Source of the DNA: Nyssa sinensis
Lineage: Eukaryota > Streptophyta > Magnoliopsida > Cornales > Nyssaceae
Assembly: GCA_008638375.1 (NCBI GenBank)
Contig: CM018035.1
Location: forward strand, 31,025,307-31,089,306
DNA length: 64,000 bases
Reading direction: 5' to 3'
Below the pieces are notes generated by a model. It saw only the letters and a list, made by a program, of their open reading frames with translations. It was not told where the DNA came from and did not search any database. Position numbers and translations under genes: made by a program. Of the stretch, positions 1 through 64,000 are shown in pieces (the stretch's first letter is position 1; each line of letters begins with the position of its first letter).

Positions 1-189
1 CTGTTGAGATAAAATGGATATATTGAACCATTATTTCTGAAACGATTAAATGAACCATGTGATATAGGCAAAGAACAACATTTTGTTGTATCGTACCGCT
101 TTGTATAGTATACTGTCTGAATGCTATATTGTTTAAATGTATGTACTTAATGTATGCCCTTTGTATCACATTCCACGTGATGTGCTTGT

Positions 190-960
190 ATCCTTCGAAT
201 TAGGAATTCCGTTCAGTTCGGTTATGTGTTGTCCGTTAATGATATGTCTGCCTCGATTGATATGTTCCGTCCGGTTCTGACATGTTCCGTCCGTTAATGA
301 TGTTAAGTCCGCCTTGATTGATATATGGTCCAGTTCCGTTATGATCTGTCCGTTGATGATATGTCTTTGCTTTGAGTAATATTTTGTTCTGTTCGATTCT
401 GTTATGTTCCGTTCATTGATAATGTGTCTGCCTTGATTGATATATGGTCCAGTTCCGTTGTGTATTGTCCGTTGATGATACGTCTGTCTTGATTGAAATA
501 TTGTTCAGTCCAGTTATGATTAGTTCCGACAGTGATGTGTCCCTGACTTGATTGTTATATTGTTTCTACCCAGTTCCGTTATGTTGTGTCCTGTTCATGA
601 TTTGCCTGTGTCCTGATTAGTGTATTGTTTCTGTTTAGTTCCGTTATAATTTTATCCGTTCGCGATATGCCTTTGCTTGATTGATGTATTGTTACCGTCC
701 GATTCCGTTATATTCCGTCCGTTAATGTTATGTCTGCCTCGATTGATATGTTCCGTCCGGTTCCTGACATGTTCCGTCCGTTGATGATCTGTCTGTCTTG
801 ATTGATATATGGTCCAGTTCCGTTATGATTCGTTCCGTTAATGAAGAGTCTGTGTCTTGACCGATATATTAGCAATAGTTATTGTTCTGACCGATTGGTT
901 ATGTCATGTTCCGATCCGTTTGTATTGTCTGTTCGATTCTGTTATATTGCACTAGACTGC
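190..960 (+). repeat. Degenerate ~60-bp minisatellite inside G1
   Basis: About eleven imperfect units of 55-66 bp, each opening with a version of TTGATTGATAT and containing GTTCCGTTATG and TCCGTTGATGATATGTCTG. It lies just upstream of the acceptor-like site at 1114. In G5 and G6 the same place holds CTGTTCTGAT-type repeats, so the array is a fast-evolving part of the presumed G intron. Confidence 0.8.
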
Positions 961-1114
961 TTATGAAATGGACTTATAAAAATAGTTATTTTTGAAATGA
1001 CTAAATTATCCATGTGCCTCGGAAGCACAAAACTGGTTTTGAAACCCAGGATAGGGAATCTGTGTTACTCACTGGGCTTATTTAAGCTCACCCCATTATT
1101 CTGACATTTTTCAG

Positions 1115-1242
1115 GAATTACCTCCATTGGATTAGAAGGTACTATGACATGACGTGAATAGGTCAAGTGGCATCGCAAGTAAGGATCTGACGGCACTGAA
1201 CTGTAGAGACTGGTTTATTGTGGATTGAACCTGGTTATTCCG
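1115..1242 (+). other. Conserved exon-like block of Ga elements (G1 copy, 128 nt)
   Basis: Bounded by a polypyrimidine/acceptor-like GACATTTTTCAG on the left and a donor-like CCG|GTGAGTGG on the right. The same block with the same borders occurs in G5 (42125-42253, 129 nt) and G6 (50174-50294, minus strand, 121 nt). No reading frame is conserved, so I read it as a non-coding exon of a spliced element transcript. Splicing is inferred, not shown. Confidence 0.55.
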
Positions 1243-1605
1243 GTGAGTGGTATGTTATGACTGACTTGACTGTTATATACTAGATAGACATGGCTCATGG
1301 AACTAATGGTACTCTAGAGATATTAGATCTGCTCTGTTATTATATGCTTGATTTTAGATATGCTCTGAAATTAGAATTGTTGACTGACTGGATTTAGTCT
1401 TGCTCTGTGATACATATTCTTATGATGGATAAGTGAGTTGCATTCCCGTGACACAAAGAAAAAGTTTTAAATTCCGCTGCATCTGACCCTACAGTCGAAA
1501 TGCAATTCGTCAGAAAGTTCAGAATTTGCCTTTGGTTGGTCGCGTCGCGACCGACTGGCAGTCACGTCCTCGACATCCGCATAGGGTGGGGTTCGGGATG
1601 TGACA

Positions 1606-2679
1606 CTTGAGGAGACCCTCACTAATTGCAACAGATTCTTCTTCTTCAAGTTTGATTCCCTCTCCTCTATAACCAAAATTCTTAAAATAGGTCATTGGCA
1701 TTTTTCTGGCAGACACATTATTCTGCAACAATGGAGACCAGGTATGGTCCTCGCTGAAAAAGATGTTAAAAAAATCCCTATTTGGATCAAACTGTTCAAT
1801 GTTCCTTATGAACTGTGGACTGCTCAAGGGCTCAGCTATGTTGCCAACGCTGTAGGGAAGCCTCTCTATACAGACACCCATACAGGGGAACACACCAAGA
1901 TTAGCTATGCAAGGATTTGTGTTGAAATAGAAGCCACACGTGATCTCCCTAATTCCTTTGATATTCAGCTTGATGACTACTCTTTAGTAGAAATCCTTAT
2001 TGAATACCAATGGCTACCTCATATGTGCTCCAATTGCCACACCTTTGGGCATCGTATGAGTACATGTTTGGAGAATAATTCCACCCCTCCCCCTGCTCAA
2101 GCTCGCTTACCTCCCAGAGAATCTAAGGGTGAATGGAGAGTAGCCTCTAACAAAGGTAAAACAGTTCAGGTCAAGAGATCCCTCTATCCTGACCCAATGC
2201 CAACCAGCCCCCCTACAGCTCCTCAAGTTTGTTTTGAGGCCATAGCTAATGCTGGAGCTACGGAGGCTAATGCGGTTATTGAATCATACAACTCACACGG
2301 CCCTAACTCATCCAACCGATTGAATGGCTCCACCAACGTAGGCCTAGTCCTTGAAGACCCTGATCCGCAGCAGCAAATTATCCCCCATTCTCCTACAAAT
2401 CAAGTTGTGGACATGGAAATTGCTCATGATCCAATCCCTCTTTTATCCTCTCATAACGAAGGAGTTGTCTCTCTATCTCCAAAAGATTCCAATACTAATA
2501 AACCTTTTCTAGCAACCAGCTCCCCATGTGAAGGCAGCTACTTTACTTCCACTACATCTCTAGAATTTAACCCCTTAGTGGACAAACTAGCCAGAGTTGA
2601 TGAAGCTGACATTGGAAGTAATTATAAAAGGAATCAGCTTAGGAAGCAAAGACGGAAGACAAAACTCTTAAGGAATTAG
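1606..2679 (+). pseudogene. LINE L1-a ORF1: DUF4283 / zinc-knuckle nucleic-acid-binding protein, 5'-truncated
   Basis: Open for about 358 codons, but the natural N-terminus is cut off by G1 and no native start remains. The first ~110 residues resemble the DUF4283 (RRM-like) domain of plant LINE ORF1 (IPIWIKLFNVPYELW). A CCHC knuckle of form C-x2-C-x4-H-x4-C follows at about 2026-2067 (CSNCHTFGHRMSTC), then a long Ser/Pro/Asn-rich tail ending in a basic stretch. The protein would coat element RNA in the ribonucleoprotein. The tail motif ARVDEADIGSNY is shared with L1-j ORF1. The frame is intact but headless, hence pseudogene. Confidence 0.85.
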
Positions 2680-2714
2680 GGAACATCAGGTTCCAACACC
2701 CTTTCCTTTTCTTA

Positions 2715-5700
2715 TTGAATTTTGCATGCTGGAATATAAGGGGTATAAACAACCCTTCCAAACAGCGGGAAATTCGCTCTTTTGTTCATGATTATTCTCT
2801 TTATTTTTTTGGTATTGTAGAGACCAAAATTACACTTGCTTCTAAAGATACTATGGCTAACTCTCTCATTCTTGGATGGTCTTTTTTGCATAACTACTCT
2901 CATTCCCCTTCTGGGAGAATCTAGATTGGATGGCATAACTTTATATTGCAAATAAATTTTTCATATGCCACTGCTTAAGCTATTCATTGCAACGCCATAG
3001 TTCGGGACACCGATGCCCCTATCATCATTTCCGTTATATATGGCTCCAACTCCCTTTCTCAATGGACTGATTTATGGAGAGACATCCTCCTCCAGCCCGC
3101 CATCTCTTAGGATATTCCTTGGCTATCTTTGGGGATTTCAATGCTATTTGGTTTCCTCATGAAAGAAGAAGAGGTAGCTTAGACTGGCCAACTGTTTTGG
3201 ATGATTGCAATAAATGTTTTATAAATTCTAAGCTTGAGGATTTAAAATTTTCTAGGAATTTTTTCACCTGGTCTAATGGGCAATCCGCTCCTCACGCCAT
3301 TCTAAGGAAGCTTGATAGAGCACTAGTCAATCAAGCTTGGATTTTTACTTTTTCGTCTGCTGAAGCTGAATTTATTCCCCCTAGCCTTTCTGATCATTCT
3401 CCAATTATTGTTAGACCCAGCATGCCCGTTGAAAAAGAGCAAGATCCCTTTTAAGTTCTTCAATTTCTGGGCTGACTATGAGGATTTTTTACCTACTGTT
3501 GAGCAGGCTTGGAACTCTACCTTTCAAGGTACAACCATGTTTATATGTTGCCAGAAACTCAAAAAGGTTAAATATGCTCTTAAGGCCTTAAATTAGCAAA
3601 GACTTAAGAACCTCACCTCTCGAGTCCATGAAAGCCTGTAACAAGCTTCATGACATCCAAAGCCTCCTTCAACGGTATCCTGGGAATAACAGTCTAATTC
3701 AAGAGGAAAAAGAAGCTCACCATTTTTATTATTCCCTCATTTCCAGTGAGGATAGCTTGGCCAAGCAAAAATCTAAGATTCAATGGCTTTCAAAAAGTGA
3801 TAAAAATACCTCATTCTTCTTCAAATCAGTGAATAACAGAAGAAACCATAACAAGATTGTCAGCCTTCTTGATGCAAATGGTAATCGTATTGATGACTCC
3901 AAAGAGATCAGGAGCACCATTGTCAGCTTTTATCAAGAGCTTCTTGGAACCAAAAGTACCATCCAATACCCAGGAAAGCAAGCTCTTGCTTTAGTGATCT
4001 CAAAGCGGCTGCCAATTAATGCCCTCAATGCTCTCCAATGCCTTGTCTCTGAAGATGAAACCCAAGAGGCTCTCTTTAGCCTCCACCCTAATAAAGCTCC
4101 AAGGCCTGATGGCTTTAATGGCCAATTTTTCAAAAAAGCCTGGAGTATTGTCAAACTTGAGGTCATTGCGACTATCTCTAAATTTTTTTTCTACAAAAAC
4201 CATCCTCAAAGAGCTCAATGCCACAGTTATTACTCTTGTTCCCAAGGTCCCAAATCCTTCCTTTGTCCATGATTATCGCCCTATATCTTGCTGCAACACT
4301 ATCTACAAAACCATCTCCAAAACCCTTGCCAACTGTCTTTAGAAAGTCCATCCTAGTTTCATTGATTCGTCTCAATTGACCTTTATTCAAGGCAGGAAAA
4401 TCAGTGATAACATCCTTTTTGCCCAAGCTCTTATGCATAATTACCATAAAAACTCAGGCACCCCTCATTGCACTATGAAAGTTGATCTCAAGAAAGCCTA
4501 TGATTTGGTGAGGTAGGAATTTATTATTGATACGTTGAGTATTATGGGATTTCCTCTGCGGTTTATTGATTGGATTTTCTGTTGCATCTCTACCCCCCGT
4601 TACTCAGTAGTTATCAATGATGAGCTGGAAGGTTTTTTCCCAAGCGCTAACGGGTTAAGGGAAGGGGACCCTCTGTCCCCCTATCTTTTTGTGATTGCTA
4701 TGGATGTGCTTTCTGTGATTCTTCATCAGAAATTAGCTATTCCTCAATTTAAGTATCATTGGAGATGCTATAAAACCAAGCTGACTCACCTTTGCTTTGC
4801 TTATGATAGAATGCTTTTTTGTTTCGGGGATTTACTTTGAGCCTCTATTCTCAAGGAAGGTCTTGACACTTTTGCCTCTTATTCTGGTCTTTAGCACAAT
4901 ACCACTAAAAGTAACATTTTCATTTCTGGTATAGATTGCAACGCAAAGCAGCATATTATTTTTTTTTTTGATAAGTAAAAGATATATAAAAGAAGAAAAA
5001 TAAATACAAGATCAAGAGGGCATACCCAGCATATTATTGATCATATTGGATTTCCTGAAGGCTCCCTCCCTATTTGTTACCTTGGAGTTTCGTTGATCTC
5101 TACCAAGCTGAAAGCCCGGGATTGTAATACCTTGGTCGACCACATCATTGGTAAAATTAACTATTGGTCTAACAAATCCCTTTCATATGCAGGTCGGATT
5201 CAACTGATCAATTCAGTGCTGTTTAGCATCTAGGTTTACTAGTCTACCGATTTTATTCTTCCAAAAAACAAGCAATGAGAAATTTTCTTCGGAGTGGTAA
5301 CCATCTTATTTCTTCCGGATCCAAAGTTGCTTGGAACGATGTTACCTGTCCCAGGAATGAAGGGGGTCTTGGGCTTAAGAAGCTTATTGATGGGAATCTA
5401 GCAGCTCTGGGGAAGCACATCTGGGCAATGTTTCAAAACCCCTCTACCTCCCTTTGGGTTCTTTGGATTCGCAGCAATATTCTCAAAGGGAAGAGCTTCT
5501 GGGAGGTTAAATGTCCCCAATCTCGCTCGTGGGCTTGGAGGAAAATGCTTAAATTCAGGCCCTTGTTCAAACCTTACATCAAAATTTCTATTGGCAATGG
5601 CTACTTTGCTTCTCTTTGATTTGACTATTGGCTTCCTAATGGGTCTATTTATGACAACATGGGGGAATGGGTTATTTATTATTCAGGGCTTGGGAGATAT

Positions 5701-6390
5701 GCTAAAGTTGGATCCATCATTCTGGATAATCATTGGAACTGGCCTATAGCTAACTCTTCTCACCTACTTGATCTGAAAAATGGCAAGCCTCCAAATCTTC
5801 TTCTTGCTCCCCATCGGAAAGATAAGGCATCCTGGATGCCCCCCTCTAATAGGAATTTTTCCATTAGTTTAGCTTGGGACACTCTGAGAGACCATAAAAC
5901 CCGGGTTCATTGGTGCAAGCTAGTCTGGCATTCTAAAGCCATTCCCCGTGCAGGATTTATTCTTTGGATGGCCATTCAGAATAGTCTCAGGACCAAGGAC
6001 CGCCTCTTCTCTACCAATCTTGGCCGTGATCCCAAATGTCTTTTTTGTGTGCAAGATCAGGAGAGTCATTCCCACATCTTCTTCTCCTATCCCTTCACTT
6101 CCTCCATTTGGTCACACCTCTCTATTAGTGGTTTTCAATGCCCCTCTGGAGACTGGCAGCAGATCGTTCTTTGGGCTAGCAACACCTTCAAAGGCAAAAA
6201 GTTATCCTCTATCATAGGCAAGCTTACCCTAGCTTGCATAGTCTATAACATTTGGAGAGAAAGGAATAGTAGATTGTTCACCAAGGAAAAGAAAAATCCT
6301 TAGACCCTTATTGCTCAAATCAATGATATGATCTGTGGCAAGCTCACTACCTCTAAAGGGATCACGAACTCTACATCCAATAGACATTTT
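2715..6390 (+). pseudogene. LINE L1-a ORF2: endonuclease-reverse transcriptase, multiply broken
   Basis: Begins at MNFACWNIRGI, but the start codon has become TTG. The order is APE-type endonuclease (to about 3454, with SDHSPI near its end), a linker, reverse transcriptase (3628-4840), then the C-terminal zf-RVT region (5275-6303). Frameshifts or stops lie near 2924, 3073, 3454, 3595, 4272, 4342, 4515, 4840 and 5235, and an insertion sits at 4961-5027. The RT catalytic FADD box reads FAYD (about 4796-4807), so a key aspartate is lost as well. In the zf-RVT motif one Cys is replaced by Tyr (FFSYPF). The element cannot supply its own RT. Confidence 0.88.
4961..5027 (-). mobile_element. 67-bp severely 5'-truncated LINE insertion with 11-bp TSD
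   Basis: Starts with a T-run followed by gataagtaaaagatatata and matches, in reverse orientation, the last ~60 bp of the L1-j 3' end (compare 57745-57805). The 11-bp direct repeat AGCATATTATT flanks it at 4950-4960 and 5028-5038. Removing the insert and one repeat restores the ORF2 frame (NAKQHIIDHIGF). This is target-primed insertion of an almost completely truncated LINE into L1-a. Confidence 0.85.
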
Positions 6391-6477
6391 TAATGTATAT
6401 GGGCCCTTCCGAGTAGCATCTTTACAGTGTAATGGTTTTTCTTTAATTTTTGTTTTGTTCTTGTAGCTTTGGGACGG

Positions 6478-6545
6478 GAGTTCTTCTACTTGTAGAAGTC
6501 CTTCCTTCCCTCTAGCTTGTTTGAGGGTATACCCTCTTCTTTTTG
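6478..6545 (+). other. LINE 3' UTR paired stem-loops
   Basis: Two short inverted repeats precede the poly(A): CTTCTACTTGTAGAAG and GAGGGTATACCCTC. The second recurs about 70-90 nt before the A-run in other LINE 3' ends here (near 12850, 44140, 45283, 47735, and inverted at 57797 and 57912). Such stem-loops are a plausible recognition element for the LINE reverse transcriptase, but that role is inferred. Confidence 0.55.
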
Positions 6546-6595
6546 TATCTTATTTCTCTTTCTTTTCCTTTAATAAAATTTTACTTTCCAAAAAA

Positions 6596-7755
6596 AAAGA
6601 AAAATTTAAAACTAAACATAACAAGCACCCGTGGGTGGTGAATACATGGGAGAACTACATCATAGACTAGTACTTTTCCTCAAAATATCCTCCTACGCTC
6701 TCAAACTCCTACTGGGGTCTTGCAGCGTCACTACTTGAAAAATGGTGAGTAAGATGGAATGAGCTACAAAAGCTCAGCAAGTAAATTCCCATCTCCGACA
6801 CTAGTATCGGTGATCATAAAAGAATATGAATCCATGAATAAGAATATGATAGTCAATCATAAGAAATGAGATGCTGTAAGAGCCAATGAGAACAATTGTT
6901 ATATGGCCAATAAACAGTGGGGTCACAATGTTCAATAAGGAGTAGTGAATATAACATCAACATGAAACTCTCAATAACAATGTATCAACATGAATGTACT
7001 GCCACAATTAACCGATCATAATCAATTCAATAAGAAATGTTCTCTCAGTATAAGATAAAATATAAGGAATAGTGCAATTCAATAATCGTAGTCATATCAA
7101 TCATATAAGAGATGCAATTACTCTATGCAGGGCTTGGTAAGAACCCTCGGTCTTTTGGGGCCCGGACCTATCCCCTAATGGAAACTCCAATCAACCAAAC
7201 TCCAATGGATTGCCATATGTCCATTCACGGTTGACCCTAGGTCTCCAGTAGATCAGAAAGCATCAAATGGATATTGTGACTAAGCACAAATCCGGCGTTC
7301 ATAACATATTATGATTATTCGTGATTCCATAATAGTATAAAAATGGAATATCATATATTCAGTAAAGACATAATAGTAGGCCTTTCAAGGCACGGTATAT
7401 CATGATAACAATGATATAGCAGTCAATAAATGTACATAAGATAGAACAATATCACATTGTGACAAACAATAATATCTGGTGCGTTCAAGAGTACAACTTC
7501 GGCAGTAATGAAATAAACTTGGCTTGGAAACACCACATGGAAGAGAATAGGTTTTACTTACCTCTAAATGCATTCCTAGATCAGTATCCAGTGAGTTTGC
7601 CCTTTCCTTTGGAGTCCCCTATACATCAGTAAATACGTCTCAGTTTTAATGTTATTCATCAAATTTTATGCCTTGCTATTATAAGTATCTCTTTCACTAA
7701 TTTAGACTCTACTATTGAGTCCGGAATGCTGAAGAAAGTCGGTTTAGGCTTTCGT
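6596..7755 (-). mobile_element. G2a: truncated Gb-subfamily element fragment
   Basis: Non-coding, with the landmarks of the G family in reverse. An acceptor-like CACCATTTTTCAAG (minus) lies near 6750 and the conserved TTACTTACC block at about 7555. A 57-nt exon-like block at 7562-7618 follows, then a GAGTCCGGAATGCTGAAGAA motif shared with 9420 and, weakly, 36885. The TGTGACA end is missing where LINE L1-a's A-run begins, and the other side breaks off into the Athila gag fragment. Confidence 0.65.
7562..7618 (-). other. Conserved exon-like block of Gb elements (G2a copy, 57 nt)
   Basis: On the minus strand it is preceded by an acceptor-like TGATGTATAG and followed by the donor-like GAG|GTAAGTAA. 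Equivalent blocks lie at 9134-9187, 29255-29319, 36599-36651 and 56695-56748. Splicing is inferred from position and consensus. Confidence 0.45.
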
Positions 7756-8383
7756 GAAATTTCATAATCCTGATGAGGCCATAGAGTACCTTAATGAGCT
7801 TGCTAAAAAAGCTCACACTTGGACAGGACCTAGTGCTACTGAGAGCACAAATAGGTCACGACCCACAGGGAACCCAAATGGTGGTGGAATTTACCATCTC
7901 AAGGAGGAAGATAACTTGAAAGCTAAGGTTGAGATACTCACTAGGGAGTTAGAGACGTTAAAGGCTAGGGACTTAAAGCCAACACATTTGGCTAATCATG
8001 CAGAGTCTTTTAGATCATGTTCTGTGTGTGGCGGGGTAGATCACCTCGCCCAAGAGTGTCCCACATTTGCTGAGATGAGAGGGATGTATGAGGAACAAGG
8101 TAATACCTTAGGTATGTACAAGAAGCCTTTCACACCCTTCTCTGAGACCTACAATCCAGGGTGGCGCAATCACCCCAACTTTAGCTGGAAGTTTGAAAAC
8201 CAGCCACCTGCACCACTACCTGCACAGCCCCCTAGATCATACCCTGCACCATATCATGCATCTTCATCTTCTAGGAATTCTTTAGAAGACACTTTGCATG
8301 CCTTTATTGAAGCACAAGGTAAGACTAACCAAAAATTTTGAATCTTTGATTACGCAGGTTATGGAAGAAAGCAAAGAGATAAA
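7756..8383 (+). pseudogene. Athila-type gag fragment stranded between two G copies
   Basis: Closely matches 17575-18203 of the Athila element. It encodes DEAIEYLNELA, the knuckle-like CSVCGGVDHLAQECP, the NPGWRNHPNFSW tract and DTLHAFIEAQGKTNQKF. The left border lies within a shared GTGAAATTT-like string and the right border is where ACCTGCTTCCATTTTCA of G2b starts. At 8149 it reads TAC where the larger copy has a TAA stop (17961), so it preserves the older reading frame. No LTRs accompany it. It probably arrived by recombination or repair rather than transposition. Confidence 0.85.
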
Positions 8384-9133
8384 GAACCTGCTTCCATTTT
8401 CACACATATCATCTTATCGCTTTCATTAGTAGAATCTGTTTCGAACCGGACTCCAGTTTTACTGCAATGGAGATATCTCATGCCTGGGAGATTAGATCCT
8501 ACAACCTGGCATTTTACATGTCAATTGAGTTCCGAAGAAACCCAAAATCATTCTTCATGTCAATTGAGTTCTGAAGAACCCAAAATCAGTCTTAATGCTT
8601 ATGCACCACTTATCTTGCATCGTTAGTGGCAACAGGAGGCATATAAAACATTTACAAATAGATGCTGTTTAAAATTATTAAACATGACCTTCCTGTAGTT
8701 GCATTATAAAAGCATTTAAAACTTTTAACTTCTTCAATAGATGCCTTTTTAAAGAGCATCGAAATACTACTTCTTCAAATAAATGCTTCTCAAGAACATT
8801 TAAAATATGACTTCTTCAAATATATGCATTTAAGAGCATTTGAAATATAACTTCTTCAATAGGGGCTTCAAATACTTGGAATATGCAAATTCAGAATATT
8901 TAAAGAGGTTTGGCATTTTAAACTCAGACATGCTAAAATATATGTTTTAAAAAAGACTATAGTAGAAACCATTCACTGAGCATGTCACAATAGGGTTTGT
9001 AAGGACAGAAATATTTTAAAACAGGAATCAAGTAAATACTGAGTTTGATATTCAAATGCTTCAAATATTTTGAACTTAAAACTTCTTCAAATCCATGAAG
9101 TTAAATCACCACTTCAAATACAGGATTACTCAC

Positions 9134-9187
9134 CTCTGTCTTTAGGGTTAGTGCTATTGATGGGCCATCCCTTTTCCTTTTATAATC
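9134..9187 (-). other. Conserved exon-like block of Gb elements (G2b copy, 54 nt)
   Basis: Minus strand: TTTTTTTAG before, GAG|GTGAGTAATCC after. It has exactly the same length and closely similar sequence to the G7 block at 56695-56748, including an AAAGGAAAAGGG core. Confidence 0.5.
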
Positions 9188-9677
9188 CTAAAAAAATTCA
9201 TAAATAGTCTATTAACTTCACATTCACTTCAATATCACCTATTGATGCTCTTAACTTATGCTTAGATCGTAATTAAACCTAATTTTAATCTTAGGCGTTA
9301 TACTCTTAAAGTATACTCTTCTGGTAGCTTCATTAACTTTTAGGGTTGCTTTCATAACTTCACATATTTTATAGTCATATTTTTTCATATTTTATTTTAT
9401 AATTTGGACCTTACCATTGAGTCCGGAACGCCGAAGAAAGTCAATTTAGACCCTCTCGGACTTTGATTTGGCTTAGGGACACAAGGGGCAAAATGGTCAT
9501 TTTACTTTTTTACGTGTTTTTATTTTTCGGGGTCCCGTCTCGCCAAACGGACTTCACCATTGGTTTTAGAATTTCCAAAATAGTTAAAATACACTATTCA
9601 CATGTTTAATTTGGACATTGGGTCAATTTACCATTATTTAATTAATTAAATTTATTTATTTAATTAATTATTGCATT

Positions 9678-9683
<6 letters not shown>

Positions 9684-9709
<26 letters not shown>
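9684..9709. repeat. (AT)n microsatellite
   Basis: About 13 AT units. A second run lies at 9829-9851. Each sits beside one tRNA-like cassette, so the cassette and AT-run appear to have duplicated together. Confidence 0.9.
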
Positions 9710-9713
<4 letters not shown>

Positions 9714-9730
9714 TGCCCAAAAACCTCACG

Positions 9731-9803
9731 GGCTTGCCTGTCCAAGTGATAAGAATAAGGGGTTGGGTGTTCGAGTCACAGGGGCTGCACCCCTTTTATT
9801 TTT
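9731..9803 (+). other. tRNA-like Pol III-type cassette, copy 1 (in G2b)
   Basis: A-box-like TGTCCAAGTG at 9739, B-box-like GTTCGAGTC at 9769-9777, a GGGGCTGCACCCC hairpin at 9781-9793, and the T-rich run TTTTATTTTT. This is the arrangement of a Pol III internal promoter with terminator, but no cloverleaf closes, so it is not a tRNA gene. It lies antisense to the G element. Confidence 0.5.
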
Positions 9804-9870
9804 CATAATTTATTACTTAAATATAATGTATATATATATATATATATATATTGTGATATTTATTACCACA

Positions 9871-9959
9871 GGCTTGCTTGTCCAAGTGGTAAGAATGAGG
9901 GTTTGGTTTTAGGGGTTAGACGTTCGAATCCTAGGGGCTACAGCCCCTTTTATTTTTTC
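9871..9959 (+). other. tRNA-like Pol III-type cassette, copy 2 (in G2b)
   Basis: A-box-like TGTCCAAGTGG at 9879-9889, B-box GTTCGAATCC at 9922-9931, hairpin GGGGCTACAGCCCC at 9934-9947, then TTTTATTTTTT. It is a near-duplicate of copy 1 about 140 bp away. Corresponding cassettes occur in G3 and G7. Confidence 0.55.
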
Positions 9960-10826
9960 TGATTTTCATCAGGCCAAACAACGGATAGGCCCAAACTCAG
10001 GGATAAGATATCCTAATCAGCATTTAATTTAATTTCTAATTCCATATACTTATAACCAAACAGGCCCAATTTAGGATTTAAATTTAAACAGTTTAGCTAA
10101 ATGGTGTAATATTGGCCCTATTCAACACCAAACGACGTCGCAACCAAGACTACTGTTCATCATCACCCTCAACTTTAGGCGAGGGTCCGGTAAGGTTTCG
10201 TTGCCTTCTCTAGCGACGGCGACCATTTTCCAACCATTTTTTAACTTATTTTCAATGCAGCTTCCTTCCATTTTTCATAAGGATTACATATCTAACCTTT
10301 GTTTTTCATTTAGGCCATTAAATCTTTACGAATCAAGTAAAAATAGTGGCTCCGGCCAACTATTCTTTTATAATTTCGTGCCTATCTATTCACTGTTTTC
10401 ACTTCTTTTCTTTACAAATCTTCTTATGCACTATAGAGGATTAGTTCCTCATTATAAAATTGAAGTTTTAATCATAAATTTTTAGAAATCCGATTATCAC
10501 CCTCCACCTGCAACTGCCTTGTTCTAGTTCATTTCTAGGCCTTTTTCCTTGGTTCTTTTGGCAATGTTTTTCATTTTTCATGCTCTTCTAGGTACACTAA
10601 TTAAATCTAGAATTTATGCTAAAAATTTCATAAAACAGAAATGAGATTTACTCACCTGCTTGATGCTAACCCTCGGTTTCTCTTCTGTTCCTACTTTCTC
10701 TACCTCTGAATCCTTTCTTTTCTCTCCTCCTAACTTCTTGCTTTCTTTTCCTTCTGATTTCTTTCAAGCACGCAGTGCATGCACTTGCTTTTAAGCAAGT
10801 TCCACCGCCCCTTCTCTCTCTCCTGA

Positions 10827-10830
<4 letters not shown>

Positions 10831-10859
<29 letters not shown>
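10831..10859. repeat. (CT)n microsatellite in G2b
   Basis: About 14 CT units in a CT-rich stretch. A TATA/TGTG-rich simple-sequence zone follows at 10965-11280, so open frames there are low complexity and not called. Confidence 0.9.
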
Positions 10860-10863
<4 letters not shown>

Positions 10864-11111
10864 CCTCATAACCTCTTTCATCGACTTCTTCACTTGTTCT
10901 AATTAATTTCTTCTTTTTAATTTCAACTTGCAGCTTTGCATTTAATTGTTGGTTGATATTTTGTGTATTATATATATAAATATAATGTATATACATTACA
11001 GCACACAAAACACACAGTTGCACACTTTGTTGTGTGCTGTCGACACTCACACCCACTCTTTCACAATTCTGCACTCACACACACACATACTTTTGTATTT
11101 ATGATGGTATT

Positions 11112-11147
<36 letters not shown>

Positions 11148-11420
11148 ATTGTTCATGTGTATATATATATATATCTATATATATTTGACTATACACGCAC
11201 AATACACACTTAATGTGTGTATCTGCATGTGTTAATATACACATATAATTATATGTATATTACTATATACTTGTGACACATAACATAATTATGTAATTGG
11301 AAATATACATATTTGTATATTTCCTGACCCTTGGCCCCTTCTCGTAGTAAGTTCTGGACTATCGTTTGTGTTATCGTAAAACGTATCATTAGGTTTGGTA
11401 TTTCAGGTCGGGGTATTACA

Positions 11421-11725
11421 AAATCCCTTTCCCCCCAATTTAGGCAAGGCAATAGACTGCTTGCTCCATAGAGGTAATAAGAGTAATCTTAAGAACCTCA
11501 TCATCCCACCTAATCCAAATTCTGCCATTATCAACATCAACATAATTATGGACAAAACTCCAATTAGGACATAAAGAAAGAGATACCTTCTCAAAATTGG
11601 CGTGCTTAACCTTTGTTTCCACCAACCCAAGACACGAAATAGCCTGAGCTCTAACAAGATGCTTTATTTCTTGTTGTTCAAGGGGAGATTAACACCCTTA
11701 ATGTTCCAGCAAGCTAAATTGATCA
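11421..11725 (-). pseudogene. LINE L1-b ORF2 N-terminus (endonuclease), cut by G2b
   Basis: On the minus strand it begins at about 11725 with INLACWNI, continues through ETKVKHANFEKVSLS, and matches L1-h over NYVDVDNGRIWIRWDDEV. One frameshift lies near 11630. At 11420 the G2b end interrupts it, and the downstream ORF2 continuation is not adjacent. This is the first ~100 residues of the APE-type endonuclease, without its full catalytic set. Confidence 0.85.
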
Positions 11726-12520
11726 TTTAAACCGAGAGAATTTTGAATTCTTCCCAAAGCCTTGCCCTGATCCATTTTGATGTTTCTTGCCCCTATTGTT
11801 GTGACTACCCTGGTTCCTCTTTTTAAGCAATTCTACGAAATCCACCAACTGCCTCCCAATGCTTGATGAATCCGATATAAGAATGGTATCCAGCCCTGAG
11901 ATATGAGTTCCTTCACTTTGCTGATCCCTACCTCTATCAACTAGAGTAGCTGGGATTGTTCCTTCCTCTGCCAAATCCTCTTGATTCTACAGATCCCCTT
12001 CCTTCCACTTATGGATACTTTCCACTCTAGTAGCCACATCACAAGGACTCCTCATGCGGTTTTCATTGAACACTTCTTTCTTCCCTATTTCTTCTTGGAA
12101 AGTAGAACTAGTGGAGGCTTCACCATTTTCATACAACACTTGAAACTGATTTAGCAAATTCACACTTAGCTTTCTAGGAGAGATACTGACCCTTGGGAGA
12201 GAACGATCACTAACTTTGGTTTCCTTTGGCTGGATATTAGGGTCCCCAGTTAAATTGGGATTAGAGTTCACTTCTGCTTCCTTAGGTTGCATATCCTTAT
12301 TTTTCCACACCTGTAGGAGAAGAAGTTTGCATTAACTTTGGTCATGCCCGAATTTCTTGCATTTCAAACAGAACTTAGGAATCCACTAGTATTCAACATA
12401 AATAGTAACATTTGTGTCCTCATCCAATTGAAGCTCAAATTGTTCTAGGGGGTCCTTACCAAGTTTGATTTCAATACAAATATACTCAAAATTGATCCGG
12501 CTAAGCTGCTCTCCTCCTTA
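11726..12520 (-). pseudogene. LINE L1-b ORF1: C-terminal half of nucleic-acid-binding protein
   Basis: Minus-strand frames in order: end of the DUF4283 region (EYICIEIKLGKDP), a zinc knuckle CLKCKKFGHDQS with its last Cys displaced by a stop, an acidic/Ser-rich linker (12310-11987), and a basic tail ending KNSKFSRFK just before ORF2. Stops lie near 12375, 12320 and 11984. The tail is homologous to the plus-strand piece at 12916-13330. RNA-binding role by family. The N-terminus is missing beyond 12520. Confidence 0.8.
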
Positions 12521-12915
12521 CTTGGCAAGTTCATCCTCGCCTGCTTTGTCTACACCATTTGGAGGGAAAGAAATGCTAGAATTTTTTTCAACTAGAAGAA
12601 TTCCCTTCAAGCCCTTATTGTTTAAATTCAAAATATGATCCATGGGCAGTTTTTCACCATTAGGGGCCTGCAACCTACTGATTCTAATAGGCGTTTCCAT
12701 TGTATTTAGTCTCTCCCTAGTAGTATTTTCTACAATTAGGTTTTTGATTTGTTCCCTAGTTGTTTTTTTTTCTGCTAGTAGGTTTCTGTTTTTGTAGCCT
12801 TGGGATAGGTGTCCTTCTTTATAGAAGTTCTCCCTTCCCCTAGGCTTGTTTCGGGGGTATACCCTCTTGATCTTGTACATTTTCTCCATTTTATGCATTT
12901 ATTTTCCCATCAAAG
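12521..12915 (+). mobile_element. L1-c: LINE 3' tail fragment
   Basis: Matches the end of LINE ORF2 (CFVYTIWRERNARIFF, then STOP) and the whole 3' UTR, including GGGGGTATACCCTC. It lies head-on against L1-b and ends where ORF1 sequence of L1-d begins. Its last ~240 bp (12676-12915) recur inside the tandem module at 43966-44200 and 45105-45338. Confidence 0.8.
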
Positions 12916-13365
12916 CAAAAAAGGGAAGCCTCCACTAGTTCTGATCACCAAGAAGAGAAAGGGAAGCAAGAAGTGGGGTGCAATGAAAATTGCAAAAAGT
13001 GTGCTTATCAAGTTGAAGCTAGAATGGGAATTAGTCATGAACTAGATGAAAAGGAACCACAAGTTGAAAGGGTATTGGGGGAGGAAGAAAAGGCACCAGC
13101 AACTCCAATTGATAGAGGGAAGCTTGATAAGAGTGAAGGAACTCAGAACCCCAAGATGGAAACCACTCCAATCACTGCTCTAAATTCAAAGGAAATAGGG
13201 AGGCAAGTTGTGGATTCAATGGAATTGCCCAAGAAGAGGAATCAAAGTAGTCAAAGCAAAATGGGGAAGAAGCAACAAAAGGGATTCGGGCAAGGCTCTT
13301 GTAGGAATTCAAAATTCTTCTAGTTTAAATGATCAATTTAGCTTGTTGCAACATAAGGGGTGTTA
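12916..13365 (+). pseudogene. LINE L1-d: ORF1 C-terminus and ORF2 start
   Basis: Open to 13323 with a knuckle remnant (NCKKCAYQ), an acidic linker and a basic tail (PKKRNQSSQSKMGKKQQKG), then the ORF2 start INLACCNIRGVN at 13331-13365. It is cut at 13366 by the poly(T)/3' end of the oppositely oriented L1-e. The rest of this LINE probably resumes at 23301, with roughly the endonuclease domain missing. That link is inferred from orientation and family. Confidence 0.75.
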
Positions 13366-15018
13366 ATTGTTTTTTTTGGTAAGTAAAATTTTATAACCAA
13401 AAAGAAAGATATACATGAGGAACAAAACAAAGCTCAAAAACAAGGAGCTACATAGCAAACAAAAGAACAAGACTAAAACAAGTGGGAAAATGAGGGAAGG
13501 CCTTCAGCAACATTAACCGCCATCCTAACCCACCAAACCAATAACTAAATGTCCAAATTCAAATCCCACCGCAATAACAGATCTTCATCAAGAAGAAAAC
13601 ATCTAAGGCTACGGTCACCAATCAACTTGCTCCGTACCATCAGATTAATAGCCTCAATAAGTTGATCTTTAGTTCTTGCTTCATCATTGAAACACCTCCG
13701 ATTCCGCTCAAGCCAAATAGTATGAATCAGAGTAGAAAGCACCAACTTACTTATATAACCATGAGCCAACTTCCCTTTAAAAGTTTGAGAGGCCCAATGA
13801 ATTGTGTCTTGCCAGGGGCAAGGGGACCAACTCAGATTACACTTGGCTATAAGGTAAAGCCATAAGTCAAGAGTAAAAGGACAACTAAAGAAGAGGTGAG
13901 CATGGTCTTCCAAAGGTTGCCCACAGAAAACATATTCCATTTCAAGGTCGCTTTTAAACTGCAAAACACGATCTTTAGTAGTAAGGCTCTTCCGAATGGC
14001 TAACCAAAGGATGAAATTGCATCTGGGAATGGCATGAGAGAACCACACCAGCTTCCAGCATGGAACTTAAGGCTTAGAGACCTAAGTCGTATGCCAAGCT
14101 AAATTCGTAGAAAAAACTTCAGAAAGGTGGCCCAACGATTGGAGTTGGTCAATCATATGCTGATTTGGAGTAAACCCCGGGGGAATAGAGTGTTTAAGCT
14201 CAATTAAGTGGTGAGAGTTAACACTAGGCCACCTCTACTCATTCCCTTCAATGATTTGGCCAGCTTCGGTTGATCCAGAAAGCCCTGAATCATAGATAAC
14301 TCGATCTCGCATAGCCTCCTATATAGGATCCGACGGGAGCCAATAGTCAAACCAAAGAGAAGTATGCTGACCATTTCCCACCATGTGCAGAATTAAAGAT
14401 TTAAACCGTGCTCTAAGCTTCATTAACTTCCTCTACACCAAGAGCAAGCACCTGGACAATTAGCCTCCCAGAGGTGCTTTTGCTTCAAAATGTTAGCACG
14501 AATCCAAGTAACCCACAAAGAAGAGCTATAAGGATCACTCAATCGCCAGAGATGCTTAAAGGCTGCAACTTTATTCCAATCCTCCAGCTTCTTAATCCCC
14601 AACCCACCTTCTCTTTAGGGTAAGTGACATCATCGCAAGCAACCTTGGCTTTAGAAGATTCAAATCTGATCCAGACTAGAGAAAAACCCTCTTAATCTTC
14701 TCAATTTCTCGGATAATCTTCTTTGAGAGCACAAAATGCGAAGTCCAATAAACCTGCATGCTGAAAATGACTGACTTGATGAGTTGTAAACAACCCACAA
14801 AGGAAAGATACTTGGAAGTCCAGGTTTTAACTTTGGACATAATCCGATCAAGTAGCACCTTGCAATTAATTGCCTTCAACTTGGAGGAAATCAAAGGCAA
14901 CCCTAGGAAACGCATAGGTAAATTCCCTTCCAGAAAAACCCACTACTTCTATAATATCATTCTTGCCTTACGTAGAAACTCCAGAGAGGAAGATGTTGCT
15001 CTTAGCCTTATTTGGATT
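13366..15018 (-). pseudogene. LINE L1-e: ORF2 C-terminal part and 3' end
   Basis: The 3' end is at 13366 (T-run then GGTAAGTAAAATTTTATAACC). The minus-strand frame 14048-13545 is the zf-RVT domain (VFCGQPLEDHAHLFFSCPFTLDLW) ending LLLRWDLNLDI. Upstream, at 14915-14676, is the post-RT region (LPLISSKLKAINCKVLLDRI). Stops and shifts occur near 14050, 14280, 14620 and 14680. The body is interrupted at 15018 by the Athila element and continues for a few codons at 23279-23300. Confidence 0.88.
15014..15018. repeat. Target-site duplication, left copy (Athila element)
   Basis: GGATT at 15014-15018 repeats at 23274-23278 directly outside the right LTR. Joining the two flanks restores LINE L1-e sequence. 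Confidence 0.85.
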
Positions 15019-16678
15019 TCATGAGTGCGTAAAAGTGCACTCTAAATACTCTATTATTAGATTAAAATGCTAAAAATGTGACCCTATTATTAGAGCATAA
15101 GGTTTAATATTTTAATTCATTTATATTTAATTTTATGACATATTTTCTGTTTAAGTGAACTAACTAATATATTTATTGAATTAGGCAAGCATTGAAGGTG
15201 AAAGAAGAAATATGGGTTATATTGTGCAATTTTTAGCTTTTAGGCAGATTCGATCTATGGAATTGCAATTGAGGTTTGGATGGCGTTAGATTTTCAAAAT
15301 GAGAAAGTGGTCTTCATGAAGTCTTTCGAGTACATCTTAATCTTTTCAGAAAGGTGTGGTTTGCAAAAATCCGAGTTCGTTTGGGCTTCCAAACGTTGTT
15401 TCAAAGTCAGGCCTGGAAAGCTAGATTCCTGTCCGAACTAGCAAACTTCAGTGGGTCATAACTTGAGCTTTAGAAATCCAAATCAAGTGATTAAAAAGCC
15501 TAAAATTATCTACACATCCAGGAATACAACTTTCGTGCAGAACCCGAATTAAGATTCAGTTGTTATCTAATAGAAAAAGGAGCCTAATGGTTGCGGCTAG
15601 GGAGTAGGATGGCTGAACCAAGGCAAAGCTAGAAGAAAGAAAGAGAAAAGCAAAACAATAAAAAAAGGGAAAAAGCCCAAGAAGGAGCCGTCCAGCCAAG
15701 CGCAACAAAAAGAAAGCAAAGGAAAAAAAAAAAGCCCAGGAAGGAGGGGCATGCGGGTTGAATGAAAAGTGGGGCCCAGGCACAGGTTAAAAAAAATGAA
15801 GAGAATAAAAAAGGTTCGAGCGGCTGTTTTTAGGAAAGTTGCGCAAGGAGGGGGTCCGGCAGTTGTGCGGAGAACAGAAAACAGTGGCTAGCGGCTACGC
15901 AAGCGTTGAACAGAAACAGAAAAATAGCCGCAGCTACTTCATGGCAGATTATTTTTTCTTGAAATTTGTGTTGCTGGTTCTGTGTATGAGTAACTAAATT
16001 TCTAAGTAGGGCTAGGGATGAACTTGCACACGAGATGGTACATTTAATTTATTTTTGATTCATGTGCTGGATTTTTATTTTTTAAAACTCTTTGTTTTAT
16101 CATTCTCAATTTATTGTTGCCGAATAATTAAAGAGTTTATTCCGTTTATAGATTCAGTCAGGCTTTTTCTATTGAATGGATTGGTTCTTTGATTATTTTT
16201 GGATGAATTGATTATTTATATTGATTTAATTCTTTGCTACAATATTGCACCTGGGTATATTGTCGTTGTTGGGTTCTTTCAATGTGCATAACAATTTGTG
16301 GGATTTAAAAGTGATGAATGATTTTTCAAAGGGTTACATTTGGTTTAATTTTGGTTTATAATTCTATATCTTCCAATTGAGATTTTTGGAGTTAAATTCT
16401 CAATTGGGTTATCAATGAATTAAAAATAATTAAAATACCGGATATGTGCAAGGGATTCCCGATGCTCTACTGTTCGTTAATTTAAGTATTTTCTTTCGTT
16501 AATCACTTGGTTTAATTTTAATTTTCGGTTTGAATCACTTTTTATATTTTTATTTTCTCGTTAATCATTTAATATTTTCTTCAGCTTCTTTATTCTGCCT
16601 GTTATTCTTTTGTCTCCCTATGGAATTGACACCCCAAAGCTACACTACAACTACCGCGTTATTCTTTGGGTGTAATCA
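15019..16678 (+). repeat. Athila element 5' LTR
   Basis: Aligns with 21589-23273 along its whole length. It opens TCATGAGTGCGTAAAAGTGC, with the first dinucleotide TC where the 3' LTR has TG, and closes GGGTGTAATCA. The conserved interior includes purine-rich AAGAAAGCAAAGGAAAAA tracts and the AACACCCCAAAGCTACAC-like end region. The minus-strand frame at 15556-15783 is an artefact of this tract. Confidence 0.92.
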
Positions 16679-16680
16679 AA

Positions 16681-16701
16681 TTTTGGCGCCATTGCCAGGG
16701 A
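16681..16701 (+). other. Primer-binding site
   Basis: TTTTGGCGCCATTGCCAGGG lies two bases after the LTR. TGGCGCC(G)TTGCCGGGGA-like PBSs are characteristic of Athila elements; here there are a few substitutions. Confidence 0.8.
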
Positions 16702-16865
16702 GACGATAGAAGGATCGGTAGATAGTTTTTTTTTCCAGTAGTTTGTCAAGGCGGTAACTTCGTTCCCTTCTTTTTACTTGCTGCATTGTTATTTTATTTT
16801 ATTTTTTCTTTTCATATTTTATTTTAATTTATTTTTTTAATTTTTTTATTTTATTGTTATCTTGC

Positions 16866-17963
16866 ATGCATAATAGGTATAGGGACGCATTAGGTCGATT
16901 TGCTTGTAGGCCTGTGTTAGACTCAGATTTAGAGTCTAATTTTTTTATTTTTTCTAATTTTTTGTTTGATAATTCTTCTAATTCTGAAAATATGAGTGAA
17001 CACAAGGATCAACCCACCAGGACCCTTCAGGATTACCTCCACCCTACACGCATAGCCACACCATCATGCATCATGTTTCCACCTAATACTCATCAAATTG
17101 ATGTTAAAACGGGGGTGATACAGTTACTCCCTACATTTCATGGTTTGGAAAATGAAAATCCATATGTGCACATTAGGGAGTTTGAAGAGGTAGTTGCGAC
17201 TTTCCATAGTCAAAATGCAACACAAGACATTGTGAGACTTAAGTTCTTTCCTTTCTCTTTGAAGGATAGAGCTAAGAGTTGGCTATATTCACTGAGACCA
17301 CGGTCGATTGGATTGTGGAATGAGATGACTCAGGCTTTCTTTACTAAATTCTTTCCCCAACACAAAACCAATGCTTTAAAAAGACAGATCTCCACTTTTG
17401 CACAAAAAGACAGTGAGACTTTGTATCAGTCTTGGGAGATATTTAAGGAATTGTTGAGTATGTGCCCTCACCATGGGTATGAGAGTTGGCGTTTCGTGAG
17501 TTACTTCTATGAGGGACTTACACCTAGAGAGCTCCAATTTGTAGAAATGATGTGTAATGGTGAATTTTTGCAGAAAGATCCTGATGAGGCCATAGAGTAC
17601 CTTAATGAGCTTGCTGAAAAAGCTCACACTTGGACAGGACCTAGTGCTCTTGAGAGCACAAATAGGTCACGACCTACAGGGAACCAAAATGGTGCTGGAA
17701 TTTACCATCTTAGGAAGGAGGACAACCTGAAGGCTAAGGTGGAGATACTCACTAGGGAGTTAGAGGTGTTAAAAGCTTGGGACTTAAAGGCAACGCACTT
17801 GGCTAATCATGTAGAGTCTTTTAGATCATGTTCTGTGTGTGGCGGGGTAGATCACATCGCCCAAGAGTGTCCCACAGTTGCTGAGATGAGAAGGATGTAT
17901 GATGAACAATGTAATACCTTAGGTATGTACAAGAAACCTTTCACGCCCTCCTCTGAGACTTAA
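16866..17963 (+). pseudogene. Athila-type gag, interrupted by a TAA
   Basis: Start taken at ATG 16866 (MHNRYRDALGRF); the next ATG is at 16992. Athila gag signatures are clear: RTLQDYLHPTR, QLLPTFHGLENENPY, HIREFEEV, LKFFPFSLKDRAKSWL, MCPHHGYESW and FVEMMCNGEF. A CSVCGGVDHIAQECP knuckle follows. Gag forms the virus-like particle. The TAA at 17961-17963 (TAC in the 7756-8383 fragment) ends the frame mid-protein, and the remaining gag lies in the next entry. Confidence 0.9.
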
Positions 17964-19308
17964 AATCCGGGGTGGCACAATCACCCCAATTTTAGCTGGA
18001 AGTCTGAAAACCAGCCACCTGCACCACCACCTACACAACCTCCTAGACCATACCCTGCACCATATCATGCATCTTCATCTTCTAGGAATTTTTTAGAAGA
18101 CACTTTGCATGCTTTTATTGAAGCACAGGGTAAGACTAACCAAAAGTTTGAATCTTTGATTACACAGGTTGTGGAAGAAAACAAGGAGATAAAGAGCCAA
18201 GTGTCCAAATTGATGAGCTTTCTGAGTGTGAATGAGCGAGGTAGATTCCCTTTTCAAGCTCAGTCCACAGCCCATGGTCAACACATGGCGAAAGAAAATT
18301 TGAGGGGTGTGAACGCCATTGTGACTCGAAGTGGTAAGTCATTACACATCCTAACAATGGACAAATCAGGGGATGTGGAGAAGGATCAAGATAGTAGTAA
18401 TGCTGAGCTGCCCAAGGAACCAGAGGTGACAAAGAACCATGTTAAGGTACCATGCCCACAAGCTTTAAAATCAAACAAGCGAACTTTGGATCCTAGCAAT
18501 GAAATCCTAGAGAATCTCGGGCAGGTAAAAATCAATCTTCCTCTTTTGCATGTGATTAAACAAGTTCCTACTTATTTAAAAGTTCTTAAAGATTTGTGTA
18601 CAGTTAAGAGGAAGCACCATGTGAAGAAGACAACGTTCTTGACAAAGCAAGTTAGTGCTCTAATTGAACAAATGATTCCTCCCAAGTATAAGGATCCTAG
18701 TTGTCCAACCATTGCATGCAGAATTGGAAATCATGAGTTTGGGCAAGCTTTACTTGATTTAGGAGCTAGTGTGAATTTAATGCCTTATTCTATTTATTTG
18801 CAGATGGGGTTGGGAGAAAACAAACCAACTTCTGTGGTATTGCAATTGGCTGACCGTTCTGTCAGAGTGCCACGGGGTGTGGTAGAGGATGTTCTGATTC
18901 AAATTGATAAATTTTATTATCAGTATTGATTTCATAATCCTTGACACTAGCTCTGTTGTTGACTTTACTTCCAAAATTCCTTTGATTTTAGGTAGGCCTT
19001 TCCTTGCCACTGCTAATGCTCTTTTTAATTGCAGGAATGGGCTCATGAAGCTGTCTTTTGGAAACATGACTCTCGAGGTGAATATCTTCCATATTGCAAA
19101 ACAGCCAGAAGAGGAGGACGAGAGCTGCCAGACGTACATGATTGATTCACTCATTGATTCACTAATGGATAGGGGAGTTCCTACAACTCATGATTTTGAT
19201 CCCCTTGAGCATTTTCTTGTTAATTCTGAGTTTGATTATATTACTGATCCATCTGATGTGGTTGATATTTGTGCTATTTTTGACAGAACTCAAGATTATG
19301 GAGCATAG
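17964..19308 (+). pseudogene. Athila-type gag C-terminus and aspartic protease
   Basis: After the stop the same frame resumes with NPGWHNHPNFSW, a Pro-rich stretch and a coiled-coil-like segment (KFESLITQVVEENKEIKSQ). The retroviral-type aspartic protease follows, with active-site DLGASVNLMPYSIY (about 18758-18800) and flap/C-terminal motifs SVVLQLADRSV and IPLILGRPFLATANAL. Athila proteases normally have DLGA, so the active site looks intact. A stop at 18929 breaks the protease, and the remainder (18930-19308) continues in a shifted frame. Confidence 0.9.
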
Positions 19309-19329
19309 GGATGGCAACTGAAGTTTGAG

Positions 19330-19908
19330 GAGTTGCCTAAAACAAGTGAAGAGAAGATTCCTTCAAGTGTGGAAGCACCCAAAGTTGAATTGAAGCCCTT
19401 GCCTAAGGGTTTAAAAATCAATTTGGAGGAAGGAACTAGCCCTCGTAGAGACCCCCAGCATAAGCTTAATCCCACTATGAAAGAAGTGGTGAAAAATGAC
19501 CTTAGAGAGAAGCATTTTAATTTTGACATGGGAGAAGCAGGTAAGCTAAGAAAATTGCAATTGACTGAGTTAGAGGAATTGAGAAATGATGCTTATGAGA
19601 ACTCTAGAATCTATAAGGCTAAAATGAAAGCGTTTTATGATCAAAATATTTTGAGAAAAACGTTTAAGCCTAATGATAGAGTGTTCTTATATGATTCTAG
19701 ACTCCATAAGCACCAAGGAAAACTCAGGTCTAGGTGAACATGCCACTTTATAGTGAAGAATGTTTTTGAAAATGGGGTAGTCAAAATAGAGGATCCTAAG
19801 GATGGTCAAATTTTTAAAGTAAATGGTCAGTGCCTTAAAATTTTAATTGATAGGAAAGTTCTGGAAGTGGAAGACATTTCACTTATGGACCCTGTCTATC
19901 CACCTTGA
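19330..19908 (+). pseudogene. Athila-type pol remnant: RT start joined to integrase C-terminus
   Basis: Frame 19333-19737 fuses a piece that normally precedes RT (KVELKPLPKGLKI), the RT entry segment (RDPQHKLNPTMKEVVK) and, without RT, RNase H or the integrase core, the integrase tail (RKLQLTELEELRNDAYEN). After a TGA at 19735, GQIFKVNGQ and ISLMDPVYPP end the protein at 19908. At least two internal deletions are required. No catalytic RT or integrase residues remain. Confidence 0.88.
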
Positions 19909-21573
19909 TTACGCCATACAAATATTTCTTTTTCTTTTTCTTTATTTTATTTGTTTTGTTTTGTTTTTTGTTCTCTTTTATTTTCGTTTGTTTTTCCTTT
20001 TGTTTGCTGCTATTATTTTTTTTTGTTTTGTTTTATTTGCAGGTTAATTTCATTTTGTTAGTTCAGATTGCCATTTTTGGTGCTTAGCAAGCTGCCCATG
20101 TCCCACATCAGGTGTATTTTATCCTTTTCAGTACCCTCCATCCAATTTTGATTGTTAAACATTGAGGACAATGTTTCATTTAAGTTGGGGGGTGGTGGTG
20201 CAACTTCAACATTTAAACATTTAAAATGTTGTGGCATATTTTCATGTGTCAATTTTTTTAAAAAAAATTTGCATCCCATGTGCATCTTTTTCACATGAGT
20301 ACTTATTCTCATTCATAGCCATTTTTGTGAATTCACTGAATCCACCATAATCATTCTGTTGAGGCATTCACAGAACTTTTAATTCACTTATCCAAATTTT
20401 GTGGTAAGTTGGTGGTTTGACACATGTAGCTAGATGACTCTTTCGCTTAAGTATTCATGTGAGTTTTAGAGAGAATTGAGAGCTTTCAAATGCATGAAAT
20501 TGTGATAAGCATTCATTGATCTGTTGAATTGGGCACTTCTTTTGAGAATATCATTACATGGTTGGTGGTATGATGATGGATATACTTGGGATATGACGAA
20601 GGTCAACTTAGGATTAACGTTTGAGCCTTTCAAGCTAACCCTTCTCATCATAGACCCTTAGTAGCCAACTTTGAGCCAACAAACACATATAGTCTTTTTT
20701 TTCATGTGCCCACATCATTCATACCGCTCTACATTGGAGTATAGCCTATACTTTGATTTTCCTACCCTTTTTGCTTCCAAGCGTGTACTAGGTGTGGAAT
20801 TTGCATTTCTTGTCTTTTGTGTTGAATTGAAAAAAAAAAAAAAAGACAAAGAAAAAGTAAAGAGTACAAGTGTGAAGTGTTCAGTTGGGTGAGCATCAAT
20901 TGTCAAAAAAAAAAAAAATTAAAAAAAAAAAAAAAGTTGAAGAGGAAAGAAGAAGAATGAGAACTTTTGTTATTCAGTGATCTGAAAAGTTGAAGAGTAC
21001 ATCAAGTGAGAAGTTTGGTTTGCTATGATTTCTAATAAAATTCTCTTAGTATGTACTTGGAAGTTTTTGGATCCTTTTTATCCTTTTCTTCGTATAGCCC
21101 CTAACCAGAGCCACGTTACAACCTTTTTACGTTGATCGTTCTGATCCTAAGTAAGCTTGTGGAAACAGTGGCAGAAGTTTCAATTGTTAGTGCTCCTATC
21201 ATAAGATCAATGTTTACTTGTTGCTTAAACATAATTGCTTAATTCTTCATTAAGCGTGTACACGCCTTGTTAACTCCATAGAGAGAACACCTACATAAAG
21301 AACTTTTATACCCATGAGATATGGAGTTGAACCTTTTGATTGAGATGTTTTTGATGTTGCATGTGTCATGGTTTGTGGTTAGATGGATACGGTTTGGAGC
21401 GCACACACACTCTGCGAATTGCTATAAGTGGATTGGTTGTCATAGGGTTATTGAATTCCTAAAATTGCTTTGATATGTGAATCTGAAAAATGTGATTAGA
21501 TGCCTTCTGTGTGTGATTTTCTTTGGTCTCTTTTGCCATTTTTGTATGGAAAATTGCTAGAGAGTAGAATTGA
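19909..21573 (+). other. Athila element non-coding 3' region
   Basis: T-rich stretch, an internal purine-rich AAGTTGGGGGGTGGTGG at 20183, and A-runs near 20830 and 20905. Athila elements often carry an env-like ORF here. I see no long frame or membrane-protein signature, so env appears absent. Confidence 0.7.
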
Positions 21574-21588
21574 GCAAGTTGGGGGGTG
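21574..21588 (+). other. Polypurine tract
   Basis: AGCAAGTTGGGGGGTG immediately precedes the 3' LTR start TGATGAGTGCG. It is the expected plus-strand primer site. Confidence 0.8.
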
Positions 21589-23273
21589 TGATGAGTGCGT
21601 AAAAGTGCACTCTAAATACTCTATTATTAGATTAAAATGCTAAAAATGTGACCCTATTATTAGAGCATAAGATTTAATATTCTTAATTCATTTATATTTA
21701 ATTTTATGACATATTTTCTATTTAAGTGAGCTGACTAATACATTTATTGGATTAGGGAAGCATTGAAGGTGAAAGAAGAGATATGGGTTATATTGTACAA
21801 TTTTTAGCTTTTAGGCAGATTCGATCTATGGAACTTCAATTAAGGTTTGGATGGCGTTAGATTTTCAGAATGAGAAAGTGGTCTTCATGAAGTCTTTAGA
21901 GCACATCTTAATTTTTTCAGAAAGGTATGGTTTGCAAAAATCTGAGTTCATTTGGGCCTCCAAACATTGTTTCAAAGTCAAGCCTGGAAAGCTGAATTCT
22001 TGTCCGAACTAGCAAATTTCAGTGGGTCATAACTTGAGTTTTAGAAATCCAAATCAAGTGATTCAAAATCCTAAAATTATCTACACATCCAGGGATACAA
22101 CTTCTGTGAAGAACTTGAATCAAGATTCAGTTTTTATCTAATAGACAAAGGAGCCTAAAGGTTGCGGCTGTTGGCTGTACGGCTGGGGAGCAGGACGGCT
22201 GAACCAAGGCAAAGCCAGAATAAACAAAGAGAAAAGCAAAAGAATAAACAAAGGGAAAAAGCCCAAGGAGGAGCTGTCCAGCCAGGCGCAACAAAAAGAA
22301 AGCAAAGGAAAAAAAAAAAAAAAGCCCAGGAAGGAGGCCGTGCGGGTTGAATGAAAAGTGGGGCCCAAGCGCTGGTTAAAAAAATGAAGAGAATAAAAGA
22401 GTTTCGGGCAACTATTTTTAGGAAAGCTGCGCAGGGAGGGGTCCGGCAGTTGTGCGAAGAATATAAAACAGCAGCTAGCGGTTGCGCAGGCGTTGAACAG
22501 AAACAGAAAAATAGCCGTAGCTACTTCATGCCAAATTATTTTTTCTTGAAATTTGTGTTGCTGATTCTGCGTATGGGTAACTAAATTTATAAGTAGGGCT
22601 AGGGATGAACTTGCACACGAGATGGTACATTTAATTTATTTTTGATTCATGTGCTGGATTTTTATTTATTAAAATTCTTTATTTTATCATTCTCAATTTA
22701 TTATTGCCGAATAATTAAAGAGTTTATTCTGTTTATATATTCAGTTAGGCTTTTTCTATTGAATGGATTGGTTCTTTGATTATTTTTCGATGAATTGATT
22801 ATTTATATTGATTCAATTCTTTGCTGTAATATTGCTCCTTGGGTATATTATCGTCGTTGGGTTCTTTCAATGTGGATAACAATTTATGGGATTTAAAAGT
22901 GATGAATGATTTTTCAAAGGGTTACATTTGGTTTAATTTTGGTTTATAATTCTATATCTTCCTGATTGAGATTTTTGGAATTAAATTCTTAATTGAGTTA
23001 TCAATGAATTAAAAATAATTAAAATTCTGGATATGTGCAAGGGATTCCCGACGCTCTACTGTTCGTTAATTTGAGTATTTCTTCTGTTAATCACTTGGTT
23101 TAATTTTAATTTTCTTTTTGAATCACTTTTTATATTTTTATTTTCTTGTTAATCATTTAATATTTTTTTTCAGCTTCTTTATTCTGTTTGTTATTCTTTT
23201 AATTTTGTCTCCTTCTGGAATCAACACCCCAAAGCTACACTACAACTACCGCGTTATTCTTAGGGCGTAATCA
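21589..23273 (+). repeat. Athila element 3' LTR
   Basis: Starts TGATGAGTGCG and ends GGGCGTAATCA, with GGATT following. It is the homologue of 15019-16678 with scattered substitutions. Confidence 0.93.
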
Positions 23274-23278
23274 GGATT

Positions 23279-23300
23279 TTACCCCAAGAATTTCGCATAC
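23279..23300 (-). mobile_element. L1-e remnant beyond the Athila element
   Basis: TTACCCCAAGAATTTCGCAT continues the minus-strand LINE of 13366-15018 and matches 46349-46376 of L1-h. Sequence then switches to a plus-strand LINE. Confidence 0.65.
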
Positions 23301-24479
23301 TTGAGCCGGTTGTCCACAAAGCTTGGAATCAAGAAATTGAAGGGTCAACAATGTTTATTTTGAGTAAGAATCTTAAAGCAGTGAAAAAAGTATTGCAGAG
23401 TCTAAATCGAGCAAGAGGTCAAATTTCTACCAACACAACTGAGGTAGCCCGGCAACAACTTTTTGTAATCTAACATTCTTTGAGCACTAATCCTCTTGAT
23501 TTTGATTTGAAGAACTAAGAAAGCAAGCCTTGCAGCACTTTACTCAAATGAGCAAATGGGAGGAAAGCTTGGCGAAGCAGAAATGGAGGATCCAATGGCT
23601 TAATGAGGGGTGATCAAAATACGAGCTTCTTTTTTAAGAGTATTACTCAGAGAAGAAACTGTAATAAAATTAGAAGCTTAATTGATGAAGTGGATAGAAG
23701 GATTTATGATAGCAAGGAAGTCTACTCTACCATTGAGGATTAAAACTAAGACTTGTTGGCCAAGGCCTCCTCAACTCCTTATCCTGGAAAAAACTAACTC
23801 AAAGATTTCATAACCAAGCGTATTTCTCCTGAACAAGCTTAGCAATTAAGTTAGCCAATTGAGATGGAGAAGATTAAAGAGGCTTTGTTTAGCTTGTACC
23901 TCAATAAAGCTCCGGGTTTGGATGGTTTAAATGTGTAATTCTTTTGAGCTACTTGGGATTTGTGGCTGGAGATGTTCTTGCAGCCATTCAAGAATTCTTT
24001 CAAGCAAGTTCTCTGTTGCATGAGATTAATTCAACTGTCATTGATCTTATGCCAAAAGTTCCTAATCCCTCTCAGTTGAATGACTACCACCCTATTTCGT
24101 GTTGCAATACCGTCAATAAGTGTATTACCAAGATCCTTGCTAAATCGTCTTAAGCCCATTCTTGGTGACTTGATTGATGAAACCCAATCTGACTTTGTGT
24201 CTGGCAGGAGCATTAGTGATAATTTCTTTCTTGCCTAGGATCTTGTTTATAATTATCACAAGAAGGGGGGCACCCCGAGTTGTGCAATGAAAGTTGACAT
24301 CAAGAAGGCTTATGATTCGGTGCGATGGGACTTTCTTTTGGATGTGCTTGAGTTATTGCAATTTCTAGCTCCCTATATTCAGTGGGTCAAGGCTTGTATT
24401 ACTACTCCAAGCTTCTCTATTTCCATTAATGGCACACTTGAAGGTTATTTTAAAAGTGCTCGTGGCTTACGCCAAGGTG

Positions 24480-24533
<54 letters not shown>

Positions 24534-25520
24534 CCTGCTGCATCTAAACATCTAAGGTGTCTAAGTGATCCTTATAGCTCTGCTTTGTGGGTTGCATAGA
24601 TTCGAGCTAACATTTTGAAGAAAAAGCACCTTTGGGAGGCTGCTTGTCCAGGTGTTTGCACTTGGGTATGGAGAAAATTGATGAAACTTAGAGCTAAGTT
24701 TAAGTCTTTAATTCGGCACAAGGTGGGAAATGGGCAGCATACTTCTCTTTGGTTCGATTATAGGCTCCCTTTGGGTCCAATCTGGGATGCTATGGGAGAT
24801 AGAATTATCTATGATTCCGGGCTTGCTCAATCAGCTCGTGTGAGACAAATTATTGAATAGAATGAATGTAGGTGGCCGAGTGCTAGCTTTTACCAATTAA
24901 TAGAGCTCAAGCACTCTATGCCTCTAGGTTTTGCTCCAAATATGTATATGATGGACCGCATTCAATGGTTGGGCCATCCTTCTGGAGGTTTTTCTACTAA
25001 ATTCGCTTGGCATGTGGTTCGGGACTCTAGGCCAAAAGTTTTCTTGGTGGAAGCTAGTGTGGATCTTTCATATATTCCAAGGTGTAGTTTCATCCTTGGG
25101 TTAGCCATTGGGGAGCGGCTTACTACTCAAGATCGTGTCTTGAAGTTTGGAAGCAACCTTGAATCGGAGACATTTCAATAAAGAATCAAGAACCAAATAT
25201 CAGCTTATTAAGGGTATTAATTTGATGGTGCGAAGCAAGTTGATTGGAAACCGTAGCCTTAGACGCTCTATGCTTAATGAAGATCTGTTACTGCGTTGGG
25301 AATTGACTCTAGACAATTAGATGTTTTTTGCTTCTAAAGTGGGTTAGAATGGCAGGCAATCTTGTTGAAGGCCTTCTATCCTTTTCCCACTTGTTTTATT
25401 ATTGTTCTCTTGCTTTTGTATGTTTGTAGCTCTTTGTCTTTGAGCTTTGTTTTGTTCCTCATGTATATCTTTCTTTTTGGGTTATAAAATGCACCTTTAC
25501 TTACCAAAAATAAAAAAAAT
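23301..25520 (+). pseudogene. LINE L1-d: ORF2 remainder and 3' end
   Basis: Plus-strand ORF2 pieces: end of the endonuclease/linker (PVVHKAWNQEIEGS), linker (MSKWEESLAKQKWRIQWL) and RT up to GLRQGDPLS. A (CT)n tract then sits where the FADD-containing RT half should be, followed by post-RT (LWEAACPGVCTWVWRK, DRIIYDSGL) and a zf-RVT domain lacking its zinc ligands because of a deletion near 25170. It ends DLLLRWELTLDN and a 3' UTR reaching an A-rich end at about 25520. Numerous stops (23473, 23609, 23752, 23938, 24150, 24236). Inactive. Confidence 0.85.
24483..24531. repeat. (CT)24 microsatellite inside LINE RT
   Basis: A perfect CT run starts within the codons for GDPLS (GATCCTCTCTC). The RT sequence beyond it is absent, so expansion and loss of roughly 350 codons occurred at the same spot. 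Confidence 0.9.
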
Positions 25521-25529
25521 AAAACAAGG

Positions 25530-26687
25530 GTGATAAGGATGGAGAGCATTCAAAAATACTACCCCCCATCCTAACACCCCTTACAAGCAACAAATACAAT
25601 TAGTTGTTCGAAATCAACTCCTAACGTAGCAGCAAGTCTTCATTAAGCACAAGGCGTCTAATGCTACGGTCACCAATCAATTTTCCACACACCAATAAAT
25701 TAATACCCTCAATAAGTTGATCTTTGGTTCTTGTCTCTTGATTGAAGCTTCTCCGATCCTTTCAATCCAAATTGTATGAACAAGGATAGAGAACACCAGC
25801 TTGCTTATAAAACTTTGGCTTGATTTCCCCTTAAACACTTGAGTAGCCCATTGAATTGTTTCATACCAAGGACGAGGGGACCAAATCAAATTATACTTGG
25901 CTACAAAATATTGCCATAAGTCAATTGTAAACGTGCAATCAAAGAAGAGATGATCATACTTTCCATGGGTAACCAACAAAACACACATTTCACTTCAATG
26001 TTGCCTCCAAACTTCACAACACGATCTTGAGTATTAAGCCACTCCTGGATGGCTAACCACAGAATAAAGCTGCATTTTGGAATAGCATAAGAGAACCACA
26101 CTAATTTCCATCATAAAACTTTGGGTCTTGAAACACAAAATGCATGTCTAGCCGATTTAGTACAAAAGACTCCTAAAGGATGTCCTAACCACTGAATGTG
26201 GTCATTCATATGTACATTAGGAGTGAGATCCGGCGGGATAGACCATTTTAGCTCAATTAACTGATGGGAATTAGCACTTAGCCATCGTCATTGTCCTCCC
26301 TCAATAATCTCTCTCATTGTAACTTAGGTTGACACATGCATTTCTTGGTAAACCGGAATCATAAATTATCTTATCACCCATGGCATCCCAAATTGGCCCC
26401 ATGGGGAGCCCGTAATCAAACCGAAGGTAGGTATGTTGCCCATCACCTATTTTGTATCGGATCAAGCCTTCAATTCGATCCTTGAGCTTCTTAAGTTTCC
26501 TCCAAACCCAAGTGCACACCTTTCCTTGGACATGCTACCTCCCAAATGTGTTCTTGCTTTAGAATATTAGTTCGAATCCACTTAACCCATTACGAAGAGC
26601 TATGTGGTTCACTTAGCCGCCATAAGTGTTTGGATGTTGCTGCTGTATTCCACTCCTTTAGCTTCTTAATTCCCAGCCCACCTTTCT
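25530..26687 (-). pseudogene. LINE L1-f: ORF2 C-terminal part
   Basis: Minus-strand frames: post-RT region (VWRKLKKLKDRIEGLIRYK, DKIIYDSGL) at 26519-26301, then the start of zf-RVT (IPKCSFILWLAIQEWL) at 26101, then CTFTIDLWQYFVAKYNL and FKGKSSQSFISKLVFSILVHTIW to 25677. The 3' end meets that of L1-d tail to tail. Stops and frameshifts lie near 26350, 26110, 25990 and 25760. The 5' side ends at the G3 terminus near 26687. Confidence 0.85.
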
Positions 26688-27458
26688 TGAAATATCCCAA
26701 CCCGATTAGGCAAAGTAATTTACATTAATGCTATTTTACGAGATTTACTTATATATAAATTAATTAGAAATCTTAATTTAAAAATTAGTAGCCCGTAAAT
26801 ATTAAAATCAAAACACGAACTGAAATTGCGTGAATTAGCGTGATACGCGAATATAACAAATTTAATCAAATTTTTTTGACAAATACGATATATTTTTGGT
26901 ATGAATAAAACACAATGTGATGGGTTAAAACATAAAATTAACAACATAAAAAGGAAGCACACAAAAATTAAAAACAAGGCGAGAATACCAAGAGGTTTTG
27001 AAAGCAATTGAAACATTCAAACACAACTTCAAAATTGACAAACAACACCCCAAATATGCCAAATAAGGCATAAGAAGAAAAAGGGAGAGAAAATAATGTC
27101 AAAATGTTGGCCTAAGGTTTTGAACCCTAGACCAAGAAAGAGGACAGACATAAAGCCCAAAAAGATTTTTAGTTGGGCTACAAGTACTTTTGTGCTATAT
27201 ATCTCACCGTATATATCTATATATATACACACATACCCTAATAAGTCCCAAATTTGCATGCTCAAAATTGAGGTGTCAGCACCCCATTGGGCCGCACCCT
27301 CACCCACTTAAAAACACATGCAACACATCAGCATATATATATACATATTATATATGTATAAGACATGTGTATATATATATATATGTATAGTGTGTGTGCT
27401 GTGCACGTAGTGTGTACAAAGGCAGACATAAGTGAGTATACTTGTGCATTGTGTGCTT

Positions 27459-27460
<2 letters not shown>

Positions 27461-27499
<39 letters not shown>
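27461..27499. repeat. (AG)n microsatellite in G3
   Basis: About 20 AG units followed by a GAAGAA run, downstream of TATATA tracts at 27335-27385. Reverse-strand Ser/Leu-repeat frames here are artefacts. Confidence 0.9.
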
Positions 27500-27502
<3 letters not shown>

Positions 27503-28511
27503 TGAAAGAAGAAGAAGAAGAAGAAGCATGAGGAAGGAGGAAAAAGAAGTTCCATGCATGCAATCTTATGGCTGAGCATGGAAGGCAACAACTTAAGCCC
27601 TAGAAGAAGGAAAGCATCCAATCTAATGGTAAAAGCTCTTAATTCTGATTTTCTCTCTTAGGAAAACATAGATGATACAACACTATTTTGTGATCATTGA
27701 TGACTCCAAGTTGCATGCATGTGCTTGTGGTGTGTGTTACAAGGAAATAGAAGTGAATTGGGACATCTAAGATAGGAAATTGGGAGACTACCATTGAAGA
27801 ACCTTAAAAAATTTCAGACCTAAACCAACTAAAACTAAACTGAGTTTGGCTTCTTGGGACCTAAACTAGGTCTTGTAAGGGTCATAAAAACAATGGTTCG
27901 CAACCATGAAGCTCAAAGATGAGCTTAGAATCTCGAATTGCAGGTCGCAGCCTAGAAATCCAACCTCACCAAAAGAGCTTAAAGCTCTATTTTTGGAACG
28001 GGGATTTAAACCCCATAATGCCACGATCACAACAAGCCCAACCCCATTAATTTTGGTGAAGAAATGGCCATAAACGAGCCACATAACCATATCTGCACCA
28101 AACTTCCAACCAAGTATTTAAGCTCAAGTCGACCCCTCTAACCAACGCCAAAATCTCCCTTGTAGTCCTAGGAATCTGTAGAAACAAATCGGAGGAGAAA
28201 TGGCTACCTAGAACTCCACGAAATAGAACTTGAAATTTGCATAAATTACGACAACAGTCGCGTGGGGAAAGGGGAAGAAGATGAATAGTGATGGGTTAAT
28301 GGGTCGGGTCAGATTGGGTTTGAGTCGAGACCCTCCCAGTCACAAAATCGGTTAAGTAGGATGTCGTCGTTTAGGTTAGTAAGTTTTAATTTTAAAATAG
28401 AACTAGTCTATTTGGTTACACGGATTAGGACTTAGTCTAAAAGCCACAGACAGAACAAGGATATCATATCCCTGAATTGACCCCTTGTCTGTTATTTGAC
28501 TTATCAAAAAT

Positions 28512-28618
28512 TAGAAAAAATAAACGAGAGTCGTAGCTCCCTAGACTCGAAACTAGGACCATCCTGCACTTGAGGGTCTTAAACCCCACGCGTGAACCAT
28601 TGTGCCACTAAGGCACTT
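28512..28618 (-). other. tRNA-like Pol III-type cassette (in G3)
   Basis: Minus strand: A box TGGCACAATGG (28607-28597), B-box-like GTTTCGAGTC (28553-28544), a weak AGGGAGCTACGACTCT hairpin, then a T-rich TTTATTTTTT. Same position relative to the AT microsatellite, and same antisense orientation, as in G2b and G7. Confidence 0.55.
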
Positions 28619-28923
28619 TGATTAAAATAATAGCCGAATATATATATATATATATATATAAAATAATATAATATAATTAATTTAATTTAGTAAATTATTC
28701 TCGGTGTCCAAACAAGATAAAAGACAGTGTGAGCCAATGTCCTAAAGGCCAAATAAAGATACCAATTGACCTTCAAAAATTATGGGAGTACCTATCCTAT
28801 GGTTTTTTTACGTTCCGAACTCAATGGTGGAGTCTGTTTTGCCAAATAAAATACCTAAAATACTGATATGTGAAATTGGCTATTTTTAGGACATTTTAAA
28901 GGTACAACGATGCCACCAAGGAA

Positions 28924-29282
28924 GGGTAAATGAGTCAATTAGGTTACAACCTAAATCGCTTAAGTCCATAGACTTAAAATACGACCCATGAGACTAAAAG
29001 ACCATAAATCCATCAATAAAGTTAGATTTAAGTCTATGAACAATATTGAACTAAATAATGTTTTCTAATTTATAGGATCATCAAAAGGAAAAAAGAAGGA
29101 AAAGGGTAAATGAGTCAATTAGGTTACGACCTAAATCGTTTAAGTCCATAGACTTAAAATACGACCCATGAGACTAAAAGTCCATAAATCCATCAATAAA
29201 ATTAGATTAAGTCTATGAACAATATTGAACTAAATAATGTTTTCTAATTTATAGGCTCATCAAAAGGAAAAAAGAAGGAACT
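28924..29282 (+). repeat. 180-bp tandem duplication containing an acceptor-like site
   Basis: GGGTAAATGAGTCAATTAGG occurs at 28924 and 29104 and the copies run in step for about 180 bp with few differences. Each copy ends with CTAATTTATAG followed by the start of the exon-like block, so the putative acceptor is duplicated. Confidence 0.9.
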
Positions 29283-29319
29283 CTGATTCCTCTTGAAGGG
29301 AAAATGAACTTTTTTTGAG
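29255..29319 (+). other. Conserved exon-like block of Gb elements (G3 copy, 65 nt)
   Basis: Follows AATTTATAG and ends GAG|GTAAGTAAAGCC. It shares the AAAAGGAAAA core with the other Gb copies. Confidence 0.45.
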
Positions 29320-29540
29320 GTAAGTAAAGCCTGGACTCTAACATGTGATAATTCTTAGCCATGTTTTAATTTGATATCCTCAATGCTGACAATTTGTATT
29401 CTTATACATACCTGACATTTATTGATTCCACAATTTGATACCTGTTCTACCTTGTGGATATGTTAAGAATTCAATTGCCTATATCTATATGTGATTGCTT
29501 GTTCATTTCTATACCTTACTTTGGATATTGGAAAATTGCT

Positions 29541-29904
29541 ATGTTTTTTTTTTGGTAAGTAAAATTTTATAACAAAAAAGAGAGATATACATAAGGAACA
29601 AAACAAAGCTTGAAACCAAGGAGCTACACAACAAAAAAAAAAAGAACAAGACTAAACAAGTGAGAAAAGGAGTGAAGGCCTTCAACAAGATTGCCCGCCA
29701 TCCTAACCCACCAAACAAGCAAACAAACCAATAACTAAATGTCCAAATTCAAATCCCATCACAATAACAGATCTTCATCAAGCAGAAAACGTCTAAGGCT
29801 ACGGTCACCAATCAACTTGATCCGTACCATCAGATTAATACCCTCAATAAGCTGATCTTTAGTTCTTGATTCATCACTGAAACACCTCTGACTCCACTCA
29901 CAAG
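29541..29904 (-). pseudogene. LINE L1-g: ORF2 C-terminus and 3' end fragment
   Basis: Starts with the inverted LINE 3' end (T-run, GGTAAGTAAAATTTTATAAC). On the minus strand it encodes only the last ~45 ORF2 residues (TKDQLIEGINLMVRIKLIGD, then LLLDEDLLL-type end). At 29904 it is fused to a gypsy pol tail in the opposite orientation. It inserted into, or recombined with, G3. Confidence 0.85.
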
Positions 29905-30057
29905 GTCGAAAGCTAAGAAGATCAAGGAAGCAATGCAAGGATTGGTGCAATCCACTTGTGGCGAGTTTGCAAACTCATCGAGCAAGACCCCAACATTCAA
30001 GATGGGCTTGAAAGAAGAAGAACCAGCTTTAATCTATGTGACACAAGCTAAAGAGGG
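29905..30057 (+). pseudogene. Gypsy T2 family: pol C-terminal tail fragment
   Basis: Frame reads RSKAKKIKEAMQGLVQST, then KTPTFKMGLKEEEPALIYV, and ends at a stop just before a purine tract AAAGAGGGGGGCGGAA and the LTR. This is the terminal segment of plant gypsy polyproteins of the (P)ITRSRAKK type. The same tail recurs inverted at 43650, 44780, 45862 and 53896. It sits 5' of an LTR, so it belongs to a different copy from the gag that follows, or the LTR is a 3' LTR shared by recombination. Confidence 0.75.
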
Positions 30058-30551
30058 GGGCGGAATAGCCTAGTGGTTTCGTATAGACTTGTTATTTCAT
30101 TAAGTATAGGCGTGTGGGCCTATTTTATGTTTTTATGGTTGTAGGCATTTGGGCCAATTTAACTCATTTAGTAGGTTTCTTTTATTAGTTTTAGTCTGTA
30201 GTTTAGGACTTTTTGGGCCTGAAGATGTTCAAGCCGTGTCTTTTAATTGATGTAGGGCTTATTCGGCCCTAGGGTTTCATGGAGAGTTTTAAAAGGACTT
30301 GTAGTCGCAATTTGGAGGATAGGAACATGAATGAAGCTTTCTACATAGAGAGTTTTTAGTTTTCTCTTCTTGTTCTTGAGTGAACTACGAACTTATCAAA
30401 GGCATACCCTTTGTGGCGTTCTCATCAAGTCTAGGTTCTTGAAACAAGTTTTCAACAGGTCTAGATTATCTTCACTTGATTCTTCGCTTTCTTGGAAAAG
30501 TTTCAATTTGATTGTGGGTTCAAGGGATTTCAATCTTATGGGTTCACATCA
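30058..30551 (+). repeat. Gypsy T2 5' LTR (borders approximate)
   Basis: Lies between a purine tract and a PBS. About 340 bp of it recurs inverted at 53585-53895. It contains TTTTAAAAGGACTTGTAG, a possible promoter region. Exact ends are uncertain because no complete second LTR is present. Confidence 0.6.
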
Positions 30552-30553
30552 TT

Positions 30554-30565
30554 TGGTATCAGAGC
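30554..30565 (+). other. Primer-binding site, initiator Met tRNA type
   Basis: TGGTATCAGAGC is the classic plant PBS complementary to the 3' end of initiator Met tRNA. It follows the LTR end by a few bases. The leader runs from here to 31171 and includes a 25-T run at 31106-31130. Confidence 0.85.
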
Positions 30566-31171
30566 TCAGACTCCGAATCAGTTCTGATTTATCCTTTTTA
30601 ATTCTTGCATTTGGCTTTTGTCTTAGGCGTGTGTTCTAGGTTTTTCCATTCTGATATGCGAATTGTTCATCATTCTAATCTGCGATTCCTTCATCATTCT
30701 TGTTAATTTCGTGTGTTTGAATTTAGATCTGTGATTCTCACAATTGACTAATCGTGTATTTGATTCAAGAATTCATACCTGCGAATTTGGTCTTGATTGA
30801 TCCTTATCTTCAAAGGGGTCAAATATATCATCTTTAGTATCTTGTTTCTTAATTGCTCTTTTCCTCGTACAATTCTTTGAGATCTGTGTCATTTTGTTCC
30901 TTCTTGTTTCTTGAATCTATTGCTAGTTGGAATAATACAAGGTTATGTCTTGATTTAGTTCAACTAGTTCTTCACGAACTTGAAAGGGAAAACAGGTGAG
31001 GTAAAAGGCAAAAGTGGGTGAAAATAGTATTGGAAAAGCCCAAAAGAGTGAAACACGAGTGGTGTGACAATATTTGTGCATAAACACGTAAGGGAGTGTG
31101 GGAGGTTTTTTTTTTTTTTTTTTTTTTTTTACCACTAACATCATTTTCTTGTTTTGCGGGGCATTAACAAT

Positions 31172-32410
31172 GTCTCATAAGAGTGACTCAACACCTAAGG
31201 AGGAGACGGCTAACTCATTCTTTGTTTTACAGGCCATGCAACAACAGTTTGAACGGTTGAAGTTGGTGATAAGGGAGATGAGGGATAGGATAGATCAGCA
31301 AAAGGTTGTGATTAGAAATCTGCAAGGTGGGCTAGATAGGAGGAGACGTAAGCCTATCATTGAAAATGAGTATGAGAATGAAGAAGAAGATAAGTTGGGG
31401 AAGACATAGCATCTGAAGTTGGAATGGGTGAAATGGGCAGATCTAGAGGAGGTAGGTGTAGAAGAGGACATAGGAGAAATCCAAGGGGCGAGATGGGGTG
31501 GATAGGAACCTTGGGAGCATCAAAGTGAAAATACCATCTTTCCAAGGTAGGAATGACCCTAAAACTTATTTAGAGTGGGAGAAGAAAATAGAGTTGATTT
31601 TTTATTATCACAACTATTTAGAGGTGAAGAAGGTGAAGCTGGTGGTAATTGAGTTCACTGATTATGCAATTATTTGGTGGGATCAATTGGTGACCAATAG
31701 GAGGAGGAATTATGAGAGACCTGTAGAAACATAGGGCGAGTTGAAAGCTCTCATGAAGTGGAGATCTACACCTGGACACTACTATAGAGACCTCTACCAA
31801 AAAATACAAAACGTTATACAAGGGACCAGAGTGTAAAAGATTACCATAAGGAGATGGAGGTGGCTATGATTTGAGCTAATGTAGAGGACGATCAGGAGGC
31901 CACAATGGCCAGATTTTTAAGTGGTCTGAATAGAGACATAGCCAATGTAGTTGAGTTACAGCATTAAGAAGAGGTAGAAGACATGGTACACATGGCTATA
32001 AAGGTAGAGAGACAGTTAAAGAGAAATGGGGTAGCAAGGTATACTTCAATTTCTGGTACTCCTTGGATACCAAAATGGGATAGAAATGATCGAGCTGTAA
32101 CAAAGGGGAAGGCCAAACCACCTAAGGGACAAGATGAGGAAACTAGCAAGAACAAACCCAAGGTAGATTTCCAACCTTCAAGGAGTAGAGATATTAAATG
32201 TTTTTAATGTTTTAGTTTCAGACACATTGCGTCTCAATGTCCAAACAAGCAGGTAATGGTTATACGTGACAATAGGGAGGTGATGATTGAGAGTGAGAAT
32301 GATCGTGATGAAATGCCCGAGTTGGTCGATCCTAGTGATTATGATGGAGTGGAATACCCCGTAGAAGGTGAGTCTCTTGTTACCAAGCAGTGTTCTAAGT
32401 ACGCAAATTA
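31172..32410 (+). pseudogene. Gypsy T2 gag, frameshifted
   Basis: ATG at 31172 (MSHKSDSTPKEE; homologous MSHNSAK start in T3). It contains a coiled-coil-like stretch, then the gag core (IKVKIPSFQGRNDPKTYLEW, YAIIWWDQLV), a spacer and the CCHC knuckle at about 32195-32240. The knuckle is broken: a TAA replaces the codon before the second Cys and RH stands where GH is usual. Frameshifts/stops at 31407, 31732, 31835 and 31965. It would have been the structural capsid-nucleocapsid protein. Confidence 0.85.
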
Positions 32411-32472
32411 AGGTAGATGATATGGAGCAGTAGAGAGAGAACATATTTCATACTTGATATTATGTAAATAAC

Positions 32473-32850
32473 GTGTGTAGTATGATTATAGATGGGGAAA
32501 GTTGCACCAATGTAGCTAGTACCACCCTAGTTGAAAAGTTGAGCTTACCTTTACTGAAGCATCCTAGACCTTATAAGTTGCAGTGGTTGAATGAATGTGG
32601 GGAGGTCAAGGTTAATAAACAAGTTTTGGTGGCTTTTACCATTGGGAGGTATAGTGATGAGGTGCTTTGTGATGTAGTTCCTATGCATGCTGGCCATATT
32701 TTGTTGGGGAGGCCGTGGCAGTATGATAAGAAGGTGATTCATGACGGGTTTAGGAACAATTATAGCTTTGTAAAGGATGGAAAAACAATCAAGCTTGCTC
32801 CTTTAACCCTAAAACAGGTCTATAAGGACCAACTAAAGTTGAAAAAGTGA
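32473..32850 (+). pseudogene. Gypsy T2 aspartic protease region
   Basis: Reads CSMIIDGESCTNVASTTLVE, the active-site segment where family members have IDGGSCTN; here the second Gly is Glu. LLGRPWQYDKKVIHDG follows, the typical C-terminal protease motif, and then LAPLTLKQVYKDQ. The frame is open over the domain but separated from gag and RT by stops. It processes the polyprotein in intact relatives. Confidence 0.85.
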
Positions 32851-33099
32851 GATTGAGCAAAAAACAAAGGGTAAGGTCGAAACCTCAAGAAAAAGCAAAT
32901 AGAGAAGTGGCTGAGAATAAAGAAAATGGAGTGGAGCCATGAGAGAAAAAATAAAGAGAACCTGCAAAGAGACAAAGATAAGTTTTCATGCAAAGGAGAG
33001 TGAGGTTAAGAAGGCGTTCTTAGCAGATCAGCCTATGATTTTTCCTGTTTACAAAAATCTTATTTTAATCTTGATGAAACTAACCAATCTCTTCCTAGT

Positions 33100-34086
33100 G
33101 TGGTTGTTTCTTTGTTGCAGAAGTTCGAGGATGTATTTCCAAAGGAGATTTCGAGTGGGTTACTGCCCATTAGAGGCATTGAACATAAAACTAATTTCAT
33201 ACCTGGAGCCGTTATTCTAAACCGACCAGCGTATAGGAGTAATCTGGAGGAGACAAAGGAGCTTCAAAGGCAAGTTAAAGATTTGATGAGCAAGGCATCC
33301 GTGAGAGAGAGCATGAGCCTATGTGCAGTACCAGTGCTACTAGTGCCAAAGAAAGATGGGACTTAGAGGATGTGCGTTGATTGCAGAGTGGTCAACACTA
33401 TTACAGTAAAGTATCATAATCCCATTCTTAGATTAGATGATATGATTGATGAATTGCAAGGTTCATGTATTTTCAGTAAAATAGATCTTAAAAGTGGATA
33501 CCATCAAATTAGAATGAAAAAGGGAGATGAATGGAAAACTCCTTTTAAGACTAAATATGGACTTTATGAATGGTTGGTTATGCCATTTGGACTTACAAAT
33601 GCGCCTAGTACTTGCATGAGATTAATGAACCATGTATTACGTGCATTCCTAGGCAAAGTTGTAGTCGTGCATTTTGATGATATCCTAGTGTACAGCAAGA
33701 ACTTAGATCAACATATTGAGCATTTGAGATGTGTGTTTGATGTGTTTAGATGTGAAAAGTTGTATGCTAACTTTAGGAAATGTACCTTTTGTATGGAAAA
33801 ATTTAATTTTCTTGGTTATGTTGTTAGTACAAAATGTATTGAGGTGGATAAAGAGAAAGTCAAGGCCATCAAGGAGTGGCCAACGCCTAAAGGCATCATT
33901 GAGGTAAGAAGCTTTCATGGTTTAACTAGTTTTTATAGGCATTTTTTTAAGGATTTTAGCACTATTGCTGCACCACTCACTGAAATAATTAAAAAGAATG
34001 TTGGATTTCATTGGGGGATTCATCAAGCAAATTCATTTGCTAATATTAAAGAAAGATTATGTTCTGCACGTGTTAGCATTACCTGA
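33100..34086 (+). pseudogene. Gypsy T2 reverse transcriptase
   Basis: All RT blocks are present: [48 protein letters not shown] and the catalytic [12 protein letters not shown] with both aspartates. Then come [17 protein letters not shown] and [18 protein letters not shown] at 33364-33366 (after KKDGT) replaces the usual Trp codon, and a frameshift near 34080 ends the frame. The leader segment 32939-33100 is in another frame. Confidence 0.92.
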
Positions 34087-34450
34087 TTTTAACAAAAATT
34101 CTGAGATTGAATGTGATGCCTCGGGAATATTAAAGAAAGATTATGTTCTGCACATGTGTTTTGATGCAGTATAGGCGGCTAAGTGGGGCGGCCCTGAATT
34201 ACCCCAGTTATGAGAAAGAACTTTATGCTCTTATTCCCGCTCTAGAGACGTGGCAGCACTACCTTTGGCCTAAGGAGTTTGTGATCCACACCGATGATAA
34301 ATCATTGAAGCATCTCAAGGGTCAAGGTAAATTAAATAAGAGACATGCTAGATGGATGGAATACGTTGACACCTTTCCTTATGTCATCTGTTACAAGCAA
34401 GGTAAGGAGAACATTGTTGTTAATGCTTTATCACGGAGGCATGTACTTCT
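34087..34450 (+). pseudogene. Gypsy T2 RNase H, internally rearranged
   Basis: Starts LPDFNKN.EIECDASGI, then a 28-nt segment (ATATTAAAGAAAGATTATGTT...) already present at 34044 is repeated at 34126. It replaces the stretch normally lying between DASG and AVLMQ. After that, [30 protein letters not shown] and [12 protein letters not shown] are clear, ending NALSRR. The domain would degrade RNA in hybrids. The rearrangement destroys it. Confidence 0.85.
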
Positions 34451-35266
34451 TACTTTTATGAGTGTTCCAATGCTTGGGTTTGAATATGTGAAAGACGTGT
34501 ATGCCAATGACGCTGATTTTTCTGATGTGTATATGGCGTGTGATAAAGCGGCATTTGGTAAGTTTTACAAGCATGATGGTTATTTGTTTAAAGAAAGTAA
34601 ATTGTACGTGCCAATAGTTCAACGCGTGAATTATTGGTGCGTGAGGCACATGGCGGGGGTGTAATGGGGCACTTTGGTGTCAGGAAAACCTTAAAAATTT
34701 TACATGAACATTTCTTTTGGCCTAGGATGAGAAGAGAAGTCACTCGAATATGTGGTAGGTGCATTCCATGTAGAAAGGCCAAATCTAAGGTTTCACCACA
34801 TGGGTTGTAAACACCCTTACCCGTTCCTAGTGAGCCATGGGTAGACATATCTATGGACTTTGTTTTGGGGCTACCTAGGACAAAAAGGGTAGAGATTCTA
34901 TTTTTGTGGCAGTGGATAGATTTAGTAAAATGTCACATTTCATTCCATGCCATAAAACAGATGATGCCACAAACATAGCTGATTTGTTTTTCAAGGAAAT
35001 AGTGCGACTCCATGGTGTACCTAGGAGTATTGCTTCTAATAGGGATGTTAAGTTCCTTAGCTACTTTTGGAAGGTTTTGTGGGGAAAATTAGGTAACAAG
35101 CTTTTATTTTTCCACTACTTCTCATCCACAGACAGATGGGCAGACTGAAGTAGTCAACAGGACTCTAACTTAACTCTTACGCACTGTCATTCAAAAGAAT
35201 TTAAAAACTTGGGAGGACTATTTGCCATTTATAGAGTTTGCATATAAGAGGACTATGTGTACTACT
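34451..35266 (+). pseudogene. Gypsy T2 integrase, N-terminal and core, cut by G4
   Basis: Scattered over frames: the HHCC zinc domain (GHFGVRKTLKILHEHFFW, then CGRCIPCRKAKSK, about 34660-34800), a stop at 34807, the core ([17 protein letters not shown], then [15 protein letters not shown]), and [12 protein letters not shown], where the usual SDRD catalytic aspartate has become Asn. [13 protein letters not shown] and YLPFIEFAYKRT follow. The coding sequence is interrupted at 35266 by G4 and resumes at 43077. Confidence 0.9.
35262..35266. repeat. Target-site duplication, left copy (G4)
   Basis: CTACT at 35262-35266 repeats at 43072-43076. Removing 35267-43071 plus one copy restores the integrase reading (MCTT, then ISYSSFEFVYGFNP). 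Confidence 0.92.
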
Positions 35267-38200
35267 TGTCACAATCCGAAACCCACCTTAGTGCGGATCT
35301 CGTATCGCGACCGCGACCCTTCGGCCGAGGCTTTAGGGCAAGGCTCACATAAGCAACAGTATCAGATAGCGGTGCGGCCTTGGTTTGCAGAAGCGTGAAA
35401 AACTTTTTATTTTCTTTTCTTATTTAAAACTTTCGCACATCCATCCAGTACTGCCGCTCTTCATAGCGGTACACATGATATACATTCAGAGCATAAATAA
35501 AATTCTAAAGTTTTATACATATTACATATTCGATTGCCTCTCAGGCTTAAGTATATATTTGTCCAAAATCTACTACATCAAAATTTGACCATCTACGAGT
35601 CCTATATTTCCAAAAGTCCTTGATCAAAATGGAGCTGTGGATCGCCAATACTTAAATTTGGGCAAGACTCTAATTCATCATCGTTACCTGAAAAATGTTA
35701 GGGAATGGTGTGAGCTTCAAGAAGCTCAGTGAGTAATTCCTGCATCTGTCATAGGTTTCAATTGGCATTGGTTTCGCACATGAGAGTTTATAAAATACTC
35801 ACTACCAATTGCTCGTATACTTTGAACATAGAGTACATGCACTTTTCATAAAGATAGCTTTGAAACATTTAAAGTATTCAAGCTAAATATACATTTCCTT
35901 AAATAGAGTACATGCACTTCAAAACATATCAATATGCATAGTGAAAATGGGGGTAAAAACTACTTCCATTTTCAAAAGCGTTACTTTAAAACATATAAAC
36001 ATGCATAGTGAAAATGGGGGTAAAACCTGCTTCCATTTTCAAAAGCCTTTGTCATCTTTTCTCTTTGATTAGGTGGAATCTATTTTGAACCAGACTCCCG
36101 TTTTACTTTACGTGGAGATATCTCATTGCCTGGGGGATTAGATCCTGCTACTTGGCATTTCACATGACAGGTCAATTGAGTTCCGAAGGAAACCCAAAAT
36201 CCTAACTATGTGGTCCAAAAACAGGTCAATTGAGTCTTGGAGAAACTTAAAATCCTGCCTCTGTGCTTATGCACTGTTATCTTGTAAAACATTTATCACA
36301 TGGCTTCTTCAAATAAATACTTTTCATGAGTATTTAAAACATGATGTTCATGATTTTGTGATAGAATCTTCAAATACTTGGAATAAGATATTTCAGAATA
36401 TGTAGACATGTTAAATACTTCTAAGGAAGACCATAATAGAAATCATTCATTGAGCATGTCACAATAAAATTTATAAGAATGGAATATCTTAAAACAGGAA
36501 TCATGTAATATGGAATTTAATGCTTCAGATATTTTGAAGTTTACAACATCTTCAAATCCATGGAGTTAAATCTCCACTTCAAATGCAGGGTTACTCACCT
36601 TAGTCTTTAGGGTTGGTGCTAATAATGCGCTTTCCCACTTCTTCTGCACTTCTTAAGAACAATTCATAAATAATCTATTAACTTCATATGTACTTCAAAT
36701 ATCTCCTATTGATGTTCTTATTTTATGCTTCGATCCTAATTAAATTCTAATTTCTATCTTAGACATATACTGATATATATACTCTTTTGGTAGCTTTGTT
36801 ACATCATAAGGTTTTGATTTTATTGCTTCACGTATTTACATATCATATTTTTCCGTACTTCATTTCATAACACGTACCTCACCGTTGACACGTCGAAGAA
36901 AGTCAATTTAGACCTTCTCGAATTTTTATTTAGCTTTAGGGGCACTTCGAGTAATTTGGTCGTTTTACATTTTTACGTGTCCTTATTTTCAGGGTCCTGT
37001 CTCACAACACAGACCTTACTGTTGGTCTCAGAAAGTCCAAGATAATAAGAATACTCTAATAACTTGTCTTATTTGGACATCGGGCATATTAGGGGCAATT
37101 TGGTAATTTACGCTTTAACGCGTCTTAATTTTTTGGAGTCCCGTCTCGTGAAACAGACCCTGCCATTGATCTCAGAACGTCCAAACTAGTCAAAATACAT
37201 TATTCGTTTATTTTATTTGGACTTCATTTGGCCAAATTTTGACTTGGGGGCATACTAGTCATTTCACTTTATTTATAAAATAATTAAATGAATTACTGAA
37301 TTATTAAATTGTTTTTCAAGGGTATAAGTGAAAGGATTTTCTAATTCTTGGGCCAAAACCGAATTCCTCGGAACTGTTGGGGTCACAATGTAAATAAACA
37401 AAGTTTGGGTTTATTTATTTAGGTTAAACCGTTGAACCAGTGGGTTTAGGTGTCAAAACCCTAAACCGGTCTAGGAATACAATGAACCAGCCAGTTCAAG
37501 CTAGGCTAGAGAACCGGGATAACATAACCCTGCTATCCTCCTTATCCACGATCTGGTCTAACCCCAATTCTAATTTCAATTTTAATTCCAATTTATAATC
37601 CGTGTTACCAAACAGGGGGATTCACTTCAAAATTAACCCTTAAACGGCGTCGTCCCACTTAAACCATTTGTGTGATGGGTCGGGGCCCGACCCGAACCCG
37701 ATTCGACCCAAAACCCGCTTCGACCACTGTTCATCTCCTTCCCCAACACCCCCGCACTGTAGCCCTAATTCTCTGCAAACCCAACCTTCCAATTTTGTGT
37801 ATTTCACACTACTAAAACTCTCTGTTCTCGATTCTAAACCATTTCTGAAACATAAAGAAACCGTTTGGCATTGGTTTGGGGTTCTAGTTTGGGTTCATGG
37901 TCGCGGTTTGGAACATGATACTCAAACCTGCAACTTGGCATTACTGGCTCATTTTACGTTCTTATCTTTAAAATTGGGTTTAGGGGTCTAAAAATAAGGG
38001 TTGGGTTTATGGCTGAAACCTGCAACTCAAGTTTTTGTGTTCATTCCTTGGGTTTTAGAGTCGTGGTCTAGCATTTTTAAGACATGCGAATGGTCTAGAT
38101 CAGGTCCTAATACACAATTTTAGGTTTGGTGAAAATGTTTTCAGACTTGTTTAATCCAAGGTGTATCAATAGCGACTGGGTGTACGACTTAGTGTTCTAG

Positions 38201-38845
38201 GGTGGTTTCGAGGTCCACTACTCACGTCTTAACCCAGATTTGTCATTCTAACCATCATGCATGCAGTTAAAATCCAAAATACACTGAAATAGTGGAGGAA
38301 ATTTAAAAGGAAAATTCTTAAGTTTGGTGTCTATACCTTACACAGTGAGTTTCTCTCTCTGTCTACTCGTAGCTCAGTTCTGCTCCTTTGGGTTCCTTTA
38401 GAATCAGCCTCGACCTCCTCCCCTTTTCTCTTCTAGTTGGGAGCCTCCATGCACACACACATTCACACACTAGCATGCACACGATGTGTTTCTCTCACAC
38501 TTTCTCTCTCTAATGCTCTCTCTCTCTCTAGATTTCAAACCTTCACTCTTCACTTTCTGATTTCCCACTTCAAACGTCCACACCAGATCAATATATAACT
38601 ATATGTATTTGTTTGGATTTTAAAAATAATGGTTATTTGCTTGCATGAAAGATGGTTGGTGGAGGTGTGATCAAGTATGCTGAAGTAGAGGTGATGATGA
38701 GGCTAGGGTGCATAGGCTGATGGGGTGGTGTGGTGTTGCATGCATGGCCATTGGCCAATTTGGGAGGTGGCCTTGACTGAATTGGGTTTAAATACAATTC
38801 TGTTGTGTTTTTATGCACAAGGATGGTGGTAGCCCACTTGGTAAT
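35267..38845 (-). mobile_element. G4: Gb-subfamily giant LTR-ended element (right part in sense order)
   Basis: Begins TGTCACAATCCGAAACCC and, after removal of nested G5, ends GGTCGGGGTGTTACA at 43071. That gives about 4.05 kb with a perfect 5-bp TSD. There is no PBS, PPT or transposase-like frame. Landmarks on the minus strand are acceptor-like CTAACATTTTTCAG near 35694, donor GTGAGTAACC at 36598 and the 53-nt block. Repeated ~66-bp units sit at 35921-36055. This is the best delimited member of its subfamily. It lacks the tRNA-like cassette. Confidence 0.88.
36599..36651 (-). other. Conserved exon-like block of Gb elements (G4 copy, 53 nt)
   Basis: Minus strand: preceded by GTTCTTAAG, ends ACTAAG|GTGAGTAACC. 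It is more diverged than the G2b/G7 pair but lies at the same position. Confidence 0.45.
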
Positions 38846-39344
38846 TCTAATACCCCAAAAATCTGACATGACCCAAATTACACCTCGGCTCAAGGAAAAT
38901 ACATTATCTGACGTTAATAAATTAAAATAGCTCAAAATATAGTGAGCCATTAATGAATTAATTATTAGAAAATATAAAATTAATCCAGACCATTGAAAAT
39001 AATAAATGCTCGGGAATCAATTAACCCGGTCGATCGAGTACTGGGGTAAATAAATGAGGCCAATACGCATAATTGATTATAAAATTATGTGAAAATAAAT
39101 AAGGCATTAACAGAGATCCAATGTTGGCAAAATAAATTCCCGGCTTTATTGACATGTTATAATTTAATATTTTATAGAATAAAATATTAAACCGGTACAG
39201 TGAAAATAATTATGACACCGAGTCTCCGTAAGTTAATATTTTATGAAATGAAATATTAATATGGGAGGTGTAAAATAAAAATATTGATTATATATAAAAT
39301 ATATGGAAGTATATTTGATAATTCAAATAAGAGTACAACCAATG

Positions 39345-39375
<31 letters not shown>

Positions 39376-39527
39376 AACCGTGGGAGCACGTGAGAAAAGG
39401 GGCTGCCTTATGTGCATTCATATATATGTCCATAATATATGTGTATTTAAGAGGGAATAGTCTAGAATAATGGAGAAAAAGAAAAGAGGAACAGGAGCAG
39501 CCGAAGCTGCTAGAAAAATTGGGGACC

Positions 39528-39561
<34 letters not shown>

Positions 39562-40119
39562 GAATTGTTTGGAGAAGAATCGAGAAGTCTGGAGAAGAAT
39601 AAGAACAGAGAAAGAGAAATAGAAAGGGAGTGAAATAGTGTGCAACGGGGGACTTCCGTTCGACCAGTTCTAATCGTCGAGTGATGGAGCTATCATCAAC
39701 GCAATCCATAATGGGTTGTTCAAATTGGTGCGATTGACGATGTAGAGAGGCTTGGATCAGGGAACGAATTTGGTTATTGGGTGAGTATGGTTTGAGCAAT
39801 GGAGTTTGGATGAGAAGGTGCAGCAAGTTATTGTTGTTGTGTGCAGCGGCGTAGGGAAGTGTAACACAGGGGATTTTGATATGGCTTGGGACTGTGCGTG
39901 GGTGTTATGGTTTTTGTGAGATGGCTGCTTCAATCAGTTCAGGCGTTGGGTTTTGTGGGATGGTTTAGGTGTAGATTGGAATTTCATGTAGATGTTGCGG
40001 TTGTGGGGTTCCTTTGTTCCGCCGCTCCAGTTGAGAACAGGGGCTGGTGGTGGTGTTCTACTATTATAGGATTCTAGACTGGTTTCATGTGAGGATTGGA
40101 GGAAATTTGCAGAGTAGCG

Positions 40120-40152
<33 letters not shown>

Positions 40153-40649
40153 CACGTTCCTGTTTGTAGGAAAATTGAGGGGAAATCACGTTGGATTGAT
40201 CGTTGGTTGGAGGATTCAAATTGGTTGATCCAACAGCAGTGTGTTGATGTTGGGTTGTGGCTTGAATTGATGGAAAAATTGGAGGCAATCTGCTATCATT
40301 TTGGTAAGGTCCAAAGAGGTTTCAGATTGGGAAATGAATTGATGTTGTTGCTGTTGTAAATTTTGTGTGTGTAGCGGTGACAGCACAGCAATGAGCTGCT
40401 CTGTTTGGGGCGATGACGGTGCTGCGGCAGTTATGAATTTAACCAGTTTTGATGGCACTACAAGAGTTGCTGTAGTTCATGTCATTGGAGGCCAAGGTGT
40501 ACGGTAGTGCAGCAGTGTTCGGATGGTGCAGATGGGTTGTCTATGGACAAAATTTTGCTGATAGCCGAGAGTTTAATTCAGAAGCTGTGGAGGCAAACTA
40601 ATTCTCTGGTTTCCCTGCAACACTTCCCTTTCATGATGAAGAACTTAAT

Positions 40650-40905
40650 ATGATGAATTTGGTGATGAGCAAGCTCCTTGAGAGGGAGAATGTTATAAAG
40701 TCTGTACAGGCCAAGGCTATGCTATGTTATTCCACAGCTGCAGCCCGATACATAATTGGGCGTTATTGGTTGGGCAAGGCGATTGATTTAATTAATGAAA
40801 CTTGTGCAAATGTGAAGGACAAGCTTCAGCAGTTGATTGAAATGCCCATTGGCCTTTTGGAAGGAAATTATAAAGCGTTCAGTAGCAGCAGATGTGGACT
40901 AGAGC
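40650..40905 (+). pseudogene. Unidentified open segment captured in G5
   Basis: An 89-codon frame (stop at 40916) of ordinary amphipathic composition (KLLERENVIKSVQAKAM, AIDLINETCANVKDKLQQLI) that does not look like simple sequence. I do not recognise it. It has no counterpart at this place in G6 and lies just upstream of a VPS13-like piece in the same orientation, so it may be another exon of a captured gene. Alternatively, chance openness. Confidence 0.4.
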
Positions 40906-41160
40906 TTGAATGCTAAAGCTTTTCCTTGCTATATGACTTATCTGAAGGATTCCATGGACCAAATTATCAATTATTTTGGAAGCAATGCTGCTGTTAGTCA
41001 GACCATAGCTTTGGAACCTACTGCTGCAGTACAGATGACAACTGATGAAGTTAAGCAAACTGCCCAGCAACAAGTAAACAGAGCATTAAAGGATCATGTC
41101 CGGTTTTCTTGGACTTGGATATTGCAACTCCCAAAATTATGATTCCATTGAAGTTCACGT
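40906..41160 (+). pseudogene. VPS13-like gene fragment captured in G5
   Basis: Reads SNAAVSQTIALEPTAAVQM, TTDEVKQTAQQQVNRALKDH and, after a one-base frameshift near 41105, LDLDIATPKIMIP. From memory, this resembles a conserved helical segment and the following beta-strand (rFsLDLDIaaPKI.IP) of plant VPS13/SHRUBBY-type lipid-transfer proteins. Only ~80 residues of a several-thousand-residue protein are present. It lies sense to the element and 250 nt before the donor. The fragment is non-functional; identity should be confirmed by a protein search. Confidence 0.5.
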
Positions 41161-41410
41161 GGTTGGGATTCGGAATGGAGAAACAAGAGGAACTGCCTGC
41201 CAAGCTAACTGGAGGGTTAAAAGAGGATTGCGATGCCGGTAGAATGCTGAATGCAATTCTCCAAAGGTTGGATATGTTCACATTTGTGGAGCATGATCTT
41301 CTGGATGTTGAATCAATTATGATGGCCATTAGAAGGATAATGCCCAGGATATGCATGGACGTGGCTAACGACACATCTGGAGGATATCTGTGAATGAGCG
41401 CGATATTCAG
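41161..41410 (+). other. Last part of the G5 capture exon, with donor CAG|GTGAGTAA
   Basis: A frame continues to 41393 (CDAGRMLNAILQRLDMFTFV, LLDVESIMMAIRRIM) that I cannot place. The final ~60 nt (ATATGCATGGACGTGGCTAA to GGATATCTGTGAATG) are shared with G6 (50985-51045 inverted), so they belong to the element itself. The exon-like region ends at 41410 at a strong donor consensus. Confidence 0.5.
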
Positions 41411-41660
41411 GTGAGTAACTCGGACTCCTGACTTGGTGTATATTTTCTGCATACTACGGCTTTATATGCTGAACTGTTTTATACACTGTATTGTTTTAAT
41501 GCATATGCTTTCATGCATATTCTTTATACTACATTGTGCATGGCATGATTCTATTCTGTCTTGCCTTTTGATGTATCCTGTTCTGATTCTGTTCGGGTTT
41601 GTCCTGTTCTGTTATACGCCATTTGGAATGTATTCTGTTTTGGCTCAGTTTTGATCTGAT

Positions 41661-41782
41661 CTGTTCTGTTAGGGGGTGAGTATAAGTCCTACCCCAGAGG
41701 GACCAGGCGGCTGCTCTTGATCTGTTCTGTTAGGGGGTGAGTATAAGTCCTACCCCAGAGGGACCAGGCGACTGCTCCTGAT
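41661..41782 (+). repeat. 61-bp direct repeat (2 copies) in the G5 intron-like region
   Basis: CTGTTCTGTTAGGGGGTGAG occurs at 41661 and 41722 and the two units are nearly identical. Surrounding 41580-41960 is made of degenerate CTGTTCTGAT-type units, as in G6 (inverted, 50440-50960). Confidence 0.88.
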
Positions 41783-42124
41783 CTGTTCAGTTTTGATCTG
41801 TTGTGTTCTGACCTATTCTGTCCTGGTCTGTTCTGTTGATCTGTCTGATCTGTTCTGTTTGATGTGTCTGATCTGGTCAGTTCTGATATGTTCTGTCCTG
41901 TTATGTTCTGATTTGTTCTGTCTTGGCTCTGTTCTGATTTGTCCGATCAGTCTGTTCTGATATGATATGTTTGAACTGCATTTGTTCTACATGAGTTGCA
42001 TTATTCTATTTGAGTTGCATTTGAGCATACATGTATACATGAACTAGATTTGAAACCCATGGCAGGAACCTATGTTACTCACTGAGCTTGTTTAAGTTCA
42101 TTCCATTTATTTAACATTTTTCAG

Positions 42125-42253
42125 GATATAATTCCATTAGACTAGAAGGTATAAGGAGATGATACTAGTAGGCTGTGAGGCATTTCAAGTGCGGATCTGA
42201 TGGCATTGATTTGTGAAGACTTGGATTATAATGGATTGACTTTGGCTATTCAG
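42125..42253 (+). other. Conserved exon-like block of Ga elements (G5 copy, 129 nt)
   Basis: Acceptor-like TTTAACATTTTTCAG before, donor-like CTATTCAG|GTGAGCG after. It aligns with 1115-1242 and inverted 50174-50294. Confidence 0.55.
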
Positions 42254-42592
42254 GTGAGCGTGATGATATAATTGATTTTATTTATATGCAATAGATGTGT
42301 AGGAACGTGGCTCTTGGTAATGATACTTTATAAGGATTTGGTATGCTCTGTGTTATATGCTTGGTTATAGATTTGCTCTATAGTACATGCTTATGAGGTA
42401 TATAGTTGAGTTGCATTCCCGAGATAAAAAGGTTTTAATTTCTGCTGTTCTGACCCTACATTTGGAAAGTAATTCATTGTAAGGTTCAGAAGATTGCCTT
42501 TGGTTGGTCGCATTGTCGGTTGGAGACTGGCAAGGCGGCTAACTGGCATCACATCTTCAGCATCCGCGTAGGGTGGGGTGCGGGATGTGATA

Positions 42593-43071
42593 GTAATTTT
42601 TTGGGTGCATAAAGTCTTGCCCCATTTGGTCAAGGGTTCAAATCTCCTTGGCCTCACTTTTGGGTATTTTCCCCCATTTGGGTTTAGGCCTTGTTTGGCT
42701 GACACAGAATTTCGTTTCAACTATTTCCTTTCTAATTTCTTTTCTGTTACTCCTTTTTCGACACGGTTTCTTCTGAGGGTTTCATATTTTGGTTAGCCTC
42801 GTTATCGAAGGCATCGTATCAATTATTATTTATTTGTGACCATCATAGTTCGCTAATTCGAGTTTCCACAGTGTTAAAATAATATCATTTCACCTAATTA
42901 ATTGGTAATTAGGTTCGGACATTTCGCCCTCATTTCTGATGTGCTTAATTATTTTATTGGTCTATCATGATCATCATGAGGTTCCCGATTAACTTCTTAA
43001 TTATTCTTTATGTCGGTTCTAATTAATAATTAGCAAACTAATTATTAATTAATCAGGGTCGGGGTGTTACA
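42593..43071 (-). mobile_element. G4 distal part (start of the element in sense order)
   Basis: Continuation of G4 beyond nested G5. It matches the reverse complement of 54282-54830 (G7) and ends TCGGGGTGTTACA at 43071, next to the right TSD copy. It contains a B-box-like GGGTTCAAATCTCC at about 42645 without a convincing A box. Confidence 0.85.
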
Positions 43072-43430
43072 CTACTATTTCTTATTCTTCCTTTGAATTT
43101 GTTTATGGTTTTAATCCACTTACTCCTTTATATTTGATTCCTTTACCTATCGTTACCTATTGATCACAGGAGTAGCTAGGATGGACATAGGAAGGCCGAA
43201 TTGGTGAAGTCAATTCATGAAAGGGAACGACTTCAAATTGCGCAGAAGAATGAAAAGTTTGCTTCCTAGGCTAATAAAGGGCGAAAGCGTGTCATCTTCA
43301 AACCTGAAGATTGGGTTTGGGTTCACATGCACAAAGAAAGATTCCTAGCCTAGAAAAGAACTAAATTGCGTCCTCGAGGAGATGGACCTTACCAAATCCT
43401 TGAGAAAATTAATGATGAATCAAATAAGCT
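43072..43430 (+). pseudogene. Gypsy T2 integrase C-terminal part
   Basis: Resumes the frame cut at 35266 (SYSSFEFVYGFNPLTPLYLI), then ERERLQIAQKNEKFAS, KPEDWVWVHMHKERF and LRPRGDGPYQILEKINDES, the typical C-terminal integrase region of plant gypsy elements. Stops at 43163, 43270 and 43353. At about 43430 it fuses to an inverted LINE ORF2 fragment, losing the last part of pol. Confidence 0.88.
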
Positions 43431-43649
43431 AATATTTGGTTCTTGGTTCATAATTAAAACACCTCTGATTCCCCTTGAGCCAAATAGTATGAACCAAGGT
43501 AGAAAGCACCTATTTACTGATATAACCTTAAGCCGACTTCCCTGTAAAATTTTGTATGGCCCATTGAATTGTGTCTTGCCAGGGGATAAAGGACCACACC
43601 AGATTACATTTATCTATATAGTGAAGCCAAAAGTCATGTGTAAAAAGGT

Positions 43650-43828
43650 TCTTCTTCTTTCAAGCCCATCTTGAAGTTGGGGTCTTGCTCAATGAATGTG
43701 CAAACTTGGCCCAAGTGGATTGCACCAATCCTTGCATTGTTTCCTTGATCTTCTTAGCTCTCGACCTTGTGATTGGCCCATTTAGAACATGTAAAGGATC
43801 TTTAAGACTCGGTCCACCATGGAGCCCA
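43650..43828 (-). pseudogene. Gypsy pol C-terminal tail, tandem copy 1
   Basis: Minus strand: GPITRSRAKKIKE-type motif with minor changes, then QGLVQST and KTP, in a frame disturbed near 43677. It is fused to LINE sequence on both sides. Confidence 0.8.
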
Positions 43829-44197
43829 TCAGTAAGTAAAGGTGACTTTTATGTCCAAAAAAGAAAGATATACATGAGGAACAAAACAAAGCTCAAAGAC
43901 AAAGCTACAAACATACAAAAGCAAGAGAACAAGACTAAAACAAGTGGGAAAAGGATGGAAGGCCTTCAACTGATTCTAATAGGCATTTCCATTGTATTTG
44001 GTCTCTCCCTAGTAGTATTTTCTACTGGAAGTGTACTAATTTTTTCCCTAGATGTTTTTTCTGCTAGTCAGTTTTTGTTTTTGTAGCCTTGGGATGGGTG
44101 TCCTTCTTTATAGAAGTTCGCCCCTCCCCTAGGCTTGTTTCGGGGGTATGCCTTCTTGATCTGGTACATTTTCTCCCTTTTATGCATTTATTTAGCC

Positions 44198-44199
<2 letters not shown>

Positions 44200-44243
<44 letters not shown>
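44200..44243 (+). repeat. 44-nt poly(A) run
   Basis: Uninterrupted A-run at the end of the direct LINE 3' UTR of unit 1. It is the longest in the window and marks a retrotransposed 3' end. Confidence 0.95.
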
Positions 44244-44245
<2 letters not shown>

Positions 44246-44780
44246 AAAGAAAACAAGACTGCTTTTGTATACATGAGGACAAAAAGATATACATGAGGAC
44301 GAAAACAAGCTCAAAGACAAAAGACAAAGAGCAGCAACAAACGAAAGAGCAAAACAAGAGCAAGTGGGAAAAAAGAAGGAAGGCCATCAAACAAGATTGC
44401 CGACCATTCTAACCCACAATACAAGCAAAACAAGAAAATCAACAACTAATTGTCCAAATTCAAATTCCAACGCAGTAATAGATCTTCGTCAAGCATAAAG
44501 AATCCAAGGCTACTATCACCAATCAGCTTGCTCTGCACCAACAAATTAATGCCCTTAATAAGATGATATTTGGTTCTTCGTTCATCATTAAAACACCTCT
44601 GATTCCTCTCGAGCCAAATAGTATGAACCAAGGTAGAAAGCACCTACTTACTGATATAACCTTGAGCAGACTTCCTTGTAAAATTTTGCGTGGCCATTGC
44701 ATTGTGTCTTGCCAGGGGATAGAGGACCACACTAGATTACATTTATCTATATAGTGAAGCCAAAAGTCGTGTGTAAAAGG
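44244..44780 (-). pseudogene. LINE ORF2 C-terminal fragment, tandem copy 2
   Basis: Minus strand: LSTLVHTIWLERNQRCFNDE, RTKYHLIKGINLLVQSKLIG and LLLRWNLNLDN, preceded by a degraded FKGK/zf-RVT end. Equivalent pieces lie at 43431-43650 (copy 1, shorter) and 45345-45860 (copy 3). None includes the zinc ligands. Confidence 0.82.
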
Positions 44781-44968
44781 GTTCTTCTTCTTTCAAGCCC
44801 ATCTTGAATGTTGGGGTCTTGGTCAATGAATGTGCAAACTCGGCCCAAAGGGATTGCGGCAATCCTTGCATTGCTTCCTTGATCTTCTTAGCTCTCGACC
44901 TTGTGATTGGCCCATTTGGAGCTTCTAAAGGATCTTTAAGACTCGGTCCTCCATGGTGCCCATCAGTA
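44781..44968 (-). pseudogene. Gypsy pol C-terminal tail, tandem copy 2
   Basis: Minus strand: KDPLEAPNGPITRSRAKKI-like sequence, then KEAMQGLPQS and KTPTFKMGLKEEEP, preceded by a HHGGP segment. Same LINE fusions on both sides as in copy 1. Confidence 0.8.
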
Positions 44969-45104
44969 AGTAAAGGTGAATTTTATGACCAAAAAAGAAA
45001 GATATACATGAGGAACAAAACAAAGCTCAAAGACAAAGCTACAAACATACAAAAGCAAGAGAACAAGACTAAAACAAATGGGAAAAGGATGGAAGGCCTT
45101 CAAC

Positions 45105-45338
45105 TGATTCTAATAGGCATGTCCATTATATTTGGTCTCTCCCTAGTAGTATTTTCTACTAGTAGGTTTTTTATTTGTTCCCTAGTTGTTTTTTCTGCTA
45201 GTAGGTTTTTGTTTTTGTAGCCTTGGGAAGGGTGTCATTCTTTATAGAAATTCTCCCCTCCCCTAGGCTTGTTTCGGGGGTATGCCCTCTTGATCTTATA
45301 CATTTTCTCCCTTTATGCATTTATTTACCCATAAAAAA
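45105..45338 (+). mobile_element. LINE 3' UTR fragment (direct), module copy 2
   Basis: From TGATTCTAATAGGCATG to a short A-run at 45332-45338, with CTTCTTTATAGAAATTC and GGGGGTATGCCCTC stem-loops. It matches 12676-12915 and 43966-44200. Confidence 0.82.
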
Positions 45339-45344
45339 AGATTG

Positions 45345-45861
45345 CTTTTGTATACATGAGGACAAAAAGATATACATGAGGACCAAAACAAGCTCAAAGA
45401 CAAAGAGCAAGAACAAACGAAAGAGAAAGACTAGAGCAAGGGGGAAAAAGGAAGGAAGGCCTTCAAACAAGATTGCCAGCCATTCTAACCCACATTACAA
45501 GCAAACAAGAAAATCAACAACTAATTGTCCAAATTCAAATTCCAACGAAATAAAAGATCTTCATCAAGCATAAAACATCTAAGGCTATGGTCACCAATTA
45601 ACTTGCTCTGTACCAATAAATTAATGCCCTTAAAAGCTGATATTTGGTTTTTGGTTCATCATTAAAACCCTTCTAATTCCCCTCGAGCCAAATAGTATGA
45701 ACCAAGGTAGAAAGCATCTACTTATTGATATAACCTTGAGCCAACTTCCCTGTAAAATTTTGCGTGGCCCATTGAATTGTGTCTTGCTAGGGGATAGAGG
45801 ACCACACCAGATTACATTTATCTATATAGTGAAGCCAAAAGTCGTGTGTAAAAGGGTTCTT
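45345..45861 (-). pseudogene. LINE ORF2 C-terminal fragment, tandem copy 3
   Basis: Same LINE segment as copy 2, more decayed: a frameshift near 45630 and a Lys-rich DNFFYFVGI end. It joins the third gypsy tail at about 45861. Confidence 0.8.
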
Positions 45862-46027
45862 CTTCTTTCAAGCCCATCTTGAATGTTGGGGTCTTGCTCA
45901 ATGAATGTGTAAACTTGGCCCAAGTGGATTGCACCAATCCTTGCATTGCTTCCTTGATCTTCTTAGCTCTCGACCTTGTGATTGGCCCATCTGGAACTTG
46001 TAAAGGATCTTTAGGATAAACTTGCAT
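45862..46027 (-). pseudogene. Gypsy pol C-terminal tail, tandem copy 3
   Basis: Best preserved of the three: minus-strand frame 46027-45818 reads YPKDPLQVPDGPITRSRAKK, KIKEAMQGLVQSTWAKF, then KTPTFKMGLKEEEPF. At 46027 it is joined to the post-RT region of LINE L1-h. Confidence 0.85.
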
Positions 46028-46405
46028 GATCTTCTCAATCTCTCAAATAATCTTTTTCAGAAGCACAAAATGGGTAGTCCAATAAAGCTGCATGCTGAAA
46101 ATAACTGACTTGATGAGCTGTAAAAGACCCGCAAATGAGAGATACCTAGAAGTCTAGGCTTTGACTTTGGACACAATCCGACCAACCAGCATCTTGCAAT
46201 CAATTGCCTTTAACTTGAAGAAAATCAAAGTCACACCAAGGTATCGCACAATAAATTCTCCTCCCTAAAACCACTCCTTCCATAATATCATGCTTGCTTG
46301 GCGTGGAAACTCCCGAGAAGAAGTTGTTTCTTTTAGCCTCATTAAGATTTAACCCCGAGAATTTTGCATAATCTTCAATGGGAGCTTTCAAGATTGTAGC
46401 TGAGT
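46028..46405 (-). pseudogene. LINE L1-h: post-RT segment left of L1-i
   Basis: Minus strand: KFSGLNLNEAKRNNFFSGVS, then V.LRYLGV-type and DCKMLVGRIVSKVKA-like post-RT sequence with shifts near 46270 and 46150. It continues the ORF2 of 47827-49803. The gypsy tail replaces everything downstream. Confidence 0.82.
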
Positions 46406-47811
46406 AACTGATCAAATCAGTGTTGTTCAGCTTCCAGGTTTACTGGTCTACCCATTTCATTCTTCCAAAGAAGGTGGTGCACCAAATTGAGCAAGCAATG
46501 AGAAATTTTCTTTGGAGTGGCAACCATCTTATCTCTTCCGGATCCAAAGTTGCTTGGAACAATGTCACCTATCCCAGGAATGAAGGGGGTCTTGGGATTA
46601 AGAAACTTATTGATTGGAATCTAGTAGCTCTGGGGAAGCTCATCTAGGCAATGTTTCAAAACCCATCTACCTCCCCTTGGGTTCTTTGGATTCGCAACAA
46701 TGTTCTCAAAGGAAAAAGCTTCTGGGAGGTTAAATGTCTCCAATCTTGCTCATGGGCTTGGAGGAAAATGCTCAAATTTAGGCCGTTGTTCAAACATTAC
46801 ATTAAAATTTCTATTGGCAATGGCTGCTTTGTGTCGCTTTGGTTTGACTATTGGCTTCCTAATGGGTCTATTTATAACAACATGGGGGAACGGGTTATTT
46901 ATGATTCAGGGCTTGGGAGGTATGCTAAAGTTGGATCCATCATTCTGGATAATCATTGGAACTGGCCTATAGCTAACTCTCCTCACCTGTTTGATTTGAA
47001 AAATGGCATGCCTCCAAATCTTCTTCCGGCTCCCCATCGGGAAGATAAGGCATCCTGGTTGCCCTCCTCTAATGGGAATTTTTCCATTAGTTCAGCTTGG
47101 GACACTCTAAGAGACCATAAAACCCGGGTTCATTGGTGGAAGCTAGTTTGGCATTCTAAAGCCATTCCCCGTGCAGGATTTATTCTTTGGATGGCCATTC
47201 AGAACAGTCTTAGGACCAAGGACTGCCTCTTCTCTACCAATCTTGGCCATGATCCCAAATTTTTTTTTTTGTGTGCAAGATGAGGAGAGTCCCCACATCT
47301 TCTTTTCCTGTCCCTTCACTTCCTCCATTTGGTCACACCTTCTCTCTTTTAGTGGTTTCCAATGCCCCCCTAGAGACTGGCAGCAGGTTGTTCTTTAGGC
47401 TAGCAACACCTTCAAAGGCAAAAAGTTCTCATCTATCATAGGCAAGCTTACCCTAACTTGCACAGTCTATAACATTTGGAGATAAAGGAATAGCTGATTG
47501 TTCACCAAGGAGAAGAAAAATCCTCAGATCATTATTGCTCAAATCAAGGATATTATCCGTGGCAAGCTCACTACCTCTAAAGGGATCACGAACTCTACAT
47601 CCAATAGACATCTTCAATGTATTTGGTCTCTGTCGAGTAGCATCTTTATAGTGTAATGCTTTTTATTTTGTTCTTGTAGCTTTGGGATGGGAGTTTTTTT
47701 GCCTGTAGAAGTCCTTCCTTCCCTCTAGCTTGTTCGAGGGTATGCCCTCTTATTTTTGTATCTTCTCTTCTCTTTCTTTTTCCTTAATAAAATTTACTTT
47801 CCAAAAAAAAA
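46406..47811 (+). mobile_element. L1-i: 5'-truncated LINE with 15-bp TSD, inserted in L1-h
   Basis: Begins within ORF2 (AACTGATCAAATCAGTG) and ends with the LINE 3' UTR and an A-run at 47803-47811. The repeat AGATTGTAGCTGAGT flanks it at 46391-46405 and 47812-47826. Excising it restores L1-h. It is the same subfamily as L1-a and L1-j. Confidence 0.93.
46420..47560 (+). pseudogene. LINE L1-i ORF2 C-terminal half
   Basis: Frame 46420-46647 (STHFILPKKVVHQIEQAMRN, SKVAWNNVTYPRNEGGLGIK), then after a TAG 46651-47283 (SFWEVKCLQSCSWAWRKM, NMGERVIYDSGLGRYAKV, AIPRAGFILWMAIQNSLR), the post-RT and zf-RVT region. A frameshift in a T-run near 47265 breaks the zinc motif; it resumes as HIFFSCPFTSSIWSH. 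Further stops at 47398 and 47484. No RT core is present because of 5' truncation. Non-functional. Confidence 0.88.
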
Positions 47812-47826
47812 AGATTGTAGCTGAGT

Positions 47827-49803
47827 TGAGATTCCCATAGCAGAACAACATAAGATCATCCGCAAAGCACAAATGAGTGATTTTAGGCTACTTGCATCTC
47901 CAATGGTACTTAAAAGCCATTTTTTGATCAACTTTCTACCTCAGCATCATAGAAAAGACCTCCATAGCAATAACAAATATGTAGGGAGAGAGAAGATCAC
48001 CTTGGCGTAAGCCACAGGCACCTTTGAAACGGCCTTCAAGAGCACCAATAATGGAGATGGAGAAGCTCGGAGTAGTAATACAAGCCTTTATCCACTGAAC
48101 ATAAGGAGCTGGAAATTGCATTAAATCAAGCACATCCAAAAGAAAGTCCCAACGCACCGAATCATAAGCTTTCTTAATGTCCACTTTCATAGCACACCTC
48201 AGGGTGCCCCTCTCCTTGTGATAATTATGCATGAGCTCTTGGGCAAGAAAAATATTATCACTAATGCTCCTTCCCGACACAAAGGCAGATTGCACCTCAT
48301 CAATCAAGGCACCAAGAATAGGTTTTAAGATGATTAGCAAGGATCTTGGTAATGCACTTGTAGATGGTATTGTAACTCGAGATGGGGCGGTAGTAATTCA
48401 ACTGGGAGGGATTAGGAACTTTAGGCACATGGGCAATGGCAAAAGAATTAACCTCATATAGCAAAGAACTCTCGTTAAAGAACTCTTGGATGGCAACTAA
48501 AACATCTTCACCCACAGTATCCCAAGTAGCCTGGAAGAAATTCCCATTAAAACCATCCAGACCAAGGGTTTTATTGGGGTGCAAACTAAACAAAATCTCT
48601 TCTAATCTTTTCCCTCTCAACGAGCTCACTTAATTGCTGAGCTCGAGCATGAGAAATACCCTTGGTGATGAAATCTTTGAGATGGTCTTTGCCGGGATAA
48701 AGGATTAAGGGGACCTTTCCTAACAAATCGTGGTAGTAATCCACAATGGCAGCGGAGACTTCCTAGCTATCTTCAATCCTATTTCATCAATTAAGCTTCT
48801 AATTTTGTTGCGGTTTCTTCTTTGAGTGATACTTTTAAAAAAAGAGCTCGTATTTTGATTACTCTCATTAAGCCATTGAATCCTCAATTTCTGCTTCGTC
48901 GGGCTTTCCTCCCATTTGCTCAATTAAGTAAAGTGCTTGCAAGGCTTGCTTTTCTTGGTTCTTCAAATCAATGTCAAGAGGATTAGAGTTCAAAGAATGT
49001 TGGATTGCAAAGAGTTGCTGCCAAGCTTCCTTAATAGTGTTGGTAGAAATATGCCCTCTTGCTTGGTTTAGACTCTTCAATTCTTTTTTCACTACTTTAA
49101 GCTTCTTACTAAAAATAAACATTGCAGATCCTTCAATTTCCTGATTCCAAGCTTTGCGGACAACCGGCTCAAATTCATCACATTCCAACGAAAAGTTAAA
49201 GAATTTAAAAGGCCTCTCTTTGCATTTAAAATCCACTCTGGTTCGAACAATCATTGGGCTATGATCTAAAACACCGGAAGGTATGAACTCCACCTTTGAG
49301 TTGCTAAAGTCCACCCATCCATCTGTCATTAGCCAACACACGATCAAGCTTCCTTAAGATTGTATCATTGCCATACTAACGATTCATCCAAGTCATCCGG
49401 CAGCTAATGTACCTGTGGTCCTCCAATTCCGCAGCTATAAAACAATTATTACATTCCTCCATACAAGGGGGCCAATCACTGCTTCCTCCAATCCTCTCAT
49501 TGCTAAATCGAACAGTAAAATCTCCCACAGAAATCCAAAGCAAGTCATTGTTTAAAGTCACTTGCTGCTGTAAGCTACTCCAAACCCTTCTCCGATCCAT
49601 AACATTATTGTGACCATAGATAATTGACATATAAAACCAAAAACCTTTCCCCCTAATTTGGACAAGGCAATGGATAGCTTGCTTGAGAGAATTGAGGAGG
49701 TTAACCTGTAAAACCTCATCATCCCACCCAATCCAAATTCTACCATTATCGACATCAGCATAATTATGAATAAAACTCCAGTTAGGACATGAAGAACGAG
49801 ATA
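47827..49803 (-). pseudogene. LINE L1-h ORF2: endonuclease, linker and reverse transcriptase
   Basis: Read leftwards: the endonuclease from RSSCPNWSFIHNYADVDNGR (cut at 49803 by G6) through SIIYGHNNVMDRRRVW, a shift near 49376, then GVLDHSPMIVRTR and linker. RT follows: [83 protein letters not shown] and an intact FADDLMLF box (47855-47866). Stops or shifts near 49376, 48868, 48760, 48640, 48300 and 47930. The element supplied EN and RT in its active past. Confidence 0.9.
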
Positions 49804-50173
49804 TGTCACATCCCGTACCCCACCCTACGTGGATGCCAAAGATGTGATGCCAGTTAGCCGCCTTGCCGGTTGCAATTCGACCAACCAAAGGCAAACTTCT
49901 GAACCTAGCGATGACTTGCATTCCAAATGTAGGGTCAGAGCAGCGGAATTTAAAACTTTTCATCTTGGGAATGCAACTCATCTATGAACCACAAAGGTGT
50001 GTACCACAGAGCAAGTCAAAAACCAAATAGCTAATAACTCTAGCTACAGAGCACGTTTATATCCAGACATATAATACAGAGCATATCTAATCTCTCTAGA
50101 GTACCATTACTATGAGCCAAGTCCCAATACACCTAATGCATATCAATGAAGTCATTCGTATCATGTCACTCAC

Positions 50174-50294
50174 TTGAATAACCAGATTCAGTCCACAAGG
50201 ATCCAAATCTCCACAAATCAATGCCATTAGATCCTTACTTAGAATGCCTAAAAGCGTCATATCATTGTGCCTTCTAATCCAATGGAGATAAGTC
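50174..50294 (-). other. Conserved exon-like block of Ga elements (G6 copy, 121 nt)
   Basis: Minus strand: GACATTTTTCAG before, TATTCAA|GTGAGTGA after. Same location as in G1 and G5. Confidence 0.55.
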
Positions 50295-50976
50295 CTGAAA
50301 AATGTCAGATAAATAGAATGAGCTTAAACAAGCTCAATGAGTAACATGGGTTCCTGCCGTGGGTTTCAAAACTAGTTTTCTATATACATGGTATTCACAT
50401 GAAATGCATGCTCAAATGCAGCTCAAGTAGAACAATGCAACTTAAATATATCATATCAGAACAGACAGATCAGACAGAACAGAGTAGAGCCCAAACAGAA
50501 TAGATCAGAACTAAACTGAGTACCAATCAAACAACGACATAACATCAAATGTGCCTGAACCTTCCCCAGCTGCCCATAAGCGAACCACTTGTGGGGCCTC
50601 TACCCTCTGGGGTCAGATCAAAGCAGAACAGGATAGGATTGAGCGAATGCAGAGTTCTGGGATGCTGAGTTCACCACGCCTCATAGCTAGCCATCCACCC
50701 ACTGGTATACTCAATCCTGTGGTGGGCCCAAAGTAGACTCAATATCTCAAAACAAAATCAGAACAGAACAAACCCGAACAGAATCAGAACGGGATACATC
50801 AAAAGGTAGGATAGAATCGAATCATGCCATGCGTAATGCAGTACAAAGAGTATGCATGAAATCATATGCATTAAAATAGTACAGTGCAGAAAACAGTTTA
50901 GCATATAAAGTAGTACAATATACGAATCTAAATAGTACATAAAATATACACCAAATCAGGAGTCTAAGTTACTCAC

Positions 50977-51192
50977 CTGAATATATGCTTATCTCCATTC
51001 ACAGATATCCTCTAGATACGACGTTAGCCACGTCCATGCATATTCTGAACAATCATTATTAATCACAGACATTACAGCATCCGTGTGCTCATTTAATGTC
51101 TCGATGCATTGTAAAGTGTCAAGATCCCATATTCTTATTATAAGGTCTATCGTACTAGAGTAGAGTCTATTAGCTCCAATGACTAGGGAAGC
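50977..51192 (-). pseudogene. WD40-repeat fragment (ZFWD-like) captured in G6
   Basis: Minus strand: ASLVIGANRLYSS, then IIRIWDLDTLQCIETLNEHT and DAVMSV, one WD40 blade and the start of the next. It closely recalls plant ZFWD proteins (CCCH zinc finger plus WD40; RLYSGSMD.TIRVWDLDTLQC). From about 51064 to 50977 it continues into the element's own sequence, shared with G5, and stops at donor CAG|GTGAGTAA. It follows the kinase fragment in frame with no gap. A two-blade piece cannot form a propeller, so it is non-functional. Confidence 0.75.
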
Positions 51193-51326
51193 TACAGGAG
51201 TCATCCAATATAGTGTCCCCTCATAGACTTAGCACTTTAAATAACAGCCAGCTCAATGACCTATTTGGATGCACCACAATTCGCAAGTTTGATGCATCCT
51301 TTATTTTCAACAAGGATGTTCGCCCC
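51193..51326 (-). pseudogene. MAPKKK (ANP/NPK1-like) kinase fragment captured in G6
   Basis: Minus strand: [20 protein letters not shown], K, a stop, VIELAVI, a stop, SAKSMRG, then after a one-base shift LYWMTPV. This is the catalytic-loop to activation-segment region of plant ANP/NPK1-type MAPKKKs ([20 protein letters not shown], then KSMKGTPYWMAPEV in the family). The DFG motif is NCG here. It is directly joined to the beta-galactosidase piece upstream and the WD40 piece downstream. About 45 residues; not functional. Confidence 0.75.
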
Positions 51327-51726
51327 CCTTAAGAAGTTACAATGGAATCTGCTAAAACCAGAGTTTGCTCGCATAGTTTAATAGCCCTATGAAGCTCCTT
51401 CAAATGACCATAGTTTGGTTGTCTGATCAAACCATATTCATCAAGTAGGGCATCACATTTATAGCTGGTAGTGAGGAAAGGGCCTTCTATAGAGCGTCTA
51501 AAATTGGTCCCACCATGGTACATGTGGTCATTAACAAATGATCCTCTTTTTGTATGAACCACGCAACAGCAAATGGCAAATCTTGAACTGGCCTTTGGCG
51601 AATTGGTTAGCAAACTCCATAAGCTAGCCACACAAGAAATCCTCCAAAATTCCACTCTGCACAAGCATAAGGCCCAATGTGTAGATAAGCATAGAGCCCT
51701 GCTTTTTAGATTGTCTTTATGAACCT
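51327..51726 (-). pseudogene. Beta-galactosidase (GH35) fragments captured in G6
   Basis: Minus strand: RFIKTI, stop, [27 protein letters not shown], then a jump to [20 protein letters not shown], after a frameshift [18 protein letters not shown], and [20 protein letters not shown] ending at TAA (51329). These are two non-adjacent parts of plant GH35 enzymes joined with the intervening ~150-200 residues missing, as if exons were skipped or a segment deleted. The enzyme releases terminal galactose from cell-wall polymers. This piece is dead. It is sense to the element. Confidence 0.85.
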
Positions 51727-51739
51727 AACTAATTCATAT

Positions 51740-51935
51740 CTTCAATCACCCATAGTTTTGCGAACCAAATTATCAAAACTTAAAGTAGAACCCGAATTCA
51801 GATCACGATCCAGCGATACGGCCAAAGTCGACAACTCCTCAACAGTAAACACGCAACTCTCTACAGGTTCACTGGTCTGGGAAGACACCGAATTAGACTT
51901 GCTCTCCTTGTCTTCCCACTCGAACTACTGCTAGA
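51740..51935 (-). pseudogene. Unidentified open segment captured in G6
   Basis: The minus-strand frame reads about 60 open codons of Ser/Glu-rich sequence (FEWEDKESKSNSVSSQ, FTVEELSTLAVSLDRDLNSG), then GD and a stop. The composition is that of a real coding exon rather than simple repeat, and it sits immediately upstream of the GH35 pieces. Family not recognised. A further frame at 51950-52060 (EVEVDLGFYNDIDGVVAD) may be related. Confidence 0.4.
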
Positions 51936-53584
51936 GTAATTATTAATCAATCAAACCCCAAGCCTTCTATAAAAACCTTCTTCTAAGCTGCTACGGCCTT
52001 TCTTACAACTCCAGTATCAGCAACAACTCCATCAATATCATTATAGAATCCCAAATCAACCTCAACTTCACAAGCAAAATAAATTGAAGACGGGTACATC
52101 AAACTAAAGTAATGCAGGCCAAGTAGAGTAACAATGGGGATAAAATGGAGAGCAAAATATCAGACTTGCATTCTGGGCAATAGAGACAGAAGTGACCAAT
52201 TTCTCCACACGTTTGAGCTTCTCAGAGATCTGCTGCACCGCTACTGCTGCTCGCTCCCTGTTTCAGTTCCCCTCTGCACTTCCGTCCCTTTGCTACACCG
52301 CTACACACACACAAACAAATATATATATATATATATCCCTGCTACACTGCCACATATCTCTTCTAATAGCTTCTTAGGTGAAGCTCTACTCTTTCTTTCT
52401 CCTCCTCATCTTCTTCTTCGCGGTATTGCTCTGAACAACAGCGCCAACAGCACTAAAGAAGATAGATGTATAGCAGGATGAGTGCTTCGTCAATTCAGTA
52501 AGACGAAATCAAAATTGAGCCCCACCACACTTTTCCTCTGAAAATTTAAGATGACTTGGGTGTAGAACTCATCGACCTAAGGGAACTGCGACCTATCCCA
52601 GCACGTTGTATAAAATTTTGAGAAACAGAATTCACCGACTCCATTTCTCACTCTCAACTGGATGATCGGAAGTCCCTTCTTTTCCTGTTGCCCACTCGCA
52701 AATATATATATATATATATGGATGTTGGATCCTTCCAAAATGTCCTGGGCAGCTCCTCCCTAGAAGGTTCATAAACTTGTTTGTGTATATGTATATATAA
52801 TACCCTTTCCAGTAGCTTCTGCTGCGACCGACTCCCTTTTCTTTTCTTCCAGTAACTTCCTCTATTTCTCTCTCATTTTTCTCTTGTCATCTAACAGTTT
52901 CTTGCTAGAAGTTTCCCCGAACTTGTTTGTGTATATCTATAATATATATATATATGTATCTCGGTTCTTTCTTATTTTCCCACAAATTCCAGCAGCTTTT
53001 ACAAGCTGCACCACCACACATTCAGCCCCTATTAGTCATGTGTTCAAGGAGTTTCTTGATTGCTTCCTTAGATATATTGCCTCTTCCTTTTTCCTACATA
53101 GCAGCTTCTTATGGAAGCCTCTGGACACACACACATATATATAAATATATAGATATATATATATATATATATATATATCTTTATATATAATATGTGTAGA
53201 TTTTTATGTCTTATCGTATTTTTATTTCATAAAATATTAATTTATGAAGTAGTAGTAAATTTGGCTTAAAGCCGAGACTCAGGTATCATAATTATTTGTT
53301 TTGCCAATAGTGAGTCCCCGTTCGTATCTCATATGATATTCAAATTATTTTGATATTTAATTCTTCATATCGATCCCATTTATGAATCCCGGCACTGGGT
53401 TGACTGGGTTGTCTATTTCCCGAGCATATACCATCTTTGGTGTTTCGGATTCATTTCGTATCTTAAGATTATTAAGCCCATTATGGCTTATTGTATTTTG
53501 AGTTATGTCAAATCATTATTGTCACAGAACCTATGTTTATTAGGTCGGGGTGTAGTTTGGGTCATGTCAGATTTTCGGGGTATG

Positions 53585-53895
53585 CCTTTGATAAGTTCGT
53601 AGTTCATTCAAGAACAAGAAGAGAAAATTGAAAATTCTCTAAGTAGAAAGCTTCATTCACGTTCGTTGCCTCCAAAATTGTGGCTACAAGTTCTTTTAAA
53701 ACCCTAAATGAAACCCTAGGGCCGAATAAGGCCACCATCAATTAAAAGACACGAACTAAACATCTTCAAGCCCAAAATGTCCTAAACTACCGACTATACT
53801 TAAAACATAAAATAGGTCCACACGCATATACTTAATGAAATAAAAAGTCTATACGAAACCACTAGACTATGTCGCCCCCTCTGTAGCTTGTATCA
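53585..53895 (-). repeat. Gypsy T2-family LTR fragment
   Basis: Reverse complement of about 30065-30400 (GAACTACGAACTTATCAAAG and GAATGAAGCTTTCTAC strings). It is truncated at the G6 border. Confidence 0.85.
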
Positions 53896-54088
53896 CGTGG
53901 ATTAGAGCTGGTTCTTCTCCTTTCAAGCCCATTTTGAATGTTGGGGTCTTGCTCGATAACTCGACCCAAGTGGGTTGCACCAATCCTTACATTGCTTCCT
54001 CGATCTTTTTAGCTCTCGACCTTGTGATTGGCCCTTCTGGAACTTCTAAAGGATCTTTAAGACTCGGTCCACCATGGTGCCCATCAAC
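53896..54088 (-). pseudogene. Gypsy pol C-terminal tail next to an LTR
   Basis: Minus strand: HHGGPSLKDPLEVPEGPITR, then RAKKIEEAM and QPTWVE with KTPTFKMG..EEPALIHV, running into the LTR as in an intact element's 3' end. It is joined at about 54089 to LINE sequence, the fifth such LINE-gypsy tail junction in the window. Confidence 0.82.
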
Positions 54089-54281
54089 TCCCATATTGGA
54101 CTCGAAGGGAGACAATAGTCGAACCAAAACGAAGTATGCTGCCCATTTCCTACCTTGTGTTGAATTAAAGATTTAAGCCCTGCTCAAAGCTTCATCAACA
54201 TTCTCCACACCCAACCAAGTGCAAACACCTGGACAAGTAGCCCCCCAAAGGTGCATTTGCTTCAAAATGTTAGCATGAATC
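54089..54281 (-). pseudogene. LINE L1-k: short ORF2 post-RT fragment
   Basis: Minus strand: CPGVCTWLGVENVDEAL-like and QHTSFWFDYCLPSSPIWE-like sequence matching 14300-14510. It is cut at 54281 by the G7 terminus; the matching copy at 14507 continues as CCAAGTAACC. Confidence 0.8.
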
Positions 54282-54966
54282 TGTAACACCCCGACTTCGA
54301 TTAATTAATAATTAGTTCGCTAATTATTAATGAGAAACAACATAAAGAAAGAATAATTAAGAAAATTAATCGAGAATTTCTCGATGGTTGCAATAGGCCA
54401 ACAAAATAATTAAATACGTTAAAAAGGGAAAAGATGTAATACTCCGAACCTAATTACCGATTAATTTATGAAATGATGTCTTTTTGGAATTTAATGCATT
54501 AATTAGCCATTTTAGCCTCATTTAACATTATAAAATTCTGAATTAGCGAATTACGAAGACCACAAAGAAATAATAACCGATGCAAGGCTTTGAACTTCGA
54601 AGCCAACCCAAGTAGGAAACGACCAAATGAAATCGTTTCGTAAAAAGAGAAATAGAAAAGAAATTTTGAGGGAAAAAGCTAAAACGATAAACTATGAGAG
54701 CCAAACAAGGCATAAGCACAAAATATGGGGAAAAAAATGACAAAAGTGAGGCCAAGGGGTTTTGAACCCTTGACCAAGTAAGGCGACCAAGTGACACCCA
54801 AAAATTTACCAAGTGGGCTGCCAGCACTTTTTTGCTTAATTATACAACTAATATGTATATGAGCCCAAATTAACCAAGTCCACCTCCCAAAATGGCTAAT
54901 GGCCAATAATGCACCACCTCAGCCCAACTTAGCCACCACAGCAGCCCTACCATGCATATACATGTG

Positions 54967-54984
54967 TATATATATAAATATAGG
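54967..54984 (+). promoter_or_regulatory. TATA-like tract of G7
   Basis: TATATATATAAATATAGG about 690 bp from the element start. Similar TATA tracts precede the leader in G5 (39341-39377, with TATATATAAACCG) and G3 (27195-27230). Proposed as a core promoter for the sense transcript; low certainty because AT runs are common here. Confidence 0.3.
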
Positions 54985-56090
54985 CCTTGTATTTTAAAAT
55001 TTGTTTCTACATTTGGGTGCTGCCTATTTTAAATGTGTGAGGGCAAACTAGTGTGTGCGTGAGAGACTTGGTGAGTGTGAGACCTTGTGTGTGAGAGAAA
55101 GGGGTGTGTGCATGTGAGTGTGTATGCATGAAAAGCTTACCACAAGGAAGGGGGAAGGGAGAGGAGTTGAGACTGCCCTAAGGAGATCTAAGGCACCAGA
55201 GTTGAGTCACCAAAGGAGGGGGAAGCCCACTATTGTGAAGGTATGCCATATAACCATAGAACTTAAGTTTTACTTTTCAAAGTCATCACACACATACACA
55301 CTGTTTAAGACCCTATAAGTGCATACATGTATTTGAAATGTTGAGGGTAAGAAAATAAGAGAAAATTGGCTAAGCTTGAACCATTTTTGGGCATGAAACC
55401 ATGAGAAGCCGAGAGTGGGTATTTTGTTTTTTTTTTTTTGAAACTCGACCATAAGCTGGATTTAAAATATTTGAACATGAAGAACACAAAATATAGAGTC
55501 CAACGCAATTTAAATGGACCAAAATGGTCCAAAAATGATAGAGAAAAATGTTGTTGCAAGTGCGGCCAACCAAAAGAATAATTGTGAAACTTGTAGTGTT
55601 TTGTGGGTTTTAGGAATATAAAACTAACCCTAAAGGTCCCAGAAGGCCATAGTGGTTGAAATCAGGACCCAAAAGGGCTCCAAAATGCATGAAATTGAAA
55701 TTTGAATCTCGTTGGAAAACCGACCGTTGCCGGAGACCGGACTGTAAGTCCAAATTCGTGAAGATTTAAAAACCTAGGTTAGAAACTGACCCCGAATATC
55801 GAAACCTTATGAAATTTCCTTTCGAACCTCATTGGTTAGAACCAAAAAATCCACCAAAGAAAGCTCGTCGTCGCTGGAAGAGACGAACCAGTCTCACCGG
55901 AGAAGATGGTACCCAGATAGCGTCGTTCAGATGTGTTAATGAGTAACACAGTGTCGTTTAGGCCATTTCATTTTAACTAAAAAGGGGGAGTTCGGGACTA
56001 TTTGGCCACGGGATTAGGAAATTAAATTAATAAACCTGCTTGGAACGAGGATAATCCACCATTTGGTTCTAGAAACAGTTGAAAGATAAA

Positions 56091-56170
56091 AGGGGCTATT
56101 GCCCCTAAGACTCGAACCCACGACCCCCGCCACTGTTGACCCTAAACCATGCCCCAAGCCCACTGAGCCA
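56091..56170 (-). other. tRNA-like Pol III-type cassette (in G7)
   Basis: Minus strand: a perfect A-box match TGGCTCAGTGG (56170-56160), B box GGGTTCGAGTC (56119-56109), hairpin AGGGGCAATAGCCCCT (56106-56091), then TTTTATC. Spacing between boxes is about 50 nt, as in tRNAs with a long variable arm, but the T-stem is imperfect and no full cloverleaf forms. Confidence 0.6.
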
Positions 56171-56694
56171 CCACTGCTGGTGTTGGAAATTTCCAACTGA
56201 AATAATATATAATATATAATCGTATAATTAATTAAATTAAATTAAATTAATTAATTTAACAATGGTAAAATAATCCTATGTCTAAATTAAATAAATAAAT
56301 AGTGTATTGTGACTATTTCAAGCATTCCAGACCCAATGGCAGGGTCCGTTTTGCGAGAAAAAAATTTAAAAAAATCAAACACGTAAAAATATAAATTACC
56401 AAATTACCCCTACTATGCCCGAAGCCAAATAACAAGCTGAGATGGTCTAAATTGACTTCCTTTGACATTCCGGACCCAACGGTGAGGTCCATAACACCAA
56501 AATAGGTACTAAAAAATATGTAGTGTAAAAAATAAAATTGATTAAATTAACACGAGTAGACCGATTAAAAAAGGCTAAGACCAATCCTAGGAAATTAGGA
56601 TACGCCGGGTTAAAATTTAATGAGGAGCATCAATTTAAGAATCATTTGGAGTCAATGAGGAATTAATTGAAGTCTTGATGAATTTGATTTTTAG

Positions 56695-56748
56695 GAATTA
56701 CAAAGGAAAAGGGAAAGTCCATCAGTAGTGCTGACTCGGGAGAACAAG
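56695..56748 (+). other. Conserved exon-like block of Gb elements (G7 copy, 54 nt)
   Basis: Preceded by TTTGATTTTTAG, ends AACAAG|GTGAGTAATCC. Same length as the G2b block and alike in sequence. Confidence 0.5.
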
Positions 56749-57796
56749 GTGAGTAATCCTGTACCTTGAAGTGGAGGTTTTAATCTCCATGGATTCTGAA
56801 GTAATTTGAATTTCAAATATTCTGAAGTGTTTTTATGTTAAAATATCTGCAGTATTTCAAATTCTAAATTCTTGTATTAATATGTTTTATGTTTCAATGC
56901 ACTGTCGTTCTATTTATAAATTCTAACATGGCACGCAAAAATTCATTTCTTAATATTGCTGACAGTTGAAACGTTAATTTCGGCATGTCCATGTAAATAC
57001 CAATTTTATTAAATGTTTCTTGAAAATAAATCTCTTTTATTCAATCTATGTTTTAATTAATTCTTGTACATCGTGATTAATTTCCTGAAGCTCATGTGTT
57101 AAATGTCTCAATTGTTGTCCTCCAAGTATTTAAATACTCGTGAAAATCACTTTTTATTGTGTACATGTTTTTAAATGCTCACAAAAAGCATTTCTTGAAG
57201 TAGCCATGTTTTCAAATGCTCATAAAAAGCATTTCTTGAAGAAACCAAATCTTCAATGCTCTTTGAAAAGCATCTATTAAAGAATTAAAAAGTTTTTAGA
57301 TGCCTTAAAAAGGTATCTCCAGGGAGGTAAATAAATGTTTTAAAAAGCCTCCATTTTGCGAACCGGTAATGAAAGATAAGGATGCATAAGCATCAAAATT
57401 ATTGAGCTCCCTTTGGGTTCTCAATCTCGCAGATGCCCGGTAGAAGTTTTATCCCCCAGGCATGAGATCTCCTTGAAGTAAAACTAGGGTCTACTTCGAA
57501 ACGGATTCTCTTGTTAAAAAGTGAAAAGTTGACACGTTTAGAAATGGTAGCAGGTTTATCCCCCATTTCTAAATGTGATTAAATATGTTGTTTTCATGAA
57601 CAAAAGTTTCATGTTTTCATAAGAAATGGTAACAGGTTTTCGAACCCCCATTTACAAGAAGAAGTGTTTAAAGGGAATGGCCCAGTTTTAAAAATAACAA
57701 AGGGTCAAATACAAAAAAAAAAAAAAAAAGGATTTTATTTTATTTTTTTTGATAGGTAAATAAGATATATAAAAGAAAAGAATAAATACAAGATCA

Positions 57797-57985
57797 AGAG
57801 GGCATACCCTCGAACAAGCTAGAGGAAGGGTGGACTTCTACAAACAGAAGAGAACCCGACCAAAAGCAAACAAAAAAGAAAAAACTAAACAAAGAAAAAG
57901 AAAACAAAGCAAGAGGGCATACCCTCGGGCGGGCTAGGGAAAAGGAAGAGCATACATAAACAGAAGAGCTCCCCACCCCTAGCAG
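57797..57985 (-). repeat. 115-bp tandem duplication of the L1-j 3' UTR stem-loop
   Basis: AGAGGGCATACCCTCG occurs at 57797 and 57912, each followed by a GCTAG segment and ACAGAAGAG. The 3' hairpin of this LINE is therefore doubled. Confidence 0.75.
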
Positions 57986-57993
57986 CAAAAATA

Positions 57994-60900
57994 TTACACT
58001 TTAAATATGCTATCAGGCAAAGACCAAGTAGCCTGGAGATGTCTATTGGTAGATGAGTCCTGAATCCCTGTTGAGTGAGTGAGCCTGCCACGGATCATGT
58101 CCTGAGATTGAGCTATGATGGCATTTGGACTTTTCTGGATCTGGGAGAATAATCTACTATTCCTTTCACGCCATATGCTGTAAACAATGCAAGCTAGAGT
58201 AAGCCTGCCTAAGATGGAGGAGAACGACTTGCCTTTGAAAGAGTTGGTAGCCCAAAGGATAGTTTGCTGCCAGTCCCCAGTAGGACAGTGAAAACCACTT
58301 TTTGAGAGCAAGTGGGACCACGTGTTGGAGGAGAATGGGCAGGAAAAGAAGAGGTGATTGTGATTCTCATTTTCTCTAGAACAAAGAAGACATTTAGGAT
58401 CTTGACCAGTGTGAGAAGAGAACAGGCGGTCCTTGGTCCTTAGGCTGTGACGAATGGCCATCCAAAGAATAAAACTAGCGCGCGGAATAGATTTGGCATG
58501 CCAGATAAGCTTCCACCAATTTACCCGGGGGTGGCGGCCCCGCAGAGTTTCCCAAGCTGAACTGATGGAGAAGATCCCATTTGAGGAGGGCAACCAAATT
58601 GCTTTGTCATCTTGGAGAGGGGAGGGAAAGAAATTTGAAGGCATACCATTCTTTAGGTCCAGCAGCTAAGGAGAATTTGCAATAGGCCAGTTCCAGCAAT
58701 TTTCTTGAATGATGCAGCTCACTGTAGCAGATCTTCCCAATCCCGAATCATAAATAACCCTTTCCCCCATGTTGTCGTAGATGGAGCCATTGGGAAGCCA
58801 ATAGTCAAACCATAGGGAAGCAAAGAGCCCTGATCCAATGAACATTTTGATATGAGGCTTGAATAAAGATCTAAATTTAATCATTTTTCTCCAAGCCCAC
58901 GAGCTAGATTGAGGGCATTTGACTTCCCAGAAGCTTTTGCCTTTAAGAAGATTGCAGCAAATCCATTGAACCCAAGGGGACTTTGAGGGATTTTGAAAAA
59001 GAGCCCAACTGAGTTTCCCTAAAGCAGCTAGGTTCCAATCAACAAGTTTCTTAATCCCAAGACCCCCTTCATCACGAGGGCAGGTAACATTCTCCCAAGC
59101 AACTTTGGAACCAGAAAAGATGAGATGGTTGCCACTCCAAAGAAAAGATCTCATAGCTTGCTCAATCTGATTCACCACCTTTTTAGGGAGGATGAAGTGG
59201 GAGGACCAAAAGACTTGAATGCTAAAAAGCACTGATCTGATCAACTGAACCCGACCTGCATAGGAAAGATATTTAGTAGACCAATGAGTGATCTTACCGA
59301 TGATGCGGTCAACTAGAGTTTTGCAATCATGAGCTTTCAACTTGGTAGAGATCAAAGGAACCCCAAGGTAGCGGATAGGGAGGGAGCCTTCAGGGAAGCC
59401 GATGTGATCAATGAGATGCTGCTTGAGATTGTAATCAACACCTGAAAAGAAGATGTTACTTTTGGAGGCATTGTGGAGAAGGCCAGAAAAGGAGGCAAAA
59501 GTGTCAAGCCCTTCCTTGAGGGTAGAAGCTGAAGTGAGGTCCCCATGACAAAAGAGCATGATATCATCAGCAAAACAAAGATGAGTCAGCTTGGATTTAT
59601 GGCATCTCCAGTGGTGCTTAAATTGAGAGTCAGCCGTCTTTTAATGAAGAATCATAGAGAGAACATCCATAGCAATCACAAAGAGATAGGGGGAAAGAGG
59701 GTCCCCTTACCTTAGGCCCTTAGCCCCTGGAAAATAACCTTCCAACTCACCATTAATGACAACTGAAAAACGAGGGGTTGAGATGCAGCAATAGATCGAG
59801 TCAATAAAGAGCTTAGGAAAGCCCATGATGTTTAAAGTATCAATAATAAATTCCCATCGCACCGAGTCAAAGGCTTTCTTAAGATCAACTTTCATAGTGC
59901 ATCGAGGAGAGCCCGAGTTCTTGTGATAATTGTGCATGAGTTCTTGGGCTAGAAGAATGTTATCGCTAATATTCCTACCTTGAATAAAAGCAGATTGAGA
60001 AGGATCAACAAGGCTAGGGAGAACTTTCTTGAGACGGTTGGCCAGGATTTTGGAGATAGCTTTGTAAAGGGTGTTGCAACAAGAGATAGGCCGAAGTCTT
60101 GAACAGAGGAGGGGTTAGGAACTTTGGGGACAAGGGCAATAGCCGTGGCATTTAGCTCTTTAAGGATGGTTTTGGAAGAGAAAAATTCAGAGATAGCTGC
60201 AATGACCTCAGGTTTAACAATATTCCAAGCTTTTTTGAAGAAATGACTATTAAATCCATCAGGCCCTAGGGGCTTTGTTCAGATGAGGGCTAAAGAGAGC
60301 TTCCTGGATTTCTTCTTCAGTGACCGGGCATTGAAGAGAGGTGAACAAATCAGAATTAAGTCGTTTAGGGATAAAAGACTCAAGAGCTTGTTTACCTGGG
60401 TAATGGATAGGGCTTTCAGTTCCAAGGAGATCATGATAAAAATTGACAATAGTGTTCTTGACCTCCTTTATGTCATCAATTCTACAGCCATTCGCATCAA
60501 GGAGGCTGACAATCTTGTTACGATTCCTTCGGTTAGTCACAGATTTAAAGAAAAAAGAGGTGTTTTGATCACCTCCAGAAAGCCATTGAATACGGGATTT
60601 TTGTTTGGCGAGACTTTCCTCACTGCTTAGAAGGGAGTAAAAAAGGTGATGAGCTTCTTTTTCCTCTTGCATGATACTCACATTCCCAGGGTCTCGCTCA
60701 AGGAGGTTTTGGATATCATAGAGCTTGTTACGAGCTTCTTGGACACGGGAGGAGATGTTATTGAATCTTTGCTGATTGAGGTCCTTAAGAGCATATTTAA
60801 CCTTCTTAAGCTTTTGACAACAGATAAACATGGCTGTACCTTGAAAGTTTGTTTGCCAGGCTTGCTCAACAGTAGGAAGAAAGTTATCATAGTCAGCCCA

Positions 60901-61615
60901 AAAGTTGAAGAATTTGAAAGGGAGCCTGCGTTTTTGAAGAGAGATGCCGGATCTGACAAGAATAGGGGAATGATCTGAGAGGCCAGGGGGAAGGAATTCA
61001 GCTTCCGCGTTTGGGAAAGCTGAGAACCAGTCATGGTTGACTAAAGCCCTGTCAATCTTCCTTTGTATAGTATGGGGAAAATCTAAGATCCTCAAGCTCA
61101 ACATTCAAGAAACATGTGTTACAATCATCCATACCAGTTGGCCAGTCACACCTACCACCTCTTCTATCATGGGGGTAACGTATGGCATTGAAGTCACCAA
61201 AAATAAGCCAGGGGAGACCCTTGGAGATAGAGGCTTGGAGATTAATATCGTGCCATAAATCATTTCTTTGAAGAGAGGAATTGGAGCCATAGATAACCGA
61301 AATGATCATGGGGGTTTTTGAGTCTCGAATTGTAATATTACAGTGGATAGCTTGATTGGTAGCACATGAAGAATTAACTTGAAGCACAGCGTTATTCCAA
61401 CCAATCCATATTCTTCCCGAGGCCGAGTGAGGGTAGTTATGCAAGAAGGACCATCCGGGGATGAGAGAGTTAGCCGTAACGTCTTTAGAAGCTTCCTTAA
61501 TTTTAGTCTCAACAATGCCTAAAAAACAGATAGAATTATCACAAACAAACAACTGAATTTCGCGCTGTTTAGAGGGGCTGTTCATGCCCCTAATATTCCA
61601 ACAAGCAAAATGCAT
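57994..61615 (-). pseudogene. LINE L1-j ORF2: endonuclease-reverse transcriptase, few lesions
   Basis: Starts MHFACWNIRGMNSPSKQREI at 61615. APE-type endonuclease: ETK, SVIYGSNSS, LIFGDFNAIR and LSDHSPI. Then linker, RT (NKAPR..., [23 protein letters not shown] at 59575-59564), SLPIRYLGVPLISTKLKAHD, and a complete zf-RVT domain (CLLCSRENENHNHLFFSCPF) ending IFKV at 57994. Lesions: frameshifts near 61090, 60260 and 60100, stops at about 59707 (LR*GDPLS, CAA to TAA), 59641 and 58666. All catalytic motifs I can see are intact, so it decayed recently relative to its neighbours. Confidence 0.93.
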
Positions 61616-62421
61616 TGAGGAGAGACGAGGGGGCCGGAACCTGCTGTTCCTTCTTCCTTTAGATTTTTCCCTTTACGCCTTAGCTTTTTGAGCTGGTTTT
61701 CGGTGTAATTGCTGCCAATATCTGCTTCATCAACTCTTGCTATTTTGTCCGCTAAAGAATTAGATTCAGGAGATACAGTAGAGGCGGAACTGCTTATCTC
61801 AGGAAGGGAGCTATCAGTTAGGACAGAACAGGATTTAGGATCCTTTGGGGACAGAAAACAGGCTTGGTCTGCAGTTAGAGGGGGGAGATGAGTATTCAAT
61901 TCTGTAGTATTTTCCATGTCCTCCACTGAGATTGAAGAGATGTGGGGAAGAACAGGTTGCTCCGGGATAAGGCCCTCTATAGGTTCACCCTCACGGTGGG
62001 AACTTACATGCGGCATATCAGATTGCAGAATTTCAGAACAGGTAGACGGCTCACCTTGATCCTTAGGGAGGTCTACAATGTGAGCTGATTCTTTGGCCGA
62101 GTCATCAATTTGGATGGATTTACCTTTGCTTGAGACCACTCTCCATTCACTTGTACTGGATTTCCTGTTAACTGTGGTGGGTAAATTAATGGCTTTCCCT
62201 TCATTAATTTTAACTGAAGGGCAGTTGGCAAGTCTATGGCCAAAGAGGTGACAGTGGGTGCACATAGAGGGAAGCCATTGGTATTCAACAAATATTTCCA
62301 CTTTTGTGAGGTCTGATAACAGAAGATCAAAGGAATCTGGGAAATCTTTAGTGGAATGACTCGATGATGATGATGGATGGGAGCCTTGCCTCGATTGAGG
62401 ATTGGTGATTGGTGGCTCCAT
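61582..62421 (-). CDS. LINE L1-j ORF1: zinc-knuckle protein lacking DUF4283
   Basis: A 279-codon open frame from ATG 62421 (MEPPITNPQSRQGSHPSSSS) to a stop at 61582. The Ser-rich N-terminus jumps directly to DFPDSFDLLLSDL and EYQWLPSMCTHCHLFGHRLA, i.e. the region after DUF4283 in L1-a, with the CCHC knuckle (C-x2-C-x4-H-x4-C) intact, and then the acidic/Ser tail with ARVDEADIGSNY. The ~150-200-residue RRM-like domain is missing without breaking the frame. The end overlaps the ORF2 start by about 34 nt. It may be translatable but probably lacks normal RNA binding. Confidence 0.8.
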   Translation of the reverse strand: MEPPITNPQSRQGSHPSSSSSHSTKDFPDSFDLLLSDLTKVEIFVEYQWLPSMCTHCHLFGHRLANCPSVKINEGKAINLPTTVNRKSSTSEWRVVSSKGKSIQIDDSAKESAHIVDLPKDQGEPSTCSEILQSDMPHVSSHREGEPIEGLIPEQPVLPHISSISVEDMENTTELNTHLPPLTADQACFLSPKDPKSCSVLTDSSLPEISSSASTVSPESNSLADKIARVDEADIGSNYTENQLKKLRRKGKNLKEEGTAGSGPLVSPQCILLVGILGA

Positions 62422-62475
62422 TGTGATTAGGGGATTTTTGAAATATTAGGTCCGATAGTTGGTCACTTTTTGTTG

Positions 62476-62858
62476 TAGAAATTTTGAATCTTGTGTAAGC
62501 CCAAAAATCACCTCACCCCCCAAGTCAAATTTTTTTCGTGGAAATTTTGCTATTTTGTGCTTTTGAAAATCTAATCACTTGTGCTCATTGTATTCTTGCT
62601 TTTAAAAACCTGAAATTCCTTGATGAGTTCTTGGCGAATTGTTGCTGGGAATTTTAAGTATTGATTATTTAGTTTCAAAAGAACAATAAGAGAATTATCA
62701 AGTGGAAAAAGGCAAGAGTGGTGAGAACATTAGAGGGTTAAAAGCCACGTATTTTTTTGAGTGAAAAACACGTGTAGAGTGATTCACATTGTTGAGTGTA
62801 AACACGTAAGCGAGAGCACTGTGAGGTCCTTTCTTTCTAACTTTGTTTTGCAGCAATC
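62476..62858 (+). other. Gypsy T3 untranslated leader
   Basis: Homologous to 30920-31171 of T2 (GAAAAGGCAAGAGTGG.., AACACGTAAG, TTTGTTTTGCAG before the ATG). No LTR or PBS on this side: L1-j lies where they should be. Confidence 0.7.
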
Positions 62859-64000
62859 ATGTCTCACAACAGTGCTAAGAGCATTGCTGAAGATGCTACG
62901 ACACTGGCTGATCCGAAAGTGTTTGTGGTGGCCATGATGAGTGAGATGCGGCATGTGATGAGGTTGGAACTGGAGCAGGTTCACTAACGGATAGATCAGA
63001 TGGAGAGTGCACGTGAGAAGCAGCCACAAAACGTCCCTAATCTGCATAGAAGGGAAAGAGTTCAACTGAGGGAATTAAGGGTTCGAAGATGAAGAGCTTT
63101 ATGGGGCTGGTTTTGATGAAGAAGATGATCGGGATTCTGTTGTTGGTAATAGGAGACATGGAGAGTGGTTTAGAGAAGTTCGAAATCGGGAAGATAACAA
63201 CTTGGGTGGTATTAAGATGAAGATTCCATCATTTCAAGGTAGATCCGATCCTGAAGCATACCTTGAGTGGGAGAAGATGATGGAGTTCGTATTTGACTAC
63301 CACAACTATTCCGAAGCAAATAAGGTAAAATTAGCTGTGATTGAATTTTCTGACTATGCTATTACTTGGTGGGATCAACTTGTTATAAACAAGGGGCAGA
63401 ATAGAGAACGTCTAATAGAGACATGGGAGGAGAAGAAAACGGTGATGAGAAAGCGGTTTGTTCCAAGTTACTACTACCATGAGTCAGTACAAAAAGCGGC
63501 AAGGTCTTAGACAGGGAAGCCGGAGCGTAGTGGATTACTACAAGGAGGAGATGGAGATTGCTATGACCCGAGCTAATGTCGAGGAAAATTAAAAGGCTAC
63601 AATGGCTAGGTTTTTACTTGGATTAAACCGGGAAATCCAAGATAAGGTAGAGATGCAGCGTTATGTGGAGTTGGAAGATACGGTGCACATGACCATCAAA
63701 GTGGAGCAACAACTCAAGAAAGGGGGGGATGGGTCACGTGCAGCCCATAACTCTAGTTCTACCTCTTGGAAACTGAGTTCTACCAGGCAGATGGACAAGT
63801 CACAAGCATCCAAATCCGAGCTCAAGTTCGCGAACACCAGCTACGTTCCTCAAGGTAAAACTGACACTTCTACCTTTAGGAATCGTGACATTAAATGTTT
63901 TAAATGTTAAGGCAGGGGACACATAGCAAGTCAATGTCCAAACAAGCAGGTCATGATATTGAAAGACGATGGTGAAATTGTAACCGACAATGAAGCTTCT
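62859..64000 (+). pseudogene. Gypsy T3 gag, continuing beyond the window
   Basis: ATG at 62859 (MSHNSAKSIAEDATTLADPK), an acidic/basic linker, the gag core (IKMKIPSFQGRSDPEAYLEW, YAITWWDQLV, RKRFVPSYYYHE) and RSVVDYYKEEMEIAMTRANV. MARFLLGLNREIQDKVE then leads to the knuckle KCFKC*GRGHIASQCPNKQV at about 63890-63945, with a TAA in place of the residue after the second Cys. Other lesions: TAA at 62987, shift near 63085, stop at 63508 and TAA at 63589. It is the closest relative of T2 gag and better preserved; pol lies outside. Confidence 0.9.

Follow-up and report, generated by a model that had tools for sequence, protein, structure and literature searches.

The window, a 64-kb stretch of Nyssa sinensis DNA at C13:31025307-31089306, contains three copies of one repeat, here called G6, copy A and copy C (Table 1). 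G6 has an intact 3' end. Its 5' end is truncated at about position 53583, where it begins ATACCCCGAAAATCTG and lacks the first four or so bases of TGTAATACCCC, and it has no TSD. On the minus strand, positions 51065-51743 consist of GH35, MAPKKK and WD40 coding pieces placed end to end in sense orientation. The string begins further upstream than GH35, with a module that is also present in other copies; a protein search with this module gave its own locus and GH35 proteins, and no donor was found for it. The string contains stop codons and a frameshift, and in G6 it is probably non-coding and not translated. Elsewhere in the window, the only Rfam match at the gathering threshold is a plant C/D-box snoRNA, snoR71 (RF00097; 17372-17479, minus strand; 46.1 bits).

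Table 1. Positions of the element copies in the window and of the parts of G6.
Feature	Position	Strand	Remarks
Copy C	1029..1605	+	3' part of a third copy; ends CGGGATGTGACA
Copy A	38846..42592	+	complete, solo-LTR-like, 3747 bp; TSD GTAAT (38841-38845 / 42593-42597)
Slot of copy A	40602..41140	+	coding-like modules unlike those of G6
G6	49804..53583	-	solo-LTR-like element copy; 3' end ...CGGGATGTGACA at 49804
LTR 3' part (R/U5-like tail)	49804..50511	-	ends CGGGATGTGACA
Possible LTR intron	50295..50976	-	GT at 50976, acceptor-like TTTTTCAG ending at 50295; by inspection of sequence only
LTR constant exon	50977..51047	-	CAGAATATGCATGG...ATATTCAG; ends at conserved donor CAG/GTGAGTAAC
ZFWD-like WD40 piece	51065..51196	-	parts of donor exons 5 and 6, fused without the intron
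ANP/NPK1-like MAPKKK piece	51192..51327	-	two donor exons fused, intron removed
GH35 piece 2	51326..51624	-	donor exons b, c and d, fused without their introns; a jump at GTGGCTG connects them to piece 1
GH35 piece 1	51625..51743	-	donor exon a and first ~19 nt of next exon, intron between removed; one stop codon
Module FEWEDKESKSN...	51748..51962	-	common to L009; partly to L015 and second repeat group (L016-L019, L024)
LTR 5' part (U3 start)	53220..53583	-	common to copy A and genome copies with fetched 5' end

The segment 51329-51724 (minus strand) matches beta-galactosidase 3w5f (E = 3.6e-22) and the GH35 family PF01301 (9.6e-13), and the non-adjacent piece 51610-51705 matches the same family (4.4e-09). 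The segment 50989-51228 (minus strand) matches many WD40 chains; the best whole-chain E value, 1.8e-30, is summed over seven repeats, and the best single stretch has about 0.016. Among the WD40-type models of Pfam, none passed its curated cut-off with the short G6 piece (best PF25173, 3.3e-07). The G6 kinase piece alone gave no significant match (best MAP3K2, E = 0.91; none in Pfam). A longer copy of the kinase module in genome copy L014 is a kinase (PF00069, 7.5e-32; best PDB match MAP3K2, 2.8e-30). Module identity in G6 was decided by DNA alignment to spliced donors, and the names ANP/NPK1 and ZFWD are those that we take to apply to the kinase and WD40 modules. In the translated ZFWD donor a CCCH-like N-terminus precedes a WD40 reading frame, and zf_CCCH_4 is matched by two ORFs from the LTR middles (slots).

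Genome searches with segments of L009 and L014 revealed likely donors in the same genome: for GH35 at C2:50296845-50299730 (four exon matches), for ANP at C163:81919-85797 (six exon matches) and for ZFWD at C10:40868372-40869765 (six exon matches). A GH35 paralogue at C3:55886444 matches more poorly than the C2 gene in all four exon matches. Aligned to the spliced donors over the intervals in Table 1, G6 is 91.0% identical for GH35 (51326-51743, 420 b, E = 5e-169; the spliced string already includes the internal GTGGCTG jump), 89% for ANP (137 b, 2e-47) and 89% for ZFWD (132 b, 3e-47). L009, which is about 91% identical to G6, gives 91.5% for GH35, 86.8% with 11 gaps for ANP, and a gapless 89.7% over 614 b for ZFWD, and L014 is 93.4% identical to the spliced ANP donor over 442 b, also gapless. 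The donor introns are bounded by GT/AG. All five that G6 spans are cleanly absent (three from GH35, one from ANP, one from ZFWD), and the exon joins match with 0-6 mismatches in 30. L009 cleanly lacks ten of ten (three, two and five, respectively). L014 lacks all five ANP introns (1/2 to 5/6); four of its five ZFWD joins were found at up to 7 mismatches in 30, and join 2/3 was not found. Since the tested donor introns are cleanly absent, the cargo was captured from spliced RNA. This answers whether introns would be present or spliced out, a point on which the preliminary description had made the choice between DNA- and RNA-level capture depend. Its assignments to GH35, an ANP/NPK1-like MAPKKK and ZFWD all hold, each now tied to a likely donor gene, as do its two non-adjacent GH35 segments and the sense orientation of every piece on the minus strand.

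Short repeats are found at joints inside the string. GH35 in the copy exits its exon at ...GTGTGGCTG and resumes at exon b. The donor exon before b ends ...GAGTGGCTG and is followed by an intron, with GTGGCTG as the last 7 nt of that exon. The jump uses this 7-nt repeat and runs on over the spliced border. Because it lands at the exon-final GTGGCTG and continues straight into the next exon, its template was spliced. Exon skipping was considered as the cause of the gap and rejected: piece 1 ends about 19 nt inside a donor exon, and both edges of the gap end in GTGGCTG. The gap is a jump or a deletion on spliced sequence. A longer GH35 cDNA, with a GHD domain and the identical internal jump, is present in another repeat, L010. 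The GH35/ANP joint has AGGGGG on both sides (the GH35 side from the donor, the ANP side from the spliced L014 copy), and the ANP module of L009 is shortened between two copies of GCCAACAG relative to L014. The pieces had been described as joined without spacers. They do abut in G6, but 604 b that are present between ANP and the last ZFWD part in L009 are missing there, and the seamless ANP/ZFWD joint of G6 is a later, secondary 604-bp deletion relative to L009.

The vehicle is a 3.5-4.2 kb LTR of an abundant LTR retrotransposon. TG...CA ends with a short inverted repeat (TGTAATACCCC...GGGATGTGACA) are present in L021 and L023, L015 and L027 start with TGTAATATCCC, and the ends of copy A are degenerate (TC...TA). 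Copy A splits another repeat, an uninterrupted copy of which lies at about 54282-54921 (minus strand); the exact ends and TSD of copy A follow from its flanking halves, which in that copy join uninterrupted at 54806-54809, the insertion point. Ends of this other LTR-like repeat, CGGGGTGTTACA / TGTAACACCCCG, lie at 43060-43071 and 54282-54293. Five of the six copies with both ends located have 5-bp TSDs (GTAAT in A, TATTT in L015, GTATA in L021, GCACA in L023, AATAT in L027/L029), G6 being the exception. The LTRs of L015, L021, L023 and L027 are 3683, 3493, 4158 and 4050 b long. In L027 a PBS directly follows the LTR (GCGGGATGTGACA/GAG/TGGTATCAGAGC), and its motif presumably pairs with tRNA-iMet. 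L027/L029 consists of LTR, PBS, 670 b and a truncated second LTR, 91.9% identical over 1180 b, within a matching TSD. Of 40 scored places (2925 first-look candidates), 25, counting that of the query, are matched without a break through LTR end, PBS and leader; the remaining 15 match the leader only from query 48-118 on. The PBS, the TSDs in sister copies and the LTR-internal-LTR arrangements bear out the earlier impression that the vehicle is LTR-like. Two LTR copies that are 99% identical lie about 0.5 Mb apart at C7:4686984-4688754 and C7:5179552-5181323; their 3' flanks are nearly equal, so that they probably arose by segmental duplication and not by separate insertions.

The element at C3:39685774, whose first LTR is known from its 3' end only, has an internal region of about 1.8 kb, and its second LTR starts at about 1118 of L065 after a purine-rich stretch. 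No gag-pol was found in the internal parts read: the longest stop-free stretches are 58 aa (L065, 1-1110) and 64 aa (L029, 403-1072), and the last ~1.1 kb of the C3 internal region has no ORF of at least 70 aa. As no stop-free stretch in these parts exceeds 64 aa, the L027/L029 and C3 elements look non-autonomous, and the family is apparently LARD-like.

The strong donor at which the preliminary description had the captured string end is conserved, but it belongs to the constant exon of the LTR and not to the cargo. It closes this exon in 7 of the 9 places listed by the motif filter. Sequence similar to the possible LTR intron that follows is also present in copies A and C. A spliced LTR copy was not found among the copies read.

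The cargo lies inside the LTR, in a middle of about 2 kb that varies between copies. The copies have in common a 5' part, where the 5' end was fetched, and a 3' part of about 1.25 kb comprising the constant exon, the donor and the tail. L015 is a solo LTR flanked by a TSD; within its borders it has ZFWD, the first exon of GH35 and the module of 51748-51962, and it lacks ANP. Modules recur across the middles in changing combinations and do not form a simple nested series. Of the cargo identified, ZFWD next to the constant part is the most widespread (18 middles compared, 30 sources mapped). ANP is present in L014, L009 and G6 among the copies read and at further places in the genome, and GH35 exons b-d are present in L009, G6 and L010. 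At 11 of 40 scored places a one-piece match runs from just past ZFWD (query 385-404) to the LTR end (1753-1758), which points to LTRs that have the same backbone and lack ZFWD at this site.

Across 12 rows, the ZFWD copies agree with one another against the donor at 11 sites (≥85%); two of these are at the 3' edge and may fall outside the module. Their tree is unrooted, with deep-node support of 0.13-0.40. A single ZFWD capture seems likely from these sequences, and one capture followed by additions, amplification and trimming would fit. L015 and the second repeat group show that there was also movement of modules between repeats or repeated capture. Any order of captures is for this reason tentative, and the divergence of L009 from the donors hardly supports one. 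No complete element with one and the same captured string in each of its LTRs is among those read. A candidate for cargo in both LTRs of one element is a pair of ZFWD copies 6712 b apart on one strand (C8:2416827-2417159 and C8:2423539-2423871, plus strand), which share an internal gap. The public N. sinensis gene model F0562_017900 (P0001) matches a portion of the string in L009, which lies on C10, at 100% across 46% of the query, so that part of the chimera has been annotated as a gene.

More host genes may have been captured in other LTR middles. A module in the slot of copy A, which we take to be VPS13-like, resembles a hypothetical protein of Nyssa and an uncharacterised one of Nelumbo (69% identity across 65% of the query for the latter). 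Pfam was run on 138 of 169 slot ORFs, with ORFs of the repeats L010, L016 and L018 included and the window's own among the 31 dropped. The slot ORFs matched 40 families at E 0.01; the 25 listed are mainly WD40-type, GH35 and kinase families, with one FHA and one retroelement SH3. The FHA domain lies in one slot ORF (2.2e-14), which was not located in three further scans of 10 ORFs each. A kinase piece at L022:2544-2738 (plus strand; 4.9e-06) is below the Pfam cut-off, and L028:2808-2966 (plus strand) has a weak Utp12 match (0.0056). L016, which belongs to the second repeat group, where the first GH35 exon is also present, has at about 2900-3150 (minus strand) a piece that we assume to be DEAD-box helicase-like; its ORFs, tested one by one, gave no Pfam match.

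G6 is a (solo) LTR carrying a chimera of spliced mRNAs from at least three host genes, probably made by reverse-transcriptase template switching and then amplified. Template switching during LTR reverse transcription fits the origin from spliced RNA, the fact that all four modules run in sense, the short homologies at the joints and the place between the LTR ends. Reverse transcriptase, presumably that of a partner retrotransposon, would leave the constant 3' LTR part while copying element RNA and would then copy stretches of host mRNA toward their 5' ends, switching at short microhomologies. Its return to the element U3 would place host cDNA in sense orientation between the U3 and the R/U5-like part of the new LTR. 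The chimeric LTR would be amplified, short-homology deletions would trim its modules, and the copies would persist largely as solo LTRs. Since L010, a different repeat, also has GH35 cDNA with this jump, part of the cDNA may have come to the LTR second-hand, and the first captures may predate the element family. It is possible, though we hold the idea only tentatively, that the LTR is a serial cDNA trap, in which the enzyme jumps repeatedly from the R/U5-like part onto packaged host mRNAs and then to U3, during minus-strand strong-stop synthesis or first-strand transfer. Each new host exon would then be placed 5' of those already present, between U3 and U5, and the LTR would be a sense mosaic of spliced host exons beside its splice donor, placed for chimeric transcripts.

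The cargo could instead derive from processed pseudogenes made by LINEs that lay in or near the element and entered it through double-strand-break repair, unequal exchange or gene conversion. The position of the L010 cDNA outside a G6-type LTR is consistent with this route, microhomology is also a mark of end-joining, and sequence that by inspection we take to be LINE-like flanks G6 and copy C. At least three independent retrocopies would be needed, however, all in sense and all in the same part of the LTR. LINE retrocopies are usually 3'-anchored, whereas the captured pieces are internal parts of mRNAs, and no A-run of eight or more is present in the slots of G6, L009, L014 and L015. We consider this origin unlikely.

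Two further explanations are much less probable than pseudogene uptake. The string might be the decayed remains of a chimeric gene or retrogene of the host, with LTR pieces inserted afterwards, and the gene model P0001 is in keeping with this; but the same modules occur at several loci beside the same LTR constant part, and L015 holds modules in one TSD-flanked LTR. This recurrence with the LTR at multiple loci contradicts a host gene lying outside the element borders and makes such a history very improbable. Pack-MULEs have long TIRs and TSDs of 8-11 bp and keep introns, and Helitrons have no TSD, a 5' TC and a 3' CTRR with a hairpin. The vehicle differs from the former in its 5-bp TSD, its PBS and its removed introns, and from the latter in its TSDs and TG...CA ends. 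Chimeric gene-fragment cargo is typical of Pack-MULE, CACTA and Helitron elements, according to the available part of one source (PMC13317346), but transduplication of genomic fragments by any of these is contradicted by the TSD size, the PBS and the intron loss, since such elements copy DNA. The TG...CA ends and LTR pairs also speak against it, and we regard it as the least probable explanation of all.

If template switching produced the string, jumping elements can build new gene mosaics from RNA. Within one genome, a branching set of copies and the likely donors make RNA origin, microhomology jumps, trimming and amplification directly readable. Host exons are carried next to a splice donor by the LTRs themselves, and not just by internal regions, and new chimeric transcripts might arise in this way.

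LARDs are non-autonomous elements with LTRs of about 4 kb and a non-coding internal region. The present elements resemble them in LTR length (3493-4158 b) and in an internal region without ORFs in the parts read, and differ in the length of the internal region at C3:39685774, about 1.8 kb, and in an LTR middle of variable, partly host-derived sequence. In Bs1 of maize the cargo lies in the internal region between short LTRs. Here, in contrast, it lies inside a long LTR, with its modules in varying combinations at several loci, and the internal parts read have no coding capacity. Intronless host-gene pieces occur inside the element here, as for Bs1-like RNA-level capture. Bs1 is described in the accessible portion of PMC13317346 as an LTR retrotransposon with fragments of three cellular genes and is, on that portion, the nearest precedent, with unrelated host-gene pieces forming a chimera in one LTR element in both cases. 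The same portion reports that BARE-2 and Veju gained new sequence via abnormal template switching; it was taken from another retrotransposon or has no known source, whereas the string described here derives from host mRNAs. No published report of host-cDNA strings inside LTRs was found at the level of titles and abstract openings, with subscription journals mostly outside the scope of the search. Gene capture by LTR retrotransposons is reported for 672 genes in rice and 1,343 in sorghum in the part of PMC3726574 that was available, and 425 maize LTR elements with host gene fragments are given in the corresponding part of PMC2774510. Under its conditions that survey, so far as its available text goes, found no element in which two or more standard nuclear genes were represented by fragments, so that plant LTR elements seem seldom to capture from several donors. 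Unlike the elements of the maize survey, as that text presents them, the LTRs described here carry pieces of several nuclear genes in one LTR.
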